From assembly GCF_029589435.1 (NCBI RefSeq), contig NZ_JARRAG010000002.1, positions 1,116,001 through 1,180,000 on the forward strand: 64,000 nt of DNA. The letters run 5' to 3'. Position 1 is the first letter of the stretch. Each line of letters opens with the position of its first letter. A program made the translations under genes and the position numbers. This stretch comes from Paludisphaera mucosa. GTDB taxonomy: Bacteria > Planctomycetota > Planctomycetia > Isosphaerales > Isosphaeraceae. The notes beneath the pieces are model-generated. The model saw nothing but the letters and a program-made list of their open reading frames with translations, did not search any database and was not told the DNA's origin. Below, piece by piece: positions 1-64,000 of the stretch.

Positions 1-92
1 ACCGCGCCCAGGGCGCGTTTGTACCAGGCTGCCGCCGCCGCGGCGTCGGGCACGGCGACCATCAGGGAGATGACGGGAGGGAGTCGATCCAT
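1..92 (-). CDS. VOC-family (glyoxalase/bleomycin-resistance fold) protein, N-terminal fragment
   Basis: Only the first 30 codons lie in the window; the gene continues past the left edge. The reading begins at an ATG and gives a short lead, then a hydrophobic beta-strand-like stretch (ISLMVAVPDA), an alanine run and the AWYKRALGA segment. A strand, a DAAAA helix start and a WYK/FYKRALGA motif form the usual opening of VOC-superfamily proteins related to PhnB and glyoxalase. Metal ligands and substrate-defining residues lie in the missing part, so no reaction can be assigned. The family call rests on this short motif only. Confidence 0.62.
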   Translation of the reverse strand, partial: MDRLPPVISLMVAVPDAAAAAAWYKRALGA

Positions 93-258
93 GGTCGGGC
101 GCCGCCTGATCTGGGGGGACATGGAAGTTGGATGACGCGTCCGGGATCGCCTCTCGCGACCCGACCCGCGATCATACGCACCCCGTAGGGCCCGAGGAAG
201 ACGACGCCGGGGTGGCGGCTCGACGTCCCGCCCGGGCCCTCGACGGGCCCCGTCGAGC

Positions 259-804
259 CTACGAAGGCCGTGGACGGCCGCCCGACCGGAGCCCGCTTCC
301 GTCCCCCGCCGCCGCCAGGGGTTCGGGCTGCGCCGCCGGCGCGGGACGTCGACGGGCGACGTAGGCCTCGACCTCGCGGCGGTTGCGGGCGGCGTTCTCG
401 CGGATCGCGAAGACGAGCGTGATGAGCAGGCGCGAGGCCGTCGAGGCGGCGAGCACCAGGGCCAGCGGGGTGTGTCGTTCGAGGGCCGTCGTCAGCGGCA
501 TCGCGCCCAGGACGTAGACGCCGGCGTAGTGCGTCGCAAACGAGCGAACCCGGGGAGACGCGTCCGGGGCGGTCGCGGTGCGGCCCAGGAAGAGGGGCCA
601 CCGGATCAGCAGGGCCGTCGCCAGGATCGAGGCGACCGCGACCAGGACGTCGTCGAGGGCGCCGAGCGCGGGACGCCTGGCGATCGTCTCCTCGGGCCGC
701 ATGCCGAAGAACAGGCGGTGCACCAGGCCCACGAGGCACAACAGGATGCCGAGGTCCTGGAACCACCACGGGCGATCGGGCGGTGGTTCGGGGGCGGCGG
801 ACAT
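259..804 (-). CDS. hypothetical integral membrane protein
   Basis: This 181-residue protein has no family I recognise. It starts with a short polar lead (PEPPPDRPWW) and then has about four hydrophobic segments, near residues 17-36, 48-70, 92-108 and 110-132, followed by a basic, alanine/proline-rich cytoplasmic-type tail. HRLFFGM lies between the first two segments. It sits upstream of the VOC-fold gene on the same strand (166-nt gap) and is divergent from the MATE gene. The hydrophobic pattern and strong third-position GC bias support it as a real gene; the function is unknown. Confidence 0.6.
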   Translation of the reverse strand: MSAAPEPPPDRPWWFQDLGILLCLVGLVHRLFFGMRPEETIARRPALGALDDVLVAVASILATALLIRWPLFLGRTATAPDASPRVRSFATHYAGVYVLGAMPLTTALERHTPLALVLAASTASRLLITLVFAIRENAARNRREVEAYVARRRPAPAAQPEPLAAAGDGSGLRSGGRPRPS

Positions 805-914
805 CGCACGGCTCCTGCCACGGGGTCGCCCCTTGTCGGGCGGTCGGCGAACCTGACAGGCTATCCTAGCGTCGAGAGGTCGGGGAATCGAGGAAGCGTT
901 TGCGGAAGGGACGC

Positions 915-2312
915 ATGGATCGTCTTCAGAGGGACCTGTTGCGGCAGGGGATGCGGCTGGAATTGGGGCCGATGCTGCGGCTGGCCGGGCCGGTGGTCTC
1001 GGCGGAGCTGGGGTGGATGGCGATGGGGATCGTCGACACGATCTTCGTCGGCCGGCTCGGGGCCGAGGCGATCGGGGCCGTGAGCCTGGGGAACGCGCTC
1101 TACTTCGCGGTCGCCATCTTCGGGATGGGGCTCCTGCTGGGGCTCGACGCCCTGGTCTCGCAGGCCTACGGCGCGGGCGACCTGCACGAGTGCCACGACT
1201 GGCTCGTCCAGGGGATGTACCTGGCGGCGATGCTCTGCCCGCCGGCCATGCTGCTGCTGTGGGTCGTCGAGCCGCTGTCGGACCGGATGGGGCTCAACGC
1301 GGCGGTGCTGGAGCAGGCCAAGCCGTTCCTGCGCGCGATGACCTGGGGGACCCCCGCGCTCTTCATCTACGCGACCTTCCGGCGCTACCTGCAGGGCATG
1401 GGCCTGGTCAAGCCGGTGATGGCGGCCCTGCTGTCGGCGAACGTCGTCAACGCGCTGATGGACTGGGTGTTCGTCTACGGCAAGCTGGGCTTCCCGGCGA
1501 TGGGCGTGGAGGGGTCGGGCTGGGCGACGACGATCTCGCGCTGGTACATGGCCGGGTTCCTGGTCGTCTTCGCGCTCTGGAACGACGCGCGGAGCGGCTC
1601 GGGGCTGATCCGGACGCGGCTCGCGCCGAGGCTGGCGGCGATCCGCCGGCTGTTCGGGATCGGCCTGCCGGCGGCGATGCACCTCTTGCTGGAGGTCGGC
1701 GTCTTCGCGCTGGCGACCACGCTGGCGGGGAAGCTCGACGCCACGTCGCTGGCGGCGCACCACGTGGTGCTCGACGTCGCCAGCGTGACGTTCATGATCC
1801 CCCTGGGCCTGGCGACGGCGGGCGCGATCCGCGTGGGCCAGGCGATCGGCCGGGGCGAGCCGTCGGCCGCCGGCCGCGCCGGGTGGACGGCCCTGGCGCT
1901 GGGCGCGGCGTTCATGACGACGTCGGGCCTGGTCATGGTCGCCTTCCCCCGCCCGCTGGCCGCGCTGTTCACGGACGACGCCGGCGTGATCGCGGCCGCC
2001 TCGCGGCTGATGCTGCTGGCGGCGGCCTTCCAGCTCTTCGACGGCCTCCAGGGGGTCGCCACCGGGGCCCTCCGGGGCGCGGGCGACACCCGCACGGCGA
2101 TGATCTGCACCCTGATCTGCTACTGGTTCGTCGGCCTGCCGCTGGGCTGGTTTCTGTGCTTCCGCGAGGGCCGGGGGGTCTTCGGCCTCTGGATCGGCCT
2201 GGCCCTCGGCCTCTTCATCGCCGGCCTGACGCTGCTGTTCGCCTGGCGCCGCAAGGCCGCCGCCCTCGGCCGCGGCGAGTTCGCCATGGTCGGCGCGGGC
2301 GTGGGGCATTGA
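915..2312 (+). CDS. MATE-family multidrug/sodium antiporter
   Basis: The 465-residue product has about twelve hydrophobic segments in two related halves, as expected for MATE (NorM/DinF-type) exporters that expel cationic drugs or metabolites using a Na+ or H+ gradient across the cytoplasmic membrane. The N-terminal segment with LAGPVVSAELGWMAMGIVDT and the following FVGRLGAEAIGAVSLG are characteristic; the second half repeats the pattern (IGLPAAMHLLLEVGVFAL). Its length is typical. I chose the ATG at 915; a TTG five codons upstream at 900 is in frame but a weaker start. The substrate cannot be read from the sequence. It converges on the beta-lactamase-like gene with a gap of only 36 nt. Confidence 0.92.
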   Translation: MDRLQRDLLRQGMRLELGPMLRLAGPVVSAELGWMAMGIVDTIFVGRLGAEAIGAVSLGNALYFAVAIFGMGLLLGLDALVSQAYGAGDLHECHDWLVQGMYLAAMLCPPAMLLLWVVEPLSDRMGLNAAVLEQAKPFLRAMTWGTPALFIYATFRRYLQGMGLVKPVMAALLSANVVNALMDWVFVYGKLGFPAMGVEGSGWATTISRWYMAGFLVVFALWNDARSGSGLIRTRLAPRLAAIRRLFGIGLPAAMHLLLEVGVFALATTLAGKLDATSLAAHHVVLDVASVTFMIPLGLATAGAIRVGQAIGRGEPSAAGRAGWTALALGAAFMTTSGLVMVAFPRPLAALFTDDAGVIAAASRLMLLAAAFQLFDGLQGVATGALRGAGDTRTAMICTLICYWFVGLPLGWFLCFREGRGVFGLWIGLALGLFIAGLTLLFAWRRKAAALGRGEFAMVGAGVGH

Positions 2313-2348
2313 GGTCGACGTCGAGGATCGCGCCAGCCGAACGCCGGG

Positions 2349-3695
2349 TCAGGGCTTCGGCCCGTCCCCGGCGGCGGCGGCGAGGCGGCCCAGCAAGGCG
2401 AGCCCGATCGCGTCGACGTCGTTCGCCGAGTTCGACAGGACCGCGACGCCCACGCGCGAACCGGGGATGAACCCGATGAAGCTGCGATACCCGCCCGTGC
2501 CGCCGTTGTGCCAGAGGGCCGTCGCCCCGGCCCCGACCGTCGCCTCCTGCCAGCCCAGGCGGACCCGGCCCGTCGGGGGGATGTAGCCACTTAGCAGCCC
2601 GGCGAGGCCTACGACGACGAACAGGGTCGTCCCGGCCGGCAGCCAGCCGAATTGCGACCCCCAGAGCGCCATGCATCCGGCCCAGGTCGCGGCCGCCGCC
2701 CAGGCCCCCGACCAGAAGCCCTTCCACGCCAGGGCCGCCAGCGCCGGGAGCAGGGCCGCGGCCAGGAACGTCGCGCTCCCCGGCGGCACGGGGACGGACC
2801 ACTGGACCAGCAGCGACGCGGCCGCCAGGCCGAGGGCGTGCGGCCAGCCGACCCCGATCCGCCGCCGCCAGGCGACCGGCCGGGGGGCCTGGCATTCCCG
2901 CAGCGCCGGCTCCAGCGGGGTCGCCGCCGGATCCAGGTTCGCGCGTAAGAACGTAAGCATCTCGGCGACCGTGGACCGCAGCGCCCCGGCCCCGGCGAAG
3001 GTCGGCAGGTCCCAGCGAGACGTCGGCTCGCCCTTCGCATCGTGGCCCGGCGCCATCCGCGCCTCCTGGTCGGCCGACAGGGCGATCGCCGTGTCCGCCA
3101 ACCCGAGCGGGCGGAGCACCCGCGCGGCCAGCAGGTCCTCGTATGGCTCCCCCGCCCGCAGGGCGAGGACGTGGCCGAGCAGCCCGGCCCCGAGGTTCGA
3201 GTACGACGCGCCGCTGCCGGGCGGGAAGCCGACCCTCGCGGCGTTCAGGTAGGCGTGGAGGTCCTCGACTCCGTAGTCGCGATACGGGTTCTTAGCGTCC
3301 TTGATGGTCGCCCCCAGGTTGCCCGGCAGCCTGGGGAGCGCCGAGGTGTGCTCGGCCAGGTGAGCGAGGGTGATCGGCTCGCCGCGGTAGGCCGGCATGC
3401 GGACGCCCGCCGGCAGCAGCTCGCCGACCGGCCGGTCCAGCCGCACCTCCCCGCTCCCGGCCGCGTCGGCCAGCAGCAAGGCCGTGAACACCTTCGTGAT
3501 CGACCCGATCTCGAACACCGTCCGCCCGTCCGGGACCCGGCCCGAGCCTTTGTCCGTCTCGCCGTAGCCGAGCGCGACCTCCTCGCCCCCGGCCAGGAGC
3601 CCGATCGCCAGCCCGACGTTCCCCGCCGCGCGAAGATAACGCGCGGCCTGCTCGTCGGCCTCCGCCCGCACGACCTCGATCGTCCCCACCGTCAT
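2349..3695 (-). CDS. class C beta-lactamase-like serine hydrolase with an internal membrane domain
   Basis: This 448-residue protein belongs to the serine beta-lactamase/penicillin-binding-protein-like family (PF00144). The nucleophile motif S65-I-T-K68, the Y165-S-N167 triad and H396-N-G (replacing KTG) are all present in the right order, so it should be an active serine hydrolase (D-aminopeptidase, esterase or lactamase type). No clear Sec signal is seen. The oddity is at about residues 284-372: after RIGVGW the normal fold is interrupted by some 85 very hydrophobic residues, about three membrane spans, before RVRLGWQ resumes the fold and leads to HNGGTGGYRS. Family members are usually soluble or have C-terminal membrane spans. 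I infer that the catalytic domain is stapled to the membrane through this insert. Confidence 0.88.
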   Translation of the reverse strand: MTVGTIEVVRAEADEQAARYLRAAGNVGLAIGLLAGGEEVALGYGETDKGSGRVPDGRTVFEIGSITKVFTALLLADAAGSGEVRLDRPVGELLPAGVRMPAYRGEPITLAHLAEHTSALPRLPGNLGATIKDAKNPYRDYGVEDLHAYLNAARVGFPPGSGASYSNLGAGLLGHVLALRAGEPYEDLLAARVLRPLGLADTAIALSADQEARMAPGHDAKGEPTSRWDLPTFAGAGALRSTVAEMLTFLRANLDPAATPLEPALRECQAPRPVAWRRRIGVGWPHALGLAAASLLVQWSVPVPPGSATFLAAALLPALAALAWKGFWSGAWAAAATWAGCMALWGSQFGWLPAGTTLFVVVGLAGLLSGYIPPTGRVRLGWQEATVGAGATALWHNGGTGGYRSFIGFIPGSRVGVAVLSNSANDVDAIGLALLGRLAAAAGDGPKP

Positions 3696-3750
3696 GACCT
3701 CCCCGCCGCCGGCCCGCCCCGAAAGGTCGATCCTGAGCCCGCGCGATCGT

Positions 3751-3929
3751 CCTTCTCCCCTTCGTGGGAGAAGGTGGCCGCAGGCCGGATGAGGGGCTCG
3801 TCATCCGACGACGGCTTTCTCTTCTCGGGTCACGCTTCGGCCTCGAAGTCCGAGCACCCTACGATTTGGGTCCCCCTCATCCGGCCCTGCGGGCCACCTT
3901 CTCCCACGAGGGGAGAAGGACGATCCGCC
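3751..3929. repeat. two REP-like hairpin units in inverted orientation
   Basis: Two copies of a dispersed intergenic repeat face each other here (about 3751-3796 and 3872-3929), separated by about 75 nt. Each has one GC hairpin of the type CTTCTCCC...GGGAGAAG joined to a second arm GTGGCC...GGCCGGATGAGG. The same unit recurs at about 6013-6070, 16381-16407 (half unit), 43236-43294, 43341-43391, 53521-53570 and 63303-63364, with diverged forms at 38401-38430 and 39001-39030. All are non-coding except the 63.3 kb copy, which falls in the doubtful tail of a reading frame. Such units are REP/BIME-like; a role in mRNA stability, termination or nucleoid binding would be inference. Confidence 0.8.
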
Positions 3930-3989
3930 CCTCCTCCGCTTCGGTGCTTTCGACAGATCGCCACGAGGGGAGACGGCGCGGACGGCCGA

Positions 3990-5630
3990 TCACTTCGGGT
4001 CCTCGCGGATGTCGTCGATGGACATCTTCATGTCCGGGAGACGCTTTTTCGTCCAGTCGATCAATCTTTCGGCCATGCGGGACTGATTATCGATCGAGAA
4101 GGTCCCGCGTTGTATCGCGTTGATCTCCTGCCGGTTTCTTTCGATCGACGCCTCCGCGGCTCGAAGCTCTTCTGAGACTTGCGCGACCGTTACAGGGTCA
4201 CCCTTCGCCTTGGTCAGCTTCTCCATCAACACGTTGCGTTGATCCGTATGCCACCTATATTCTTCATCCATATATTTTAGTTTTCGGACTACGTTTTCTT
4301 GTTCATCCTTGATCTCCAGGAGCCGACTCATGATGACGCGGATCGGCTGCACGGCGAGTTCCAGCTCTTCCTGCGAGACGACGTGCTGTTCGGCCAGCTT
4401 CCGGCAGCGTTGGTAGTTCATGTAGGCGTTGACGAGCTCGGCCTCGATCTCCCGCACGCTCCTGGTGCCGGGCGGAGTCGGGGCCGCGGCGGCGATGCGG
4501 TCGTTGGGCTCCACGGCCGTCGGCGGGAGGGGGGCGGGCCTCGCCAGCAGGGCGGCCATGCGGTCGAGCTTCGCCTCCAGCGCGTCCAGTCGCTGGTCGA
4601 CGGGGGCCGGGACGTGCTTCTCTTCGGCCTTCACTGAGACCTCTGGCGCCTCGGTCTTCATGACTTCCGTCTTCGTGTCAACGACCGGAGCGACCTTCTC
4701 GATCTTCACGGCGTCCTGTTGCGCCTCGGGGGGCTTGTCCTGGGCTCCGGGCGCGGCGAGGGCGCCGGAGGCGACGGCGAAGGCCCCGGCGCTCAGGGCG
4801 GCCGAGGTGCAGGCGAGTCCGAGCAGCTTCCACGGGGATGGGGACATCGTCGAGATCGCTCCTTGGGCCAGCGCGGCGGCCGGCCAGGGGGAAGAGGCGG
4901 AGGCGAGCCAGGCCAGGCCGCCGAGGCCCGCGAACCGGCCGGCGGCGGCGACCGTCGCCGCGACGAGCGACGGCGGGACGAGGGATGCGGCCAGGTCCGC
5001 CTTCAGCAGGACCAGGCAGGCGGACGCGTCGACGCCCTGGCGCGTCAGGCGTTGATGGAGGATCGTGCGGGCCTTCGCCATCCGGCTCCGCACCGTGCCC
5101 GACGGCCAGCCCAGCTCGGCGGCCGCCTGGTCGTAGGTCCTGCCGCGCAGGTAGCAGAGCACCAGCGGGGCGCGGTACTTCTCGGGCAGCCGCGACAGCT
5201 CGCGATCGAGGGTCTCGAGCGAGTCGTCGACGGGCCGCTCGGGATCGGCGACGGCCTCGTCGACCTTATCCGGCCCGCCCTCACGGGCCCGGCGGCGGAG
5301 GACGTCGGAGCGGGCGCGGACCGCCACGCGACGGGCCACGCCGTAGAGCCAGCTCGACAGCGCGTCGCCGTCGCGGAGCCCGGCCCCCTTCCGCAGCAGG
5401 ACCAGGAACGTCGCCTGGAAGGCGTCGTCGACGTCGGCGGGGTCGTAGAGGTAGCGTCGGCAGAGCGCCAGCACGAGCGGCCCGTGGCGGTCGACGATCG
5501 CCTCGAAGGCGGCCTCGTCGCGCTCGGCCAGGTACCGATGCAAGAGCCGCGCGTCGCCTCCCGGCGGGTCGACCCCGTCGCGGAGCAGCCGCTCGACCTC
5601 CCGGCCCGTCCACCGTTTCGATCGCCGCAT
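3990..5630 (-). CDS. ECF-type RNA polymerase sigma factor with membrane and coiled-coil C-terminal extension
   Basis: The 546-residue protein begins with a standard ECF sigma core. Region 2 is at about residues 29-107 (FEAIVDRHGPLVLALCRRYL, DVDDAFQATFLVLLRK), and region 4 at about 138-197 (LSRLPEKYRAPLVLCYL, AAELGWPSGTVRSRMAKAR, a helix-turn-helix). ECF factors are normally near 200 residues. This one continues with an Ala-rich hydrophobic stretch (about 215-260), a likely transmembrane helix (about 268-293), a Lys/Glu/Pro linker, and a charged helical, probably coiled-coil region (about 385-546). Long C-terminal extensions are known in planctomycete ECF groups. I infer membrane tethering and regulation through the tail. 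The ATG at 5630 precedes the first recognisable sigma sequence. The pseudokinase-like gene lies upstream on the same strand. Confidence 0.9.
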   Translation of the reverse strand: MRRSKRWTGREVERLLRDGVDPPGGDARLLHRYLAERDEAAFEAIVDRHGPLVLALCRRYLYDPADVDDAFQATFLVLLRKGAGLRDGDALSSWLYGVARRVAVRARSDVLRRRAREGGPDKVDEAVADPERPVDDSLETLDRELSRLPEKYRAPLVLCYLRGRTYDQAAAELGWPSGTVRSRMAKARTILHQRLTRQGVDASACLVLLKADLAASLVPPSLVAATVAAAGRFAGLGGLAWLASASSPWPAAALAQGAISTMSPSPWKLLGLACTSAALSAGAFAVASGALAAPGAQDKPPEAQQDAVKIEKVAPVVDTKTEVMKTEAPEVSVKAEEKHVPAPVDQRLDALEAKLDRMAALLARPAPLPPTAVEPNDRIAAAAPTPPGTRSVREIEAELVNAYMNYQRCRKLAEQHVVSQEELELAVQPIRVIMSRLLEIKDEQENVVRKLKYMDEEYRWHTDQRNVLMEKLTKAKGDPVTVAQVSEELRAAEASIERNRQEINAIQRGTFSIDNQSRMAERLIDWTKKRLPDMKMSIDDIREDPK

Positions 5631-6091
5631 GTCGCCTCGCCCTCCCTCCTCAGAGGCTACTGCAGCGGTCCGCCGCGCAGGTCTCGATTTCCGCGAGGAA
5701 GGCGATTTTCCGCGGTTTCCGCGTGCGCAACCGGCGATCGTGGACCACGGTCGCTTAATGAGGCCGCCGGCCTCGACGCATCGGGTTTCGATTCGAGATG
5801 AGAGGCGGGGGTTCGACGGGGGCGAAAAAATGAAAACGGCGGGAGCGGCGGATGGGGCCGATTTCGCGACGGTAATCCTGAATCGATAAGCTCTTGCGTC
5901 CGATGGGTTCGATGGTCGACGGTGCGAAGGAAGCCGAATCGAAGCCGATCGGACGGGGCGGAGTCCGTCGCCTTGGTTGGGGAGCGGGCGGGCTCGATGT
6001 CCGGCGAGCTGCGTGCTCGTCTTCCCCCTCATCCGGCCTTCGGCCACCTTCCCCCGCGAGGGGGGAAGGACGTTGAGAGGGGGTCGGGGGG
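5631..6091. other. intergenic region between pseudokinase and sigma-factor genes
   Basis: No gene is supported in these 461 bases. The half nearest the sigma gene (5630-5900) is comparatively AT-rich for this genome and is the expected promoter region for the sigma-factor gene on the minus strand. The half nearest 6091 holds one REP-like repeat. I could not pick a convincing -35/-10 pair. Confidence 0.55.
6013..6070. repeat. REP-like hairpin unit
   Basis: One complete unit of the dispersed repeat: the lead GCTCGTCTTCCCCCTCATCC, then the GGCC...GGCC arm and the CTTCCCCC...GGGGGAAG hairpin. The lead recurs in inverted form beside the 43.2 and 63.3 kb copies, so the repeat unit includes it and is longer than the hairpin alone. 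The copy lies directly downstream of the kinase-like gene and could act as a 3'-end structure. Confidence 0.78.
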
Positions 6092-8392
6092 TCAGCCGGC
6101 GGGGGACTGTTTGGCGGCGAGGTCGGCGAGGAGCTTTTTGAAGTCGGCGCGGGGGCGCAGGGGGTCGAGGGCGGGGTCGTGGAGGTAGACGTCGAGGCGG
6201 TCGAAGCCCTGGGCGACGGCCTGGCGGAGGGCGCTCACGGCGCGTCGGGCGTAGACGTTGCGGCGGAGGCGGTCGTGGGGGCCGAGCGCCGGATCCTCGG
6301 CGTCCTCGATCGGCTTGCCGCCGTCCTTGACGCCGATCAGGGTCAGGCCGAGCGAGAGGTTGCAGGCCAGGGCGTAGGCGTCGTCGGCGTCGCGTTCCTT
6401 CAGGCCTTCGAGCAGGTCGGCGGCGCCCTGGAAGGCCTTGAGGGCCTCGGCGAGGCGGCCCTCCTGGGCGAGCAGCCGGCCCCGGAGCTGCCGCGAGAAC
6501 GCCAGCGCCGTCACGTCCCGGGGCTCGTCGGGCCGCTCGACGGTCAGCCGTTCGAGGAGCGCCTGGGCCTTCTCGGCGCGGGCCATGGCCTCGGCGCGTT
6601 GGCCGCGGCCGCGGAGCATCTCGGAGTCGAGGTTGTAGGCTGAGGCCAATTCGGCCCGGTAGGCGGGGTCGGCGGGGAACTTCGCGGCCAGGCCTTCGAG
6701 GACGGCCGTCGCGCGCGTCATGGCCTCGGCGGCGGGCTTGGCCTGGCCGGCCGACTGCTGGAGGTCGGCCATGTCCACGAGCCGCGCGGCCGTGTCGAGG
6801 GCGATCCGCGGAAGGTCCTTCGCCGGCCCCGGGGTCGCGTCCAGGACCTGGATCGCGCGGTCGAGGGCGAGCGCCGCGGTCGGCAGGCCGTCCTCGCGGT
6901 CGCTCATCGTCCGGGCGAGCAGGGCGTAGGCCGAGGCCAGCTCGATCCGCGTCTCGGGGCGGCCGGGCTCGGCCCAGCTCAGCTCCTCCAGCAGCCGGAT
7001 CGCCGACCGGATCGAGCCCAGGGCCGACTGGCCTTGCTTCTGTCGGCGCTGGATCACGGCCTGGTCGTGCATCACCCGGGCCAGGCGGCGGCGGATCCGG
7101 GGCTCGTCGGGCCGGGCGTCGGCGAGCGCCAGGTAGCCCGCGCGGGCCGATTCCAGGCTCGCCAGGGCGGCGTCGGCCGCCGGCCCCGCCCCGCCCGGGT
7201 CGAGCGCGCGGCCGAGCCCCGCGCGGGACTCGGCCAGCCGCTCGGCGAAGCCCGCGTCGCCCAGGTGGCGCGCGGCCAGGTACTTCCACAGGTCGGCCGC
7301 CGTTCGAAAGCCGGCGGCGGCCTGGGGCTTCCGCCCCAGCGCCCCGTCGATCGTCGCGACCCGGGTGCGGGCGTCGGCGGCCTCGGCCAGCGTCTCCGGG
7401 CTCCGGCCGGCGGCGGCGACGACGCCTTCGTAGTAGCCGCGGGCGGCCTCCAGCAGCTCGCGCCGGAGGCCGCGGGCGTCGCCCTCGGCGGCCTCGTCGT
7501 CGGCCAGGCGGTCGAGGGCCGTCGCCATCGCCGCACGCGCCGAGGCGGCCGCCGCCGCGGCCCGGTCGCGCTCGCGGAGCAAGCTGCGCGCCCGGAAGGC
7601 CTCCCATCCGCCCCAGGCGAGCATGCCGACGACCGTCGCCGCCAGGGCCGCCGCGACCCACCGGCGGCGCCGGACGAACCGGACGACCCGCCCCCATTCG
7701 GACGTCCGGGCCGCCCGCACCGGCAGGCCGGCGAGGTAGGCGTCGAGGTCGTCCGCCAGGGCCGCGGCCGAGGCGTGGCGCCGCTCCGGCTCCTTGCGGA
7801 TCGCCTCCAGCACGATCGCGTCCAGGTCCGCCCCGATCTCCCGGCGGCGCTCGCCCGTCGCGGCGCGGCCGGGACGTTCCGGGGCCTGCTCGCTGATCGC
7901 CAGGGCCGTCGCCGAGGGGTCCGCCGGGTCGACCGCGATCGGCGGCCGTCCCGTCAGCAGCTCGTAGAGCACGGCCCCCAGCGCGTAGACGTCGGCGGCC
8001 GTGGTGGGGGCCTCGCCGAGCACCTGCTCGGGGCTCGTGCAGGCGTCGAGCGCGTCCGGGTCCGCCTCGCCCGCCGCGATCTCGGCCGGCTCGCCCGCGG
8101 CGGTCGTCCCCAGCCGCGACGGCCGCAGGTCGCCGAAGATCCGGCCCCGCTGGTGGGCCCGGTGGACCATCCGGCAGGCCGCCTGGAACAGCCGCAGCCG
8201 CGCGGGGACGTCCAGGCCCAGGCGGTCGCAGCGGGCGGCGATCGGCTCGATCGGCCCGGCGTCCTCGTCGGCCCCGGTCTCGCCCCCCCGCCCCGCCGGA
8301 TCGCCGATCGCGTCGGCCGCGATCGCCTCGAGCGCGGAGTCTTCGAGCGGATCCGGACGGTCCTCGACGCGCTCTTCCTCGGCCTGGCTCAT
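6092..8392 (-). CDS. degenerate Ser/Thr kinase-like membrane protein with TPR-type C-terminus (predicted pseudokinase)
   Basis: This 766-residue protein resembles the C-lobe of Hanks-type kinases, but its glycine loop and VAIK-lysine N-lobe are absent. The catalytic-loop region reads GRIFGDLRPSRLG at about residues 83-95, where active kinases have HRDLKPSN: the Asp is kept, but His-Arg, the Lys and the Mg-binding Asn are changed. The DFG motif is replaced by AGE near 107-109. The SPEQ (120-123), DVYALGAVLYELLTGRPP and RKEPERRHASA segments are clearly kinase-derived. A single transmembrane helix follows at about 245-263, then a long alanine-rich helical region compatible with TPR repeats. I infer a catalytically dead, membrane-anchored scaffold. 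It precedes the ECF sigma gene on the same strand. Start ATG at 8392 was chosen because upstream sequence in frame looks non-coding. Confidence 0.85.
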   Translation of the reverse strand: MSQAEEERVEDRPDPLEDSALEAIAADAIGDPAGRGGETGADEDAGPIEPIAARCDRLGLDVPARLRLFQAACRMVHRAHQRGRIFGDLRPSRLGTTAAGEPAEIAAGEADPDALDACTSPEQVLGEAPTTAADVYALGAVLYELLTGRPPIAVDPADPSATALAISEQAPERPGRAATGERRREIGADLDAIVLEAIRKEPERRHASAAALADDLDAYLAGLPVRAARTSEWGRVVRFVRRRRWVAAALAATVVGMLAWGGWEAFRARSLLRERDRAAAAAASARAAMATALDRLADDEAAEGDARGLRRELLEAARGYYEGVVAAAGRSPETLAEAADARTRVATIDGALGRKPQAAAGFRTAADLWKYLAARHLGDAGFAERLAESRAGLGRALDPGGAGPAADAALASLESARAGYLALADARPDEPRIRRRLARVMHDQAVIQRRQKQGQSALGSIRSAIRLLEELSWAEPGRPETRIELASAYALLARTMSDREDGLPTAALALDRAIQVLDATPGPAKDLPRIALDTAARLVDMADLQQSAGQAKPAAEAMTRATAVLEGLAAKFPADPAYRAELASAYNLDSEMLRGRGQRAEAMARAEKAQALLERLTVERPDEPRDVTALAFSRQLRGRLLAQEGRLAEALKAFQGAADLLEGLKERDADDAYALACNLSLGLTLIGVKDGGKPIEDAEDPALGPHDRLRRNVYARRAVSALRQAVAQGFDRLDVYLHDPALDPLRPRADFKKLLADLAAKQSPAG

Positions 8393-8538
8393 GAGACTGA
8401 CGGCTCCCGATGCTGCAACACATAACGATACGATCGAGGCTTTCGACTTGAATGCCGGCGATCGGACGGTATCATCATAGCGTCTCCCTTCGTGCGTGCG
8501 TTCCCCCAGCGGCCTTCCGGCCCCGGCTTCGAGCCGAC

Positions 8539-8985
8539 ATGACCCGACGACGCCGACCACCTTCGACGCCCCTCGCGCCCGCGGCGTTCCTCGCCCTGCT
8601 CGCGCTCGCCGCCCTTGCGCCGAGGTCGGCCGAGGCCGGTTGCGCGTCGCGCGGCCACGCCGTCGCGCGGCCCGGGGCGTTCGGGCTGGGGGCGCTCGCC
8701 GAGCTGTCGGGCGTCGCCGACGCCCGGGACGGCTCGGCGTCGGACGCGCCCCCGCCGGGCCGCGTCCCCCCCTGCTCCGGGCCCTCCTGCTCGGGAGGGC
8801 CGGGCGTCCCCCTGGCCCCCGCGATCGTCGCGCCCGACCTCGGGCGCGAGCTGTGGTGCAACACCGCCGCGGCCCCCCGTCGCGACCGGACGGGGCGCTC
8901 CCTCGCCTCGTTCGAGGACGCGCCGCTCCACCCCTCCTCCGCCCCGGCCGGCGTCGACCGCCCCCCTCGACGCCCCGCCGCCTGA
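8539..8985 (+). CDS. small secreted protein of unknown function
   Basis: The 148-residue product begins with a basic lead and a clear Sec-type signal peptide (about residues 12-33, AAFLALLALAALAPRSAEAG, cleavage after AEA). The mature part is Pro/Ser/Gly-rich with a small cysteine cluster (PPCSGPSCSGG), then LGRELWCNT and an Arg/Pro-rich end. I recognise no family. The antisense strand is also open but gives a low-complexity Arg/Gly/Ala product. The signal peptide is the main reason to accept the plus strand. It is divergent from the kinase-like gene. Confidence 0.5.
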   Translation: MTRRRRPPSTPLAPAAFLALLALAALAPRSAEAGCASRGHAVARPGAFGLGALAELSGVADARDGSASDAPPPGRVPPCSGPSCSGGPGVPLAPAIVAPDLGRELWCNTAAAPRRDRTGRSLASFEDAPLHPSSAPAGVDRPPRRPAA

Positions 8986-9292
8986 CCTTCGCCCGCGCCC
9001 GCCGTCCGGCCGCCTCGCGCATCGCGCGTGAGGCGTCGCCCCGGCGCGCCGAGCCGGAAGCCCCGGAACGTGCGTCCCAACGCGGCGGCGCCGGGCCGGC
9101 GCACGCCTGATCCGCTTCGGACGGGCTCCCGGCTCACGGCCCCGGCGCGCGGCCGTCCGCGATCCGTTCGTCCCGCGCCGCCATCGTGCGCGGCGGGACG
9201 TCGCACGGCCGCGCCGCGCCGACGGGCGCCGGCGATTCGCATCGATGATCGATCCATTATATTTCGCGACGATACGATGAGGAGGGCGTGAG
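8986..9292. other. intergenic region upstream of the CRTAC1-like gene
   Basis: No gene is supported. The last 50 bases turn AT-rich (TATATT at about 9258-9263, a possible -10 element) and are followed by a strong ribosome binding site, GAGGAGG, about 8 nt before the ATG at 9293. The rest is GC-rich with no clear structure. Confidence 0.5.
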
Positions 9293-11563
9293 ATGCAGCA
9301 CGAGACGAGGTGGCGCCGGAGGAAGGGCGTCGGCGCGACGCTGTTCGTCGGCCTGGTGGCGATCGGGGCGCTCGGGGCCGGGGTGAAGGTCTTCCTCCCC
9401 CGGCCGGCGGTCAAGGCCATGGCCGATCGGCGGTTGCCGTACCAGAAGCGGGGCGTGATCGACACCAGCGGGTTCTCGATGATCACCTCCGCGGTGGAGC
9501 CCTGGGCCCCGACGGCGACCCTGGCGGAGATCCGCGAGCACTGGGTCGGCGTCGGCAGGCGGGCGATCGAGAAGATGGAGCGCGAGGACGCCTCGGGCCG
9601 CGTCATGCTCGGCTCCCGGGTCGTCCACGACGTCGCCTGGGCCACCCTGCTCCAGGCCGAGGGGGATCCGGTCGCCGCCGGCGGCGTGCTGGCCAAGGCC
9701 CGCGCGCTGGCCGAGGCCGACGACGCCCTGGGCGTGAAGTTCCTGCCCAGCCTGGTCTACTTCCAGGGGGTCGCGGCGCTGCGGCGGGGCGAGAACGACA
9801 ACTGCGTCATGTGCCGGGGGGACAGCTCCTGCATCCTGCCGATCTCGAAGTCGGCGCGGCACAAGGACCCGACCGGCTCGAAGGCCGCGATCGGCTTCTT
9901 CACCGAGCTGCTGGAGAAGTTCCCCGACGACCTGGAGGCGATGTGGCTGCTCAACATCGCCCACATGACGCTCGGCCAGTACCCCGACGGGGTCGACCCG
10001 CGGTTCCGGCTGGACCTCGACCGCTACGTGAAGACCGAGTTCGACATCGGCCGGTTCCGCGACGTCGGCCAGGCGGCCGGCGTGAACCGCTACGACCAGG
10101 CCGGCGGCGCGATCATGGAGGACTTCGACGGCGACGGCCTGCTCGACCTCTTCATGACCTCGTTCGACCCCAAGCAGGCCGCCGGCTTCTTCCGCAACAA
10201 GGGCGACGGCACCTTCGAGGACCGCGGCGCGTCCGCCGGCCTGGCGGGCCAGTACGGCGGCCTCTACTGCGTGCAGGCCGACTACGACGGCGACGGCCTG
10301 ATGGACGTCTTCATCCCCCGCGGCGCCTGGCTCAAGACCCCCATGCGGCCCTCGCTGCTGAAGAACCAGGGGGGCGGCGTCTTCGTCGACGCGACCGACC
10401 GGGCGGGCCTCGCCGAGGCGATGAACTCCAACTCCGCCGCCTGGGCCGACTACGACAACGACGGCGACGTCGACCTGTTCGTCTGCGAGGAGCGGCGCAC
10501 CAACCGCCTCTACCGCAACAAGGGCGACGGCGCCTTCGAAGACGCCACGGTCGAGGTCGGCCTGGCGGACCCCTCGCGGACCTTCTGCAAGGGGGCCTGC
10601 TGGGTCGACTTCGACAACGACGGCGACCCCGACCTGTTCGCCAGCTTCCTCAACGGCCTGTCGCAGCTCTACCGCAACGACGGCGGCGAGTTCGTCGACG
10701 CGACCGAGGCCATGGGCGTGCGCGGGCCGATGACCGGCTTCTCGTGCTGGGCCTTCGACTACGACAACGACGGCTGGGTCGACGTCTTCGCCACGTGCTA
10801 CGACCGCTCGCTGGGCGACGTGGTCAAGGGGCTGCTGGGCCGCCCCCACGGCCGCTACCCGAACCGGCTGTACCGCAACGTCGAGGGCCGCAAGTTCGTC
10901 GACGAGACCCGCAAGGCCGGGCTCGACATGTGCTTCTCGACGATGGGGAGCAACTTCGCCGACTTCGACAACGACGGCTTCCTCGACTTCTACCTGGGCA
11001 CCGGCGAGCCCAGCATGGCGACCCTGATCCCCAACCGGATGTTCAAGAACGTCGAGGGCCGGCGGTTCTCGGAAGTGACGGGCTCGGCGGGCGTCGGCCA
11101 CCTCCAGAAGGGCCACGCCGTCGCCTGCGGCGACTACGACCGCGACGGCGACGTCGACCTCTTCGCGCAGACGGGCGGGGCCGTCGACGGCGACCGCTAC
11201 CACAACGTCCTGTTCCAGAACCCCGGCCAGGGCCGGCGCTCGCTGACGATCAAGCTGGTCGGCGTGAAGACGAACCGCGCGGCGATCGGGGCGCGGATCA
11301 AGGTCGTGTCCGCCGGACCGAAGCCGCAGGCGGTCCACCGGACCGTCGGCTCGGGCAGCAGCTTCGGGGCCAACGCCCTCGAACAGACCATCGGCCTGGC
11401 CGACGCCGAGGGGGCCGCCCTGATCGAGGTCTACTGGCCGACCAGCAAGACCACCCAGACCTTCCGCGACGTCCCCGCCGGCCGCGTGATCGAGATCACC
11501 GAGTTCGCGGCCGACTACCGCACGCTCGACGGCCGGCCGCAGGCGGTCGCGCTCCGGAAGTGA
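9293..11563 (+). CDS. CRTAC1-like protein: FG-GAP/VCBS repeats plus ASPIC/UnbV domain
   Basis: The 756-residue protein has an N-terminal signal anchor (about residues 12-30). A helical region follows (to about 250) containing an unusual NCVMCRGDSSC cysteine cluster. Then come at least seven calcium-binding-type repeats of the form DFDGDGLLDLF / DYDNDGDVDLF, the FG-GAP/VCBS beta-propeller. The C-terminus (about 640-720, SLTIKLVG, AIGARIKV, VGSGSSFGA) matches the ASPIC/UnbV domain that usually ends CRTAC1-type proteins. These are exported proteins, abundant in planctomycetes, assumed to bind ligands or the cell surface; no enzymatic activity is known. It is the first of several exported proteins in this part of the window and converges on the PVC-type CxxCH gene. 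Confidence 0.93.
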   Translation: MQHETRWRRRKGVGATLFVGLVAIGALGAGVKVFLPRPAVKAMADRRLPYQKRGVIDTSGFSMITSAVEPWAPTATLAEIREHWVGVGRRAIEKMEREDASGRVMLGSRVVHDVAWATLLQAEGDPVAAGGVLAKARALAEADDALGVKFLPSLVYFQGVAALRRGENDNCVMCRGDSSCILPISKSARHKDPTGSKAAIGFFTELLEKFPDDLEAMWLLNIAHMTLGQYPDGVDPRFRLDLDRYVKTEFDIGRFRDVGQAAGVNRYDQAGGAIMEDFDGDGLLDLFMTSFDPKQAAGFFRNKGDGTFEDRGASAGLAGQYGGLYCVQADYDGDGLMDVFIPRGAWLKTPMRPSLLKNQGGGVFVDATDRAGLAEAMNSNSAAWADYDNDGDVDLFVCEERRTNRLYRNKGDGAFEDATVEVGLADPSRTFCKGACWVDFDNDGDPDLFASFLNGLSQLYRNDGGEFVDATEAMGVRGPMTGFSCWAFDYDNDGWVDVFATCYDRSLGDVVKGLLGRPHGRYPNRLYRNVEGRKFVDETRKAGLDMCFSTMGSNFADFDNDGFLDFYLGTGEPSMATLIPNRMFKNVEGRRFSEVTGSAGVGHLQKGHAVACGDYDRDGDVDLFAQTGGAVDGDRYHNVLFQNPGQGRRSLTIKLVGVKTNRAAIGARIKVVSAGPKPQAVHRTVGSGSSFGANALEQTIGLADAEGAALIEVYWPTSKTTQTFRDVPAGRVIEITEFAADYRTLDGRPQAVALRK

Positions 11564-11577
11564 TCGACGGGGCTCGC

Positions 11578-11610
11578 CGCCGTCCCGCTCAGCGCCCGAG
11601 CGGGACGGCG
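11578..11610. terminator. perfect GC hairpin between convergent genes
   Basis: A 13-bp perfect stem (CGCCGTCCCGCTC / GAGCGGGACGGCG) with a 7-nt loop lies at the junction of the convergent CRTAC1-like and CxxCH genes. It includes the stop codon of the latter. There is no T-tract on either strand, so Rho-independent termination in the classic sense is uncertain; a shared bidirectional 3'-end hairpin is the likely role. Confidence 0.55.
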
Positions 11611-14519
11611 CCGTCCTGGTAGCGCCAGTCTTTCAGGAAGGTCAGGAGGTCGGCCATCTGGGCGACGGGGATCTTGGCCTCGAAGCCCTCGGGCATGAGC
11701 GAACGGCCGGTGGAGCGGACCTCGTCGATGGCCGAGCGGAGCAGCACCTCGGTCTTCCCCTCGGGGCGTTTGAGGGTCAGGCTGGAGGAGGTCTGGGCGG
11801 CGATGACGCCGTCGTAGACAGACCCGTCGGTGGTGGCGACGGCGTAGGCGACGTAGTTGCCGTCGATGGCCCGGTCGGGGTCGAGGATGTCGGCGAGCAG
11901 GGCCTCGCGGGTGCGGGCCCGGGTGTCGGCGATGTCGGGGCCGACGTCGACGCCGATCCCCGCGACGCGGTGGCACGTCGCGCAGTTGGCCTCGAACACG
12001 GCCCGGCCGCGCGTCGCGTCGCCGGCGGCGGCCACGGCCGGCCGGTACGCCTCGATCGCCTCGCGACGCCCGCCGGGGCGGCTCAGCAGCTTCTCGGCGC
12101 GGGCCCGGATCGCGGGGTCGGCGTGGGCCAGCAGCCGTTGCGACTGGGAGGCGTCGAGGTCGCCGGGGAGGACCTTCCCTCGCTCCATCGCGTCGAGCAG
12201 GCGGCCGATCCGCGCGGGGTCGCGCAGCAGGGCGTCGGCCGCGGCCCGGCGGACGCCCGGCAGGAAGGTCCGCCAGGGCTCGATGAGGCGGTCGAGCGCC
12301 TCGGGCCGGCCGAGGTCCCCGAGCGACCTCGCGGCGGCGGCGCGGACGTCCTGGTCGGCGTCGGCCGTCAGGAGCTTCGCGAGGACCGGCTCGGCCTCGT
12401 CGAAGCCGGCGAAGGCCAGCAGCCGCACCGCGGCGAGCCGGCCGGGCGGGTCGGCCGAGGGATCCGCGGCGAGGGCCGACGACCGGGCGAGCATGCGGCG
12501 GATCGCGGCGGCGGTCGGGCCGGGGAGCGTCTCCAGGAAGGGCCCGAACGCGGTGCGGGATCGGGCGACGCCCTCCACGAGGCCGTCGAGCGCCGCCAGC
12601 CGCCAGGCGTCGGCGGCCGGGCCGGCCAGGGCTTCGAGCGCGGCGGCGAGCGTCGCGGCCTCGGCCGGATCCTCGCCCGCGCCGACGAGCGCGGCCAGCT
12701 CATCCACCAGGGCGAGCCGGTCGGGGTCGGCGGGGGCGGCCTGGATGCGGTCGAGCACCTTCGCGAAGGCGACGGCGGCGTGGTCCGGCAGCGCGCTGGC
12801 GACGGCGAGCCGCGTCCAGCGATCGGCCGCGCCGGTCACGGCGATCGTCGCCAGGGCCTCGACCTTGCCGGCGTCGTCCCAGCCCCCGAGCGCCAGCGCG
12901 GCCTGGAACCGCACCCGCGGGTCGGCGTCGTCGGCGAGTCGCAGGACCCGATCGCGGACCGGCTCGCTCGCGGCGACCCTTGGCCCGGCCAGCAGCGCGG
13001 CCTGCTCGCGGACGCGAGGCTCCCCGGCGTCGAGCAGGACGACGATCAGGTCGTCCGTCAGCTTGCCCGCGGCTTCCAGAAGCCACGCGGCCTGCACCCG
13101 CGCCAGGCCTTCGCCCTCGCCGGCGACGAGGGCGGCCAGGCGATCGGCGGGGAGGGCCTCGGGGGCCTGCTTGAGCCGCCGCCGCGCGACGTCGCGATGC
13201 CAGGAGTTGCGATGGCCCAGGAGCGCGATCTCGTCGGCGTCGGCCGCGATCCGCCGCCGTTCCGGCGGGGCCGGCTTCGCGTCCGCGCGAACCACCTTCC
13301 AGATCCGCCCCCGATCGTCGCCGAGCCGCAGGTCGGGGCGGTTCTTCAGCTCCTCGGGCATCCATTCGGGATGCTCGATGACGGCGCGGTACATGTCGAC
13401 GACGTAGAGCGCGCCGTCGGGCCCGACGGTCAGGTTCACGGGCCGGAACCAGGGGTCGGTCGTCGCCAGGAACTCGACCCCCTCGCGCATCGGCCGCGAG
13501 CGGAAGCTGGCCCCGTCCGGCTCCAGGACCTCGGCGTGGACGAGGTTGCCGGTGGGCTCGCAGGTGAACCCCGCGCCGCGGTAGGCGTCCGGCAGGGCGT
13601 CGCCGCCGTAGATCAGGACGCCGCAGCATGCGGTGAACTGGCCGGCGTGCAGCGAGGAGGTCACCCAGTAGCGGCTGATCGGGAAGACCCGACCCCCTTC
13701 GCCGTCGATCGGGACGTCCTGCAGGACCTGGGCGACGGCGAGCCGGGGGTTGCGGCGGGCGGCCTGCTCGGGGAAGGCGACGTGGCGGAGGTGGTGGCGG
13801 TTCTCGCAGACGAACCGGTTCCCCCAGGCGTCGAAGGTCAGGCCGAACTGCGCAGGGCCGGAGACGGCCTCGGCGAGCCCGCGCGCGGGGTCGAACCGGA
13901 GGTCCTTGCCCGAGAGGTCGATCGGCTCGCCCTTCGCGTTTTCGGCCTTCACGAGCCCCCCGCGCAGGCCGTTGCCGACGTAGAGCCAGCCGTCGAGCCC
14001 GATCGACGGGTGGCTGACGCGGAGCTGGACGTTCTCGGTCGCGAAGCCTCTGTAGAGCGTCTCGCGGGCGTCGGCCCGGCCGTCGCCGTCGGCGTCGCGG
14101 AGGAACTCGATCGACGGCGCCATCGTGACGATCGCCCCGTCGCGCCAGGGGATCAGGCCGTTGGCGAACGGCAGGCCGTCGGCGAAGACCGTCGCCCCGT
14201 CGTAGACGCCGTCGCCGTCGGCGTCCTCCAGAATCTTGATGCAGCCCAAGGGCCGGCCGCCGTCCGGGGGCCCGTCGGGATAGTCGCGCATCTCGACGAC
14301 CCACATCCGCCCCCGCTCGTCGAAGGCGATCTCCACCGGGTCGATCACCAGCGGCTCGGCGGCGACCAGCTGCACCTTCAGCCCGGGGTCGACGCGGAAG
14401 AGCGCCTGCGCCGCCGCGGGCGAGAGCGGCGGCCGGGGCTCCTCGGCCGCCGCCGACGCGGCCAGCGAGGAGAGGAGGGCGAGCACGAGCACGACGGCGG
14501 CGGGGGGTCGGCGGGGCAT
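11589..14519 (-). CDS. PVC-type haem-binding CxxCH protein with glucose-dehydrogenase-like propeller and HEAT-like region
   Basis: The 976-residue protein has a Sec signal peptide (about residues 8-25). A beta-propeller resembling membrane-bound/soluble glucose dehydrogenases follows at about 40-400 (MWVVEMRDYPDG, DADGDGVYDG, GPDGALYVVDMYR). Then comes an Ala/Leu-rich repeat region compatible with HEAT repeats (about 430-800). The C-terminal cytochrome-like domain has the single haem motif CATCH at about 846-850. This domain order defines the PVC-type CxxCH family, found largely in Planctomycetota and Verrucomicrobiota. A periplasmic redox role, often assumed in oxidising sugars or polysaccharide fragments, is inference. 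Its length is normal for the family. The gene is divergent from the C69 peptidase gene. Confidence 0.93.
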   Translation of the reverse strand: MPRRPPAAVVLVLALLSSLAASAAAEEPRPPLSPAAAQALFRVDPGLKVQLVAAEPLVIDPVEIAFDERGRMWVVEMRDYPDGPPDGGRPLGCIKILEDADGDGVYDGATVFADGLPFANGLIPWRDGAIVTMAPSIEFLRDADGDGRADARETLYRGFATENVQLRVSHPSIGLDGWLYVGNGLRGGLVKAENAKGEPIDLSGKDLRFDPARGLAEAVSGPAQFGLTFDAWGNRFVCENRHHLRHVAFPEQAARRNPRLAVAQVLQDVPIDGEGGRVFPISRYWVTSSLHAGQFTACCGVLIYGGDALPDAYRGAGFTCEPTGNLVHAEVLEPDGASFRSRPMREGVEFLATTDPWFRPVNLTVGPDGALYVVDMYRAVIEHPEWMPEELKNRPDLRLGDDRGRIWKVVRADAKPAPPERRRIAADADEIALLGHRNSWHRDVARRRLKQAPEALPADRLAALVAGEGEGLARVQAAWLLEAAGKLTDDLIVVLLDAGEPRVREQAALLAGPRVAASEPVRDRVLRLADDADPRVRFQAALALGGWDDAGKVEALATIAVTGAADRWTRLAVASALPDHAAVAFAKVLDRIQAAPADPDRLALVDELAALVGAGEDPAEAATLAAALEALAGPAADAWRLAALDGLVEGVARSRTAFGPFLETLPGPTAAAIRRMLARSSALAADPSADPPGRLAAVRLLAFAGFDEAEPVLAKLLTADADQDVRAAAARSLGDLGRPEALDRLIEPWRTFLPGVRRAAADALLRDPARIGRLLDAMERGKVLPGDLDASQSQRLLAHADPAIRARAEKLLSRPGGRREAIEAYRPAVAAAGDATRGRAVFEANCATCHRVAGIGVDVGPDIADTRARTREALLADILDPDRAIDGNYVAYAVATTDGSVYDGVIAAQTSSSLTLKRPEGKTEVLLRSAIDEVRSTGRSLMPEGFEAKIPVAQMADLLTFLKDWRYQDGAVPLGR

Positions 14520-14687
14520 GGTCGAAGTCTCCTGGCGGGAGCCCGGGCGGATGCGCTCACTGTAGCGTCGCGGGGCCGCGATGCAACCGGCCTCCCGCGC
14601 CGGGGATTGTGCGGAGCGACGCCAGGACCTATCCTCGAAGGCTCATCCCAGGCCGGGGGATCGGGGGCGAAGGAAAAGGGAGGTCTG

Positions 14688-16328
14688 ATGAATCGGGATC
14701 GGCACGTTCTCCACGTCGGGCTCGTCGCGTGCGCGCTGGCGGCCTCGGCCGTCGCGTCGGCGCGGGCCTGCACGAGCATCCTCGTGAGCCGGGGCGCGTC
14801 GCGCGACGGCTCGGTGATGGTCACGTACTCGGCCGACGCGCCGTTCATGCCCAAACTTTTGCGCGTCGCCGGCGGCGTGCATCCGCCCGGGACGATGGTC
14901 GACGTCAAGGCGTGGGAGGACGACGAGGTCCGGGGCCAGGTCCGCCAGGCCGAGAAGACCTACACGGTCGTCGGCCTGATGAACGAGAACCAGCTCTCGC
15001 TCGTCGAGACCACCACCGGAGGCCGCAAGGAGCTGGTCGACCCGGACGGCCAGCTCGACTACGACGGCCTGATGCTGCTGGTCCTCCAGCGCGCCAGGAC
15101 GGCCCGCGAGGCGATCACGCTGGTCGACTCGCTCTGCCGCGAGTACGGCTATTCCAGCTCGGGCGAGAGCTTCTCCATCGCCGACAAGAACGAGGTCTGG
15201 CTGATGGAGCTGATCGGCAAGGGGCCGGGCGTCAAGGGCGTCGTGTGGGTCGCCGCCCGCGTGCCCGACGGCTGCATCACGGCCCATGCGAACATGAGCC
15301 GGATCACGACGTTCCCGCTGGACGACCCCGAGAACTGGCGGTATTCGGCCGACGTCGTCCAGTTCGCGACCGACCGGGGCTACTACAAGACCGACTCGGG
15401 CAGGCCCTTCAGCTACCGCGACGCCTACCACCCCGACACCTCGGCCTCCGCCCGCCGCGCCTGCGCGGGGCGGGTCTGGAGCGTCTACCGCCGCTCCGCC
15501 CCGGCCGCGAACTTCTCCGACGCCTGGTTCCGCGGCGAGGAGGGTTCCGAGGACTACCCGCTGTTCATCAAGCCCGACGCCCCCCTGGGCGTCAAGGACC
15601 TCATGGGCCTGATGCGCGACCACTTCGAGGGGACCCCGTACGACATGACCAAGGGCGTCGACGCCGGGCCGTTCGGCAGCCCCCTCCGCGCCCGCGACCT
15701 GACGTTCAAGGTCGACGGCCAGGGCTACATGTGGGAGCGGCCGATCTCGACGCAGCAGGCCGGCTTCGTCGTCGTCAACCAGATGCGGGCGAGCCTGCCC
15801 GACGCGGTCGGCGGCGTGACCTGGTTCACGCCCGACGAGGCGTCGACCTCGTGCTTCACGCCCTTCTACTGCGCCGTCGACGCCCTGCCCGCCTCGTACA
15901 CCGACGGCGACTACCAGAAGTTCTCGTGGGACTCCGCGTGGTGGGTGACGAACCTGGTCTCCAACCTGGCCTACGACCGCTGGTCGCGGGTGTACCCGGA
16001 CGTCCGCAAGGCCCAGGTCGAGCAGGAGGAGGCGCTGCTCAAGATGCAGCCGGTGATCGAGGAGACGGCCGCCAAGCTCGCCGCCGCCGACCCGGCGCTG
16101 GCCCAGACCTTCCTCACCAACTACTCGGTCTCCACCGCCGACGCCGTCTTCCGGCGCTGGCAGGCGCTGGCCCAAACCGTCCTGACCACCCACGTCGACG
16201 GCTACCAGAAGGACGTCCGCGGCGAGCCCAAGGCCCCCGGCTACTCGCCGGAATGGCTCCGCCAGGTCGTCGCCGGCCGCGGCGCGCAGCTCAAGCTCCC
16301 GGCCAGGGCCGCCGAGACCGACCACTGA
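14688..16328 (+). CDS. exported peptidase family C69 (dipeptidase, PepD-like)
   Basis: The 546-residue product has a signal peptide ending in ASARA, directly followed by C28-T-S. In the C69 family the cysteine exposed after removal of the leader is the N-terminal nucleophile, so the position fits an Ntn-hydrolase. Further family features are SILVSRGASRDGS, the GLMNENQLSL strand, GESFSIADKNEVWLMELIG and the AHANMSRI segment. C69 enzymes cleave dipeptides; here the leader suggests activity outside the cytoplasm. The start ATG is preceded by AAAAGGGAGG at a good distance. The length is typical. Confidence 0.9.
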   Translation: MNRDRHVLHVGLVACALAASAVASARACTSILVSRGASRDGSVMVTYSADAPFMPKLLRVAGGVHPPGTMVDVKAWEDDEVRGQVRQAEKTYTVVGLMNENQLSLVETTTGGRKELVDPDGQLDYDGLMLLVLQRARTAREAITLVDSLCREYGYSSSGESFSIADKNEVWLMELIGKGPGVKGVVWVAARVPDGCITAHANMSRITTFPLDDPENWRYSADVVQFATDRGYYKTDSGRPFSYRDAYHPDTSASARRACAGRVWSVYRRSAPAANFSDAWFRGEEGSEDYPLFIKPDAPLGVKDLMGLMRDHFEGTPYDMTKGVDAGPFGSPLRARDLTFKVDGQGYMWERPISTQQAGFVVVNQMRASLPDAVGGVTWFTPDEASTSCFTPFYCAVDALPASYTDGDYQKFSWDSAWWVTNLVSNLAYDRWSRVYPDVRKAQVEQEEALLKMQPVIEETAAKLAAADPALAQTFLTNYSVSTADAVFRRWQALAQTVLTTHVDGYQKDVRGEPKAPGYSPEWLRQVVAGRGAQLKLPARAAETDH

Positions 16329-16735
16329 CGAGAGGCCGCTCTCGAGGGGCCGTCGATCGCGACGCGACCCGAATCTCAACGACCTTCCCCCCTCGCGGGG
16401 GAAGGCGTCGCGAGGGCCCCTTCGTCCTTCATCGGAGTGACGCGGGAGTCGGGCTCGCGCCCAGCTTTCTGGACCTGTTTCGCCATCCGACGGCGAGCCG
16501 GTCCACTCTTGCCTCGAAGCGCCGAAGTCGGGCCCCCGTCGACATTTCGCAACATGGGTGTGAATTATCAACACCTTGCCATTCCCGTTTCCGGGTGTAT
16601 CTTAAATCCAAGCTTGTGTGGGCTATACTGCCCATCCCAGCTTTCATAGTCGTTGCAATCCGAAGCTTCGACGGCTGATCGAGGACCGGAACCGCCGCTG
16701 CGGGGCCGTGGCAATCTCTCCCCGGGGGCCAGGCG
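16329..16735. other. intergenic region upstream of the giant surface-protein gene
   Basis: No gene is supported. A half-unit of the REP-like repeat, with only the CTTCCCCC/GGGGGAAG hairpin, lies at about 16381-16407 just after the C69 gene. From about 16540 to 16650 the sequence is clearly more AT-rich than its surroundings and holds a plausible promoter. The leader between promoter and start is more than 100 nt. Confidence 0.6.
16576..16603 (+). promoter_or_regulatory. candidate sigma-70-type promoter for the giant gene
   Basis: TTGCCA and TATCTT are separated by 16 nt within the only AT-rich patch upstream of the giant gene. The match to TTGACA/TATAAT is reasonable but not perfect, and planctomycete promoters are poorly defined, so this is tentative. 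Confidence 0.3.
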
Positions 16736-19700
16736 ATGGATCATCATGCGCGCACGCCGGTCGGCGGTCGGGGCCGATCGGGCCCGGCCGTCCGTCGCCG
16801 GCCGGACCGGAACAAGCCCAAGCGGGCGGCGTTCGAGCCCCTGGAAGAGCGGGTGATGCTGGCCGCCGACGACGTGATCAGCGTCGGGCGGACGCTCTCG
16901 TCGTGGACGGCCGACGGCGTGCAGGGCGGGCTGCTGAAGATCGAGTACACGGTCTACAACCAGCAGCCCGAGGCGGTGACCGGGGTCGCACTGGCCACGA
17001 CGCTCCAGCCCGACGTCGCCTACATCTCCGCCTCGCCGTCGCCCGGCCTGGGCGGGGCGACGCTGTCGTGGGACCTGGGGACGATCGAGCCCTTCGGGTC
17101 GGCGAGCGTCGAGGTCACGGTCACGCTGGCGAGCGCCGCCGCGCTGGCGATCGACGCCGGCTCCCATGCGGTCGGCGTCTTCGAAGGCCGGGCGGTCGCG
17201 GACGACGCCCCGCCGGCCAGCCTGCGCGCCGGCGGCGTCGACCCCGCGCTGCTCGCCGCGACCCCGGACGCGGACCCCGCCGACCCGTACATCCAGGCCA
17301 AGGCGGCCGAGTTGGACCAGGATCCCACCCAGATCCTCGCCTACCTGACCCGGGACGTCGACTACGAGTCGTACGTCGGCTCGCTCCGCGGCGCGCGGGG
17401 GACGCTCTGGAGCGAGGCGGGGAACTCGCTCGACCAGGCGAGCCTGGGCGTCGCGCTGCTGCGGGCCTCGGGCGTCCCGGCCCGCTACGCCCGGGGGACG
17501 CTCTCCGACGCCCTCTCGCAGCAGCTGATCCTCTCGATGTTCGCCGACCCCCTGCGGGTCGTCGGCTTCCTCAACCCCGGCACCCCGGCGTCCGACCCGG
17601 CCCACGACCCCGCCCTTTTGGCCGAGACCCGCGACCACGCCTGGATCCAGCTCGACGCGGGGGCCGGCTTCCAGGACGCCGACCCCAGCTTCGCGACGGC
17701 GACGATCGGGACGGCCTTCGCCGCCGCCGCCGCGACCTTCGCCGAGGTCCCCGACGCCCTGCGGCACAAGGTCTTCCTGACGGTCGAACGCGAGCTGACC
17801 CAGAGCGACCTGTTCGGCGGCTCTTCCCAGAGCGTCGCGACGGTGCTCAGCGACGAGTTCGCGACCAGCGAGCTGGTCGGCCGGCCGATCACCCTGGGCC
17901 ACATGGTCTCGACCACCACCTCGGGGTTCGTGATCTCGGCGACCGTCAACACTTACACGCCGTACCTGCTGGCGGGCGACGGGGCGCTCGCGTCGAACGA
18001 CGACCCGATCCTGACCGGCACCCCCTATCAAGAGATGCTGACGAACTTCCCGTTCGGCAGCCAGGTGCTCACCGGGGTCTTCCTGAAGCTGCACATCACC
18101 TCGCCGGACGGCACGTCCATCGATGTGAAGAAGACGATCGCGGACCGGATCGGCGCGGCCGCAAGGCTGGGAGGCGGAGGCCAGGTCTCGATCGACCCCA
18201 GCGGCCAGCCGCTGATCACGCCGCTCGACCTCACCACCCTGAGCATCGAGCCGGGCCTCTACAGCGAGGCGGCCGCGGAGAAGCTGAGGCTTCAGCTCGA
18301 TGCGAGGCAAGCCGCGTTCACGTCGTTCATGGAGCGGGTGAACGCGACTCCGGACGGGCCGGCGAAGGACGCCCTGCTGCAAGAAGTCACCGACGTGATG
18401 AGAGGCGCCTTCCTATCGATGGCGCGATCCAGGCTCGCCCAGTTCCAGATCTTGTCGGACACGTTCACGCGGCGTCTGGCCGACATCTCGCTCGTCGAGA
18501 CGTATTTCGCCACCCCGAGGGTGATCGCGGTGGACTCGAGGGCCGTGCCCCAAGACGACGGCACGGTCATCTTCCGTTTCTCCATGGACCTTGTGCGCGA
18601 CGTGATCCGGGCGATCCCGATTCCCGGCCAGGCCGCCGTCGCCGACGTCGGATTCCAGCTCGTCAGGGCGATGTCCGAGTCGTTCGTCGAGCAGCTGGCG
18701 ATGGGGACGCCGCCGCAGACGTCCACAGGCTTCCCGATCTTGCCCGTCGGGGTCGTCACGGTATTCCAGGCCGCCCAGGCCCAGAACATCCCCCTGCTGT
18801 TCCTGAGCCCGCAGAACCGAAATCAGCTCGACGCCCTGCCGATCTCCGCGCCCGCCAAGGCCTTCATCTCGCAGGCCCTCGACGCCGGGAAGACCGTCAT
18901 GGCGCCGGCGAGCAGCGTCCAGATCAACGGCGAGGCCCGGATCGGTTGGTACGAGTTCGACCCGACCTCCGGCGCCGCCGTCGACGTGATGGACAACGGC
19001 GAGCATTCGTCGTTGATCCAGAGCGTCGCGACGGATCTGTACATCGAGTTCATCAGGGGTGTGATCCAGTTCAACCTCGGGGCGGTCGCGGGCATCGGAG
19101 TCGGCGGCCTGTTCAACATCTCCCGTTGGCTGGTCGGCGCCTGGGTCGAGCGGAACAAGGACGGCTTCCCGGTCGATGTACAGCAGTTCCTCGCGTACAA
19201 GAACTGGGTCGGCACGCTCATCGCCATGGCGATCCAACTCGCCAAGGGAAGCCCGAACGTGCCCTTCGCCCTGGGGTTCCTCGCGGGAATCGAGATCTCC
19301 TTCGAGCTTTCGAACGACCCGCCGATCGAAGATCTCCTGCTCTCCCCCCTGCCGCTGGAGGCCTTCAAGAACCTCGGCTCAAGCGCCGCCCCCGGCGATC
19401 GAATCGCGACGGCGATCGTTCCCGACCCGATCTACACCCTGCCGATCGACGGCGCCCAGACGCCCACGATGTTCCGGCTCGGGATCAAGAACCTGGGGTC
19501 GACGACCCTGCGTCTCGCCCTCTCCATGGTCGACCTCCCCGCCGGCTTCACCGGAAAGACCAGCATCCGCGAGGTCGTGATCCCGCCGGGCGAGACGGCC
19601 GAGATCGGGCTGATCCTCTTCCCGACCGGCGCGCTCCCCGCGGTGGGTACGACGCTGGATTTCGGCGTCCGGATCACCGATCCGGCCGATCCGACCCTCA

Positions 19701-22700
19701 CGACGACTCAGTCGGCCTCGTTCGTCATGCCGGCGATCCACGGCGTCAAGGTCACCACCGACCGCGACGACGTCTCCACGTCCCCGGGCACGCCAGTCCA
19801 GGTCAAGCTGCGGCTCGAGGCGACCGGCAACGTCGCGGAGACGGTGCACTTCCAAAGCTTCGCCACGAGCGGACTCGCGGTCGGCGGGCTCTCCACACGG
19901 GTGCTGGACCCGGGCCAGGTGATCGAGCTCGTCCTCACGCTGACGCCGGCCGCCGACGCGGCGCTCAACCAGACGCTCGGCCTGCGACTAGTCACCGAGT
20001 TCGGGACGCCCTTCCCCGACACTCGCTCGATCAGCGTCATCGTGGCCGTCCCGGGCGCCGCCGCGACGGCGACCGCCGCGGCCGACGCCCGCCGGCTCGG
20101 CCAGCCCGACCTCGCGGCGCGGCTCGAAGACGTCGGCGTCGCGATGACGAACCTCGTCGGCGATCCGGCCGACCCCGTCTCCAAGGGCCAGGCGCTCGCG
20201 AGCCTCGACGCCGTCCTCGGGCTGCTCGCCGCCGACCCGATCTACTCGGCCTTCGCGGACGACGTGGCGGCGTCGAAGGCCCGTCTCGCCGCCGCGACGA
20301 CCCCGGCGGAGATCCAGTCGGCCGTCGTCGCGGTCGGCGCCGCCCTCGACGACTTCGGCGCGGCCGTCGACGCCCTGGCGCGCGGCAACGTCGAGCTGAC
20401 GCTGCTCCCCTCCAACCAGGTGGCCCAGCCCCAGACGCCGTCGACGTTCGCCGTCCTCGTGCACAACATCGGCACGGAGGCCACGACGTATACGCTCTCG
20501 GTCGCCGGCCTGCCGGCGGGGGTCGACGCGCTGCTGAGCCAGGTTTCGGTCTCGCTCGCCCCCGGCGCGTTCGCGACGCTGACGCTGACCCTCACGCCGA
20601 CCTCGACGACCGACCTCTCGCCCTTCGGCTTCACCGTCGCGGCGACGATCGCGGGGAGCACGCCGGCGATCGGCCGGTCGGTCGCCGGCGCGCTGGGCGT
20701 CCGTCGGGAGTTCGTCTCGGTCGTCTCGGTGACGCCCGACCGCTCGTTCGTGAACCCGGGCGAGGCCGTGAACGTCGCGGCCCGGGTGCTCAACGCCGTC
20801 AACCGCACGCAGGCGGCCCGCGCCTCGTTCCAGGTGATCGACGCCGGCGGCCAGGTCGTCCGCACCTCGACCCCCGTCGACCTGACGCTGGGCGTGCTGA
20901 CCTCGATCACCGCCGCGGCCCTGGGCGCGCTCGACACGACGGGCCTGCCGGTCGGCTCGTATACCCTCCGCGTGACGCTGACGACTCCCGCCGGCGACCC
21001 GATCCCCGGGGGCGTCGGCGACGGCGGCCTGCTGATCGGCTCGCCCGTCTCGTCGACCCTGACGCTCGACCGCGACCAGCTGCCGCCCGGGTCGAGCGTC
21101 GTGACCAGCACCCTGGAGATCCAGGCCCAGGGCACGCTGGTCGGCCCGCTCGGCGTCGTCTCGCAGACCGACGTCCCCGGCGCGGTCGGGGTCGTGCGGA
21201 ACGGCGACTTCGTCTACGTGAGCGGGGCCTCGGGGATCCGGGTCTACAACGTCGTCGACCCGTCGTCTCCGCAGCTGATCACCACGTTCGGCGTCACCGC
21301 CACCACCCTCGAGATCCACGACGGCAAGCTGTACGCGATGCGCCGCGGCGGCTTCGCCGACCCGCTGGTCCTCTCGATCTACTCGCTGGCCGACCCGGCC
21401 GCCCCCCAGCTGCTCGGCCAGACCCCGCCGATCTTCTACGTGCTGGGCTGGCACATGGCGGTCTCCGACACGCACGTCTACGTCTCGCTCTGGAGCTTCA
21501 CCTTCCTCATCGGCGGCGTCAACGACATCAAGTATCAGACCGGCGACCTGCTCTCCATCGACGTCTCCGACCCGACCGCGCCGCACCTCGACGGGGTGCT
21601 CCGCAACACCTACGGCACGAACAACGACGGCATCGAGCGATTCCTGAACGTCGACATCTCGGGGGGCGACGGCAACCTCTGGGGGATCGCCCTGCTCGAC
21701 CCGAACACGATCCTGGTCGCCGGCGGCACGGCCAGGGGGGACGACACCCAGACGGGCCAGGGGGTCGTCTACGTCGTCGACGTCAGCGACCCCGCCCACA
21801 TGGCCGTCGTGAAGACCCTGGTGATCCCGGGGACGGTCATGGCCGTCAAGCTGATGGTCGACGGCGACCGCGCTCTGGTGACCGCCTCGACGGGGGGCTG
21901 GCAGGACCTCACCACGGACCTCCCCCTCTCCGGCAACCTCGTCCTCGCGACGCTGGACGTCTCCGACCATCGCAACCCCGTGCTGCTCCATTCGGAGACC
22001 CTGGCGCGGGCCTCGTCCGGGCCGTACACGTCGTATTCGACGCCGCTCGGCGGCGGTCTCTTCGCCTTCTCCAGCACCGGCGGGGCGACGGACCTGCCCG
22101 AGATCTTCGTCGTCGACGCGAGCGACCCGCAGCATCTGCAGTTCAGCACCACCACGATCCCCGCCTTCACCGAGGCCCTGGACGGCGACGGGGGCTACAT
22201 CTACACCGCGAGCTCCAGCGGGCTGATCATCTATCAGTTGGACGCCGCCGACGCGATCCCCGTCACGGCCCGCGTGGAGATCCCCAACGCGGGCGGGGTC
22301 GCGCCGGTCCCGGGCTCGTTCAGCATCGCGCCCACGCGCATCATCGCCGGCGTCGGCTTCGACCGCTATGAATGGGACCTCAACCTGGCGGCCGGCTCCG
22401 CGACGCGGACGATCACCTGGCGGACGACGACCGGCGACCTGCGGCCGGGCGAGGCCCGCGCCGTGACCGGGGCGACGACGATCGACTTCACGAGCCAGGC
22501 GACCCCGGGACGGCTCTCGCTGGCCCCCCTGGTGGTCGCGGCCGGCCAGATCCTGGCCCTCGACCCCGCCGCGCAGACGACCCGGCCGGGCGAGTCGGCC
22601 TCGTACACGGTGCGGGTCTCGAACCCGACGGCGGCGGCGCTGACGTACACGCTGCGGGTGCTCGGCCTGCCGGCGGGCTGGTCCGCGCTCGCGCCCCAGG

Positions 22701-25009
22701 TGACGGTGGCGGCGAACGGCTCGATGGACGTGCCCTTGACGCTCATCTCCAGCCCGTTCGCGGCCGCGGGCGATTTCGGCTTCACGGTCGAGGCGGCCGC
22801 CGGCGCGATCGTCGGCACGGTGGACGGCGACCTGACGCTCTCGGGCCTCCCGGTCGTGGCGGCCGCCGACCCCCAGTCCCACGGCGTCGTCGCGGCGCTC
22901 CTGCCGGCGCTGGCGATCGCCGGGCTGGGCGGCTCGGCGCGGTTCGTGGCGCGACTGACGAACGTGGGGAGCGTGGTCGAGACCTACGCCCTGGCCATCT
23001 CCGGCCTGCCGGCCGGCTACACGGCGACCTTCGACCGCGACCGGGTCGCCGTCTCGCCGGGCGCAGGCGGCGCGGTGGACGTCCCCTTCACGATCCGGGC
23101 CCCGGACGGCGCCGCGGTGGGCGACGTCCCGTTCCGCATCACGGCCGCCTCGACGTCCACCGCCGCGGCCGGCGGGGTCGACGGCGTCCTGAGGGTGGTC
23201 TCGCTGGGGGTCCGCGTGGCGATCGAGCCGACGTCGGCCGCGCCCGGGAGCGTCGTGGCGGTGACCGTGACCAACATCGGCACGACCGCCGAGACGTTCG
23301 ACCTCGCCCTCGCCGGGCCGGCGAGCCTCGCGGCGACCCTGGGCGCATCCTCGGTCACGCTGGCGCCGGGGGCCTCGCAGGTCGTCTCGGTCGCGGTCGG
23401 CGCGCTCGGCTACGCCCTGCCGGGCTCGGTCCCGCTGACGGCGACGGCCACGGCGCGCACCAACCCCGCGGTGCGCGACGCCGACTCGGTGGGCGTGGCG
23501 GTCGCGGCGCAGGGCGGCGTGTCGGCCCGGTTCGAGCCCGCCGACGCCGTCCTGGCCGGCCCGGGCGCGAGGACGTTCCGCCTGATCGTGACGAACACGG
23601 GCAACGCCGAGGACGCCTTCGAGGTGGTCCTGATGGGCCCCTCGGGGCCGATCTCCGGCTCGCTCGTCCGCCCGGACGGGTCGCCGACCTCGGCCCTCTC
23701 GATCATCCGCCTGCCGGCCCTGGGCGTCGGCGCCGTCACGCTGTCGGCCCGCCTTCTCGACTTCGGCCTGGGCGCGCTCACCGTGCAGGTCCGGTCGCTG
23801 AACGACGCCTCGCGGGCCGCCGCGGCGACCGCCACGCTCCGCGCCTCGGCCGCTTCGCTGGCCACCGCGACCCAGGTCCTGGCGGCGCCCAACCCGGCGG
23901 CCCCCGGCGAGGCCGTCACGTTCACCGCGTACGTCTCGGCCCAGGGCGGGGCCGTGCCCACGGGGCAGGTCACGTTCGTCGTGGACGGCCAGGCCCTCGC
24001 GCCCGTGGCGCTCTCGGCCGACGTCGGCCGGGCGCGGGCGACCTTGACCCTGACGGCGGGGGCCGGCGCCCACACCGTCACGGCCGTCTATTCGGGCGGG
24101 ACGGGGTTCGACCCGAGCGCGTCGGCGGCCGTCGCCTTCACGGTCGCCCCGCCGACCACCCCCGGCCTCACCTCGACGCAGGTGCTCGTGACGCCCAGCC
24201 CGGCGACGGTCGGCCAGTCGTTGAAGCTGACGGCGATCGTCATGGCCGAGGGGGGCGTCCTGCCGACCGGCGGCGTGACCTTCGTCGTGGACGGGGTGGA
24301 CCGGTCGACGGTCGCGCTGGCGAACGTCGGCGGCCGCGCGACGGCCGTCCTGACGATCGCCGGCCTGGCGGAAGGGACGCATCAGGTCTCCGCCCGCTAC
24401 GCCGGCGACGCCGCCTTCGCCGCCAGCGCCTCGGCGACCTCGACCGTGCAGGTCCTCGCCGCCGCGGCCGACGTCGCGGGGCCGGTCGTGACCTCGGTCG
24501 AGCGGTACGGCTTCCACAACCAGCCGACCTCGCTGGTCCTCCGGTTCAACGAGGATCTCGACCCCGCCGCCGCGTCGAACGCCGCCAACTACCAGATCCT
24601 CGGCCCGGGCCGCGACGGCCGGCTCGGCACCCGCGACGACCGCCCGATCCCGCTCCGCGACGCCGTGTACGACGCCGCCACGCGCAGCGTGACGCTCCGC
24701 CCCACGGAGCGGCTGTACCTCTACGGGCGGTCGCTGCTGGCCGTCCGCGCCGGGGTCGGGGCGGGCGTCGTCGACCTGGCCGGGAACGCGCTCGACGGCG
24801 ACGGCGACGGCCGGCCCGGCGGCGACTTCGTCTCCGTCGTCGACCGGACGAAGCTCGCAGGACCCGCCCCGACCCTCGGCCGAAAGACCATCCCGAGCCG
24901 ACGGCCGCCGGCGTTCGCGTCGAGCCTGCACGTCGCGGCGGCCCACAGCCGGCCCGCCTTCCGACGGACGATCCCGGCCCGGCACCTCCCCTTGCACGGC
25001 AAGGCGTGA
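16736..25009 (+). CDS. giant exported/surface protein (2757 aa) with LExR-type N-terminus, transglutaminase-like, LVIVD-like and Ig-like domains
   Basis: The product starts with a basic lead and FEPLEERVMLA at about 33-43, an N-terminal signature of very large planctomycete surface proteins (the LEPR-xLL type). At about 205-320 lies a transglutaminase-like fold (GNSLDQASLGVALLRASGVP, then H301-AWIQ and D316), but the expected catalytic Cys is Ser231. A long region of beta-rich domains with NEW1/CARDB-like GTxVxxxLxL patterns follows. About 1480-1835 has LVIVD-like propeller repeats (VYVSGASGIRVYNVVDPSSP). Two Ig-like (Big_3/5-type) repeats start near 2378 and 2481 (TQVLAAPNP, TQVLVTPSP). A last Big_5-like domain is at about 2584-2700. 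I see no enzymatic site; adhesion or envelope structure is inferred. It converges on the esterase gene with a 4-nt gap. Confidence 0.9.
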   Translation: MDHHARTPVGGRGRSGPAVRRRPDRNKPKRAAFEPLEERVMLAADDVISVGRTLSSWTADGVQGGLLKIEYTVYNQQPEAVTGVALATTLQPDVAYISASPSPGLGGATLSWDLGTIEPFGSASVEVTVTLASAAALAIDAGSHAVGVFEGRAVADDAPPASLRAGGVDPALLAATPDADPADPYIQAKAAELDQDPTQILAYLTRDVDYESYVGSLRGARGTLWSEAGNSLDQASLGVALLRASGVPARYARGTLSDALSQQLILSMFADPLRVVGFLNPGTPASDPAHDPALLAETRDHAWIQLDAGAGFQDADPSFATATIGTAFAAAAATFAEVPDALRHKVFLTVERELTQSDLFGGSSQSVATVLSDEFATSELVGRPITLGHMVSTTTSGFVISATVNTYTPYLLAGDGALASNDDPILTGTPYQEMLTNFPFGSQVLTGVFLKLHITSPDGTSIDVKKTIADRIGAAARLGGGGQVSIDPSGQPLITPLDLTTLSIEPGLYSEAAAEKLRLQLDARQAAFTSFMERVNATPDGPAKDALLQEVTDVMRGAFLSMARSRLAQFQILSDTFTRRLADISLVETYFATPRVIAVDSRAVPQDDGTVIFRFSMDLVRDVIRAIPIPGQAAVADVGFQLVRAMSESFVEQLAMGTPPQTSTGFPILPVGVVTVFQAAQAQNIPLLFLSPQNRNQLDALPISAPAKAFISQALDAGKTVMAPASSVQINGEARIGWYEFDPTSGAAVDVMDNGEHSSLIQSVATDLYIEFIRGVIQFNLGAVAGIGVGGLFNISRWLVGAWVERNKDGFPVDVQQFLAYKNWVGTLIAMAIQLAKGSPNVPFALGFLAGIEISFELSNDPPIEDLLLSPLPLEAFKNLGSSAAPGDRIATAIVPDPIYTLPIDGAQTPTMFRLGIKNLGSTTLRLALSMVDLPAGFTGKTSIREVVIPPGETAEIGLILFPTGALPAVGTTLDFGVRITDPADPTLTTTQSASFVMPAIHGVKVTTDRDDVSTSPGTPVQVKLRLEATGNVAETVHFQSFATSGLAVGGLSTRVLDPGQVIELVLTLTPAADAALNQTLGLRLVTEFGTPFPDTRSISVIVAVPGAAATATAAADARRLGQPDLAARLEDVGVAMTNLVGDPADPVSKGQALASLDAVLGLLAADPIYSAFADDVAASKARLAAATTPAEIQSAVVAVGAALDDFGAAVDALARGNVELTLLPSNQVAQPQTPSTFAVLVHNIGTEATTYTLSVAGLPAGVDALLSQVSVSLAPGAFATLTLTLTPTSTTDLSPFGFTVAATIAGSTPAIGRSVAGALGVRREFVSVVSVTPDRSFVNPGEAVNVAARVLNAVNRTQAARASFQVIDAGGQVVRTSTPVDLTLGVLTSITAAALGALDTTGLPVGSYTLRVTLTTPAGDPIPGGVGDGGLLIGSPVSSTLTLDRDQLPPGSSVVTSTLEIQAQGTLVGPLGVVSQTDVPGAVGVVRNGDFVYVSGASGIRVYNVVDPSSPQLITTFGVTATTLEIHDGKLYAMRRGGFADPLVLSIYSLADPAAPQLLGQTPPIFYVLGWHMAVSDTHVYVSLWSFTFLIGGVNDIKYQTGDLLSIDVSDPTAPHLDGVLRNTYGTNNDGIERFLNVDISGGDGNLWGIALLDPNTILVAGGTARGDDTQTGQGVVYVVDVSDPAHMAVVKTLVIPGTVMAVKLMVDGDRALVTASTGGWQDLTTDLPLSGNLVLATLDVSDHRNPVLLHSETLARASSGPYTSYSTPLGGGLFAFSSTGGATDLPEIFVVDASDPQHLQFSTTTIPAFTEALDGDGGYIYTASSSGLIIYQLDAADAIPVTARVEIPNAGGVAPVPGSFSIAPTRIIAGVGFDRYEWDLNLAAGSATRTITWRTTTGDLRPGEARAVTGATTIDFTSQATPGRLSLAPLVVAAGQILALDPAAQTTRPGESASYTVRVSNPTAAALTYTLRVLGLPAGWSALAPQVTVAANGSMDVPLTLISSPFAAAGDFGFTVEAAAGAIVGTVDGDLTLSGLPVVAAADPQSHGVVAALLPALAIAGLGGSARFVARLTNVGSVVETYALAISGLPAGYTATFDRDRVAVSPGAGGAVDVPFTIRAPDGAAVGDVPFRITAASTSTAAAGGVDGVLRVVSLGVRVAIEPTSAAPGSVVAVTVTNIGTTAETFDLALAGPASLAATLGASSVTLAPGASQVVSVAVGALGYALPGSVPLTATATARTNPAVRDADSVGVAVAAQGGVSARFEPADAVLAGPGARTFRLIVTNTGNAEDAFEVVLMGPSGPISGSLVRPDGSPTSALSIIRLPALGVGAVTLSARLLDFGLGALTVQVRSLNDASRAAAATATLRASAASLATATQVLAAPNPAAPGEAVTFTAYVSAQGGAVPTGQVTFVVDGQALAPVALSADVGRARATLTLTAGAGAHTVTAVYSGGTGFDPSASAAVAFTVAPPTTPGLTSTQVLVTPSPATVGQSLKLTAIVMAEGGVLPTGGVTFVVDGVDRSTVALANVGGRATAVLTIAGLAEGTHQVSARYAGDAAFAASASATSTVQVLAAAADVAGPVVTSVERYGFHNQPTSLVLRFNEDLDPAAASNAANYQILGPGRDGRLGTRDDRPIPLRDAVYDAATRSVTLRPTERLYLYGRSLLAVRAGVGAGVVDLAGNALDGDGDGRPGGDFVSVVDRTKLAGPAPTLGRKTIPSRRPPAFASSLHVAAAHSRPAFRRTIPARHLPLHGKA

Positions 25010-25013
25010 CGGG

Positions 25014-26552
25014 TCACGCCCGGGGGTCGCCGCCGATCCAGAAGCGGCCCATCGGGGCCATCGAGACGATGGCGAAGGCCGGGCGGGTGTGGTGGTCGGG
25101 CGAGTAGGCCATGGCGATCGCGCGGTAGCGGCCGTCGGCGAAGTCCTGGTCGGCCGCGATCGACCAGTGGCCGGAGGCGTCGGCCGTCGTCACGTCGAGC
25201 ACCTTGATCTTCGTCAGGTCGGACGTCCGGCCCACGTAGACGCGGACGCTCGCCCCGGGCGCGGCGGCGCCGGAGAAGGTCGGGCGGTCGCCCTGGACGA
25301 CCAGGTCGGGGCCCCAGTTCTCGATCGTCTGCTGCTCGCTCGCCGAGGTCGGCGCCCACGTCGACGGCGTGGCGTTCGTCAGGCTCCCCTCGAGCCGGAG
25401 TTCCTGCACGAGCGGGGCCTGCTCGGCGAGGGTCGTGGCGATGAAGTTGCGATACCAGAACTGCACGCCCGTCGCCCCGCTGTGGGTGGCGTTGGTGCGG
25501 GTCAGGTTGTAGTAGTGGATCGGCGAGGCGCTGCGGTTGGGGACCGGCACCTGGCCCCAGAGGTTGTAGCCGCTGGTCTCGATCTTGGTGACGTCGCGGA
25601 CGTCGGTGTGCTGATAGAAGACCTCCGCCTCGTCCACGATCGAGGGGACGTAGACGGTGGGATCCTTGGCCTGGGCCTGGTATCCGGTCACGATCGCCCG
25701 CGCCAGGATCCCGATGGGGTTCTTGGCCGTGCTCATCTGGCCCGGGACGTAGTTGTTGGCCGCGTGCGGGTCCAGGAGCGTGTCCTTGATCCAGCCGCCC
25801 TGCAACCGGGTCGGCATGGAATCTTCGAGCTTCATGAGGGCGGTGGTGTCGACCAGCGAGCCCTGGCTGTGGCCGATCAGGTGCAGGTCGACCACGGCGT
25901 CGTCCGGGAGCTGGTCGAGGATCTTCTGGATCTGGTTGACCAGCCGCGCGCCCTGGGGCGCGGCGTGGCCCGGCTGGTGGCTCTCGTCGATCCAGTTGAA
26001 GGGGATCACGGCGTCGTAGCCCGCGTCCTCCATCAGCCGGCCGATCTGGAGCTGCCAGGGGGTGCCGTAGGTCCAGCTCGTGTTGATGATGCCGCCGTGG
26101 GCGACGACGCCGATCGTGAACTTGCGGAACGACGCCGTGCGCGCCGGGTCGGTCGTCGCGCCGGGGGCGTTCGGGTTGGCGACGACCAGGACGTAGGGCT
26201 GCGCGACGTCGATCGGCAGGCCGCCGGGGACGGGGACCGTCAGGTCGTGCGCGCCCGGGGTCGCGGCCGACGCGGGGGCGTCGTACACGGTGAGCAGCTG
26301 GTCGGAGGCGTCGAACGCGGCGTCGGCCGAGCGGTAGACGCCGAAGCTGAGGGGCGAGCCCGTCCGGGCCGTCGGGTCGGCGTCGTAGCGGACGGCGACC
26401 GAGTGGGAGTCGACCGTCGTGGCCGAGTCCATCACGACCGGCGAGGCGACGCTGAGCGCCAGCCGGGTCTCGAGCGCCTCGGGCGCTCCCGGCCGCACGG
26501 CCTTGCGCCGTCGGGGGCCGCCTTCGACCTGTCTCCTGAAAAGCGGGAACAT
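25014..26552 (-). CDS. exported alpha/beta-hydrolase (lipase/esterase-like) with C-terminal Ig-like domain
   Basis: The 512-residue protein carries the nucleophile elbow G227-H-S229-Q-G231 inside a hydrolase strand (VDLHLIGHSQGS), preceded by the oxyanion-region sequence VVAHGG (149-154). The acid is probably an Asp/Glu in the DEAEVFY region and the His lies further on (several candidates). The N-terminus is basic and has LETRLALS (27-34), comparable to the LEERVMLA of the neighbouring giant protein. The last 90 residues form an Ig-like domain (GDRPTFSGAAAPGASVRVYV). ATG at 26552 was chosen because GGGAGAG lies about 8 nt upstream; a TTG at 26567 is also in frame. The substrate is unknown. 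The shared N-terminus and tail-to-tail position hint at a common export route with the giant protein. Confidence 0.82.
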   Translation of the reverse strand: MFPLFRRQVEGGPRRRKAVRPGAPEALETRLALSVASPVVMDSATTVDSHSVAVRYDADPTARTGSPLSFGVYRSADAAFDASDQLLTVYDAPASAATPGAHDLTVPVPGGLPIDVAQPYVLVVANPNAPGATTDPARTASFRKFTIGVVAHGGIINTSWTYGTPWQLQIGRLMEDAGYDAVIPFNWIDESHQPGHAAPQGARLVNQIQKILDQLPDDAVVDLHLIGHSQGSLVDTTALMKLEDSMPTRLQGGWIKDTLLDPHAANNYVPGQMSTAKNPIGILARAIVTGYQAQAKDPTVYVPSIVDEAEVFYQHTDVRDVTKIETSGYNLWGQVPVPNRSASPIHYYNLTRTNATHSGATGVQFWYRNFIATTLAEQAPLVQELRLEGSLTNATPSTWAPTSASEQQTIENWGPDLVVQGDRPTFSGAAAPGASVRVYVGRTSDLTKIKVLDVTTADASGHWSIAADQDFADGRYRAIAMAYSPDHHTRPAFAIVSMAPMGRFWIGGDPRA

Positions 26553-26580
26553 GCGCGACTCTCCCAAGGGGAACGGACGC

Positions 26581-26928
26581 TCAGGCCCGCGCGGCGGCCG
26601 GCTCGACGGCCTCGGCGCGGAAGTGGGGGGCGGGCGTCGTCGACGCCCCGGCGGCCCTCGGGGGCGTCGACCCCTTGCCCGACTGGATCATCAGATTTCG
26701 GACGTAGACGAAGACGCCCATCGACTGGCCGACGGCGAAGACCGGGTCGCGGCGGGCGATCGCGTAGGAGAGCAGCGCGAAGCCCCCGAGGATGCTCAGC
26801 CACCAGAAGGCCGCCGGCACCACCACCGCGCCCGAACGCTCGGACGCCAGCCATTGCACCACGAACCGCGCCGTGAACAGCCCCTGGCCCACGAAGCCCA
26901 CCACCAGCCAGTATCTCGGATCCCACAT
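26581..26928 (-). CDS. LAB_N-domain small membrane protein (lipid A biosynthesis N-terminal-like)
   Basis: The 115-residue protein has three hydrophobic segments and the signature of the LAB_N domain (PF07578): GQGLFTARFVVQWLASERSG followed by PAAFWWLSILGGF and the SYAIARRDPVFAVGQ segment. LAB_N occurs as the membrane extension of some LpxB enzymes and as a free protein beside GT2 glycosyltransferases. Here it lies 66 nt downstream of a GT2 gene on the same strand, the usual pairing, which suggests a joint role in transferring a sugar to a lipid carrier or lipid A-like acceptor. The last 30 residues are Ala/Pro-rich and not part of the domain. Confidence 0.88.
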   Translation of the reverse strand: MWDPRYWLVVGFVGQGLFTARFVVQWLASERSGAVVVPAAFWWLSILGGFALLSYAIARRDPVFAVGQSMGVFVYVRNLMIQSGKGSTPPRAAGASTTPAPHFRAEAVEPAAARA

Positions 26929-26994
26929 GGTCCCACCCGCCTCGTCGAAGTCCCCGTCGTTTCGCCGCCCGCGCCCGCGTCGGCCCCGACGCCG

Positions 26995-27912
26995 TCAGGC
27001 GGCGAGGTCCCGGGCGCGACGGCTGTCGGCCGCCTCGCCGGGCGCGAGGTCGGGATCGACGCCCCGGGGCTCGTACGCCTCGTAACGCAGCGGCCGGCTC
27101 ATCAGCCACGAGACCCCCAGCAGGTCGACGAGCACGCGGAACGAGCGGTTCCGGAAGTTGTAGTGCGAGGTCCCGTGGGGCCGCGCCCGGTGGTTGACCG
27201 GCACCTGCACCACCCGGGCCCCCTCGCGGATCAGGAGCGGGCCGAGGAACCGATGCACGCCCTGGAAGAGCGGCAGCCGCAGGGCGAGGTCGCGGCGGAA
27301 GATCCGGACCGAGCAGCCGGTGTCGAGGATCGCCTGGCCGAGCACCGCGTTGCGGACCCGATTGGCCCACCGGCTGACCACGCGGCGGATCCACCTGTCG
27401 CGCCGCTCGACCCGCCAGCCGAGGGCCGCGTCGTGGCCCGGCAGCTCGCGCCACAGGGTCTCCAGGTCGGCCGGGTCGTTCTGGAGGTCGGCGTCGAGGG
27501 TGGCGATCCACGACCCCCTGGCCGCGCGGATGCCGGCGGCCGTCGCCCCCGACTGGCCGACGTTCGCCCGCAGGCGGATCGGCCGCAGCTCGGGGTGTTC
27601 GACCTCCAGGATCCGCAGGACCCGGGGCGTCGCGTCGGTCGAGCCGTCGTCGACGATCAGGATCTCGAAGCCCCCCAGCCGCGAGGCCCGGGGCTCGCGG
27701 CCGTCGCAGAGCGGGCGCAGGGCCGCGGCGATCTCGGCCACCAGCCGCGGCAGGCTTTCGGCCTCGTCCTTGGCCGGGACCACGACGGAGAGGAACGGAG
27801 GCGGGCCTTCCCAGGCGTCGCCGGTCGTCGCCGCGTCCTGCCTCCAGATACGCGGGGATCGGTGGTCCCGCACGTCGGAGAAGTGCGGCCGTCCCGGGGG
27901 ATTCGGCGTCAC
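26995..27912 (-). CDS. family 2 glycosyltransferase, dolichol-phosphate mannosyltransferase-like
   Basis: The 305-residue enzyme has the GT-A fold motifs in order: LSVVVPAKDEAESL (41-54), ILIVDDGSTDAT (84-95), LRANVGQSGATAAGI and the metal-binding D140-A-D142-LQNDP. It continues with GCSVRIFRR and HGTSHYNFRNR near the end, as in DPM1/ArnC-type enzymes that move a sugar from a nucleotide donor to polyprenyl phosphate. Unlike ArnC it lacks the two C-terminal membrane helices; the LAB_N protein encoded next may supply the membrane part. The GTG at 27912 is preceded by AAGGAGG seven nt upstream, which fixes the start. The first 40 residues are a non-conserved, charged lead. Confidence 0.9.
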   Translation of the reverse strand: MTPNPPGRPHFSDVRDHRSPRIWRQDAATTGDAWEGPPPFLSVVVPAKDEAESLPRLVAEIAAALRPLCDGREPRASRLGGFEILIVDDGSTDATPRVLRILEVEHPELRPIRLRANVGQSGATAAGIRAARGSWIATLDADLQNDPADLETLWRELPGHDAALGWRVERRDRWIRRVVSRWANRVRNAVLGQAILDTGCSVRIFRRDLALRLPLFQGVHRFLGPLLIREGARVVQVPVNHRARPHGTSHYNFRNRSFRVLVDLLGVSWLMSRPLRYEAYEPRGVDPDLAPGEAADSRRARDLAA

Positions 27913-28192
27913 GGCGAACCTCCTTGCTCGTCGGAATTGCCGCCCTGGTGCAGTCGACGGACCGGGGGCGATGGGTCTCGACGGTCCTGGGCCGGCGGGC
28001 GTCCTTGCCTCGGCCTTCCCCGTCGAACGATCCTGATCGTCGAGAGATAGGATCAGACTTGGCGGTCGACATTCTGCACGAATTCCCGCAGCCGTCCAGT
28101 CCGAATCCCGTCGTGCGTTCGCCTGATGACGGATGGGTCGCCTTTTCCGGCCGCGGATGGGATAATCGACCATCAAGAAGGGGAGGCCGTTC

Positions 28193-31100
28193 ATGAGGCG
28201 ACGCGGCGTGTGGGGATCGGGCTCGGCGTGGGTTTTCCTCCTGACGACTTTCGCCGCGACGGCGGCCGCCCGCGACGACGCGGCCCCCGACCTGCCGCCG
28301 CCGGCGGCGCGCGAGGTCGACTTCGCCCGCGACGTCGCCCCCCTCCTCGAACGGAGCTGCCTCCGCTGCCACGGCGCGAAGAAGCAGCAGGCGGGCCTGG
28401 CCCTGCACGACAAGGCCCGCGCCATGGCCGGCGGCGACGACGGCCCGATCATCGTCCCCGGCAAGAGCGCCGAGAGCCGGCTCATCCTGGCCGTCGCCCG
28501 CACCGACCCGGACGCCGCCATGCCCCCCGAGGGCGGCGGCGACCCCCTGACCGCCGAGGAGGTCGGCGTCCTCCGCGCCTGGATCGACCGGGGCGCGCCC
28601 TGGGCCGACGCGGCGAAGCCGGCCTCGGCCGCCGTCGACCACTGGTCGTTCGTCCCCCCGAAAGAGGCCCCGACGCCCGACGTGAGGCGCGGCGAATGGC
28701 CCCGGAACCCAATCGACCGCTTCGTCCTGGCGAGGATCGAGAAGGAGGGCCTGGAGCCCGCGCCCGAGGCCGACCGCCGAACCCTGATCCGCCGCCTGAG
28801 CCTGGACCTGATCGGCCTGCCGCCGACGCCCGACGAGGTCGACGCCTTCCTCGCCGACGACCGGCCCGACGCCTACGAACGCCAGGTCGACCGCCTGCTG
28901 GCGTCGCCCCGGCTGGGCGAGCAATGGGGCCGGCACTGGCTCGACCGCGCCCGCTACGCCGACACCAACGGCTACGAGAAGGACCGCGAACGCTCGATCT
29001 GGCCCTACCGCGACTGGGTCGTCCGCGCCTTCAACGCCGACATGCCCTTCGACCGCTTCACCGTCGAGCAGATCGCCGGCGACCTGCTGCCGAACCCCAC
29101 GATCGACCAGCTCACGGCCACCGGCTTCCACCGCAACACCATGATCAACGAAGAAGGGGGCATCGACGTCGAGGAGTTCCGCTTCGCCGCCGTCGTCGAC
29201 CGCGTCGCCACCACGGGCGCGACCTGGCTCGGGCTGACCATCCAGTGCGCGCAGTGCCACACGCATAAATACGACCCGATCACCCAGCGCGAGTATTACC
29301 AGCTCTTCGCCTTCCTCGACAACGCCGACGAGCCCGAGGTCGAGATCCCCGACCCGGCCGTCGCCGTCCGCCGCGAGGCCGTCGAGGCCCGGGCCAAAGA
29401 GATGGAAGCGGCCCTCGCGACGCGCTATCCGGCCGAAGGCCCCGAGTCGCTCGGGGCGAAGCAGGACGCCTGGGAGCGCTCCCTGCACCCCGCGCGCTGG
29501 ACCGTCCTGACGCCGACGAAGGTGGTCTCGCGGAAGAACGCCACGATGACCGTCCAGCCCGACGGCTCGGTGCTGGCCTCGGGCGACAAGCCCAACAACG
29601 ACGTGTACGAGGTCGACCTCAAGACCCCCCTGAAGGCCACGGCGATCCGCCTGGAAGTCCTCCCCGACCCCAGCCTGCCCGAGGGCGGGCCCGGCCGCGC
29701 GCCCCTGTTCCAGGTCGGCGACTTTTTGCTGACCGAGTTCCAGGCGACGGCCCGGCCCGAGGGCTCGGCCGAGCCGGCGAGGCCCCTGAAGTTCGCCCGC
29801 GCGACCCAGGACTTCACCGCCGAGGGGCGGTCGGCGGCGATGGCCGTCGACGGCGTCTCGGACACCGGCTGGAGCGTGACCGGCGGCGTGGGCAAGCCCC
29901 ACGCGGCGGTCTTCGAGCTGGCCGACGACCTGGGCGATGGCCGGCCGACCGAGCTGCACCTCACGCTCCACCAGGAGTTCATCCACCAGACGACCATCGG
30001 CCGGTTCCGGATCTCGGTCGCGACCGACCCCCGGCCGGTCTCGGCGTCGGGCGTCCCGGCCGAGATCGAGGAGATCCTGCTGGTCGAGCCCTCGCAACGG
30101 TCGGCGGAACAGGTGCAAGCCCTCACGCGGCATTATCTGGCGGTCGCCCCCGAGCTGGCCGAGGCCCGCAAGCCGATCGCTGCGCTGCGGGCCTCGGAGC
30201 CGAAGTTCGCGACGACGATGGTCATGCGCGAGCGCACCCCGGACCACGCCCGGACGACCCGCATCCACAAGCGCGGCGAGTTCCTCAAGACGGCCGACCC
30301 GGTGCAGCCGGGCGTCCCGGCGGTGCTGCCCCCCCTGCCCTCGGGGGCGCCGGCGAACCGGCTGTCGTTCGCCCGCTGGCTGGTCGCCCCCGAGAACCCG
30401 CTGGTCGGCCGGGTCGTCATGAACCAGGTCTGGCAAGCTTACTTCGGCCGGGGCCTGGTGACGACGCCCGAGGACTTCGGCGCCCAGGGCTCGCGGCCCA
30501 CGCACCCCGAGCTGCTCGACTGGCTGGCGACCGAGCTGCCCCGCCGCGGCTGGAGCCTCAAGGCCATGCACCGGCTGATCGTCACGAGCGCGACCTACCG
30601 CCAGGCCAGCCGCGCGACGCCCGAGCAGGTGGCCCGCGACCCCAGGAACGAGCTGCTGGCCCGGGGGCCGCGGTTCCGCGTCGGGGCCGAGACGATCCGC
30701 GACGCGGCGCTGGCGTCCGCCGGCCTGCTCGACGCGCGCATCGGCGGCCCGAGCGTGCGGCCGCCGCAGCCCGACGGCGCGACCTCGCTGGCGTACGGCC
30801 AGGAGGGCTGGACGCCGAGCGTCGGGGCCGACCGCTACCGCCGGGGCCTGTACACGTTCCTGAAGCGGACGTCCCCCTACGCCTCGTTCGCCACGATGGA
30901 CGCCCCGTCGCCCGACGTCGCCTGCGTCCGCCGCGAGCGGTCCAACACGCCGCTCCAGGCGCTCGCGATGCTCAACGACGTCGTCTTCGTCGAGGCCGCC
31001 CAGGCCCTCGCCCGCCGCGTCCTCCGCGAGTCCTCCTCGCCGGCGGCCGACGCCCGCCTCGACCACGCCTTCCTCCTCGCCCTGGGCCGCCCTCCCCGCG

Positions 31101-31318
31101 ACGACGAGCGGCCCCGCGTCCTCGCCTACCACGCCGACCAGCTCGCCCGCTTCCGCGAGGGCAAGCTCGACGCCGCCCTCGTCGCCGGCGCGAAATCCGC
31201 GACCCCTCCCTCGCCTCTGCTCGCCACGCCCGAAGGGACGGACCTCCCCGAACTCGCCGCCTGGACGGCCGTCGCCCGCGTCCTGCTGAACCTCGACGAG
31301 GCGGTGACCAAGGAGTGA
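28193..31318 (+). CDS. DUF1549/DUF1553 protein with planctomycete cytochrome C domain
   Basis: The 1041-residue protein has a signal peptide (to about residue 26). The PSCyt1 domain follows with the haem motif C56-L-R-C59-H60 in DVAPLLERSCLRCHG, then DUF1549/PSCyt2 (about 160-370, NPIDRFVLARIEKEGLEPAP, WGRHWLDRARYADT). A less conserved discoidin-like middle (about 430-620) precedes DUF1553/PSD1 (about 700-1010, RLSFARWLVAPENPLVGRVV, RRERSNTPLQALAMLND). The set is a hallmark of Planctomycetota. These genes usually stand beside a DUF1501 gene; here the only DUF1501 gene is some 20 kb away. A periplasmic electron-transfer role is assumed. The ATG is preceded by GGGGAGG. Confidence 0.95.
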   Translation: MRRRGVWGSGSAWVFLLTTFAATAAARDDAAPDLPPPAAREVDFARDVAPLLERSCLRCHGAKKQQAGLALHDKARAMAGGDDGPIIVPGKSAESRLILAVARTDPDAAMPPEGGGDPLTAEEVGVLRAWIDRGAPWADAAKPASAAVDHWSFVPPKEAPTPDVRRGEWPRNPIDRFVLARIEKEGLEPAPEADRRTLIRRLSLDLIGLPPTPDEVDAFLADDRPDAYERQVDRLLASPRLGEQWGRHWLDRARYADTNGYEKDRERSIWPYRDWVVRAFNADMPFDRFTVEQIAGDLLPNPTIDQLTATGFHRNTMINEEGGIDVEEFRFAAVVDRVATTGATWLGLTIQCAQCHTHKYDPITQREYYQLFAFLDNADEPEVEIPDPAVAVRREAVEARAKEMEAALATRYPAEGPESLGAKQDAWERSLHPARWTVLTPTKVVSRKNATMTVQPDGSVLASGDKPNNDVYEVDLKTPLKATAIRLEVLPDPSLPEGGPGRAPLFQVGDFLLTEFQATARPEGSAEPARPLKFARATQDFTAEGRSAAMAVDGVSDTGWSVTGGVGKPHAAVFELADDLGDGRPTELHLTLHQEFIHQTTIGRFRISVATDPRPVSASGVPAEIEEILLVEPSQRSAEQVQALTRHYLAVAPELAEARKPIAALRASEPKFATTMVMRERTPDHARTTRIHKRGEFLKTADPVQPGVPAVLPPLPSGAPANRLSFARWLVAPENPLVGRVVMNQVWQAYFGRGLVTTPEDFGAQGSRPTHPELLDWLATELPRRGWSLKAMHRLIVTSATYRQASRATPEQVARDPRNELLARGPRFRVGAETIRDAALASAGLLDARIGGPSVRPPQPDGATSLAYGQEGWTPSVGADRYRRGLYTFLKRTSPYASFATMDAPSPDVACVRRERSNTPLQALAMLNDVVFVEAAQALARRVLRESSSPAADARLDHAFLLALGRPPRDDERPRVLAYHADQLARFREGKLDAALVAGAKSATPPSPLLATPEGTDLPELAAWTAVARVLLNLDEAVTKE

Positions 31319-31328
31319 CGAGGTGGAC

Positions 31329-31760
31329 ATGGACGCGGCCGCTCGTAAAATCGACCGGCGGCCGTGGGTCGTCGCCCCGTTCGTGGCGCTCTGGCTCGCG
31401 GCGAGCGGACTCATCGTCCTCGGCCGTGGGGACGTCGAGAGCCTCCTCCGTTTCATCTTCGGCCATCCCCTGCACCCCGACGCCTTAAACTATGTCAATG
31501 AAGTGACCTTCGCCGTCTGGGTCGCCTGGAGCCTCTTCGTCGCGCTCGCCATAGCAGCAGCCTGGCGTCGACGGGGCGATGTGGTCCTCATCCTCCTGAG
31601 CGGCGCGGTCCTCGCTATCCTTTTGTGCTTCGCCGGCGAACGATGGTCCGACCCGAACTGGCACAACATCGCCTGTGTTTGCGCGATCGGATGGTTCGTC
31701 AGCACGCTCGTCGGTGGTTGTTACTGGCTCCTCGCTCGACGAACGCGGCCGGTCGTCTGA
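31329..31760 (+). CDS. small hypothetical membrane protein
   Basis: The 143-residue product has four hydrophobic segments (about 15-33, 58-78, 84-104 and 112-134) separated by short polar loops, with a charged N-terminus (AARKIDRRPW). I recognise no family. It begins 10 nt after the DUF1549/DUF1553 gene; a GTG two codons before the ATG is an alternative start. The nucleotide composition is less GC-rich than its neighbours, which may mean a more recent origin or lower expression. Confidence 0.65.
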   Translation: MDAAARKIDRRPWVVAPFVALWLAASGLIVLGRGDVESLLRFIFGHPLHPDALNYVNEVTFAVWVAWSLFVALAIAAAWRRRGDVVLILLSGAVLAILLCFAGERWSDPNWHNIACVCAIGWFVSTLVGGCYWLLARRTRPVV

Positions 31761-31812
31761 TCTCTCGTCGGCATGATCCTCGCGGCTGACATCGATACCA
31801 AGGAAGTCTCTC

Positions 31813-33684
31813 ATGTCGGATGACTCGCGAAAGGCGGAGGCCATCGACCTGATCCTCCACAACGGCAGGATCGCCACGCTCGACGCCCGCGAGCCCTTCG
31901 CGCAGGCCGTGGCGATCGGCGGCGGCCGGTTCGTGGCCGTGGGCGACGACGCCGAGATCCTGAAGCTCAGGACGCCCGCCGCGAAGGTCGTCGACCTGCA
32001 GGGCAGGACGGCGATCCCCGGGCTGAACGACTCGCACCTGCACCTGATCCGCGGCGGGCTGAACTTCAACCTGGAACTGCGCTGGGACGGCGTGCCGAGC
32101 CTCGCCGACGCCCTGCGGATGCTCAAGGAGCAGGCCCGGCGCACGCCGCCGCCGCAGTGGGTCCGCGTGGTCGGCGGCTGGACCGAGTTCCAGTTCGCCG
32201 AGCGTCGGCTCCCCACCCTCGACGAGATCAACGCCGCCGCGCCCGAGACGCCCGCGTTCATCCTCCACCTGTACGACCGAGCCCTGCTCAACGCCGCCGC
32301 GCTGCGGGCTTGCGGCTACACCAAAGATTCGCCCGACCCGCCCGGCGGCGAGATCCAGCGCGACAAGGCCGGCGAGCCCACCGGCATGCTGATCGCCCGG
32401 CCCAACGCCATGATCCTCTATTCGACCCTCGCCAAGGGGCCGAAGCTGCCGCCCGAGTACCAGGAGAACTCCACCCGCCACTTCATGCGCGAGATGAACC
32501 GCCTGGGGATCACCAGCGCCATCGACGCCGGCGGCGGATACCAGAACTACCCCGAGGACTACCAGGTCGTCGACGCCCTGCACAAACGCGGCGAGCTGAC
32601 CGTCCGGATCGCCTACAATCTCTTCACCCAGCGACCGAAGCAGGAGTTCGACGACTTCTCGAAGTGGGTGACGATGACGAAGCCGGGCGCCGGCGACGAC
32701 CGCTTCCGCATGAACGGCGCGGGCGAGATGCTCGTCTTCTCGGCCGCCGACTTCGAGGACTTCCTCGAACCCCGGCCCGACCTCGCCGCCGGCATGGAGG
32801 CCGAGCTGCACAAGGTCGTGAGGCTGCTGGCCGAGCACCGCTGGCCCTTCCGGATCCACGCGACGTACAACGAGTCGATCACGCGGTTCCTCGACGTCTT
32901 CGAGGCCGTCGACCGCGAGGTCCCCTTCGACGGCCTGCGCTGGTTCTTCGACCACGCCGAGACGATCGACGAGCGGAACCTGGAGCGCGTGAAGGCGCTC
33001 GACGGCGGCATCGCGATCCAGCACCGCATGGCCTACCAGGGCGAGTACTTCGTCGACCGCTACGGGGCCGAGGCCGCCGCGCACTCGCCGCCGTTCCGGA
33101 AGATGCTGACGATGGGGATCCCCGTCGGCGCGGGGACCGACGCGACCCGGGTGGCGAGCTACAACCCCTGGGTCGCCCTCTATTGGATGACCGCCGGCAA
33201 GACGGTCGGCGGCGCGACGCTCTACCCCGAGTCCGCCCGCCTCGACCGCATGGAGGCCCTCCGCCGCTACACCCACGGCAGCGCCTGGTTCTCGGGCGAG
33301 GACGACGCCAAGGGCCTTATCGCCCCCGGATACCTCGCCGACCTGGCCGTGCTCTCGGACGACTACTTCTCGGTCCCCGAGGAACGGATCAAGGGGATCG
33401 AATCCGTCCTGACGATCCTCGGCGGCCGGCCCGTCTACGCGAAGGGGCCGTTCCGCGACCTCGACCCGCCGCCGCTCCCGGTCACGCCCGACTGGTCGCC
33501 GGTGAAGCTCTACGGCGGCTACCACAACGTCGCCGCGAAGTCGGCCGGGGCGCAGGCGTCCTCGCATAGCTGCTGCGTCCCCTCGCCGTCGCGGCTCCAC
33601 GCCCTGCTCCACAGGCTGGGCGCGACGGTCGACGCCGGCCGCCGCGGCGGCATGGGCCTGGGCTGCGACTGCTTCGCCTTCTGA
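31813..33684 (+). CDS. amidohydrolase family protein (YtcJ-like)
   Basis: The 623-residue enzyme belongs to the amidohydrolase superfamily, YtcJ/PF07969 type. The start matches (IDLILHNGRIATLDAREPFA, VVDLQGRTAIPGLNDSHLHL), giving the metal-binding H75-L-H77. RIHATYNESI, FFDHAETID and a C-terminal GAGTDATRVASYNPW (active-site Asp) follow, and the fold closes with GYLADLAVLSDDYFSVPEE. The substrate cannot be read; the family includes N-substituted amino-acid and formamide hydrolases. The last 50 residues form a Cys-containing tail (HSCCVP and GLGCDCFAF) beyond the fold, which I believe is shared by a subset of the family. The gene heads a plus-strand run with the oxygenase and SDR genes. Confidence 0.9.
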   Translation: MSDDSRKAEAIDLILHNGRIATLDAREPFAQAVAIGGGRFVAVGDDAEILKLRTPAAKVVDLQGRTAIPGLNDSHLHLIRGGLNFNLELRWDGVPSLADALRMLKEQARRTPPPQWVRVVGGWTEFQFAERRLPTLDEINAAAPETPAFILHLYDRALLNAAALRACGYTKDSPDPPGGEIQRDKAGEPTGMLIARPNAMILYSTLAKGPKLPPEYQENSTRHFMREMNRLGITSAIDAGGGYQNYPEDYQVVDALHKRGELTVRIAYNLFTQRPKQEFDDFSKWVTMTKPGAGDDRFRMNGAGEMLVFSAADFEDFLEPRPDLAAGMEAELHKVVRLLAEHRWPFRIHATYNESITRFLDVFEAVDREVPFDGLRWFFDHAETIDERNLERVKALDGGIAIQHRMAYQGEYFVDRYGAEAAAHSPPFRKMLTMGIPVGAGTDATRVASYNPWVALYWMTAGKTVGGATLYPESARLDRMEALRRYTHGSAWFSGEDDAKGLIAPGYLADLAVLSDDYFSVPEERIKGIESVLTILGGRPVYAKGPFRDLDPPPLPVTPDWSPVKLYGGYHNVAAKSAGAQASSHSCCVPSPSRLHALLHRLGATVDAGRRGGMGLGCDCFAF

Positions 33685-33702
33685 CCATCCGAGGACGATC
33701 GC

Positions 33703-34704
33703 ATGAACGAGGCGGGCGACTTCTCGCACATCCCCATCATCGACGTGGCCGAGCTGGTCGCCGGCGGGCCCGGCCGGCGCGAGATCGCGGCGCGCCTGGG
33801 CGCGGCCTGCCGCGAGTCGGGCTTCTTCTACGTCGTCGGCCACGGCGTCGACGAGGGGCTGCAAGGCCGCCTGCGCGAGCTGAGCCGGGCCTTCTTCGCG
33901 CTCGACCTGGAACGCAAGATGCGCATCCGGATGGCCCTGGGGGGCCGCGCCTGGCGGGGCTACTTCCGCGTCGGCGACGAGCTGACGTCCGGTCAGCCGG
34001 ACCAGAAGGAGGGCGTGTATTTCGGCGCCGAGCTGCCGGCCGACGACCCTCGCGTCCGGGCCGGGACGCCGCTGCACGGCCCCAACCTCTTCCCGGACGA
34101 GCCCGCCGGCTTCCGCGAGGCGGTGCTCGAATACATGGCCGCGCTCACGGGGCTGGGCCATCGGCTGATGGCCGGCGTCGCCCTGAGCCTGGGCTTCGAC
34201 GAGGCGTACTTCGCCGAGCGGATCCTTGGCGAGCCGCTGACCCTCTTCCGCATCTTCAACTACCCGCCGCCCGCCGACCCGGGCCTCTGGGGCGTGGGCG
34301 AGCACACCGACTACGGCCTGCTGACGATCTTGCTCCAGGACGACGCCGGTGGGCTGGAGGTCAAGTCGCGGTCGCGGTGGGTCCCCGCGCCGCCGCTGCC
34401 CGGCTCGTTCGTCTGCAACATCGGCGACATGCTCGACCGCATGACCGGCGGCCTCTACCGCTCGACGCCGCACCGCGTCCGCAACCCCGCGCCCCGCGAC
34501 CGGCTCTCGTTCCCCTTCTTCTTCGACCCCGCCTTCACGGCGCGGGTCCGGCCGATCGACGTCCCGGGCCGGGGCGCGATCGACGACGACCGGGACGAGC
34601 GCTGGGACCGCGCCAGCGTCCACGCGTTCGACGGGACCTACGGCGACTACCTGCTCGCCAAGGTCGGCAAGGTCTTCCCCGAGCTGCGGGCGTCGGTGCT
34701 CTGA
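33703..34704 (+). CDS. isopenicillin-N-synthase-like 2-oxoglutarate/Fe(II) oxygenase
   Basis: The 333-residue protein has both parts of the IPNS/plant-type dioxygenase family. The N-terminal DIOX_N region reads IPIIDVAELVAG, ESGFFYVVGHGV. The jelly-roll core carries the iron ligands H201-T-D203 and H257 and the co-substrate motif R267-L-S269. These enzymes couple 2-oxoglutarate (or another reductant) oxidation to hydroxylation or ring chemistry; the substrate is unknown. The 18-nt gap after the amidohydrolase suggests joint transcription, so the two could act on the same small molecule, but this is inference. Confidence 0.92.
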   Translation: MNEAGDFSHIPIIDVAELVAGGPGRREIAARLGAACRESGFFYVVGHGVDEGLQGRLRELSRAFFALDLERKMRIRMALGGRAWRGYFRVGDELTSGQPDQKEGVYFGAELPADDPRVRAGTPLHGPNLFPDEPAGFREAVLEYMAALTGLGHRLMAGVALSLGFDEAYFAERILGEPLTLFRIFNYPPPADPGLWGVGEHTDYGLLTILLQDDAGGLEVKSRSRWVPAPPLPGSFVCNIGDMLDRMTGGLYRSTPHRVRNPAPRDRLSFPFFFDPAFTARVRPIDVPGRGAIDDDRDERWDRASVHAFDGTYGDYLLAKVGKVFPELRASVL

Positions 34705-34771
34705 AGCGGCGATCCGGCCCCCCCGGGGGAGTAAGCTCGAAATCGGTTCTCGTCGAAGTGGGAGGTTCGCC

Positions 34772-35485
34772 GTGAGTTCCACACCCAAAGTCGCCGTCAT
34801 CACCGGCGCGTCGCAGGGGATCGGGGCGGGGCTCGTCCGCGGGTTCCTCGACCGCGGCTACCGCGTCGTGGCCAACTCGCGTTCCATCGAGGACTCCGCC
34901 TCGGCGGACGTGCTGGCGATCGCCGGCGACATCGCCGATCCGGGAGTCGCGGCCCGGGTGATCGAAGGCGCCGTCGAGACGTTCGGCCGGGTCGATACGC
35001 TGGTCAACAACGCCGGCGTCTTCATTTCCAAGCCGTTCACCGATTACACCGAGGCCGACTTCGCCCGCAAGATCTCGGTGAACCTCGCGGGGTTCTTCCA
35101 CGTGTCGCAACGGGCCCTACGGCAGATGCTCACGCAGGGCGGCGGGCACATCGTAAACATGACGACGACGCTGGTGGGCCAGCCCGTGAAGGGCGCGCCG
35201 TCGGCGCTGGCTTCCCTCACCAAGGGGGGGCTGGACGCCGTGACGAGGTCGCTGGCGATCGAGTACGCGGACAGGGGCATCCGCGTGAACGCCGTGGCGC
35301 CGGGCAACATCAAGACGCCGATGCACGCCCCGGAGACGCTCGCCGCCCTCGCCGCGATGCACCCGCTGGGGAGGTTGGGCGAGGTCCAGGAGATCGTCGA
35401 TGCGGTGCTGTATCTGGAGTCGGCCGCGTTCATCACCGGCGAGACCTTGCACGTCGACGGCGGCGCGCACGCCGGCCATTGGTGA
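34772..35485 (+). CDS. short-chain dehydrogenase/reductase lacking the catalytic tyrosine
   Basis: The 237-residue protein has the complete Rossmann-type cofactor site: TGASQGIG (11-18), the DIAD acidic position, NNAG (79-82) and the closing PGNIKTPM and GETLHVDGGAHAG. In the active site Lys151 is kept, but the Tyr of the YxxxK motif is replaced by Ala147 (PSALASLTKGG), and the catalytic Ser region is Thr-rich (MTTTLVG). It may be a variant subgroup with another proton donor or a non-catalytic NAD(P)-binding protein. The start is a GTG at 34772 with GGGAGG about 7 nt upstream. It lies 67 nt after the oxygenase gene. Confidence 0.88.
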   Translation: MSSTPKVAVITGASQGIGAGLVRGFLDRGYRVVANSRSIEDSASADVLAIAGDIADPGVAARVIEGAVETFGRVDTLVNNAGVFISKPFTDYTEADFARKISVNLAGFFHVSQRALRQMLTQGGGHIVNMTTTLVGQPVKGAPSALASLTKGGLDAVTRSLAIEYADRGIRVNAVAPGNIKTPMHAPETLAALAAMHPLGRLGEVQEIVDAVLYLESAAFITGETLHVDGGAHAGHW

Positions 35486-35503
35486 GGCCGAAGGGGGACG
35501 ACC

Positions 35504-36337
35504 ATGCCGATCGTGACGATCCAGACCGCCCGCGAAGGACCGGCCGCCGAGATGCCGGCCGCACCACCCCACACCGCCAGCGATGAGGCAGCCGAGGCCA
35601 TCATGAATTCGCACGTCCGACGGAATCGCCCCACGCCCGCATTCCTCGCGATGTTCGCATTCGCCTGCGTCGCCGCCCCGGCGCAGGACGCCGTCCGCGA
35701 GGAGGCTTTGCAAGCCCCCGGCGGCCTGCCGGTGAAGGTCCGGATGGAGGGCCCCTACACGGCCGACGTCGCGCTCCAGATCGTCTGCTACTTCAGGCAC
35801 AAGCCGGCCGGCGACGTGACGAAGGGGGCGGCGGTCGAGCTGGACAGGCACCTCGGCGGGGTCGTCGCGGCGCTCCGCGACCGGGGCGAGTTCGCGGGCG
35901 AGGCGCTGGAGACGATCCTGATCGTCCCGCCGAAAGACGCGATCAAGGCCCGATCGCTCCTGCTCATCGGCCTGGGCGACGAGGGCTCGCTGTCGCTGGA
36001 GCGGATGGAACAGGTCGGCAAGGTCGCGCTCCGCGAGGCGGTCCGGCTCCGCGCCGATCGGGTCGCGTTCGCCCCGCTGATCCGCGACCAGGGGGATTCC
36101 CGGATCGCGACCGGGGCCGTCGCGCAGGCCGTCGCTCGGGGGGCCTTCCTCGCCTACGACACCGAGAAGCGGCTCCAGGCGCAGGGCCTGGCGGCGCCGT
36201 GGACGCTCGAAGGTTGGGAAGTCGAGGCCGGCCCCGCCTACTTCGACGAGACCGTCGTCGGCCTGAGGAAGGCCGTCGAGGAGGCCGGGTCCGCGATCGC
36301 GGCACGCGGCGACAAGCCCTATCGCCAGGGTCGATGA
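35504..36337 (+). CDS. stand-alone M17 leucyl-aminopeptidase N-terminal-type domain protein
   Basis: Residues about 70-265 of this 277-residue product match the N-terminal macro-like domain of M17 leucyl aminopeptidases (PF02789): a GGxxxALRxxGEFAG strand, TILIVPPKDAIKARSLLLIGLGDEG and the EAVRLRADRVAF helix. The catalytic metal-binding domain is absent and the gene ends in a normal stop, so it cannot be an active aminopeptidase. Two starts are possible: ATG at 35504, with an AAGGGGG site, or ATG at 35603, which would give a signal-like N-terminus (FLAMFAFACVAAPAQ). The first 12 residues from 35504 (MPIVTIQTAREG) look like the start of a 4-oxalocrotonate tautomerase. The role is unknown. Confidence 0.72.
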   Translation: MPIVTIQTAREGPAAEMPAAPPHTASDEAAEAIMNSHVRRNRPTPAFLAMFAFACVAAPAQDAVREEALQAPGGLPVKVRMEGPYTADVALQIVCYFRHKPAGDVTKGAAVELDRHLGGVVAALRDRGEFAGEALETILIVPPKDAIKARSLLLIGLGDEGSLSLERMEQVGKVALREAVRLRADRVAFAPLIRDQGDSRIATGAVAQAVARGAFLAYDTEKRLQAQGLAAPWTLEGWEVEAGPAYFDETVVGLRKAVEEAGSAIAARGDKPYRQGR

Positions 36338-36423
36338 GGGATTCGCGGGCGGGTCGAACGACCTTCTCTTGCCAGGTCCGAAAACGGCCAGACTCCGGCC
36401 CGCGGAGCCCGTAAGATTCGGTC

Positions 36424-37875
36424 ATGGAGATCGAACCCGACCTTTGCTATCGCGCGTTGACCGCCCGCGACCCGCGATTCGACGGGCTGTTCTTCGTCGG
36501 GGTGACGTCGACGCACATCTACTGCCGGCCGATCTGCCCGGCGCGCACGCCGGGGCGGGACCGCTGCCGGTTCTTCCCGGGCGCAGCGGCCGCCGAGCGG
36601 GCGGGGTACCGGCCCTGCCTGCGCTGCCGCCCCGAGCTGGCCCCCGGCGATGCGCCCGTGGACGCGGTCGGCCGGACCGCGAGGCTCGCCGCGAAGCGGA
36701 TCGGTGCGGGGGCGATGGACGACGAGGGGGGCCTCGAGGCTCTGGCCGGCGAGATGGGGATCGGGTCGCGGCACCTCCGGCGAGTCCTCCGGCAGGAGCT
36801 GGGAGTCTCGCCGGTCGAGCTGGCCCAGACGCACCGCCTCCTGCTCGCCAAGCAGCTTTTGACCGACACGGGGCTGCCGATCATCGACGTCGCCTTCGCC
36901 AGCGGGTTCGCCAGCGTCCGGCGGTTCAACGCCCTCTTCCGGGCCCGGTATCGCCTCACGCCCCGCGACTTCCGGAGGTCCGGCGGCGCGAAGTCCTGCG
37001 ACGGGCGGATCCGGCTGACCCTCGCGTATCGCCCGCCCCTCGACTGGGCGGCCCTGCTCCGGTTCCTCTCCGGCCGGGCCGCCGCGGGGGTCGAGGCGGT
37101 CGTCGGCGCTTCGTACTACCGGACCGTGGACCTGGGCGAGGTCCGGAGCTGGATCAAGGTCGAGCCGGCCGCCGGCCGCCACGCGCTGGTGGTCGACCTG
37201 CCGATGGGCTCGGCGCGCGGCCTGCCCGCGCTGCTCGGGAGGCTGCGCAACCTCTTCGACCTCGACGCCCGGCCCGACGCGATCGCCGAGCATCTGGGCC
37301 GTGACGACGACCTGGGCGAGGAGGTCCGGAGCAACCCGGGGCTCCGCGTCCCCGGGGCGTTCGACGGCTTCGAGCTGGCCGTCCGCGCCGTGCTGGGCCA
37401 GCAGGTCTCGGTGCGCGGGGCGACGACGCTCGCGGGCCGCCTCGCGGCGGCCTTCGGCGAGCCGGTCGAGACGCCCGTCCCCCAGTTGAGCCGGCTGAGC
37501 CCCTCGCCCGCGCGGGTCGCCGACGCCCGGCTCGACGAGCTGACCGGCCTGGGCCTGGTCGCGGCCCGCGCCGAATGCGTGCGGGCGTTGGCGAGGGCCG
37601 TTTGCGACAGGGCCGTGTCGCTCGACGCCGGGCCCGATCCGGCCGCCGGCCTGGAGCGGCTGACGGCGATCCCGGGCGTCGGGCCGTGGACGGCCCACTA
37701 CATCGCCATGCGGGGCTGGCGGTGGCCGGACGCCTTCCCGCACACCGACCTCGGCCTGCGCAAGGCCCTGGGGGGGAGGCCCGCCGGCGAGGTCCTGGCG
37801 ATGGCCGAAGCCTGGAGGCCCTGGCGGGCCTACGCGGCGATGCACTTGTGGAACAGGCCGACCGACGGCCGCTGA
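36424..37875 (+). CDS. Ada-type methylphosphotriester/AraC regulator fused to AlkA DNA glycosylase
   Basis: The 483-residue fusion starts with an Ada N-terminal zinc domain, cysteines 34, 38, 65 and 68 (HIYCRPICPARTP, GYRPCLRC), spaced as in Ada, where the first accepts methyl from DNA phosphotriesters. An AraC-type double helix-turn-helix follows (about 85-185). An AlkA N-terminal domain (about 195-310) and an HhH-GPD glycosylase domain (LERLTAIPGVGPWTAHYIAM, catalytic Asp at about 442 in FPHTDLGL) complete the protein. It should sense alkylation, activate transcription and excise 3-methyladenine. The Ogt gene begins 15 nt downstream, so the pair supplies sensing, base excision and direct reversal. 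This architecture is known from other bacteria. Confidence 0.95.
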   Translation: MEIEPDLCYRALTARDPRFDGLFFVGVTSTHIYCRPICPARTPGRDRCRFFPGAAAAERAGYRPCLRCRPELAPGDAPVDAVGRTARLAAKRIGAGAMDDEGGLEALAGEMGIGSRHLRRVLRQELGVSPVELAQTHRLLLAKQLLTDTGLPIIDVAFASGFASVRRFNALFRARYRLTPRDFRRSGGAKSCDGRIRLTLAYRPPLDWAALLRFLSGRAAAGVEAVVGASYYRTVDLGEVRSWIKVEPAAGRHALVVDLPMGSARGLPALLGRLRNLFDLDARPDAIAEHLGRDDDLGEEVRSNPGLRVPGAFDGFELAVRAVLGQQVSVRGATTLAGRLAAAFGEPVETPVPQLSRLSPSPARVADARLDELTGLGLVAARAECVRALARAVCDRAVSLDAGPDPAAGLERLTAIPGVGPWTAHYIAMRGWRWPDAFPHTDLGLRKALGGRPAGEVLAMAEAWRPWRAYAAMHLWNRPTDGR

Positions 37876-37890
37876 ACGGGAGCGATTGCG

Positions 37891-38394
37891 ATGAACGCGA
37901 TGACCACGACCGCGACCACCTACTACACGACCATGCCGAGCCCCGTCGGCGAGCTGCTGCTCGTGTCGGACGGCGAGGCCCTCTCGCACCTGTACACCGA
38001 GCACCACGGCCGCGGCGGGGTCGTCGAAGACTCCTGGAGGCGGGATCCGGGCCCCTTCCGGCAGGTCGAGGGCCAACTCCAGGCTTACTTCGGCGGCGAG
38101 CGTCGCCTGTTCGACCTGCCGATGGCACCCCGGGGGACCGACTTCCAGCAGGCCGTCTGGGGCGCGCTGCGGGCCCTGCGCTTCGGCGAGCGCGTCAGCT
38201 ACGGCGAGCTGTCGCGGCGGCTCGGGCGGCCCGGGTCCGGCCGGGCGGTCGGCCACGCCAACGCCCGCAACCCGATCTCGATCGTCGTCCCCTGCCACCG
38301 CGTCGTCGGCTCGGGCGGCGCGCTCACGGGATACGCCGGCGGGCTCGATTGCAAGCGCTGGCTCCTCGACCACGAGGCCCGCTTCGCGGGCTGA
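37891..38394 (+). CDS. ogt: methylated-DNA-[protein]-cysteine S-methyltransferase
   Basis: The 167-residue protein carries the active-site motif P134-C135-H136-R137-VVG, the RVSYGELSRRLG helix and the ARNPISIV segment of O6-alkylguanine-DNA alkyltransferases. Cys135 takes the alkyl group in a suicide reaction, repairing O6-methylguanine. The N-terminal part (SPVGELLLVSDGEALSHLY) is the ribonuclease-like domain of the family. It is 15 nt downstream of the Ada-AlkA fusion and almost certainly in the same operon, hence inducible by methylation. In E. coli Ada this domain is fused to the sensor; here it is separate. Confidence 0.95.
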   Translation: MNAMTTTATTYYTTMPSPVGELLLVSDGEALSHLYTEHHGRGGVVEDSWRRDPGPFRQVEGQLQAYFGGERRLFDLPMAPRGTDFQQAVWGALRALRFGERVSYGELSRRLGRPGSGRAVGHANARNPISIVVPCHRVVGSGGALTGYAGGLDCKRWLLDHEARFAG

Positions 38395-38400
38395 GCCCGA

Positions 38401-38430
38401 CGCCTTCCCCCCCCTTCGCGGCATAGGTTT
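38401..38430 (-). repeat. diverged REP-like unit, left inverted copy
   Basis: Read on the minus strand this is CCTATGCCGCGA, a G-run and GAAGGCG. It corresponds in inverted orientation to the sequence at 39001-39030 and to the start of the unit at 53521. Confidence 0.6.
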
Positions 38431-38439
38431 GGGCGCGAC

Positions 38440-38905
38440 TTCTCGAGCCGGCCCTGCGGGGCGTCGGGGGAATGGGCCGGGGAGGACGCGGCGGGCGAGG
38501 GCGAGGATCACGCCGAGGTCCTCGGCGCGCGTCAGGTGGTCGATCGCCGGCGGCCGCCCCGGGCCGGCGAGCGGGGCCGGGGCGGTCGACTCGACCTCGC
38601 GCCCCATCCGGGGCCCCGGCAGGCGCGTCGCGAGCATCCCGGCGGCGGTGCGGAGCCGGAACCCCATCGGCCCCGTCGGCCGGCCGTCGGCCGCGTCGAC
38701 GACCAGGGCCGAGCCCGGCTCGCGGCCCAGGTCCGCCTCGTTCGAGCGGCGGAGGCGTCCCGGGCCGGCTCGATCGGGGCGTGGAAGGGGATCTCGTCAC
38801 GGTCGAGGAACCGGGCCCCGGCCCGCGCCGCCCCCGGCGACGCCGAGATCCCCGCGGCCGTCGCGACGACGGCGTGCGCGTGCTCGCTCGCGAGCTTCCG
38901 GGACC
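38440..38905 (-). pseudogene. decayed coding remnant of unknown family
   Basis: Two pieces in different minus-strand frames read like ordinary protein with this genome's codon bias. Piece one, near 38740-38905, gives SEHAHAVVATAAGISASPGA and FLDRDEIPFHAPIEPARD. Piece two, about 38460-38740, gives REPGSALVVDAADGRPTGPM, FRLRTAAGMLATRLPGPRMG and IDHLTRAEDLGVILALARRV. The frame change is near 38740. Neither has a clear start. I recognise no family; a frameshifted or truncated gene is the simplest reading. Confidence 0.4.
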
Positions 38906-38907
38906 GA

Positions 38908-38990
38908 GCCCGACGCCGACGATCCGGGGGGCCGAGATGGCAGCCATGCCGGCCCGGCTTACCCCGAAGGCCGTCAATCCGCCCGTCGAA
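38908..38990 (+). repeat. 80-bp dispersed repeat, copy 1
   Basis: About 80 bases from GCCCGACGCCGACGATCC to the GATCCGCCCGTC-type end (here AATCCGCCCGTC) recur at about 53424-53503 with roughly three mismatches. In both places a unit beginning T(A/T)TGCCGCGAGGGAGGAAGG follows within 20 nt, so repeat and REP-like unit travel together. Confidence 0.75.
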
Positions 38991-39000
38991 CGAGGTGTGG

Positions 39001-39030
39001 CGATACCTTTGCCGCGAGGGAGGAAGGCGT
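39001..39030 (+). repeat. diverged REP-like unit, right copy
   Basis: ACCTTTGCCGCGAGGGAGG followed by AAGGCG; inverted relative to 38401-38430 and colinear with 53521-53540. The second arm of the complete unit is missing. Confidence 0.6.
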
Positions 39031-39217
39031 CGGAAGGCCTCTCGTTTCGACCATCGAAACTGCCGTCGGCGCACGCAAATCCGCCCTGATCGACGGGGCG
39101 AGCCAAGGCGGTCGCCTGGGGAGTGGCCCGCGTCGTCGCCTTGATCCGCCGGCGGCTTCGCGCCCATACTGTCGCGCAGCTCCGATGGAGGCCCACGACC
39201 CCGAGGTGGACGCGATC

Positions 39218-39913
39218 ATGAGCACGTCGGCCCTGACACCCCGGAGCGACTCGCTCCTCTACCCGGACAGCGATGGCCAGCCGATGTCGGACGACACGGT
39301 GCAATTCCGCTGGATCGTCCTGATCAAGGAAGGGCTCGAATTCCTCTTCCGCGACCGCCCCGACGTCTTCGTGGCCGGCGACCTCCTGTGGTATTTCCAG
39401 GAAGGGGATCCCAAGTCCCGCACGGCGCCCGACGTCATGGTCGTCTTCGGCCGGTCCAAGGGCGATCGCGGCTCCTACAAGCAGTGGGCGGAAGGCGGGA
39501 TCGCGCCCCAGGTCGTTTTCGAGATCCTCTCGCCCGGCAACCGGGTCTTCGAGATGAACCGCAAGTTCCGCATCTATGACGACTGCGGCGTCGAGGAATA
39601 CTACATCTACGACCCCGACGACGGCGTCCTCCAGGGCTGGCTTCACGAGGGCGGCCGACTCCGGGAAATTCCCGACCTGAAAGGCTGGGTCAGCCCCCGG
39701 CTGGGGGTCCGCTTCGAGCCCGGCGAAGAATCGGAAAGTCTCACGATCCGCCACCCCGACGGCTCGCCGTTCCGGACGGCCCTGGAGATGCAGGAGGCCG
39801 CCGAGGCCGAACGCCTGCGAGCCGAGGCCGCAGAAGGGCGCGCCGAGGCCGCACGGCTCCGCGCCGAGCGTCTCGCGGCGCGGCTTCGGGAGCTGGGCGA
39901 GTCGGTCGATTGA
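39218..39913 (+). CDS. Uma2-family (DUF820) PD-(D/E)xK nuclease-fold protein with coiled-coil tail
   Basis: The 231-residue protein matches the Uma2 family (PF05685), a restriction-endonuclease fold. It has the acidic positions in TAPDVMVVFG (Asp72) and VVFEILSPGN (Glu102), Lys116 in MNRKFRIY, and the closing GVEEYYIYDPDDG. All three are kept, so a nuclease-like site is intact. The last 45 residues are a Glu/Ala/Arg heptad-like coiled coil (EAAEAERLRAEAAEGRAEAA). ATG at 39218 was preferred to 39185 because GAGGTGG lies upstream of it. Uma2 proteins occur in many copies in planctomycetes and cyanobacteria; their biological role is not settled. Confidence 0.9.
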   Translation: MSTSALTPRSDSLLYPDSDGQPMSDDTVQFRWIVLIKEGLEFLFRDRPDVFVAGDLLWYFQEGDPKSRTAPDVMVVFGRSKGDRGSYKQWAEGGIAPQVVFEILSPGNRVFEMNRKFRIYDDCGVEEYYIYDPDDGVLQGWLHEGGRLREIPDLKGWVSPRLGVRFEPGEESESLTIRHPDGSPFRTALEMQEAAEAERLRAEAAEGRAEAARLRAERLAARLRELGESVD

Positions 39914-39949
39914 GCTTGGCGCGAACAACTCGATGATTGAGGCACCTTG

Positions 39950-42100
39950 ATGAAGACGGCGATCCGCGGGCTGTTGGTGATGGCGACGGCGATCCTGGGC
40001 GCGACCGGGGCGCAGGCCGGGGACGGGGCGGGCTTCCGCGCCGGGGCGGCGACGGTGGACGTCTCGCCGACGGCCTTCCCGGTGATCGTCAACGGCGGCT
40101 TCCTGCAGGCGACGGCGACCGCGAATGAGGACCCCCTTCATGCTCGCTGCATCGTCCTCGACGACGGGACGAGCCGGCTGGCGATCGTGATCGTCGACAG
40201 CTGCATGATGCCCCGCGAGCTGATCGACGACGCCAAGGCGCGGGCGTCGAAGTCGACCGGCATCGCCGTCGACCGGATGCTCGTCGCCGCGACCCACACC
40301 CACACCGCCCCCTCGGTCATGGGGGCGCTCGGGACCCCCGTCGACCCCGCGTACGCGGCCTTCCTGCCCGGCAAGATCGCCGAGGCGATCGAGAAGGCCG
40401 CGGCCGCGCTCGCGCCGGCGGAGGTCGGCTGGGGCGTCGTCGACGATCCCGAGCACACCCACACCCGGCGCTGGATCCGCCGGCCCGACCGGATCGGCGA
40501 GGACCCGTTCGGCGACAAAACCGTCCGGGCCAACATGCACCCCGGCCACGTCAACCCCGACGCCATCGCCCCCTCGGGCCCTTCCGACCCCGCGCTCACC
40601 GTGCTGGCGATCCGCGCGCCCGGCGGCCGGCCGATCGCCGTGCTGGCGAACTACTCGATGCACTACTACGGCGCCACGCCCGTCTCGGCCGACTACTACG
40701 GCCGGTTCGCCGCGTCCCTGGCCAGGAAGATCGCCCCCGACGGCCCCGCGCCGATCTGCATCATGTCGCAGGGGACCAGCGGCGACCAGCAGTGGATGGA
40801 CTACGGCAAGCCCAAGGCCGACCCCGGCCTCGACGCCTACGCCGAGCAGGTCGCCGCGTCGGCCTTCCGGGCCTATCAAACCATCAAGAGCTATCAGGAC
40901 CGGCCCGCCCTGGCGATGGCCGAGACCACCCTCACCCTCGGCCGCCGCACGCCCGGCCCCGAGCGGCTGGAATGGGCCCGCAAGATCGTCGCGGCCATGG
41001 GCGACCGTCCCCCCAAGTCGATCGGCGAGGTCTATCCTAAAGAAGCGGTCCACCTGCACGACGAGCCCGAGCGGACGCTCAAGCTCCAGGCGGTCCGCGT
41101 CGGCGACCTGGGGATCGTCGCCATCCCCGACGAGGTCTACGCCCTCACCGGCCTGAAGCTCAAGGCCCGCAGCCCGCTCCCGCTGACGATGAACGTCGAG
41201 CTGGCCAACGGCTCCGAGGGCTACATCCCGCCCCCCGAGCAGCACGCCCTCGGCGGCTACACGACGTGGCCCGCCCGCACCGCCGGGCTGGAGGTCCAGG
41301 CCGAGCCGAAGATCCTCGACGCCGCGCTCGGCCTGCTGGAGCGGGTCGCCGGCAAGCCCCGTCGCGGCGAACGCCCCGCGGCGACGCGGTACGCCGGGAT
41401 CGTCCTCGGCGCGCGGCCCGCGGCCTTCTGGCGGCTCGACGAGATGGACGGCGCCGACGCCCTCGACGCGACCGGCCGCGAGCGCGCGGCGCGACGTCGA
41501 GGCGGGGTCGCCCTCTTCCTCCCGGGACCCGACCTGCCGGGCTTCCGCGCCTCGGGCGGCGCGATCGACCGGGCCTCGCACCTGGCCGGCGGCGCGATCA
41601 CGGCCGACCTCCCCCTCTCGCCCGAGGTTTACTCCGTCGACCTCTGGTTCTGGAACGGCCTCGAGCCCGCCGGCCGGGCCGTCGCCGGCGTGCTGTTCGA
41701 GCGCGGCCGCAGCGCCGCGCCGGGCGACGCGGTCCACCTCTCGGGGGCCGTCGCGGGGACTCCGCCCAACCGCCTCGTCTTCACCCACGGCGACGCCAAG
41801 TCCGCCCCGGCGACCGTGGGCAAGGCGGACGTCGCGCCGAAGGCGTGGCACCACCTCGCGCTCGTCCGCCAGGGCCGCCGCGTGCTCGTCTATCTCGACG
41901 GGGCCCTGGACGTCGAGGCCGACGCCGACGTCGACCCGCTGCCGCGCGGCGCCGCCTCCACCTTCACCCTCGGCGACCGGGGGGACCACGCCGAGAGCCT
42001 CGAAGGCAAGCTCGACGAGGTCGCCGTCTACGACCGGGTCCTGTCCGCCGACGAGGTCGCCGAGCACGTCCGCGCCGCCTTCGACCCCTCGCTGGATTAG
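39950..42100 (+). CDS. neutral/alkaline ceramidase-like protein with LamG domain
   Basis: The 716-residue exported protein has a signal peptide (to about 25). A domain related to the N-terminal part of neutral/alkaline non-lysosomal ceramidases follows (about 27-450): FRAGAATVDVSPTAFPV, VVDSCMMPR, the metal-site-like ATHTHTAPS, MHYYGATPVSADYYGRFA and MSQGTSGDQQ. From about 480 to 716 is a concanavalin-like LamG domain (AAFWRLDEMDGADALDATG, WHHLALVRQGRRVLVYLDG). Planctomycete members are annotated as ceramidase-like but substrates are unproved; cell-surface hydrolysis of a lipid or glycoconjugate is an inference. ATG at 39950 is used; a TTG lies directly before it. Confidence 0.88.
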   Translation: MKTAIRGLLVMATAILGATGAQAGDGAGFRAGAATVDVSPTAFPVIVNGGFLQATATANEDPLHARCIVLDDGTSRLAIVIVDSCMMPRELIDDAKARASKSTGIAVDRMLVAATHTHTAPSVMGALGTPVDPAYAAFLPGKIAEAIEKAAAALAPAEVGWGVVDDPEHTHTRRWIRRPDRIGEDPFGDKTVRANMHPGHVNPDAIAPSGPSDPALTVLAIRAPGGRPIAVLANYSMHYYGATPVSADYYGRFAASLARKIAPDGPAPICIMSQGTSGDQQWMDYGKPKADPGLDAYAEQVAASAFRAYQTIKSYQDRPALAMAETTLTLGRRTPGPERLEWARKIVAAMGDRPPKSIGEVYPKEAVHLHDEPERTLKLQAVRVGDLGIVAIPDEVYALTGLKLKARSPLPLTMNVELANGSEGYIPPPEQHALGGYTTWPARTAGLEVQAEPKILDAALGLLERVAGKPRRGERPAATRYAGIVLGARPAAFWRLDEMDGADALDATGRERAARRRGGVALFLPGPDLPGFRASGGAIDRASHLAGGAITADLPLSPEVYSVDLWFWNGLEPAGRAVAGVLFERGRSAAPGDAVHLSGAVAGTPPNRLVFTHGDAKSAPATVGKADVAPKAWHHLALVRQGRRVLVYLDGALDVEADADVDPLPRGAASTFTLGDRGDHAESLEGKLDEVAVYDRVLSADEVAEHVRAAFDPSLD

Positions 42101-42396
42101 GCCGGATCCGGCTTCTGGCTCCGCAAGGTCCGCTCGACGAACCGCCGCACCGAGGGCTCCAGCAGCTTGATCGCCAGGGGCACCTTCCCGCGCGCATGGA
42201 CGTGCGTCGGATCGAGGTTCAGCACGACCTCGTACGCCGGGCCGATCAGGGTCGCCGACGTCCGGTCATTCGACCATTCCACGCTCCGGATCCACCGCGC
42301 ATGCTCCTCGCGCGCCTTCTCGATCGCCGTCTCGAAGTTCGCCCGCGCGGCGTCCCACGGCTGGCCGTGCTCGATCGACATGTTCAATTGAGCCAT
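42097..42396 (-). CDS. small protein resembling the polyhydroxyalkanoate-granule (PHA_gran_rgn) family
   Basis: The 99-residue protein (MAQLNMSIEHGQPWDAARAN, then EVVLNLDPTHVHARGKVPLA and a KLLEPSVRRFVERTL helix) has the length and layout of the polyhydroxyalkanoic acid system family (PF09650): strand, long helix, sheet and C-terminal helix. The family name derives from PHA loci, but many members are elsewhere and the function is not established. ATG at 42396 was chosen over a GTG at 42435. It overlaps the stop region of the convergent ceramidase-like gene by 4 nt. Confidence 0.55.
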   Translation of the reverse strand: MAQLNMSIEHGQPWDAARANFETAIEKAREEHARWIRSVEWSNDRTSATLIGPAYEVVLNLDPTHVHARGKVPLAIKLLEPSVRRFVERTLRSQKPDPA

Positions 42397-42538
42397 CTTT
42401 CGAAAATTCTCCCGGCGAACTTGACGTCCGTACACCAGCGATGTATGTTTCGGCGTCCCTGGTGGCGGAGCGACCGGAGCGTGGCCCCGGACGGCCGAAA
42501 TTCAAGACGCGTCCCAAACGGATTATAGGGAGGTTCTC

Positions 42539-43087
42539 ATGCTGCGAATCTTTACGTTCAACGTCCTGGTCCTGTCCGCGAGCCTCGTCGCCACCGCCCT
42601 GGGCGCGGGGGACGAGGGGAAGAAGTCCTCGCCGGTGACGGCCAAGGCGGCCTTCGACCGCCTCAAGACGGTCGTGGGCGAGTGGAAGAACTCCAAGCCC
42701 TGCAACGGCGGCGAAGGCGAGGGCTCCGACGTGGTCCGGTACAAGCTCACCGGCGCCGGCTCGGCCCTGGTGGAGACCTCCTCCCCCGACACCCCGATGG
42801 AGATGATCTCGGTCTACCACCTCGACGGCGACGACCTCAAGATGACCCATTACTGCGCCATCAAGAACCAGCCCCGGCTGAAGCTGGACAGGGCCGCGTC
42901 GACGGCCGACCGCCTGGTCTTCGTCTTCGACGGCGGCGCGAACATCGACCCGTCCAAGGACATGTACATCAGCGGCCTCGTCATGAACTTCCATCCCGAC
43001 GGCAAGATCGTGTCGGAATGGGACTGCAATCAGGGCGCCGAAAAGGTGGGCCCGACCACCTTCGAGCTGACCCGCGCCCCGAAGTGA
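42539..43087 (+). CDS. secreted hypothetical protein
   Basis: The 182-residue product has a signal peptide (MLRIFTFNVLVLSASLVATA, cleavage near ALGA-GD). A beta-rich domain follows: AFDRLKTVVGEWK, GSALVETSSPDTPMEMISVY, DLKMTHYCAIKNQPRLKL, YISGLVMNFHPDGKI. The opening (xxLxxxVGxW) and alternating strands recall lipocalin-like/DUF1579-type beta barrels, but I cannot assign the family firmly. A GGGAGG site precedes the ATG by 7 nt. The gene is followed by a good intrinsic terminator. Confidence 0.75.
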   Translation: MLRIFTFNVLVLSASLVATALGAGDEGKKSSPVTAKAAFDRLKTVVGEWKNSKPCNGGEGEGSDVVRYKLTGAGSALVETSSPDTPMEMISVYHLDGDDLKMTHYCAIKNQPRLKLDRAASTADRLVFVFDGGANIDPSKDMYISGLVMNFHPDGKIVSEWDCNQGAEKVGPTTFELTRAPK

Positions 43088-43126
43088 GGCCCGCGACGAA
43101 CCTCGTCGAGACCGCGGGATGAGATG

Positions 43127-43188
43127 AAAAAAAGACGCCTCGGAACCCCCGCGACGGCGAGGGGGTTTCCGAGGCGTCGCGCTTTTTT
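43127..43188 (+). terminator. intrinsic terminator (bidirectional-looking)
   Basis: A stem of about 17 bp (GACGCCTCGGAACCCCC / GGGGGTTTCCGAGGCGTC, one bulge) is flanked by seven A residues on the left and six T residues on the right. It ends the secreted-protein gene on the plus strand. The A-run would serve as a T-tract for minus-strand transcription from the PEP-CTERM side. Confidence 0.88.
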
Positions 43189-43235
43189 CCCGTTCAGCGG
43201 CTGTTCCAAAGGGTCGGCTGCGTCCCCGAACGACG

Positions 43236-43391
43236 GCCTTCCCCCCTCGCGGGGGAAGGTGGCCCGGAGGGCCGGATGAGGGGGAGACGAGCACAAATGC
43301 CGTCGTCATAACATCCGGCCTGCCGGCGGATTCCGTCGAAGCTTCCCCCTCATCCAACCCCTGCGGGGTCTGCCTTCCCCCGCGAGGGGGG
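43236..43391. repeat. two REP-like hairpin units in inverted orientation
   Basis: Units at about 43236-43294 and 43341-43391 face each other across some 45 nt, the same arrangement as at 3.75-3.93 kb. The first has the GGCCC...GGGCC second arm, the second has the ACCCCTGCGGGGTC-type arm, so the pair combines both subtypes. With the terminator they fill the 322-nt gap between the convergent genes. Confidence 0.78.
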
Positions 43392-43409
43392 CGTCGGAAC
43401 GGTCCCGCT

Positions 43410-44123
43410 CTACGACCTTGCGGAACGGTCTTCGCGTCGACGGCGCACGACGACCCCGCCCAGCCCCGCCGCGCCGAGGCACGCCAGGGCCAGCGAGGAG
43501 GGCTCGGGGACGGCCGACGGCGCCAGGCCCCGCACGCCGACGGTGAACCCGTTCCAGTTCTCGTTGGTCAGGCTGGTCCACGTGATCGTGGTGACCGCGC
43601 CCTGGAACTCGATGACGCCGTGCGGCTCGCCCGTGCCGTTGAGCTGGTAGACGCCCGGGGACGGATTCGTCTTGTCCAGCGTGCCGTCGCCCCAGTAGCC
43701 CCGGCCGTAGCTCAGGATCTCGAAATCGCTGTCGAACCGATAGCCGTTGCCGTTGAGGCTGACGACCGCGAACAGGAGATTGCTGACGGCCTTGGAGAAG
43801 GTCAGCGTCTTCACGGAGGCCTGCGACAGCGCGATCATCTCGGCCGCGGGCGGGGCGTTGTCGACCGTCGCGCTCAGATAGGGTGCCGAGGGCTCGAAAT
43901 AGTTGGTCCCGGTCCCGGTCTGGAGGAACTGGATCTCGCCCGTGTAGGTGACGTCGATCGCCTCGCCGTCGATCATCAGGACCCCGGACGCCGTCCCGTT
44001 CGTCCCTTCGGTCCCGCTCCGCCAGTCCGTCCAGATGACCGGCGCGGATCGGGCCGCGGGCGTCGCGGCCAGCATGAGCGCGAGGACCAGGCCCCGATAC
44101 GTCCACAGAGTCCTATTCGTCAT
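43410..44123 (-). CDS. PEP-CTERM-sorted exported protein
   Basis: The 237-residue protein has an N-terminal signal peptide (RGLVLALMLAATPAARS) and ends in a PEP-CTERM tail: VPEPSSLALACLGAAGLGG, a hydrophobic helix and an RRRRE basic cap. This is the sorting signal recognised by exosortase, which removes the tail and releases or attaches the protein at the cell surface. The middle (about 28-205) is beta-rich with Asn/Gly/Thr bias (LNGNGYRFDSDFEILSYG) and no enzymatic motif. No exosortase gene lies in the window. It is divergent from the ThuA gene. Confidence 0.9.
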   Translation of the reverse strand: MTNRTLWTYRGLVLALMLAATPAARSAPVIWTDWRSGTEGTNGTASGVLMIDGEAIDVTYTGEIQFLQTGTGTNYFEPSAPYLSATVDNAPPAAEMIALSQASVKTLTFSKAVSNLLFAVVSLNGNGYRFDSDFEILSYGRGYWGDGTLDKTNPSPGVYQLNGTGEPHGVIEFQGAVTTITWTSLTNENWNGFTVGVRGLAPSAVPEPSSLALACLGAAGLGGVVVRRRREDRSARS

Positions 44124-44420
44124 CGCAGGGTGCCTCTCAGGGGAATCGTCGTATCCAGCTCACGCCAAGATCCCTCACTCATGCTAAGAATCACAACCAA
44201 TCGGTGCCGGTCGTGTCAAATATTTTAAATCATTAACTGCCGTAATCCGTCCTTATTCGTACGAAATGATGACTGAAGGCATCGGCGCGATGCCTGCGAC
44301 GGGTGTCGGGGGGGGCCGGGGCTTCGTCCGTTTCCGACCCGGCGCCGCCCCGGTCGTTGTGCTCGGCCGGCCACGCGGTATCTTGGGGTTCGGCGGGAGC
44401 GATCGGAATCCGGGACGACG

Positions 44421-45335
44421 ATGGGGACGATGAGCATGTCGCGAGCGATGGGGTGGAAGGCGGCGGTCGCCGTGGCGGCGATCGGGACGGCGTTCGGGGT
44501 CTCGACGCGGAGCGCCGGGGCCGCGGAGAAGCTCAAGGTCCTGATCGTCGAGGGCCAGAACAACCACGCCTGGAAGGCGACGACGCCGCTGCTGAAGGCC
44601 GAGCTGGAGAAGTCGGGCCGGTTCGCGGCGACCGTGGCGACGACGCCCCCGTCCAAGGCCCCGGCGTCGGCCTGGGAGTCGTTCCGCCCCGCGTTCAAGT
44701 CGTACGACGTCGTCCTGACCAACTACAACGGCGATCCCTGGCCGGCCCCCATCCGCAAGGAGCTGGAGGAATTCGTCGCCGGCGGCGGCGGGCTCGTGGT
44801 CATGCACGCGGCGAACAACGCCTTCGCCGACTGGCCGGCGTACAACGAGATGATCGGCCTGGGCTGGCGCGACCCGGGCTTCGGCGACCGGATCACGATC
44901 GACGACGCCGGCCAGGTCGTCCGCACGCCCAAGGGGCAGGGGCCCGGCTCCGGCCACGGCCCCCGGCACGCCTACACGGTCGTCGTCCGCAAGGCCGACC
45001 ACCCGATCGTCAAGGGCCTCCCCCACGAGTGGACCCACGCGACCGACGAGCTGTACCACGGCCAGCGCGGGCCGGCGAAGGACATGGAGGTGCTCGCCTC
45101 GGCCTACTCCGACAAGGCCAAGGGGGGCACCGGGACGAACGAGCCCATGCTCTGGACCGTCCCGTTCGGCAAAGGCCGCGTCGTCACCAACGTCATGGGC
45201 CACACCGCCGGCGACGACCTGGTCGCGATCGAGTCCCCCGACTTCCGCGCCCTGATCGTCCGCTCCGCCGAGTGGGCCGCCACCGGCGCCGTCACCCTGC
45301 CGCCCCCCGCCGACTTCCCGACGGCGGCGAAATAA
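44421..45335 (+). CDS. exported ThuA-domain protein
   Basis: The 304-residue product begins with a signal peptide (AAVAVAAIGTAFG to about residue 35) followed by a ThuA-like domain (PF06283), a glutamine-amidotransferase-like fold. It shows VLIVEGQNNHAWKATTP, DVVLTNYNGDPW, FVAGGGGLVVMHAANNAF, WRDPGFG, HPIVKGLPHEW and GRVVTNVMGHTAGDD. ThuA is linked to trehalose/disaccharide use in rhizobia; in planctomycetes ThuA proteins are numerous and exported, and their chemistry is unproved. ATG at 44421 is used; a second ATG two or three codons later is equally possible. The upstream 300 nt are AT-rich and shared with the divergent PEP-CTERM gene. Confidence 0.9.
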   Translation: MGTMSMSRAMGWKAAVAVAAIGTAFGVSTRSAGAAEKLKVLIVEGQNNHAWKATTPLLKAELEKSGRFAATVATTPPSKAPASAWESFRPAFKSYDVVLTNYNGDPWPAPIRKELEEFVAGGGGLVVMHAANNAFADWPAYNEMIGLGWRDPGFGDRITIDDAGQVVRTPKGQGPGSGHGPRHAYTVVVRKADHPIVKGLPHEWTHATDELYHGQRGPAKDMEVLASAYSDKAKGGTGTNEPMLWTVPFGKGRVVTNVMGHTAGDDLVAIESPDFRALIVRSAEWAATGAVTLPPPADFPTAAK

Positions 45336-45355
45336 CTCATAGCGCCTTCGCCCCA

Positions 45356-45384
45356 CCCCCCGGCCGCGCACCGCGGCCGGGGGG
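45356..45384. terminator. perfect GC hairpin between convergent genes
   Basis: A 13-bp perfect stem (CCCCCCGGCCGCG / CGCGGCCGGGGGG) with a 3-nt loop lies midway in the 60-nt gap between the convergent ThuA and second PEP-CTERM genes. No T-tract follows on either strand. Its place and symmetry suggest a shared transcription end. Confidence 0.65.
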
Positions 45385-45395
45385 CGACGCCCCAC

Positions 45396-46061
45396 TCACC
45401 GCGAGGTCGCGCCGATCCGGCCCACTTCGCGGAGCCGCCGCGCCGAGCCCACGGCCGCGAAACCGAGGCCCGCGATCGCCAGCAAGGCCAGGCTCCCCGG
45501 CTCGGGGACGCTGGGCGAGACGCTTTGGGGCAGGCCCTGGACGCTCACCACGTCGAAGCCGGGGGAGCCCCCGAAGTTGTCCAGGCCGACGATCTTGACC
45601 GCCCGGACGAAATCGGTGTAGCCGATCGCGGCCAGGTCGAGCGCGGTCGTCACGTCGTCCTGGGCGATCCCGAGAAGCGTAAAAGTCACGCCGTCCGGGC
45701 TCACGTAGACCTCGGCCCGCTCGCCGCTCGCGCCGACCTCGCGGATGAAAACGTCGTCCCCGACCCCGTCGAAGATGACCTCGTCGGTGAAGCCGACGGT
45801 GATGTAAGAGCCCATCGGCAGGGAGAGGAAGTCGGTGAACCCGGTCGGGCCCGGATCGTCGCCCAGGACCACGTCCAGGGAGACGGGGATCGGGAAGCCC
45901 GGGCCGTCCGGGAACGTCCCGCCGTAGGGGCCCGCCAGGGGCCCGGCCCCGCTGTCGAAATAGTCGAGGACCACGTCGGCGAAGCCGAGCGGTCCGGCCT
46001 CCGCGGGGGGCCCGAGGGCGAGCAGGAAGAGAATGCAAGCGGCGCACCGGCGGCCTCTCAT
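45396..46061 (-). CDS. second PEP-CTERM-sorted exported protein
   Basis: The 221-residue protein has a signal peptide (CAACILFLLALGPPAEA) and a C-terminal PEP-CTERM signal (VPEPGSLALLAIAGLGF, then ARRLRE). The mature part has discoidin-like, beta-rich sequence: SYITVGFTDEVIFDGVGDDV, RAEVYVSPDGVTFTLLG, YTDFVRAVKIVGLDN. ATG at 46061 was chosen because AAGGAG lies 8 nt upstream; an in-frame start at 46142 would add 27 basic residues before the leader. It belongs to the same sorting class as the gene at 43.4-44.1 kb. Confidence 0.88.
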   Translation of the reverse strand: MRGRRCAACILFLLALGPPAEAGPLGFADVVLDYFDSGAGPLAGPYGGTFPDGPGFPIPVSLDVVLGDDPGPTGFTDFLSLPMGSYITVGFTDEVIFDGVGDDVFIREVGASGERAEVYVSPDGVTFTLLGIAQDDVTTALDLAAIGYTDFVRAVKIVGLDNFGGSPGFDVVSVQGLPQSVSPSVPEPGSLALLAIAGLGFAAVGSARRLREVGRIGATSR

Positions 46062-46328
46062 GGGATCGCTCCTTCCAGGTTGAATCGAGGGCGTTCGATA
46101 CTTCCGGCGATGAATCCGATCGCCGCTACAATTACGTACCAAACCTGTGTTATTAACTTATTTAACTAATTTAATTAATAACATGATGTTTCTCGTTAGA
46201 TGTCATTGATTCAACGCGTCCTCGGGTCGGGGCCGGAGGATCCGGGCGAGCGACGATCGACGCGGCGGCTCCCGAACCGCTAAAATCGTCCGCTGCGAAG
46301 ATCTACACCCGATGATGGGGGGAGCCTT

Positions 46329-47546
46329 ATGTCGAGCATTGCGACCGAGCCGCCGATCGGCGACGACCTGAACGAGCAGCCCGAGGACCGAGGGATCGTC
46401 GTCGACGACCCGCTCCTGGCCGAGGCCGCGGTCGAGGCCCCGCCGAAGCCCGAGCGGCTGGTCTCGATCGACGCGCTGCGCGGGTTCGACATGTTCTGGA
46501 TCATCGGCGGCGACGCCCTGGCGCGGTCGCTCTGCGCCTGGTGGGGGACGCCCCAGAGCGCCGTGCTCGGCGAGCAGTTCGAGCACGTCGAGTGGGAGGG
46601 GTTCCGGTTCTACGACCTGATCTTCCCGATGTTCCTGTTCGTCGTCGGGGCCGTGATCCCGTTCTCGCTCAAGAAGTACCAGACCGGCGAGCATCCGCGG
46701 GCCCAGGCCCTCTGGCGGACGGCGCGGCGGGTGGCGCTCCTGCTCGCGTTGGCGTACATCTACAACGGCGTGCTCAAGTTCGACTTCAAGAACCTGCGGT
46801 ACGTCGGCGTGCTCCAGCGGATCGCGGTCTGCTACGGGATCGCCGCGGTGATCTACCTGTTCACGAAGGCGCGCACGCAGGCGATCGTCGTCGCGGCGAT
46901 CCTGCTCGGCTACTGGGCGCTGCTGGCGCTCGTCCCCGCGCCCGAGACGGGGATCCGCGGCGACTACAGCAAGGCGACGAACCTCTCGGGCTACGTCGAC
47001 CGCCACGTCCTGCCGGGTCGGATCTTCAAGGGCTATTACGGCACCGGCGACAACGAGGGCCTGCTCTCGACCATCCCCGCCGTGGCCACCGCATTGCTCG
47101 GCGTCCTGGCCGGCGAGTGGCTGCTCTCGACGCGGCGGCCCGGGATCAAGGCCGTCGGGCTCGTGGGTGCGGGCGTGTTAAGCGTCGCGGCGGGCTATGG
47201 CTGGGGCCAGAGCTTCCCGATCATCAAGAACCTCTGGACGAGTTCCTTCGTCCTGGTCGCGGGGGGCTTCAGCCTGATCCTGCTGGGCCTCTTCTACACG
47301 GTGATCGACGTCTGGAAGCTGCGCGGGTGGGCCTTCTTCTTCGTCGTGATCGGCATGAACGCGATCACGATCTACATGGCCCAGAGCATCATCCCGTTCC
47401 CGACGATCCGCGACTACTTCCTGTCGGGGACGCTCGCGATGCTGAGCCGGCCGGTCGCCCTCATCCTCGGGGCCTTGGGCGTGCTGGCGATCAAGTGGCT
47501 GTTCCTGTACCACCTCTACCGGACGAAGACCTTCCTGCGGGTCTGA
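46329..47546 (+). CDS. HGSNAT-like (DUF5009/COG4299) membrane acyltransferase
   Basis: The 405-residue protein has a polar N-terminus of about 45 residues, then the family signature RLVSIDALRGFDMFWIIGGD. About ten membrane helices follow, with FYDLIFPMFLFVVGAVIPFS and GVLQRIAVCYGIAAVIY. Relatives of heparan-alpha-glucosaminide N-acetyltransferase transfer acetyl groups from cytosolic acetyl-CoA to a glycan on the far side of the membrane; the bacterial substrates are unknown. The length is typical. The gene is preceded by a strikingly AT-rich stretch (about 46125-46210) that probably contains promoter elements for it, for the divergent PEP-CTERM gene, or for both. Confidence 0.9.
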   Translation: MSSIATEPPIGDDLNEQPEDRGIVVDDPLLAEAAVEAPPKPERLVSIDALRGFDMFWIIGGDALARSLCAWWGTPQSAVLGEQFEHVEWEGFRFYDLIFPMFLFVVGAVIPFSLKKYQTGEHPRAQALWRTARRVALLLALAYIYNGVLKFDFKNLRYVGVLQRIAVCYGIAAVIYLFTKARTQAIVVAAILLGYWALLALVPAPETGIRGDYSKATNLSGYVDRHVLPGRIFKGYYGTGDNEGLLSTIPAVATALLGVLAGEWLLSTRRPGIKAVGLVGAGVLSVAAGYGWGQSFPIIKNLWTSSFVLVAGGFSLILLGLFYTVIDVWKLRGWAFFFVVIGMNAITIYMAQSIIPFPTIRDYFLSGTLAMLSRPVALILGALGVLAIKWLFLYHLYRTKTFLRV

Positions 47547-47561
47547 TCGACGGGCGCGCGA

Positions 47562-47588
47562 CGACGCCCGGCGCGGGGCCGGGCGTCG
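47562..47588. terminator. perfect GC hairpin between convergent genes
   Basis: An 11-bp perfect stem (CGACGCCCGGC / GCCGGGCGTCG) with a 5-nt loop sits between the convergent HGSNAT-like and BON-domain genes. There is no T-tract. This is the third convergent junction in the window with such a hairpin. Confidence 0.6.
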
Positions 47589-47613
47589 CCGCATCAAGTC
47601 GTGACGCCGACCG

Positions 47614-48165
47614 TCAGCGCTGGGGGTCGGCCGGGGTCGCGGGGGCCGGCGTCCGGGGCTGGACGCGGACCTTGGGCGCGGGGGCCGCGGCCGGCGTGCG
47701 GACCTCGACCTCGGTCGTCGTCTCGCTTCCGGTCTGGACGGCGAGCTGGTCGATGACGCGGGTGACGCCCACGGTGTCGGCCGCCAGGGCGACGGCGTGC
47801 TTCCTGGCCTCGACGGTGGGGACCGACCCGCGCAGGGTGACGATGCCCTGGGCCTCGGAGGAGAGGTCGAAGGTGCTGGTCTCCAGCATCTTGTCCCAGT
47901 GCAGGCGGCCGTAGACGCGGGCCTCGATGTTCATGTCGTTCACCCGGGCGCGGGTCTTCTCGAACGACTCGCGGACGACCTCTTTGGTCCGGTTGAAGCC
48001 GCGTTCCAGGCCCTGGCGGAGCGACCGCCCGGCCTCGTCGAGCTTCTCGCCGGCGCGTTCGATGGCCCCCGGCTCCTGCTGCGCCTGCGCCCGGGCGGCC
48101 GGGCCGCCGACCGCCAGCATGGTCCCCAGGGCCGCCGCCGCGCCAAATCGCTTGATGCCGTTCAT
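47614..48165 (-). CDS. exported BON-domain protein
   Basis: The 183-residue product has a signal peptide (FGAAAALGTMLAVGGPAARA), a charged helical segment (about 32-78) and a BON domain at about 79-145: NIEARVYGRLHWDKMLETST, IVTLRGSVPTVEARKHAVAL, VIDQLAV. BON domains (as in OsmY) bind phospholipid or protein in the periplasm and are linked to envelope stability. The C-terminus is a Pro/Ala-rich tail. AAAGGAG is found 8-9 nt before the ATG. Confidence 0.9.
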   Translation of the reverse strand: MNGIKRFGAAAALGTMLAVGGPAARAQAQQEPGAIERAGEKLDEAGRSLRQGLERGFNRTKEVVRESFEKTRARVNDMNIEARVYGRLHWDKMLETSTFDLSSEAQGIVTLRGSVPTVEARKHAVALAADTVGVTRVIDQLAVQTGSETTTEVEVRTPAAAPAPKVRVQPRTPAPATPADPQR

Positions 48166-48287
48166 CCGATGACTCCTTTCGGGTGTCCGTCTCGAACGGG
48201 CCCGACCGACGGGTTCGTCGGCGGGGCCCACGCATTCCATCACGGGCAAGAAGCATACCAGCCCGGGGTCGGCGGGACCACAGGCCA

Positions 48288-48336
48288 TGAAAAAGGCCGA
48301 CCCGCCGGGGACGGCGGGTCCGCGGCGGGTCGGCGA
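48288..48336 (-). terminator. intrinsic terminator
   Basis: Read on the minus strand, a 12-bp perfect stem (CCGACCCGCCG core at each arm) is followed by CCTTTTT. It lies between the DUF1559 gene (stop at 48390) and the BON gene and most likely ends transcription of the lipoprotein-DUF1559 unit. The loop region contains a further partial copy of the arm. Confidence 0.82.
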
Positions 48337-48389
48337 GGTTTGACGACGATCGGTCGGGCCGGAAGGCCGTGCGATCGGATCGGTCGGGA

Positions 48390-49517
48390 TCAGTAGGAGT
48401 CGGAGCTGACGACTTCGCCGCCGGCCTTGGTGCCGAGCGACCACCAGATGTTCATGGCGACGCTGCTCTTCATGAACCGGGTGGAGCCGTCGCCGAAGAG
48501 GACGTTGGCGCCGCCGGAGTGGTTGCTGTTGGCGTTGGTGATGTGCGAGTGGTCCGAGGACTCCACGCCGCAACCCTGGCAGCCGAACCGGCAGGCGGTC
48601 CACTTGTACTGGGTCGAGTTCGGCGGCACGATCGTGCTGAACATCGTCCAGGTTTCGCAGCCCCACGCCCAGTGACGGCCGCGGTCGGTCGAGAGGCCGT
48701 TGCCGGCGGTCGCGGTCTGGAAGCCCTGGCTGCACGTCTGCAGGATCGTGGACATGGTCGCCCCGGGGGCGACCTCACCCTGGGCCAGCATGCCGTAAGG
48801 GTCGCCGAGCAGGGTCAGGTTGTTGCCGCTGCCCCAGCTCCCCAGGCTGTCGACGTTGGCGCCCGCGACGTACGGCGCGGCCCGCTGGGAGCCCGAGCCG
48901 ACGAGGCCTTCGCTGAAGGCGATGGTGTTCGACGAGCCGTCGGTGATGTCGGCGATCCCGTAGGTGATCTGGTACGAGAAGAGGCCGGTGCTCTTCTTGC
49001 CGCCGCAGTTCGGCGGGTTGCCGCCGGGGACGCCCCAGTCGATGTCGATCGTCGTGCCGCGGCTGGCGTAGTAGTTGTTGTAATACTGCCGGCCCGCGTT
49101 CGCGTCCGACGGGCAGAGGAACGAGGCGACTTTGGTCCGCCACGCGGTGGCGTTCTGCTGGTCGCCGCCGCCGAGGATCGGGTCGAAGTTGAAGTTGGCG
49201 GCGTTGTAGATCTGCTGCTGTTCCATGTAGCCCAGCAGCAGGGCCTGCGCGCTCCAGCCGGCCCACGCGATGCATCCCGCGTTGGTCGAGTTGAACGACG
49301 ACGACACGCCCATGGGGAACGAGTTGTTCGACGTGTGGTAGTTGTGCATCCCCAGCCCGAGCTGCTTCAGGTTGTTGATGCACTGGGCGCGGCGGGCGGC
49401 CTCGCGGGCCGACTGCACGGCGGGCAAAAGGAGGGCGATCAGGACCGCGATGATCGCGATCACGACCAGGAGCTCGATCAGGGTGAAACCCCGATCGCGA
49501 CGATGGATCTGCTGCAT
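48390..49517 (-). CDS. DUF1559 protein with type IV prepilin-like N-terminus
   Basis: The 375-residue protein begins with a short basic leader and the prepilin cleavage/methylation site [20 protein letters not shown], followed by the helix [20 protein letters not shown]. The DUF1559 domain (PF07596) covers most of the rest: [31 protein letters not shown]. It closes with the H-x-G motif [20 protein letters not shown]. Planctomycete genomes encode dozens of these pseudopilin-like proteins; they are thought to be exported and perhaps assembled by type II/IV-like machinery, but roles are unproved. The gene is probably co-transcribed with the small lipoprotein gene upstream (about 170-nt gap). Confidence 0.95.
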
Positions 49518-49686
49518 TTACGACCCCTTGGATGTGAAAAAGGACGACGAGGCGAAACTTCGACAGGATGCGAGGCCCCGGGAGAAGGCCGACGCAAGTC
49601 GGCCACGCCTGCCGGATCGATCGATGATCGGGATATGCGATACAAATACGATCGCCGCGGGCCTGCGTGACGTGCGAGGCGGGACG

Positions 49687-49899
49687 TCAGGGCTTCTTCG
49701 GCGCCGCCGCGGCCCCGCCCCCGCCCTTCTTCGCATACTTCTGCTGCATGTAGTTCATGGAATCCTTCATCGACTCGGTGATCGGCTTCTCCTCGGCGAT
49801 CTCGGTGTTCCCCGAATCGCCGCAACCCGTCAGGAAGAGAGACCCGAGGAGGACGGCGGCGAGGGCCGTCGTCGGCCCCACGAAACGTCTTGGTTGCAT
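49687..49899 (-). CDS. small lipoprotein
   Basis: The 70-residue product has a perfect lipobox (L23-T-G-C26) after a hydrophobic leader (TTALAAVLLGSLF). The mature part of about 45 residues is charged (EIAEEKPITESMKDSMNYMQ) and ends in KKGGGGAAAAPKKP. Tiny lipoproteins of this type are common directly upstream of DUF1559 genes in planctomycetes, as here. A helper or anchor role for the pseudopilin is plausible but unproved. Confidence 0.8.
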   Translation of the reverse strand: MQPRRFVGPTTALAAVLLGSLFLTGCGDSGNTEIAEEKPITESMKDSMNYMQQKYAKKGGGGAAAAPKKP

Positions 49900-50325
49900 G
49901 AGTCGAACGAACCTTTCTGGCAAGAGACGCGATCGAAACCGGCCGGCGCACGCGGGCGGGACGTCGGCGTCCCCGAGGGCGTCCCGGCGATCATCGCGAC
50001 GCGGGCCGACCGAAGGTTCGGTCGACGGCGGCCATGGCTGCGTCCGGGTGCACGACGAGGAAGACGATCGAGGGACGGAACGTCCCCTCGGGGGGACGGG
50101 CCGACCCGCTTCGTTCAGCCTGGAAACGTCTTTTGAACAGGGATTTCGAAGTCGAGATCCGACGAAACGACGGCCGTCCCGCGCCCTTCCGCCTTCTGAC
50201 GAGCGGGCGCGGAGACCTCTAGACTGTGGACTCGCACGAGCGCAGAGTATAGTCGGGGTCGCGGCAGAAGCAAGAGGTGAAGTCGAACGACGACTCGATT
50301 TCTCCCCTATGGAATTCATTGATGT
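49900..50325. other. intergenic region between divergent genes
   Basis: These 426 bases separate the minus-strand lipoprotein gene and the plus-strand membrane-protein gene, so they should hold both promoters. No reading frame has a start with a ribosome binding site or a recognisable product. The sequence becomes less GC-rich near 50220-50330. I see no repeat or hairpin of note. Confidence 0.5.
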
Positions 50326-51189
50326 ATGCCCATCGACACATCCTTCGAGGCGACGAGGCCGTCGCCGGGGGATGCATGCCCCGGTGCGGCGTCCGAGAGG
50401 CGAGGTGACGACGTGGCGACGGGATCCGAGTCGGGCGGGCCCCACGAGGCCGCGGGCGAGTCGAAGGTCGGGATCGGCGAGGCGACGGCCGCGGAGCCGC
50501 GGCCGGCGTTCCCCCCCCTGGCCGCCGGCCTGCTGGCGGGCCTGGCGGCGGGGCTGCTGGCGTTCGCGTTCGGCGAGTTCGTCTACGGCGCGTACGAGCC
50601 CAAGGCCGTCGCCCGCCAGTTCCAGGGCGTGACGTCGAACCTGCCCACGCCCGAGACCCAGGACGCGGCGATGGTCAAGAACGCCAGGCTGGCCGACGCC
50701 GGGCTGGGGGCCTTGCTGGGCCTGTTCCTGGGCCTGGCCGGCGGGCTGGTGCGGGGCGACGCGCGACGGGGGGCCGTCGGGGGCGTGGTGGGCGTGGTCC
50801 TCGGCGGGATCGTCGGCGGGCTCGCCCCGACGGCGGTCCTGCCGGCGTCCTTCTGGTTCCGTCGACGCCACGACCCCGACTTGCTGGTCGCCGGCACGAT
50901 CACGCAGGCCGTGCTGTGGGGCCTGATCGCCGCCGCGGCCGGCGCGGCCTTCGGCGTGGCGCAGGGGGGCGTCAAGGCGGCCCCCCGGTTCGCCACCCTC
51001 GCCTTCGCGGGCACCGCGCTCGGCGCCCTGATCTACGGGGCGGTCGGGGCGTTCGGCTTCCCGCTGGCCGGGACCGACCAGGCGCTGGCGACGGAGCGGG
51101 CGCCCCGGCTGCTGGCCCACCTGCTCGCCGCCGTCGCCGCCGGGACGGCCGTGGGCCTCGGCCTGACCGGCGGCCGTCGCCGGCCCTGA
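50326..51189 (+). CDS. Gly/Ala-rich polytopic membrane protein of unknown function
   Basis: The 287-residue protein has a polar, acidic N-terminus of about 60 residues and then about seven hydrophobic segments rich in Gly and Ala (AAGLLAGLAAGLLAFAFGEF, GLGALLGLFLGLAGGLV, GAVGGVVGVVLGGIVGGL, LWGLIAAAAGAAFGVA). Glycine-zipper-like GxxxG spacing is frequent. I recognise no family. In-frame ATGs further in are possible, but the 50326 start covers the whole open region. Confidence 0.65.
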   Translation: MPIDTSFEATRPSPGDACPGAASERRGDDVATGSESGGPHEAAGESKVGIGEATAAEPRPAFPPLAAGLLAGLAAGLLAFAFGEFVYGAYEPKAVARQFQGVTSNLPTPETQDAAMVKNARLADAGLGALLGLFLGLAGGLVRGDARRGAVGGVVGVVLGGIVGGLAPTAVLPASFWFRRRHDPDLLVAGTITQAVLWGLIAAAAGAAFGVAQGGVKAAPRFATLAFAGTALGALIYGAVGAFGFPLAGTDQALATERAPRLLAHLLAAVAAGTAVGLGLTGGRRRP

Positions 51190-51208
51190 TCGTGGAGCGT
51201 GGGGCGAC

Positions 51209-51820
51209 CTACGCCCCGCCGCCCCGCCATCCGGTCGCCGCGGCCCACTCCCGGAACGTCCGCCGCCGCTCCTCCCAGTCTTGCGGCCGTCGCTCCCCGG
51301 CGCGGGCGACGCCCTCGCGGAGGCGTCGGGTGTTCTCGGCGAGCGGGGGCAGGCCGAGCGCCCGCCGCCGCTCGTCGACCCGATCCTCGTCCTCGATGGG
51401 GTGGGGGCTCAGCGCGCCGTGCTCGTCCCAGTCGTACTGCGTGCCGTAAGCCTGGGGCCGGCCCTCGAAGAAGCAGATGCGATCCGCGAGCATCGCGGCC
51501 TCGACGGCCGGGACGTCGCCCCGGGCCGCGGCGTCCTGCAACAGCGCCAGGCATCGCCGCTGGAGGTCGGGGTGGGCGATCGCGTGTTGGAGGACGAGCC
51601 AGGCCGCGCGCGAGCCGTCCTCGGCCGCGAGGCGGCGGCCCGGCCAGCCGAGGCGCGCGACGATCTCGCCCAGGCGGGCGGCGTTGCGGTCGTGCACGGC
51701 CTGCATGGCCGGGTGGTAGCCGTCGAAGAGCGTCCCGTCGGCGGCGAGGGCGGCCCGGACGGCCTGGTCCTCGGCCGCCATCGCCAGGAGTTCGGCCCGC
51801 AGGGCCTCATCCCGATCCAT
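51209..51820 (-). CDS. DUF6624-like protein
   Basis: The 203-residue soluble protein is mostly helical. The opening (MAAEDQAVRAALAADG), VHDRNAARLGEIVARLGWPG, the EDGSRAAWLVLQHA block and ADRICFFEGRPQAYGTQYDW match, to my recollection, DUF6624 proteins, whose function is unknown. The C-terminal third is Arg/Glu-rich. It starts 3 nt after the stop of the DUF1501 gene on the same strand, so it is translationally coupled to or at least co-transcribed with it. Confidence 0.65.
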   Translation of the reverse strand: MDRDEALRAELLAMAAEDQAVRAALAADGTLFDGYHPAMQAVHDRNAARLGEIVARLGWPGRRLAAEDGSRAAWLVLQHAIAHPDLQRRCLALLQDAAARGDVPAVEAAMLADRICFFEGRPQAYGTQYDWDEHGALSPHPIEDEDRVDERRRALGLPPLAENTRRLREGVARAGERRPQDWEERRRTFREWAAATGWRGGGA

Positions 51821-51823
51821 CGG

Positions 51824-53299
<1,476 letters not shown>

Positions 53300-53423
53300 C
53301 CGACGCCTCGCTGTGCGGTTGGCGGATTCGTGCGGTCGACCCATCGATCATTATGGCGACTCCCGGGCCGATCGACCACCACGCGGCCCCCGCCGAGGCC
53401 GCGCGGCGACATCGGGGCGACGG

Positions 53424-53503
53424 GCCCGACGCCGACGATCCGGGGGGCCGGGATGGCAGCCATGCCGGCCCGGCTTACCCCGAGGGCCGTCGATCCGCCC
53501 GTC
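53424..53503 (+). repeat. 80-bp dispersed repeat, copy 2
   Basis: Nearly identical (about three differences) to 38908-38990 and in the same orientation relative to the REP-like unit that follows. The pair is 14.5 kb apart. Confidence 0.75.
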
Positions 53504-53520
53504 AAAAAGTCGTGACCAAC

Positions 53521-53570
53521 CTATGCCGCGAGGGAGGAAGGCCGGCCCCGCAGGGGCCGGACGAGGGGGA
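53521..53570 (+). repeat. REP-like unit of the CTATGCCGCGAGG subtype
   Basis: CTATGCCGCGAGGGAGGAAGG is followed by the second arm CCGGCCCCGCAGGGGCCGG and ACGAGGGGGA. It is the complete form of the diverged units at 38401-38430 and 39001-39030. Confidence 0.7.
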
Positions 53571-53691
53571 GGTCGCGCGCGGGGGCCGTCGCCATTCGAA
53601 ATGAGGCCGATCGTCACGCCGGCGGCCGACTCGCGCGTCCTCGCCTTCATCCGGCGGCGGGGACGACCTTCGGGAATGGTCTCCAGGTCCG

Positions 53692-55614
53692 TCAAAGATC
53701 CGAGATCTCCCGCGGCGGCAGGGCGGCCCTCAGGGCGTTCAGCACGGCGAGGACGTCGATGACCTCCTGGCTGATCGCCCCGGCGACCGGGCTCAGGTTT
53801 CCGGTCGCCGCGAAGGCCATGCCGACGAGGCTCAGGGCCATGCCGCCCACCGCGCTCTGGAGGGCGATCGCGCGCATGCGGCGGCTGATGTGCATGAACT
53901 CGTCGACCTTCGCGATGGAGTCGTCCATGACGACGACGCCCGCCGCCTCGGCGGCCACGTCGCTGTTCTGGCCGATCGCCATGCCGACGGTGGCGGCCAT
54001 CATGGCCGGGGCGTCGTTGACGCCGTCGCCGACGTAGAGCGTCTTCGCCCTCGCGGTCTCGTCGCGGACGATGGCCAGCTTCTCCTCGGGGCTCTTCTCG
54101 GCCTCGATCACGGTGATGCCGACCTGGCCGGCCAGGTGGCGGACCTCGGATTCGCGATCGCCCGACACGATCATCAGCCGATCGAACTGGTGCCGGGGCC
54201 CCAGGTGCTTGATGAACGACCGGCTCTCGGCGCGCGGGGCGTCGCGGAACCGCAGGGTCGCCGCGTAACGGTCGTCGATCGCCACCACGCACTCCAGCCC
54301 CCCGGCGGCGGGAGCGACCTGGTCGACGCCCGCGATCCCCTGGGCGATGAGCTTGCCGCGGCTCGTGATCTGCAATCGGCGGCCGGAGACGGTCCCGAGC
54401 AGCCCCCGGCCCGGCTTCTCGCCCACCTCGACGGCCTCGGCGAGCGCGAGCCCGGCTTCCTCCGCGGCCCTGAGGACGGCCCGCGCCAGCGGATGCTTGG
54501 AGTACCGCTCCAGACTCGCCACGAGGCTCAGCACCTCGTCGGTGTCGAAGCCGGGCGCGACGAGGCGTTCGGTGAGCTTCGGTTCGCCGTACGTCAAGGT
54601 CCCGGTCTTGTCGAAGATCGCGGTCCGGCACTCGGCGATCTGCTCGAGCACGACGGGGCTCTTGATGATGATGGCCCGCCGGGCGCAGAGGGAGATGGAG
54701 CCGATGACGGCGATCGGGATGGCGATGAGCAGCGGGCAGGGCGTGGCGATCACCAGCACCGCCAGGAAGCGGACCGGGTCGCCGCTCAGCGCCCACGCCG
54801 CGAGGGCCACCGCGATCGCGATCGGGGTGTAGATCGCCCCCAGGCGATCGCCGAGCCGACGCAGTCGCGGACGCTTCTCCTCGGACTCGCGCATGACGTC
54901 CATGATCCGTGCGAACCGCGAGTCGGCGGCCCGTCGGGTCGCCCGGATGGTCAGGGCCGAATCGCCGTTGATCGCGCCCGAGATGACCGTCGAGCCGGTG
55001 GTCTTCCGCATCTGGAACGGCTCGCCCGTGAGGAACGACTCGTCCATCAGGCCGCGGCCCTCGACGACCACGCCGTCGACGGGACAGACGTCGTGCGGGA
55101 AGATCACGAGCGCGTCCCCGGCGGCGACGTCGGCCAGGGCCACGTCGAGGATCCGCCCGCCTTCCTTCCGGTGGGCGATCGAGGGCGTCCGCCTGGCCAG
55201 CGCGGCCAGGACCGACGACGCGCTCCGCAAGGCGTAGCCTTCGAGGGCCTCCCCCCCCGCCAGCATCAGGACGATGATCGAGCCCGCCAGGTACTCGCCC
55301 AGGAGCACCGACGTGATGATCGAGACGCCCCCCAGCAGGTCGGATCCGAATTCCCGCCTCCAGACCTTCTGGAGCAGCTCATAAAGGAGGGGAACCCCGC
55401 CCAGCACCAGCGTCGCCAGCAACGGGAGCTGGTAAGCCGTCGGGCTCGCGCGGAGGGCGAAGCGGAGCGCGAGGTGCAAGAGGATCGCCAGGATGCTGAA
55501 GGCCGCGATGACCGTGGTCTTGCGGCGTCGGGCGGCGGCGAGCCCGTCCCGCCACAAGTTCTTCGCCTTCGGTTCCTGATCGGCCGTCGGGGGATCCGTC
55601 GCCTTGACGATCAT
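53692..55614 (-). CDS. P1B-type heavy-metal-translocating ATPase
   Basis: The 640-residue pump has all P-type ATPase motifs. The actuator TGE is at 196-198 ([10 protein letters not shown]), the phosphorylated Asp335 is in DKTGTLT, the P1B-specific HP is in [12 protein letters not shown], and [10 protein letters not shown] forms the hinge. Eight hydrophobic segments are arranged as in metal pumps. The metal-binding motif in the sixth helix is T291-P-C-P-L rather than CPC or SPC, and no N-terminal HMA domain is present, so the metal (Cd, Zn, Co or Fe) cannot be assigned. There is no adjacent metal regulator. Confidence 0.92.
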
Positions 55615-55770
55615 GGCCGCGGAAATCCTGAGGAGCGCCCGTGTCGCCGGCCGCGCCCGCGGGGCCTGCCGTACGTCGAAGGCCCCGGGCCCGTTCCGGA
55701 GGAGCGTCAGCTCGCACCCTACGCCGCCCCGGCCGCCATCACAAGGACCTCCCCGCCCCGCGGCCGGCGA

Positions 55771-57354
55771 TCAACGACGGTAGAGGAACGGGGCGTGCGA
55801 CCAGCTCCAATGGTCTCGGGGCTGGACCTGGTTCCAGCGGTGGGCCTCGAAGGCGACGCAGGGGACGTGGACCAGGAAGGCCGCCAGCGCGAGCCCGCCC
55901 AGCAGCGCGACGCCGCGCCGGCGAGCCGCCAGCGCGGCGGCCGCGGGCGTCGCCAGCAGGGCGAGCAAGGGGACGACGTCCGTCGCCAGCCTCGAGCCGT
56001 AGCAATACCCCCCGGGCCAGTCCCACCAGGCCGCGATCATGACCACGTGGAGCGTCACGGCGGCCAGGCCGAAGGCGCGCCAGCCGGGCGGCCCCGCGAG
56101 CACCTCGCGCCGGCCTCGGATCGCCCGCAGCATCCAGGCGACGACCCCGGCGACCGCCAGGATCGCCCAGGGCTGGTACACGAAGATCCCCCGCCCGGGG
56201 CTGAACAGGACGCCGAGCGTCGGCCGCAGGGCGAAGAACGACCAGAGCGCGGCGGTCGAGTGGTTGTTGATCGTCGCCGGGCCCAGCAGGTTGTGATAGA
56301 CCGACCAGTAGAAGAGCTGCCAGGGCGCCAGCGAGAGCACGCCGAAGAGGCCCAGCCACAGCCCCCGCCGCGGCGAGCGGATCAGGACCCACAGGCCGAA
56401 CACGCCGAACAGCAGCGCGGCCGTCGGCCGGCACGAGAGCATCTGCGCCAGGGCGAACCCCTGGAAGGCCGTCCCGCGTCGGCCCGGCTCGCCCCGGGCG
56501 GCGAACTCGACGAGGAGCGCCGCGAGCAGCCACGCGACGACGCCCCCGTGCTGCCAGAGCCCCAGGCCGACGGTCGTGAACAGGCTGCTTCCGGTCGCCA
56601 GGAAGAGGGTCGTCGCGACCGCCCCCCGGGTCGATCCCAGCCGGGTCGCGGTCAGGAAGAAGAGCCCCAGCGCCAGGGCCGCGACGGCCGATCCGGTCGC
56701 CTTCTCCAGGTACTGGAGCGTCCGCGTCGAATCCAGGTCGGCCCCCAGCGCGTACGCCGGCGCGACGGCCGCCAGGGCGAACGGGACCATCCCCGGCGGG
56801 TACGTCGAGACGATGCAGCCGTCGACCACCTGGAAGCAGTAGCACGAGGTCCCGTCCGGCCCGCGCAGCAGGGGCGGCCGCAGGCCCTCGAACTCGGCCA
56901 GGTCGACGTCGCCGTCGCGCAGCAGGCTGACGGCCGTCGGCACCACGGGCCGCGTGTCGAACGTCCCCAGCTGCGTGCCGTTCGCGGCCTCGAACAGGAA
57001 GAACGGACCCGCCGCGAACGCCAGCGCCGCCCGCCAGGGGAGCGTGCCGCCGCCCTCGGCCCACGCCTCCACCTCGCGCCACGCGCGGCCCGACCAGTCG
57101 CGGACGCGGCGGCGGTACGCGGGGCTGATCGCGAATCGGGCGGCCGCCGCGACCGGGCCGAGCAGCGGACCGAACCGCGCGTTCGTCCCCGCCCGCAGCC
57201 AGGCCGCCGTCCCCGCCAGGGCGACGGCCCAGATCAGGGCGTCCAGCGCGACGGCCGACCGCGGCCGGGCGGCCCCGACCCGCGCCGCGAACCGCCGCGA
57301 CGGCCGCGCCGCGGATTCACGAACCGTCGCGGCACCGCGATCGAGCCCATCCAT
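55771..57354 (-). CDS. polytopic membrane protein, GT-C-glycosyltransferase-like
   Basis: The 527-residue protein has an N-terminal basic segment and about eleven hydrophobic segments. The first large loop has features (PVVPTAVSLLRDGDVDLAEF, CFQVVDGCIVSTYPPGMVP) that in several bacterial membrane proteins precede polyprenyl-phosphate-dependent GT-C glycosyltransferase folds. Later WPGGYCYGSRLATDVVPLLA contains a conserved-looking GSRY/GSRL motif near the C-terminus. I cannot assign a donor or acceptor. ATG at 57354 was chosen; an in-frame start at 57441 would add 29 basic residues. Confidence 0.7.
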   Translation of the reverse strand: MDGLDRGAATVRESAARPSRRFAARVGAARPRSAVALDALIWAVALAGTAAWLRAGTNARFGPLLGPVAAAARFAISPAYRRRVRDWSGRAWREVEAWAEGGGTLPWRAALAFAAGPFFLFEAANGTQLGTFDTRPVVPTAVSLLRDGDVDLAEFEGLRPPLLRGPDGTSCYCFQVVDGCIVSTYPPGMVPFALAAVAPAYALGADLDSTRTLQYLEKATGSAVAALALGLFFLTATRLGSTRGAVATTLFLATGSSLFTTVGLGLWQHGGVVAWLLAALLVEFAARGEPGRRGTAFQGFALAQMLSCRPTAALLFGVFGLWVLIRSPRRGLWLGLFGVLSLAPWQLFYWSVYHNLLGPATINNHSTAALWSFFALRPTLGVLFSPGRGIFVYQPWAILAVAGVVAWMLRAIRGRREVLAGPPGWRAFGLAAVTLHVVMIAAWWDWPGGYCYGSRLATDVVPLLALLATPAAAALAARRRGVALLGGLALAAFLVHVPCVAFEAHRWNQVQPRDHWSWSHAPFLYRR

Positions 57355-57670
57355 AAGCCTGACGCCTCGGCCGAAACCCCCGAACGAAGCCCGCGGACGC
57401 CCTATCCTGATCGACCCGCCCGCCCGAGCCCGTGAGCGCATCGGGCCGTCCCGCGACGCCGTCGGGCTCGCCGGCGGAATAATCGGCAGGACGCGCGCTC
57501 GTGAATGCGGTCGGATCGACGCGACGATCCCGGTCGCGCCCAGGACGCTCGATCACGCCGGTCGCGCCGATTTTCCTTGCATATGAGAATTCAGCCGACT
57601 TGTAATGTCTCTGAATGAACCCGGGGCGGACGCCGGCGGAAAGAGGTCACCCTTCACCAGGAGGACGCAC
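57355..57670. other. divergent intergenic region
   Basis: The 316 bases between the minus-strand membrane protein and the plus-strand aldo/keto reductase hold no supported gene. A promoter candidate for the reductase lies at 57577-57606. The rest is GC-rich without visible repeats. Confidence 0.5.
57577..57606 (+). promoter_or_regulatory. candidate promoter of the aldo/keto reductase gene
   Basis: TTGCAT and TGTAAT are 18 nt apart in the only AT-rich part of the intergenic region and about 65 nt upstream of the start codon. A reasonable sigma-70-like match, untested. Confidence 0.35.
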
Positions 57671-58651
<981 letters not shown>

Positions 58652-58748
58652 GCTCGACGCTCCGGGGCGCGCGGCCGTGGAACGCGCGGCCGGATCCGGT
58701 AGCATCGAGGCTCGTGGGGAGAGGTCGAAACGTCGGGCCGGGGGACGG

Positions 58749-59462
58749 ATGATGGACGCGACGCCGGTGGTTCCCGGTCTCTGGCAGGTGAAGCTCGGCT
58801 TCGTCAACGCCTTCATCCTCGACGCCGGCGACGGCCTGGCCCTGATCGACGCCGGCGTCCCGGGCGGCGCGCCGGAGATCCTCGACGCCGTCCGCGCGAT
58901 CGGCGGGCGGCCCGACGACGTCCGCCGCATCCTGGTGACGCACTGCCACAGCGACCACTCGGGGAGCCTGGCCGAGCTGAAGCGCGAGACCGGCGCCCCG
59001 GCCGTCATGCACCCCGTCGACGCGGCGATGGTCCGCGAAGGTCGGGCGATCCGCCCGCTCACCCCCGCGCCCGGCCTGATCAACGCCCTGGTCTGCCGGT
59101 TCCTGATCGGCGCGGCCCCCACGACGGTCGAGCCCGCCGAGATCGAGGTCGAGGTCGAGGACGGCGACGCGCTCCCCGGCGGCCTGCGGGCGATCCACGT
59201 TCCGGGCCACTGCGCCGGCCAGGTCGCCTTCCTCTGGGCCGAGCACGGCGGCGTGCTGATCGCGGCCGACGTCGCCGCGAACGTCTTCGGCCTGGCGCTC
59301 AGCCCCATGTACGAGGACATCGAGGCGGGCCGACGGAGCCTGAGCAAGCTCGCCGGCCTGGAGTTCGAGGTCGCCTGCTTCGGCCACGGCAAGCCGATCC
59401 CGTCCGGCGCGTCGCGCCTCTTCGCGCGGAAATGGCCGGCGGCCCAGACGGCGAGCCGGTAG
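58749..59462 (+). CDS. metallo-beta-lactamase-fold hydrolase
   Basis: The 237-residue protein has the MBL metal motif T-H65-C-H67-S-D69-H70-SG and the later ligands IHVPGHCAGQV, AADVAANVFG and CFGHGKPI. The set is complete for a binuclear enzyme. The compact size and layout match the glyoxalase II-like/general MBL hydrolases; the substrate is unknown. A second ATG immediately follows the first. It follows the aldo/keto reductase gene by about 100 nt on the same strand. Confidence 0.92.
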   Translation: MMDATPVVPGLWQVKLGFVNAFILDAGDGLALIDAGVPGGAPEILDAVRAIGGRPDDVRRILVTHCHSDHSGSLAELKRETGAPAVMHPVDAAMVREGRAIRPLTPAPGLINALVCRFLIGAAPTTVEPAEIEVEVEDGDALPGGLRAIHVPGHCAGQVAFLWAEHGGVLIAADVAANVFGLALSPMYEDIEAGRRSLSKLAGLEFEVACFGHGKPIPSGASRLFARKWPAAQTASR

Positions 59463-59632
59463 CACGCCTCGGCCTCGAAACGCCGCGAGCATTCCGGGCG
59501 GAAAGCGCCGAAAACGTTTGGCGTCCGCCTGCGCCGCGGATAGGATCAGGAGCGCACGTCGCTTCACATCACCCGAGCGGATCCGGATCGCCGCGACGGC
59601 CCCGGGGATCTCAGCTCACGAGAGGCGCGCGA

Positions 59633-60358
59633 ATGAGACCGACGACCTGGCTCCTGATCATGGCGACGGCGTCCGCCTGCGCGGGGTGCGGCCGGCAAGA
59701 CGCGGAACAGCCGCCGCGCGAGGCGCCCGGGCCCGCGTCCGCCGACCCGCCGCCGACGGCCGAGCGAGGAGACCGCCCGATGGCCGGCCGGAACGACGAC
59801 CTGGCGGGGCTCGCCGCCGAATCGCCCTTCATCTTCGTGGGCAAGGCGTCCGCGGCGGCCGCCGAGAAGGATGCGCGGGGCCTGATCATCACCCGCAACA
59901 AGTTCGCCGTCGAGCGCGTCGTCGTCGGCGACCCGGCGACGAAGGACGTCGTCCTGACGACCCTGGGCGGGACGCTGGGCGCCGAGACGACGACGGTGTC
60001 GGGCATGCCGACGTTCGCGGCGGGCCGGACGTACCTCGTCTTCACCGACCTGAAGCGCACCGCGTACAACCCGATCACCGGGAATCGTCGGGGCGTCTTC
60101 CGCATCGTCGACGGCGCCGTCTATTCGTACGAGGGCCGGCCGGTCGTCGGCGTGGAGGGGGGGCGGGCCCGGACGGGCGACGCGGTCGCCGAGGAACCGG
60201 GCGAGGGCCAGGCCCGCGAGAAGGCCGCCCCGACGGCCGACGACCCCAAGACCAGCGGCTCGATCGTCTCGGCCGAACGCGCGGCCGCCGACGGGGCGGG
60301 GGCGCCGATGCGGCTCGACGACTTCCTCAAGGCCGTCCCCATCGTCGCGGGCCGATAG
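59633..60358 (+). CDS. exported, probably lipid-anchored protein
   Basis: The 241-residue protein starts with a short hydrophobic leader ending in SACAGC19; the -1/-2 residues fit a lipobox but the -3 Cys is unusual, so lipidation is likely rather than certain. The mature part has a Pro-rich linker and a domain of about 110 residues (SPFIFVGKASAA, FAVERVVVGDPATKDVVLTT, RTYLVFTDLKRTAYNPITG, GVFRIVDGAVYSYEGRPVVG). I do not recognise its family. It ends in a charged Ala/Asp-rich tail. The gene lies 23 nt upstream of the metzincin-like protease gene, so they form an operon. Confidence 0.78.
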   Translation: MRPTTWLLIMATASACAGCGRQDAEQPPREAPGPASADPPPTAERGDRPMAGRNDDLAGLAAESPFIFVGKASAAAAEKDARGLIITRNKFAVERVVVGDPATKDVVLTTLGGTLGAETTTVSGMPTFAAGRTYLVFTDLKRTAYNPITGNRRGVFRIVDGAVYSYEGRPVVGVEGGRARTGDAVAEEPGEGQAREKAAPTADDPKTSGSIVSAERAAADGAGAPMRLDDFLKAVPIVAGR

Positions 60359-60381
60359 CCCGCATCCCGGAGGATCGTTCC

Positions 60382-61365
60382 ATGACGAATCGCAAGCGCG
60401 TCCTCGCGGCGGTCCTCTTCGGGATCGGCTCGCTGGCCGTCTCGACGGCCTCCGCCTACGTCTACTGCGGCTTCCACGACCGCCGGTACCAGATGCGGGC
60501 CTACCACTTCAACTCGGTCTTCTGGGTCGACCAGCTCGTCGCCGAGGCCGAGAAGTGGAACCGCGTGCATCCGGTCCTCAGCATCGACCGCACCCTCAGC
60601 CGGACCATCCCGGTGGGCAAGGACGGCCAGAGCGTGATGGGCTGGCTCTCCGAGGCCGACCTGAACCGCGCGTACGGCCTCTCGTGGGTCGGCAGCGTGG
60701 GCTGGACCATCACGACGACCGACGGCCGATGCGGGCGGTTCCTCGAATCCGACATGTTCTTCAACCCGGCCGTCACCCTGTTCACGCCCCAGACGACCGT
60801 GCCCTACAGCCTGGGCTTCCAGGAGATCGCGCTCCACGAGCTGGGCCACGCGGTGACCCTGGACCACGAGGACGGCGGCCTCTCGGTCATGACGACGAAC
60901 AACGCGGTGAGCGACGTCCTGCATCACAACGACAAGGTCGGCTGGATCCGGTCCGCGGCGCAGAAGTTCAACCCCCTGCCCACCCCGCGCGACGACATGG
61001 GCGTCTTCCCCATCCGCAACGGCGCGGGCTCGAAGATCTACAGCACCCTCTCGCCCGCCACGGTCGCCCGCGGCGCGGATGTGACGATCCAGAACTTCAG
61101 CGTGGAGAACCTCAGCTCCGTCTTCCCGTTCGAGAACCCCACCTACCGACTGGTTTTGGAAGAGGTGAGCTCGGGGGCGGCGACCGACCTCGGCACCTTC
61201 TTCTGGGGACGGTTCGAGCCCTTCACCGGCTGGTCCGGGAACCTCACGTACACGGTGCCGTCGAGCGTCGCCCCGTCGCAGTACCGCGTCGTCGCGATCT
61301 TCCAGGGCCAGGACGGCGACGCCACCAACGATCGCGCCGTCTTCGGGACCATCCGGGTCCGATAG
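60382..61365 (+). CDS. exported metzincin/matrixin-like zinc metalloprotease
   Basis: The 327-residue protein has a signal peptide (VLAAVLFGIGSLAVSTASA) and the extended zinc motif H152-E153-LG-H156-AVTLD-H162, followed by the Met-turn candidate SVM170TT. This spacing (HExxHxxxxxH) is the metzincin pattern, although the Gly usual before the last ligand is replaced. The C-terminal half (about 215-327) is an Ig-like/CARDB-type beta domain (GADVTIQNFSVENLSSVFPF, APSQYRVVAIFQGQDGDATN). The preceding lipoprotein gene ends 23 nt upstream and GGAGG precedes the ATG, so the two are co-expressed. Confidence 0.85.
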   Translation: MTNRKRVLAAVLFGIGSLAVSTASAYVYCGFHDRRYQMRAYHFNSVFWVDQLVAEAEKWNRVHPVLSIDRTLSRTIPVGKDGQSVMGWLSEADLNRAYGLSWVGSVGWTITTTDGRCGRFLESDMFFNPAVTLFTPQTTVPYSLGFQEIALHELGHAVTLDHEDGGLSVMTTNNAVSDVLHHNDKVGWIRSAAQKFNPLPTPRDDMGVFPIRNGAGSKIYSTLSPATVARGADVTIQNFSVENLSSVFPFENPTYRLVLEEVSSGAATDLGTFFWGRFEPFTGWSGNLTYTVPSSVAPSQYRVVAIFQGQDGDATNDRAVFGTIRVR

Positions 61366-61546
61366 ACGGAGAGGCGGCCTCGCCCCGGACCCGACCTCGA
61401 CGAAGGCCGGTCCGAGCCGAGCGAAGCCATGGGACGAAGGGGCGGGAAGGGCGGCGTCGGCGCGACCCTTCCCGCCGGCGCGCCAGGTCGGGCGGGATCC
61501 CGAAAGGGGGAGGCGGGAGCCCGGGCCTGGCGGGGACGAGGCCCTG

Positions 61547-62200
61547 TCAGGTGTTCCTGGTGCCGAAGACGCCGCCCAGGGGGCCGAACGCCGCGACGTA
61601 GGAAGGCAGGATCCCCGTGACGCCGTGCGACCCGATCGCGAGGGCCTGGGTGCGGACGGCCTGCATGTTCGCCTGGAGTTCGGCGGGCGTCGTGGCGTTG
61701 CCGATGGCGTTCTCCATCAGCTCGGCGACCGAGAGGGCCCCTTCCGCGGGGTCGGTCAGCGCGGGGTTGAGGCTCGTCAGGGCGGTCTGGTTGGAGAGGC
61801 CGACCCCGCCGGTGGGGTTCGTCGCGCCCAGGCCGCGGCCGTAGGGCAACTTGATTTCCAGGGCGCTCATCCGGGCGTCGAGGTTCGCCAGGCCCGTGCC
61901 GGCCTGGTACTGGTAGCTCTGGGCGCCCATGCCGTAGGTGCCCAGGCCGACCTTGGCGTAGAAGGCGTCGGTGAAGCCGTGCTGGCGGTTGTAGACGTTC
62001 GTCACGTTCCGGATGAAGCTCGTGATGGCGACGTCCACGTCGTGCTGCACGGTCGCGTAGGTCCGGCTGGTGAGGACGAACGCCCCCTTCAGGCCCAGGG
62101 TGTTGGCGCCGCCCAGGGCGGCCGGGAACGAGAAGCCGCTCAGGAGGGCGCGCTCTTCCATCGGCGCCAGGCGGTCGGGAACGAATTGATGCTTCTTCAT
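61547..62200 (-). CDS. small LExR-type surface protein
   Basis: The 217-residue protein has the N-terminal motif LAPMEERALLSGF (11-23), the same type as in the giant protein and the esterase, after a basic KKHQF lead. The rest is Ala/Gly/Asn/Thr-rich with helical segments (YATVQHDVDVAITSFIRNVT, GALSVAELMENAIGNATTPA) and no enzymatic motif. ATG at 62200 was chosen because GGGAGGG lies 8 nt upstream. The function is unknown; a surface or extracellular location is inferred from the N-terminal motif. Confidence 0.75.
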   Translation of the reverse strand: MKKHQFVPDRLAPMEERALLSGFSFPAALGGANTLGLKGAFVLTSRTYATVQHDVDVAITSFIRNVTNVYNRQHGFTDAFYAKVGLGTYGMGAQSYQYQAGTGLANLDARMSALEIKLPYGRGLGATNPTGGVGLSNQTALTSLNPALTDPAEGALSVAELMENAIGNATTPAELQANMQAVRTQALAIGSHGVTGILPSYVAAFGPLGGVFGTRNT

Positions 62201-62841
62201 GTGATTCCCTCCCATGTCAGGACCGGGATCGGGGGGGCGACCTCGCCTCCCCGCACGTCCGGGCGAGCTTCGTCGCGTCCGCCGGACTTGCGAGCGAGCC
62301 GCCCGAATCGAGCGGCGTAAACCCCTTCTCATCCTTCTCTCGCCCGCTGGACGGCCACAATTACCACCATGAATAACGCCACGCAATGAGTTTGCGGGTT
62401 TTTCTCGATGCGCGCTTAGTCCTTAGGGCGCAGCAGGATAATCATCATAGAATAGAATTGGATGATGACCCGCGAATCCACGCGATGAGCGCATCGCCGT
62501 GAATTGCGCGATTGCGCGCCACGCGGGGTCGACGTGGGCCGACGGCCGGCGCCGCCGCAGGACGTTCGACGTCCTCCCGGATCCGGTCGCCCTGGAAGCG
62601 GCGAATCTTCGCGGCCGACGCGGGCCCGACCCCCGAAGAGAAGACGCGGAATCTCGGCGCCCTGCGCCCTCGTCTTCGCCGCCGGCCGTCTCTCCCCACG
62701 CCGAGGCCCGATCGAGCCTTGATTCATCTGAGGACGCCGTCAAGTATCCCGGAGTTTGGGACATGGCTCGACGATCGGGCCGGAAGGCTGCGTCGCTCGT
62801 CGTCCGGGGCGGCCGTCCGGCCCCGGAGGACGGGAGGCCTC
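62201..62841. other. long intergenic region between divergent genes
   Basis: No gene is supported in these 641 bases. The part at about 62340-62470 is clearly AT-rich (up to ten A/T in a row broken only by single G or C), in contrast to the GC-rich surroundings, and is the likely control region of the divergent genes. Reading frames in the rest are Arg-rich with no start signals. Confidence 0.5.
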
Positions 62842-63435
62842 ATGGAGTTGAAGACGCGTCGGCCTCACGACGTTTCGTGCTTCCTTGGCGGGCTCGTCCT
62901 CGCCAATACGATCCCCCACATGGCGGCCGGCATCTCGGGGAGCCCGTTCCAGAGCCCCTTCGCGACGCCGCCCGGTGAGGGCCTGTCGTCGGCGACGGTG
63001 GACGTCCTTTGGGGGATGTTCAATCTGGCCGTCGCCTACGTCCTGCTGGTCCGCGTCGGCCGCTTCGAGCTGCGGCGGACGAGGCACGCCCTCGTCGTGG
63101 GCCTCGCCATGCTGCTCTCGGCGCTCCTGCTGGCGAACCGGTTCGGCCGCTTCCACGGGGGCGACCTGCGACCCGAAGGGCCCCGAGCCTCCTGGAGCGC
63201 CGGGGGGCCGACCCGCCGTCGACGACTCGCTGTGACGTCGCCCTTTTTGCGGCGGGCGAACTGCGAGGCGGTTCCTGAAGGTGTTCAGGCGGGGCCCTCC
63301 GACGCCTTCCCCCCTCGCGGGGAAGGCAGACCCCGCAGGGGTCGGATGAGGGGGAAGACGAGCAGACGCACCTGCGGGATTCGCAAGCGAGCGCCACGAG
63401 GGTTCGGAGGGATCTCGTGCTCGTCTTCCCGCTAG
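62842..63435 (+). CDS. small membrane protein with a doubtful C-terminal extension
   Basis: The first 110 residues read like a genuine protein with about three membrane segments: FLGGLVLANTIPHMAAGISG, the polar SPFQSPFATPPGEGLSSATV, VLWGMFNLAVAYVLLVRVG and VVGLAMLLSALLLANRFGRF, ending in HGGD. Such proteins usually stop soon after this last motif. Here the frame runs on for about 90 residues of Arg/Pro-rich sequence that translates a REP-like repeat (63303-63364). The shifted frame instead stops at 63235 after a more natural tail. A frameshift or lost stop near 63170 is therefore likely. The annotated end is the formal stop of the open frame. Confidence 0.6.
   Translation: MELKTRRPHDVSCFLGGLVLANTIPHMAAGISGSPFQSPFATPPGEGLSSATVDVLWGMFNLAVAYVLLVRVGRFELRRTRHALVVGLAMLLSALLLANRFGRFHGGDLRPEGPRASWSAGGPTRRRRLAVTSPFLRRANCEAVPEGVQAGPSDAFPPRGEGRPRRGRMRGKTSRRTCGIRKRAPRGFGGISCSSSR
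63303..63364. repeat. REP-like hairpin unit
   Basis: CTTCCCCCCTCGCGGGGAAGG is followed by the GACCCCGCAGGGGTC arm and GATGAGGGGGAAGACGAGC, the inverted form of the lead seen at 6013. It is the only copy that falls within an open reading frame, the doubtful tail of the membrane-protein gene. Confidence 0.78.
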
Positions 63436-63735
63436 GCGGGGGGCGGATCGATCGCCGGCGTCCGGCGGCCGCCGCCCTCGGCTCACGCCGCCGAACGCCC
63501 CCGGAATCTCGATTTCGAATTGCGCGAGTGGATGTAATGTACTAGATGGGGGACGATCCCGCCTGAACGAGCATGCGGCTGAAGGAGAAAGCAGAGTGAC
63601 GACGAATTCGACAACGCTCGATGGGAATAACGCTTCTCGTATTTCGGACTCAAAATGATGTAAAATCAAGACTTGGGTCGAATCTCAAATTGGCTCCATT
63701 CGACGAATGAAGCCAATTCGAAGCCACCTTTCGGG
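63436..63735. other. intergenic region, AT-rich
   Basis: Exactly 300 bases without a supported gene. From about 63520 to 63730 the base composition drops well below the genome average. An imperfect inverted repeat of about 16 nt (GAATCTCAAATTGGCT / GAATGAAGCCAATTCG) at about 63679-63722, just after the stop of the right-edge gene, could form a weak hairpin at its 3' end. Confidence 0.5.
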
Positions 63736-64000
63736 TCACCACGACGAGCCGCCGCCGCCGCCGAATCCGCCGCCCGAGGAGCCGCCGCCGCCGAATCCGC
63801 CGGACGACCAGGAGTAGCCGCCGCCGCGGCCGGAGGATCCGCCGTCGCCGGTGGAGCGGGGCTGGGTGGGGAACGTGCGGTTCATCATCCACATGGAGCG
63901 GTCCATGTCGTTGACGAGGACCCAGGTGGAGAAGTCGTCGGGGTTCGCCGGGCGGTACCAGTCGGGGGGCTGGCGGTAGAGGTCGGCGAACGCCTTGCCC
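63736..64000 (-). CDS. C-terminal fragment of a protein with Gly/Ser-rich tail
   Basis: Only the last 87 codons lie in the window. The visible part begins with ADLYRQPPDWYRPANPDD, FSTWVLVNDMDRSMWMMNR, then turns into a low-complexity tail of Gly, Ser, Phe and Trp (GGFGGGGSSGGGFGGGGG and a final SSW). Tails of this kind end DUF2207- and TPM-domain membrane proteins, which I suggest only by analogy. The head of the gene is beyond the right edge, so the family is open. Confidence 0.6.
   Translation of the reverse strand, partial: GKAFADLYRQPPDWYRPANPDDFSTWVLVNDMDRSMWMMNRTFPTQPRSTGDGGSSGRGGGYSWSSGGFGGGGSSGGGFGGGGGSSW

Follow-up and report, generated by a model that had tools for sequence, protein, structure and literature searches.

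A membrane pseudokinase-TPR-like protein of Paludisphaera mucosa that keeps only the kinase C-lobe, and its extended-tail ECF sigma factor neighbour

Receptor kinases that carry TPR regions are a described feature of the Planctomycetota, with a cytoplasmic kinase and periplasmic TPR predicted in 'Candidatus Uabimicrobium amorphum' and similar combinations reported in other Planctomycetota, in a survey that calls a kinase domain functional only when its K, D and D sites are present (PMC11032199). Bacterial pseudokinases include EssB/YukC, a membrane-bound scaffold, and MviN, and the review that covers them describes a two-lobed fold whose ATP site is damaged, lists a counterpart of the VAIK motif of the N-lobe for all 12 Table 1 entries, and uses neither 'truncat' nor 'N-terminal lobe' in its main text (PMC12599244). 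Among ECF sigma factors, groups ECF43, ECF59, ECF61 and ECF62 have a Ser/Thr kinase-like gene beside the sigma gene (PMC8103513, PMC8999054); in ECF43 an uncharged region 2.2 motif gains charge by phosphorylation, and other groups may differ (PMC8999054). A C-terminal membrane extension has been described for IutY, ECF48, ECF52 and ECF53 (PMC8999054).

Here we describe two minus-strand genes, within an analysed window of 64,000 nt, that resemble parts of these systems: P0001 (766 aa, positions 6092..8392), a pseudokinase reduced to the C-lobe and joined to a probable membrane helix and a TPR-like region (Pfam, phmmer, AlphaFold2 model), and P0002 (546 aa, 3990..5630), an ECF sigma factor whose C-terminal part has a hydrophobic segment and then a helical tail (Pfam, model). 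Their coordinates, strands and separation by a 461-nt gap (5631..6091) are as an earlier sequence-only reading had given them. Like the Planctomycetota PknB-like TPR receptor kinases, P0001 has the order kinase, membrane helix, TPR-like region and a PknB-homologous C-lobe, but unlike them it has no N-lobe and its catalytic motifs are gone. It shares lost motifs and a predicted non-catalytic state with EssB/YukC and MviN, but differs from the pseudokinases of that Table 1 in that the N-lobe is wholly missing (PMC12599244). A literature search, with most subscription papers outside it, found no description of kinases that consist of a C-lobe only or lack the N-lobe.

Structurally, P0001 opens with an acidic segment (aa 1–50; 8243..8392, minus strand; alignment and model) that includes a short helix at aa 15–28 and by eye is similar to the segment ahead of the N-lobe in longer orthologues. 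The kinase C-lobe follows (aa 51–225; 7718..8242, minus strand; phmmer, model, Foldseek and motifs), then a presumed membrane helix (aa 245–263; 7604..7660, minus strand; hydropathy scan and model) and a TPR-like helical solenoid (aa 306–762; 6107..7477, minus strand; model and Foldseek). That the protein keeps the C-lobe only, as first read from the sequence, is agreed upon by Pfam, phmmer, a six-frame search and the model. The Pfam Pkinase match is confined to residues 120–212 (profile positions 165–258) at 21.4 bits, under the cut-off of 31.7 bits; residues 66–228 correspond to residues 119–288 of a PknB chain in a phmmer search of PDB sequences (E 5.2e-16); and when the entire genome was searched with Pkinase in all six frames (E up to 0.001), no N-lobe fragment was listed close to this gene. 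The AlphaFold2 model (mean pLDDT 84) comprises a C-lobe helical bundle at residues 51–225 (pLDDT about 72–95), a long helix at 244–298 and a helical solenoid at 306–762; its top Foldseek matches are PknB kinase domains, it contains the C-lobe alone and not the two-lobed kinase fold, and it predicts that the remaining half folds as a kinase C-lobe.

Functionally, a protein without an N-lobe is also without the Gly-rich loop and VAIK Lys of an active Hanks-type Ser/Thr kinase, and the catalytic loop of P0001 reads FGDLRPSR where its relatives have HRDLKPSN. DFG is absent and HRD is not intact, so the reported loss of the HRD His-Arg, the loop Lys and Asn, and DFG was correct, the loop Asp being the sole survivor. 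At the level of sequence, then, the ordinary ATP-binding and phosphotransfer residues are missing, all except this Asp, while SPEQ, DVYALG and ERRH are retained in the C-lobe. We classify P0001 by kinase-domain homology as a pseudokinase, C-lobe only, and predict that it does not carry out phosphotransfer. The membrane helix and TPR-like region of the earlier reading fared less evenly: a simple hydropathy scan peaks at residues 245–263 with a modest value of 1.49, which makes the helix probable, and P0001 itself has no Pfam TPR match and only an NCBIfam TPR_END_plus match of 20.3 bits, under the cut-off of 32. We use 'TPR-like' because of the model, the Foldseek matches to TPR proteins and the Pfam TPR matches in orthologues.

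We posit, with modest confidence, that P0001 descends from a PknB-like receptor kinase by deletion of the N-lobe, and that its C-lobe is a membrane-held, non-catalytic docking module for a partner other than P0002. The ancestor would have been a receptor kinase with the order kinase, membrane helix, TPR, from which the entire N-lobe was then deleted; the C-lobe remnant would present a docking surface in the cytoplasm, held there by the membrane helix, and the TPR solenoid outside the membrane would control it. The model for such docking is provided by non-catalytic kinase C-lobes that recruit or activate partners, to which P0001 may be analogous.

A genome-contig scan with P0001 peptide patterns returned no relatives, and a family-wide search found them. 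Kinase orthologues were examined in 15 genomes under five genus codes. A membrane-TPR profile gave 14 full-length matches of at least 612 bits and one of 518 bits (G016), with the next matches at or below 334 bits; the 14 rows had been used to build the profile, and therefore only G016 counts as an independent member. By their motifs the orthologues form a series, with the intact G016 at one end, decayed forms between and N-lobe-deleted forms at the other end. An N-lobe in other members, which the earlier reading had named among the things that would count against it, is kept in five of the 15, and the other 10 have lost it. Genus code g13 contains all three states of the one gene, intact in G016, decayed in G020 and N-lobe-less in G018, and offers a natural series on what a lone kinase C-lobe can do.

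Evolutionarily, four state changes fall on the orthologue tree, in which several deep branches have weak support. Grouping all N-lobe-less rows as one clade was rejected (AU p = 2.8e-8), and the same test gave p = 0.012 for a clade of g1, g2 and G018, p = 6.6e-5 for g1, g2 and G023, and p = 3.9e-5 for G018 and G023; a clade of g1 and g2 was not rejected (p = 0.37). The G018 branch is fairly long, and a separate loss in G018 depends on the p of 0.012. A single N-lobe loss is rejected on this tree, and three or four losses fit best. We put forward, tentatively and as slightly the less probable side of the question, that half-kinases are an evolved class: in one orthologous receptor-kinase gene of these bacteria, three or more separate cuts at the hinge would have removed the whole N-lobe, and the C-lobe left behind would be a strongly constrained, membrane-held docking module without an ATP site.

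Both proposals compete with an explanation by decay, in which the TPR part is functional and the C-lobe is passively retained or rotting. Such decay would suit the varying degree of active-site motif loss between lineages and the frame changes that interrupt the N-lobe-less genes of G031 and G023, which may be assembly errors or genuine decay. To compare regions, dN was calculated for six separate regions over the 10 pairs of five N-lobe-less genomes from the genus of P0001. Residues 51–118, the catalytic-loop part of the C-lobe, change faster than residues 119–225, again as decay might have it, but in all 10 pairs it is residues 119–225 that show the lowest dN among the six regions, below the TPR region as well, and the genomes compared had all already lost the N-lobe. 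By these dN values, no region in this genus changes more slowly than the APE-to-alpha-I half of the C-lobe. As TPR regions are usually less conserved than kinase domains, some of the difference in dN may go back to kinase ancestry. The C-lobe is also modelled confidently, and the alpha-F Asp is retained in all 10 N-lobe-less genes; with these points against it, we consider decay unlikely.

A further alternative, which we regard as more unlikely still, is that the partner of the C-lobe is an active Ser/Thr kinase from another locus, which it turns on or off in the manner of an allosteric activator or decoy. It would have a precedent in HER3, where conservation is described for the C-lobe activator surface only (PMC3014569). 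The 93 kinase loci of the P0001 genome (G000) are candidate partners, and the retained half of the C-lobe would include the part used in such contacts. The docking module with a partner of its own remains the reading we prefer. Eight regions of G000 were considered as other candidate half-kinases, comprising six C-lobe-limited Pfam matches, one match starting from profile position 48 and one N-lobe-only match (L090); the first seven were all rejected on reading, with N-lobe-like sequence upstream in frame in 7 of 7. The other split Pkinase matches in G000 have an N-lobe piece close by in the match list.

The neighbouring sigma factor, P0002, has sigma-70 region 2 (aa 46–108; 5307..5495, minus strand; Pfam and alignment), with an acidic D-V-D-D in its region 2.2 motif, and region 4 (aa 139–189; 5064..5216, minus strand; Pfam). 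Of its description as a membrane-tethered ECF with a coiled-coil tail, the sigma regions are confirmed and the tail (aa 392–530; 4041..4457, minus strand) is modelled with high confidence as long helices, while the tether is plausible only: hydropathy reaches its maximum of 1.80 in the presumed membrane helix (aa 269–287; 4770..4826, minus strand), and the surrounding stretch 235–342 is modelled at pLDDT below 50. P0002 is like IutY, ECF48, ECF52 and ECF53 in joining sigma domains, a probable membrane helix and a tail, and unlike ECF48, ECF52 and ECF53 in that no zinc-finger anti-sigma domain was matched in Pfam up to E = 1 and the tail consists of long helices. Its family is large and evolves separately, with tails that are probably membrane-anchored. 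P0002 most likely acts independently; proteolytic release from the membrane would be one such mode, by analogy with reviewed ECF groups.

The sequence-only reading had instead made the two genes a unit, with P0001 as a scaffold exerting direct control over the neighbouring, tethered P0002 in place of an anti-sigma factor. The pair is adjacent on the same strand in G000 and G030, but a P0002-type sigma lies downstream of the kinase in only these two of the 14 orthologues for which 1.9 kb or more of downstream sequence could be seen (14 and not 15, since the G018 contig stops 249 nt past the kinase gene), as sought by BLASTP with P0002, which PF07638-type sigmas escape (missed in L044 and L047). 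Conservation of the two-gene order, which the same reading had named as a check, also fails within the genus, the P0002 orthologue being on a different contig from the kinase in G029 and separated from it by about 3 Mb in G031 and by some 25 kb in G032, and lying about 2.5 kb from a MatE gene in G031 and adjoining one in G032. The order is opposite to that at 22 of the 93 kinase loci in G000, where a sigma match lies at most about 1 kb upstream. The acidic region 2.2 motif, D-V-[DE]-D, is retained in 12 of 12 aligned rows, whereas the phosphorylation-activated sigma EcfP is without such a motif. Scanned for promoters and terminators, the 461-nt gap shows nothing promoter-like and a single weak terminator-like site (plus strand), as chance would predict; an interspersed palindromic repeat occurs in it once, at 6025–6050. 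With 83 sigma region-4 matches in the 8.2 Mb of G000, 79 of them over the cut-off, we estimate that about one gene in ten would have a chance sigma neighbour within about 4 kb, and sigma-kinase adjacency in a genome with this many sigma matches and kinase loci should not be taken as a sign of function. The locus differs from the ECF43, ECF59, ECF61 and ECF62 pairs, which it resembles in that a sigma and a kinase-like gene are neighbours, in its unconserved adjacency, reversed order, kinase predicted to be inactive and retained acidic motif. P0002 looks like a chance neighbour of P0001 and not its partner, and we hold direct control of P0002 by P0001 to be very improbable.

The kinase family may nevertheless have some sigma link, given the adjacent ECFs in g13. 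In all three g13 genomes assessed, a different extended-tail ECF is divergent from the kinase (the two genes are about 1.0 kb apart in G020 and 0.7 kb apart in G018, and in G016 their ORF ends are separated by 20 nt), an arrangement common to the decayed, N-lobe-less and intact kinase and one that also speaks for the pairing proposed earlier, as does another extended-tail ECF about 2 kb downstream of the orthologue in G029. Among the loci, clear ECF-kinase pairs occur in G039 and G041, where the kinase gene is intact and a PF07638 sigma gene overlaps its start.

Both minus-strand genes lie where the sequence-only reading had placed them. Structurally, the kinase homology of P0001, the 766-aa pseudokinase with a membrane helix and a TPR-like region (window 6092-8392, minus strand), is confined to the C-lobe, and a six-frame Pfam search of the whole genome found no N-lobe piece near the gene, which bears out its description as a C-lobe without an N-lobe. 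An AlphaFold2 model built on an alignment with 15 relatives (mean pLDDT 84) predicts that the remnant folds as a C-lobe helical bundle, which leads through a long membrane-linker helix into a TPR-like solenoid. In a Foldseek search of the PDB the top ranks went to PknB kinase domains (target-length TM 0.55 to 0.59 among the PknB rows listed), ahead of TPR proteins. Pfam found no TPR in P0001 itself and did match TPRs in orthologues (e.g., G028 and G014); the modeled solenoid, the Foldseek TPR proteins and these orthologue matches uphold the TPR-like region.

A 14-row profile covering the membrane-TPR part, searched in 45 genomes of the order, gave 14 full-length matches of at least 612 bits each, these being the rows that built it, then G016 at 518 bits, whose gene is split across contigs; no other match exceeded 334 bits, and G019 contributed a contig-edge fragment (262 bits) that was left out of the count. 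P0001 orthologues occur in 15 genomes of five genus codes: g1 (P. mucosa, G000, and G028-G032), g2 (G001, G002), g11 (G014), g13 (G016, G018, G020) and g14 (G021-G023). Synteny supports this orthology, with a DUF1501 gene after the kinase in G028 and all three g14 genomes, and a metallophosphoesterase gene within about 4 kb in G014, G001, G020, G021, G022 and G023 (Pfam names confirmed for some of these neighbors). Adjoining the kinase gene is also an FG-GAP/ASPIC-UnbV protein gene (window 9293-11563, plus strand), with relatives near the kinase in G029, G032, G028 and G002 and none in the examined G030 and G031 stretches; it is a more widely kept neighbor than the sigma factor. A small divergent ORF (window 8452-8985, plus strand; 177 aa, signal-peptide-like start by eye) resembles, in part, ORFs of the G032, G028 and G029 loci.

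The kinase domains form a decay series. G016 retains the Gly-rich loop, Lys, HRDLKPGN and DFG; G014 keeps its N-lobe and HRDLKPSN with GLG in place of DFG; in G020 the Lys is gone and the motifs read HRDLTPGN and GLG; the N-lobes of G021 and G022 are weak, and their loops read HGEL. Ten of the 15 orthologues (all six g1 genomes, G001, G002, G018 and G023) lack the N-lobe, though G023 still carries HGDLKPQN and DFG. Read by eye, the join in these ten genes runs from a short N-terminal acidic segment to the region past the hinge, which we take to be helix alpha-D, and all ten retain the alpha-F Asp (in DVY or DIH), that of G031 lying in the second reading frame. The kinase genes of G031 (L032) and G023 (L046) each comprise two reading frames with one break, reflecting decay or assembly error.

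Evolutionarily, N-lobe presence requires four changes on a 20-row tree built from the membrane-TPR columns without those of the N-lobe. AU tests gave p = 2.8e-8 for a single clade holding every N-lobe-less row, a grouping defined by the trait, and, for sub-groups chosen after the tree was seen, p = 0.012 (g1+g2+G018), 6.6e-5 (g1+g2+G023) and 3.9e-5 (G018+G023); a g1+g2 clade was not rejected (p = 0.37). These results point to three N-lobe losses, perhaps four. The weakest link for a separate loss is G018, on a fairly long branch; several deep branches are poorly supported, and the G023 gene has its frame break. Neighbors common within g13 and within g14 agree with separate losses.

Half of the remaining C-lobe is constrained. 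Among five of the six g1 genomes (10 pairs; G031 excluded for its frame break), residues 119-225 share 66 to 85% identity and have the lowest dN of six separate regions in 10/10 pairs (e.g., G000-G030, 0.093 versus 0.245 for the TPR region), with the catalytic-loop part (51-118) intermediate between these two in all ten. All regions were compared among N-lobe-less genes only, and by parsimony these substitutions postdate the N-lobe loss; dN contrasts were preferred over dN/dS because synonymous rates are hard to read in such GC-rich genes. The ATP lobe has been lost, its loss is recurrent and the C-lobe half is under constraint. We think that P0001 serves as a non-catalytic docking receptor held in the membrane, whose C-lobe would dock a partner in the cytoplasm with the TPR part outside, the topology reported as predicted for planctomycetal TPR kinases (PMC11032199).

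Planctomycete ECF groups are reportedly treated in Jogler 2012 and Casas-Pastor 2021. P0002 (window 3990-5630, minus strand) combines sigma regions 2 and 4 with a hydrophobic segment and a tail of long helices, as expected of the tailed ECF sigma factor first described. It belongs to a large paralogous set (at least 30 matches in 19 of 45 genomes) and, in a tree with 12 chosen relatives, groups with one gene each of G029, G030, G031 and G032 (support 98/97). The idea that P0001 is a dead-kinase scaffold forming a unit with P0002 fails on gene order: orthologues are adjacent only in G000 and G030, and lie about 3 Mb apart in G031, about 25 kb apart in G032 and on different contigs in G029, while both P0002 relatives of G028 are far from the kinase. 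At least 1.9 kb downstream is visible for 14 of 15 kinase orthologues, the G018 contig ending 249 nt past the gene. A MatE gene orthologous to window 900-2312 adjoins the sigma orthologue in G032 (85% identity) and lies about 2.5 kb from it in G031 (81%). Between the MatE and P0002 genes, a Beta-lactamase family gene (PF00144; window 2349-3695, minus strand) also sits beside the sigma gene in G030; G029 has a 64% relative elsewhere, and the relatives in G028, G031 and G032 are all distant.

Two further lineages place distinct extended-tail ECF genes near the kinase. BLASTP with P0002, which does not detect PF07638-type sigma factors, found one with an HlyD-like tail about 2 kb downstream in G029 (L033:10732-12450) and, divergent from the kinase in all three assessed g13 genomes, ones with AhpC-TSA-like tails (L039:8676-10862, L040:3267-5477, L071:1490-3880); the tail domain appears interchangeable. 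With 83 region-4 matches in the 8.2 Mb of G000, we estimate about one chance sigma neighbor in ten per locus, and consider the G029 and g13 neighbors compatible with chance. Even so, of all the results the divergent g13 arrangement speaks most strongly for some sigma-kinase link, and we give it weight. Among 93 G000 kinase loci, a same-strand region-4 match lies upstream within about 1 kb at 22 (25 within 2.7 kb) and downstream within 4 kb at three, the P0001-P0002 pair among them. In G039 and G041, a PF07638 sigma gene overlaps the start of an intact, related TPR kinase by 4 nt (L044:5101-5682 and 5679-8456; L047:5313-6056 and 6053-8827).

P0002 most likely acts alone, perhaps freed by proteolysis, a release reviewed or expected for tail-anchored ECFs (PMC8999054). 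According to the same review, EcfP has no acidic motif in region 2.2 and gains the charge by phosphorylation, whereas P0002 and all 11 aligned relatives retain acidic residues there; since other kinase-linked groups may keep the motif (PMC8999054), this is supporting rather than decisive. The PF07638 sigma factors of G039 and G041 read HTLQPTA at that alignment position.

An interspersed palindromic repeat flanks the P0002 gene, with one copy in the 461-nt gap (window 6025-6050, minus strand; fitting a looser pattern only) and two just beyond the sigma gene (3771-3796, plus; 3873-3900, minus); another lies at 43256-43283 (plus). The stricter pattern has 29 genome copies, 16 of which form eight REPIN-like inverted pairs whose members start 56-254 nt from each other.
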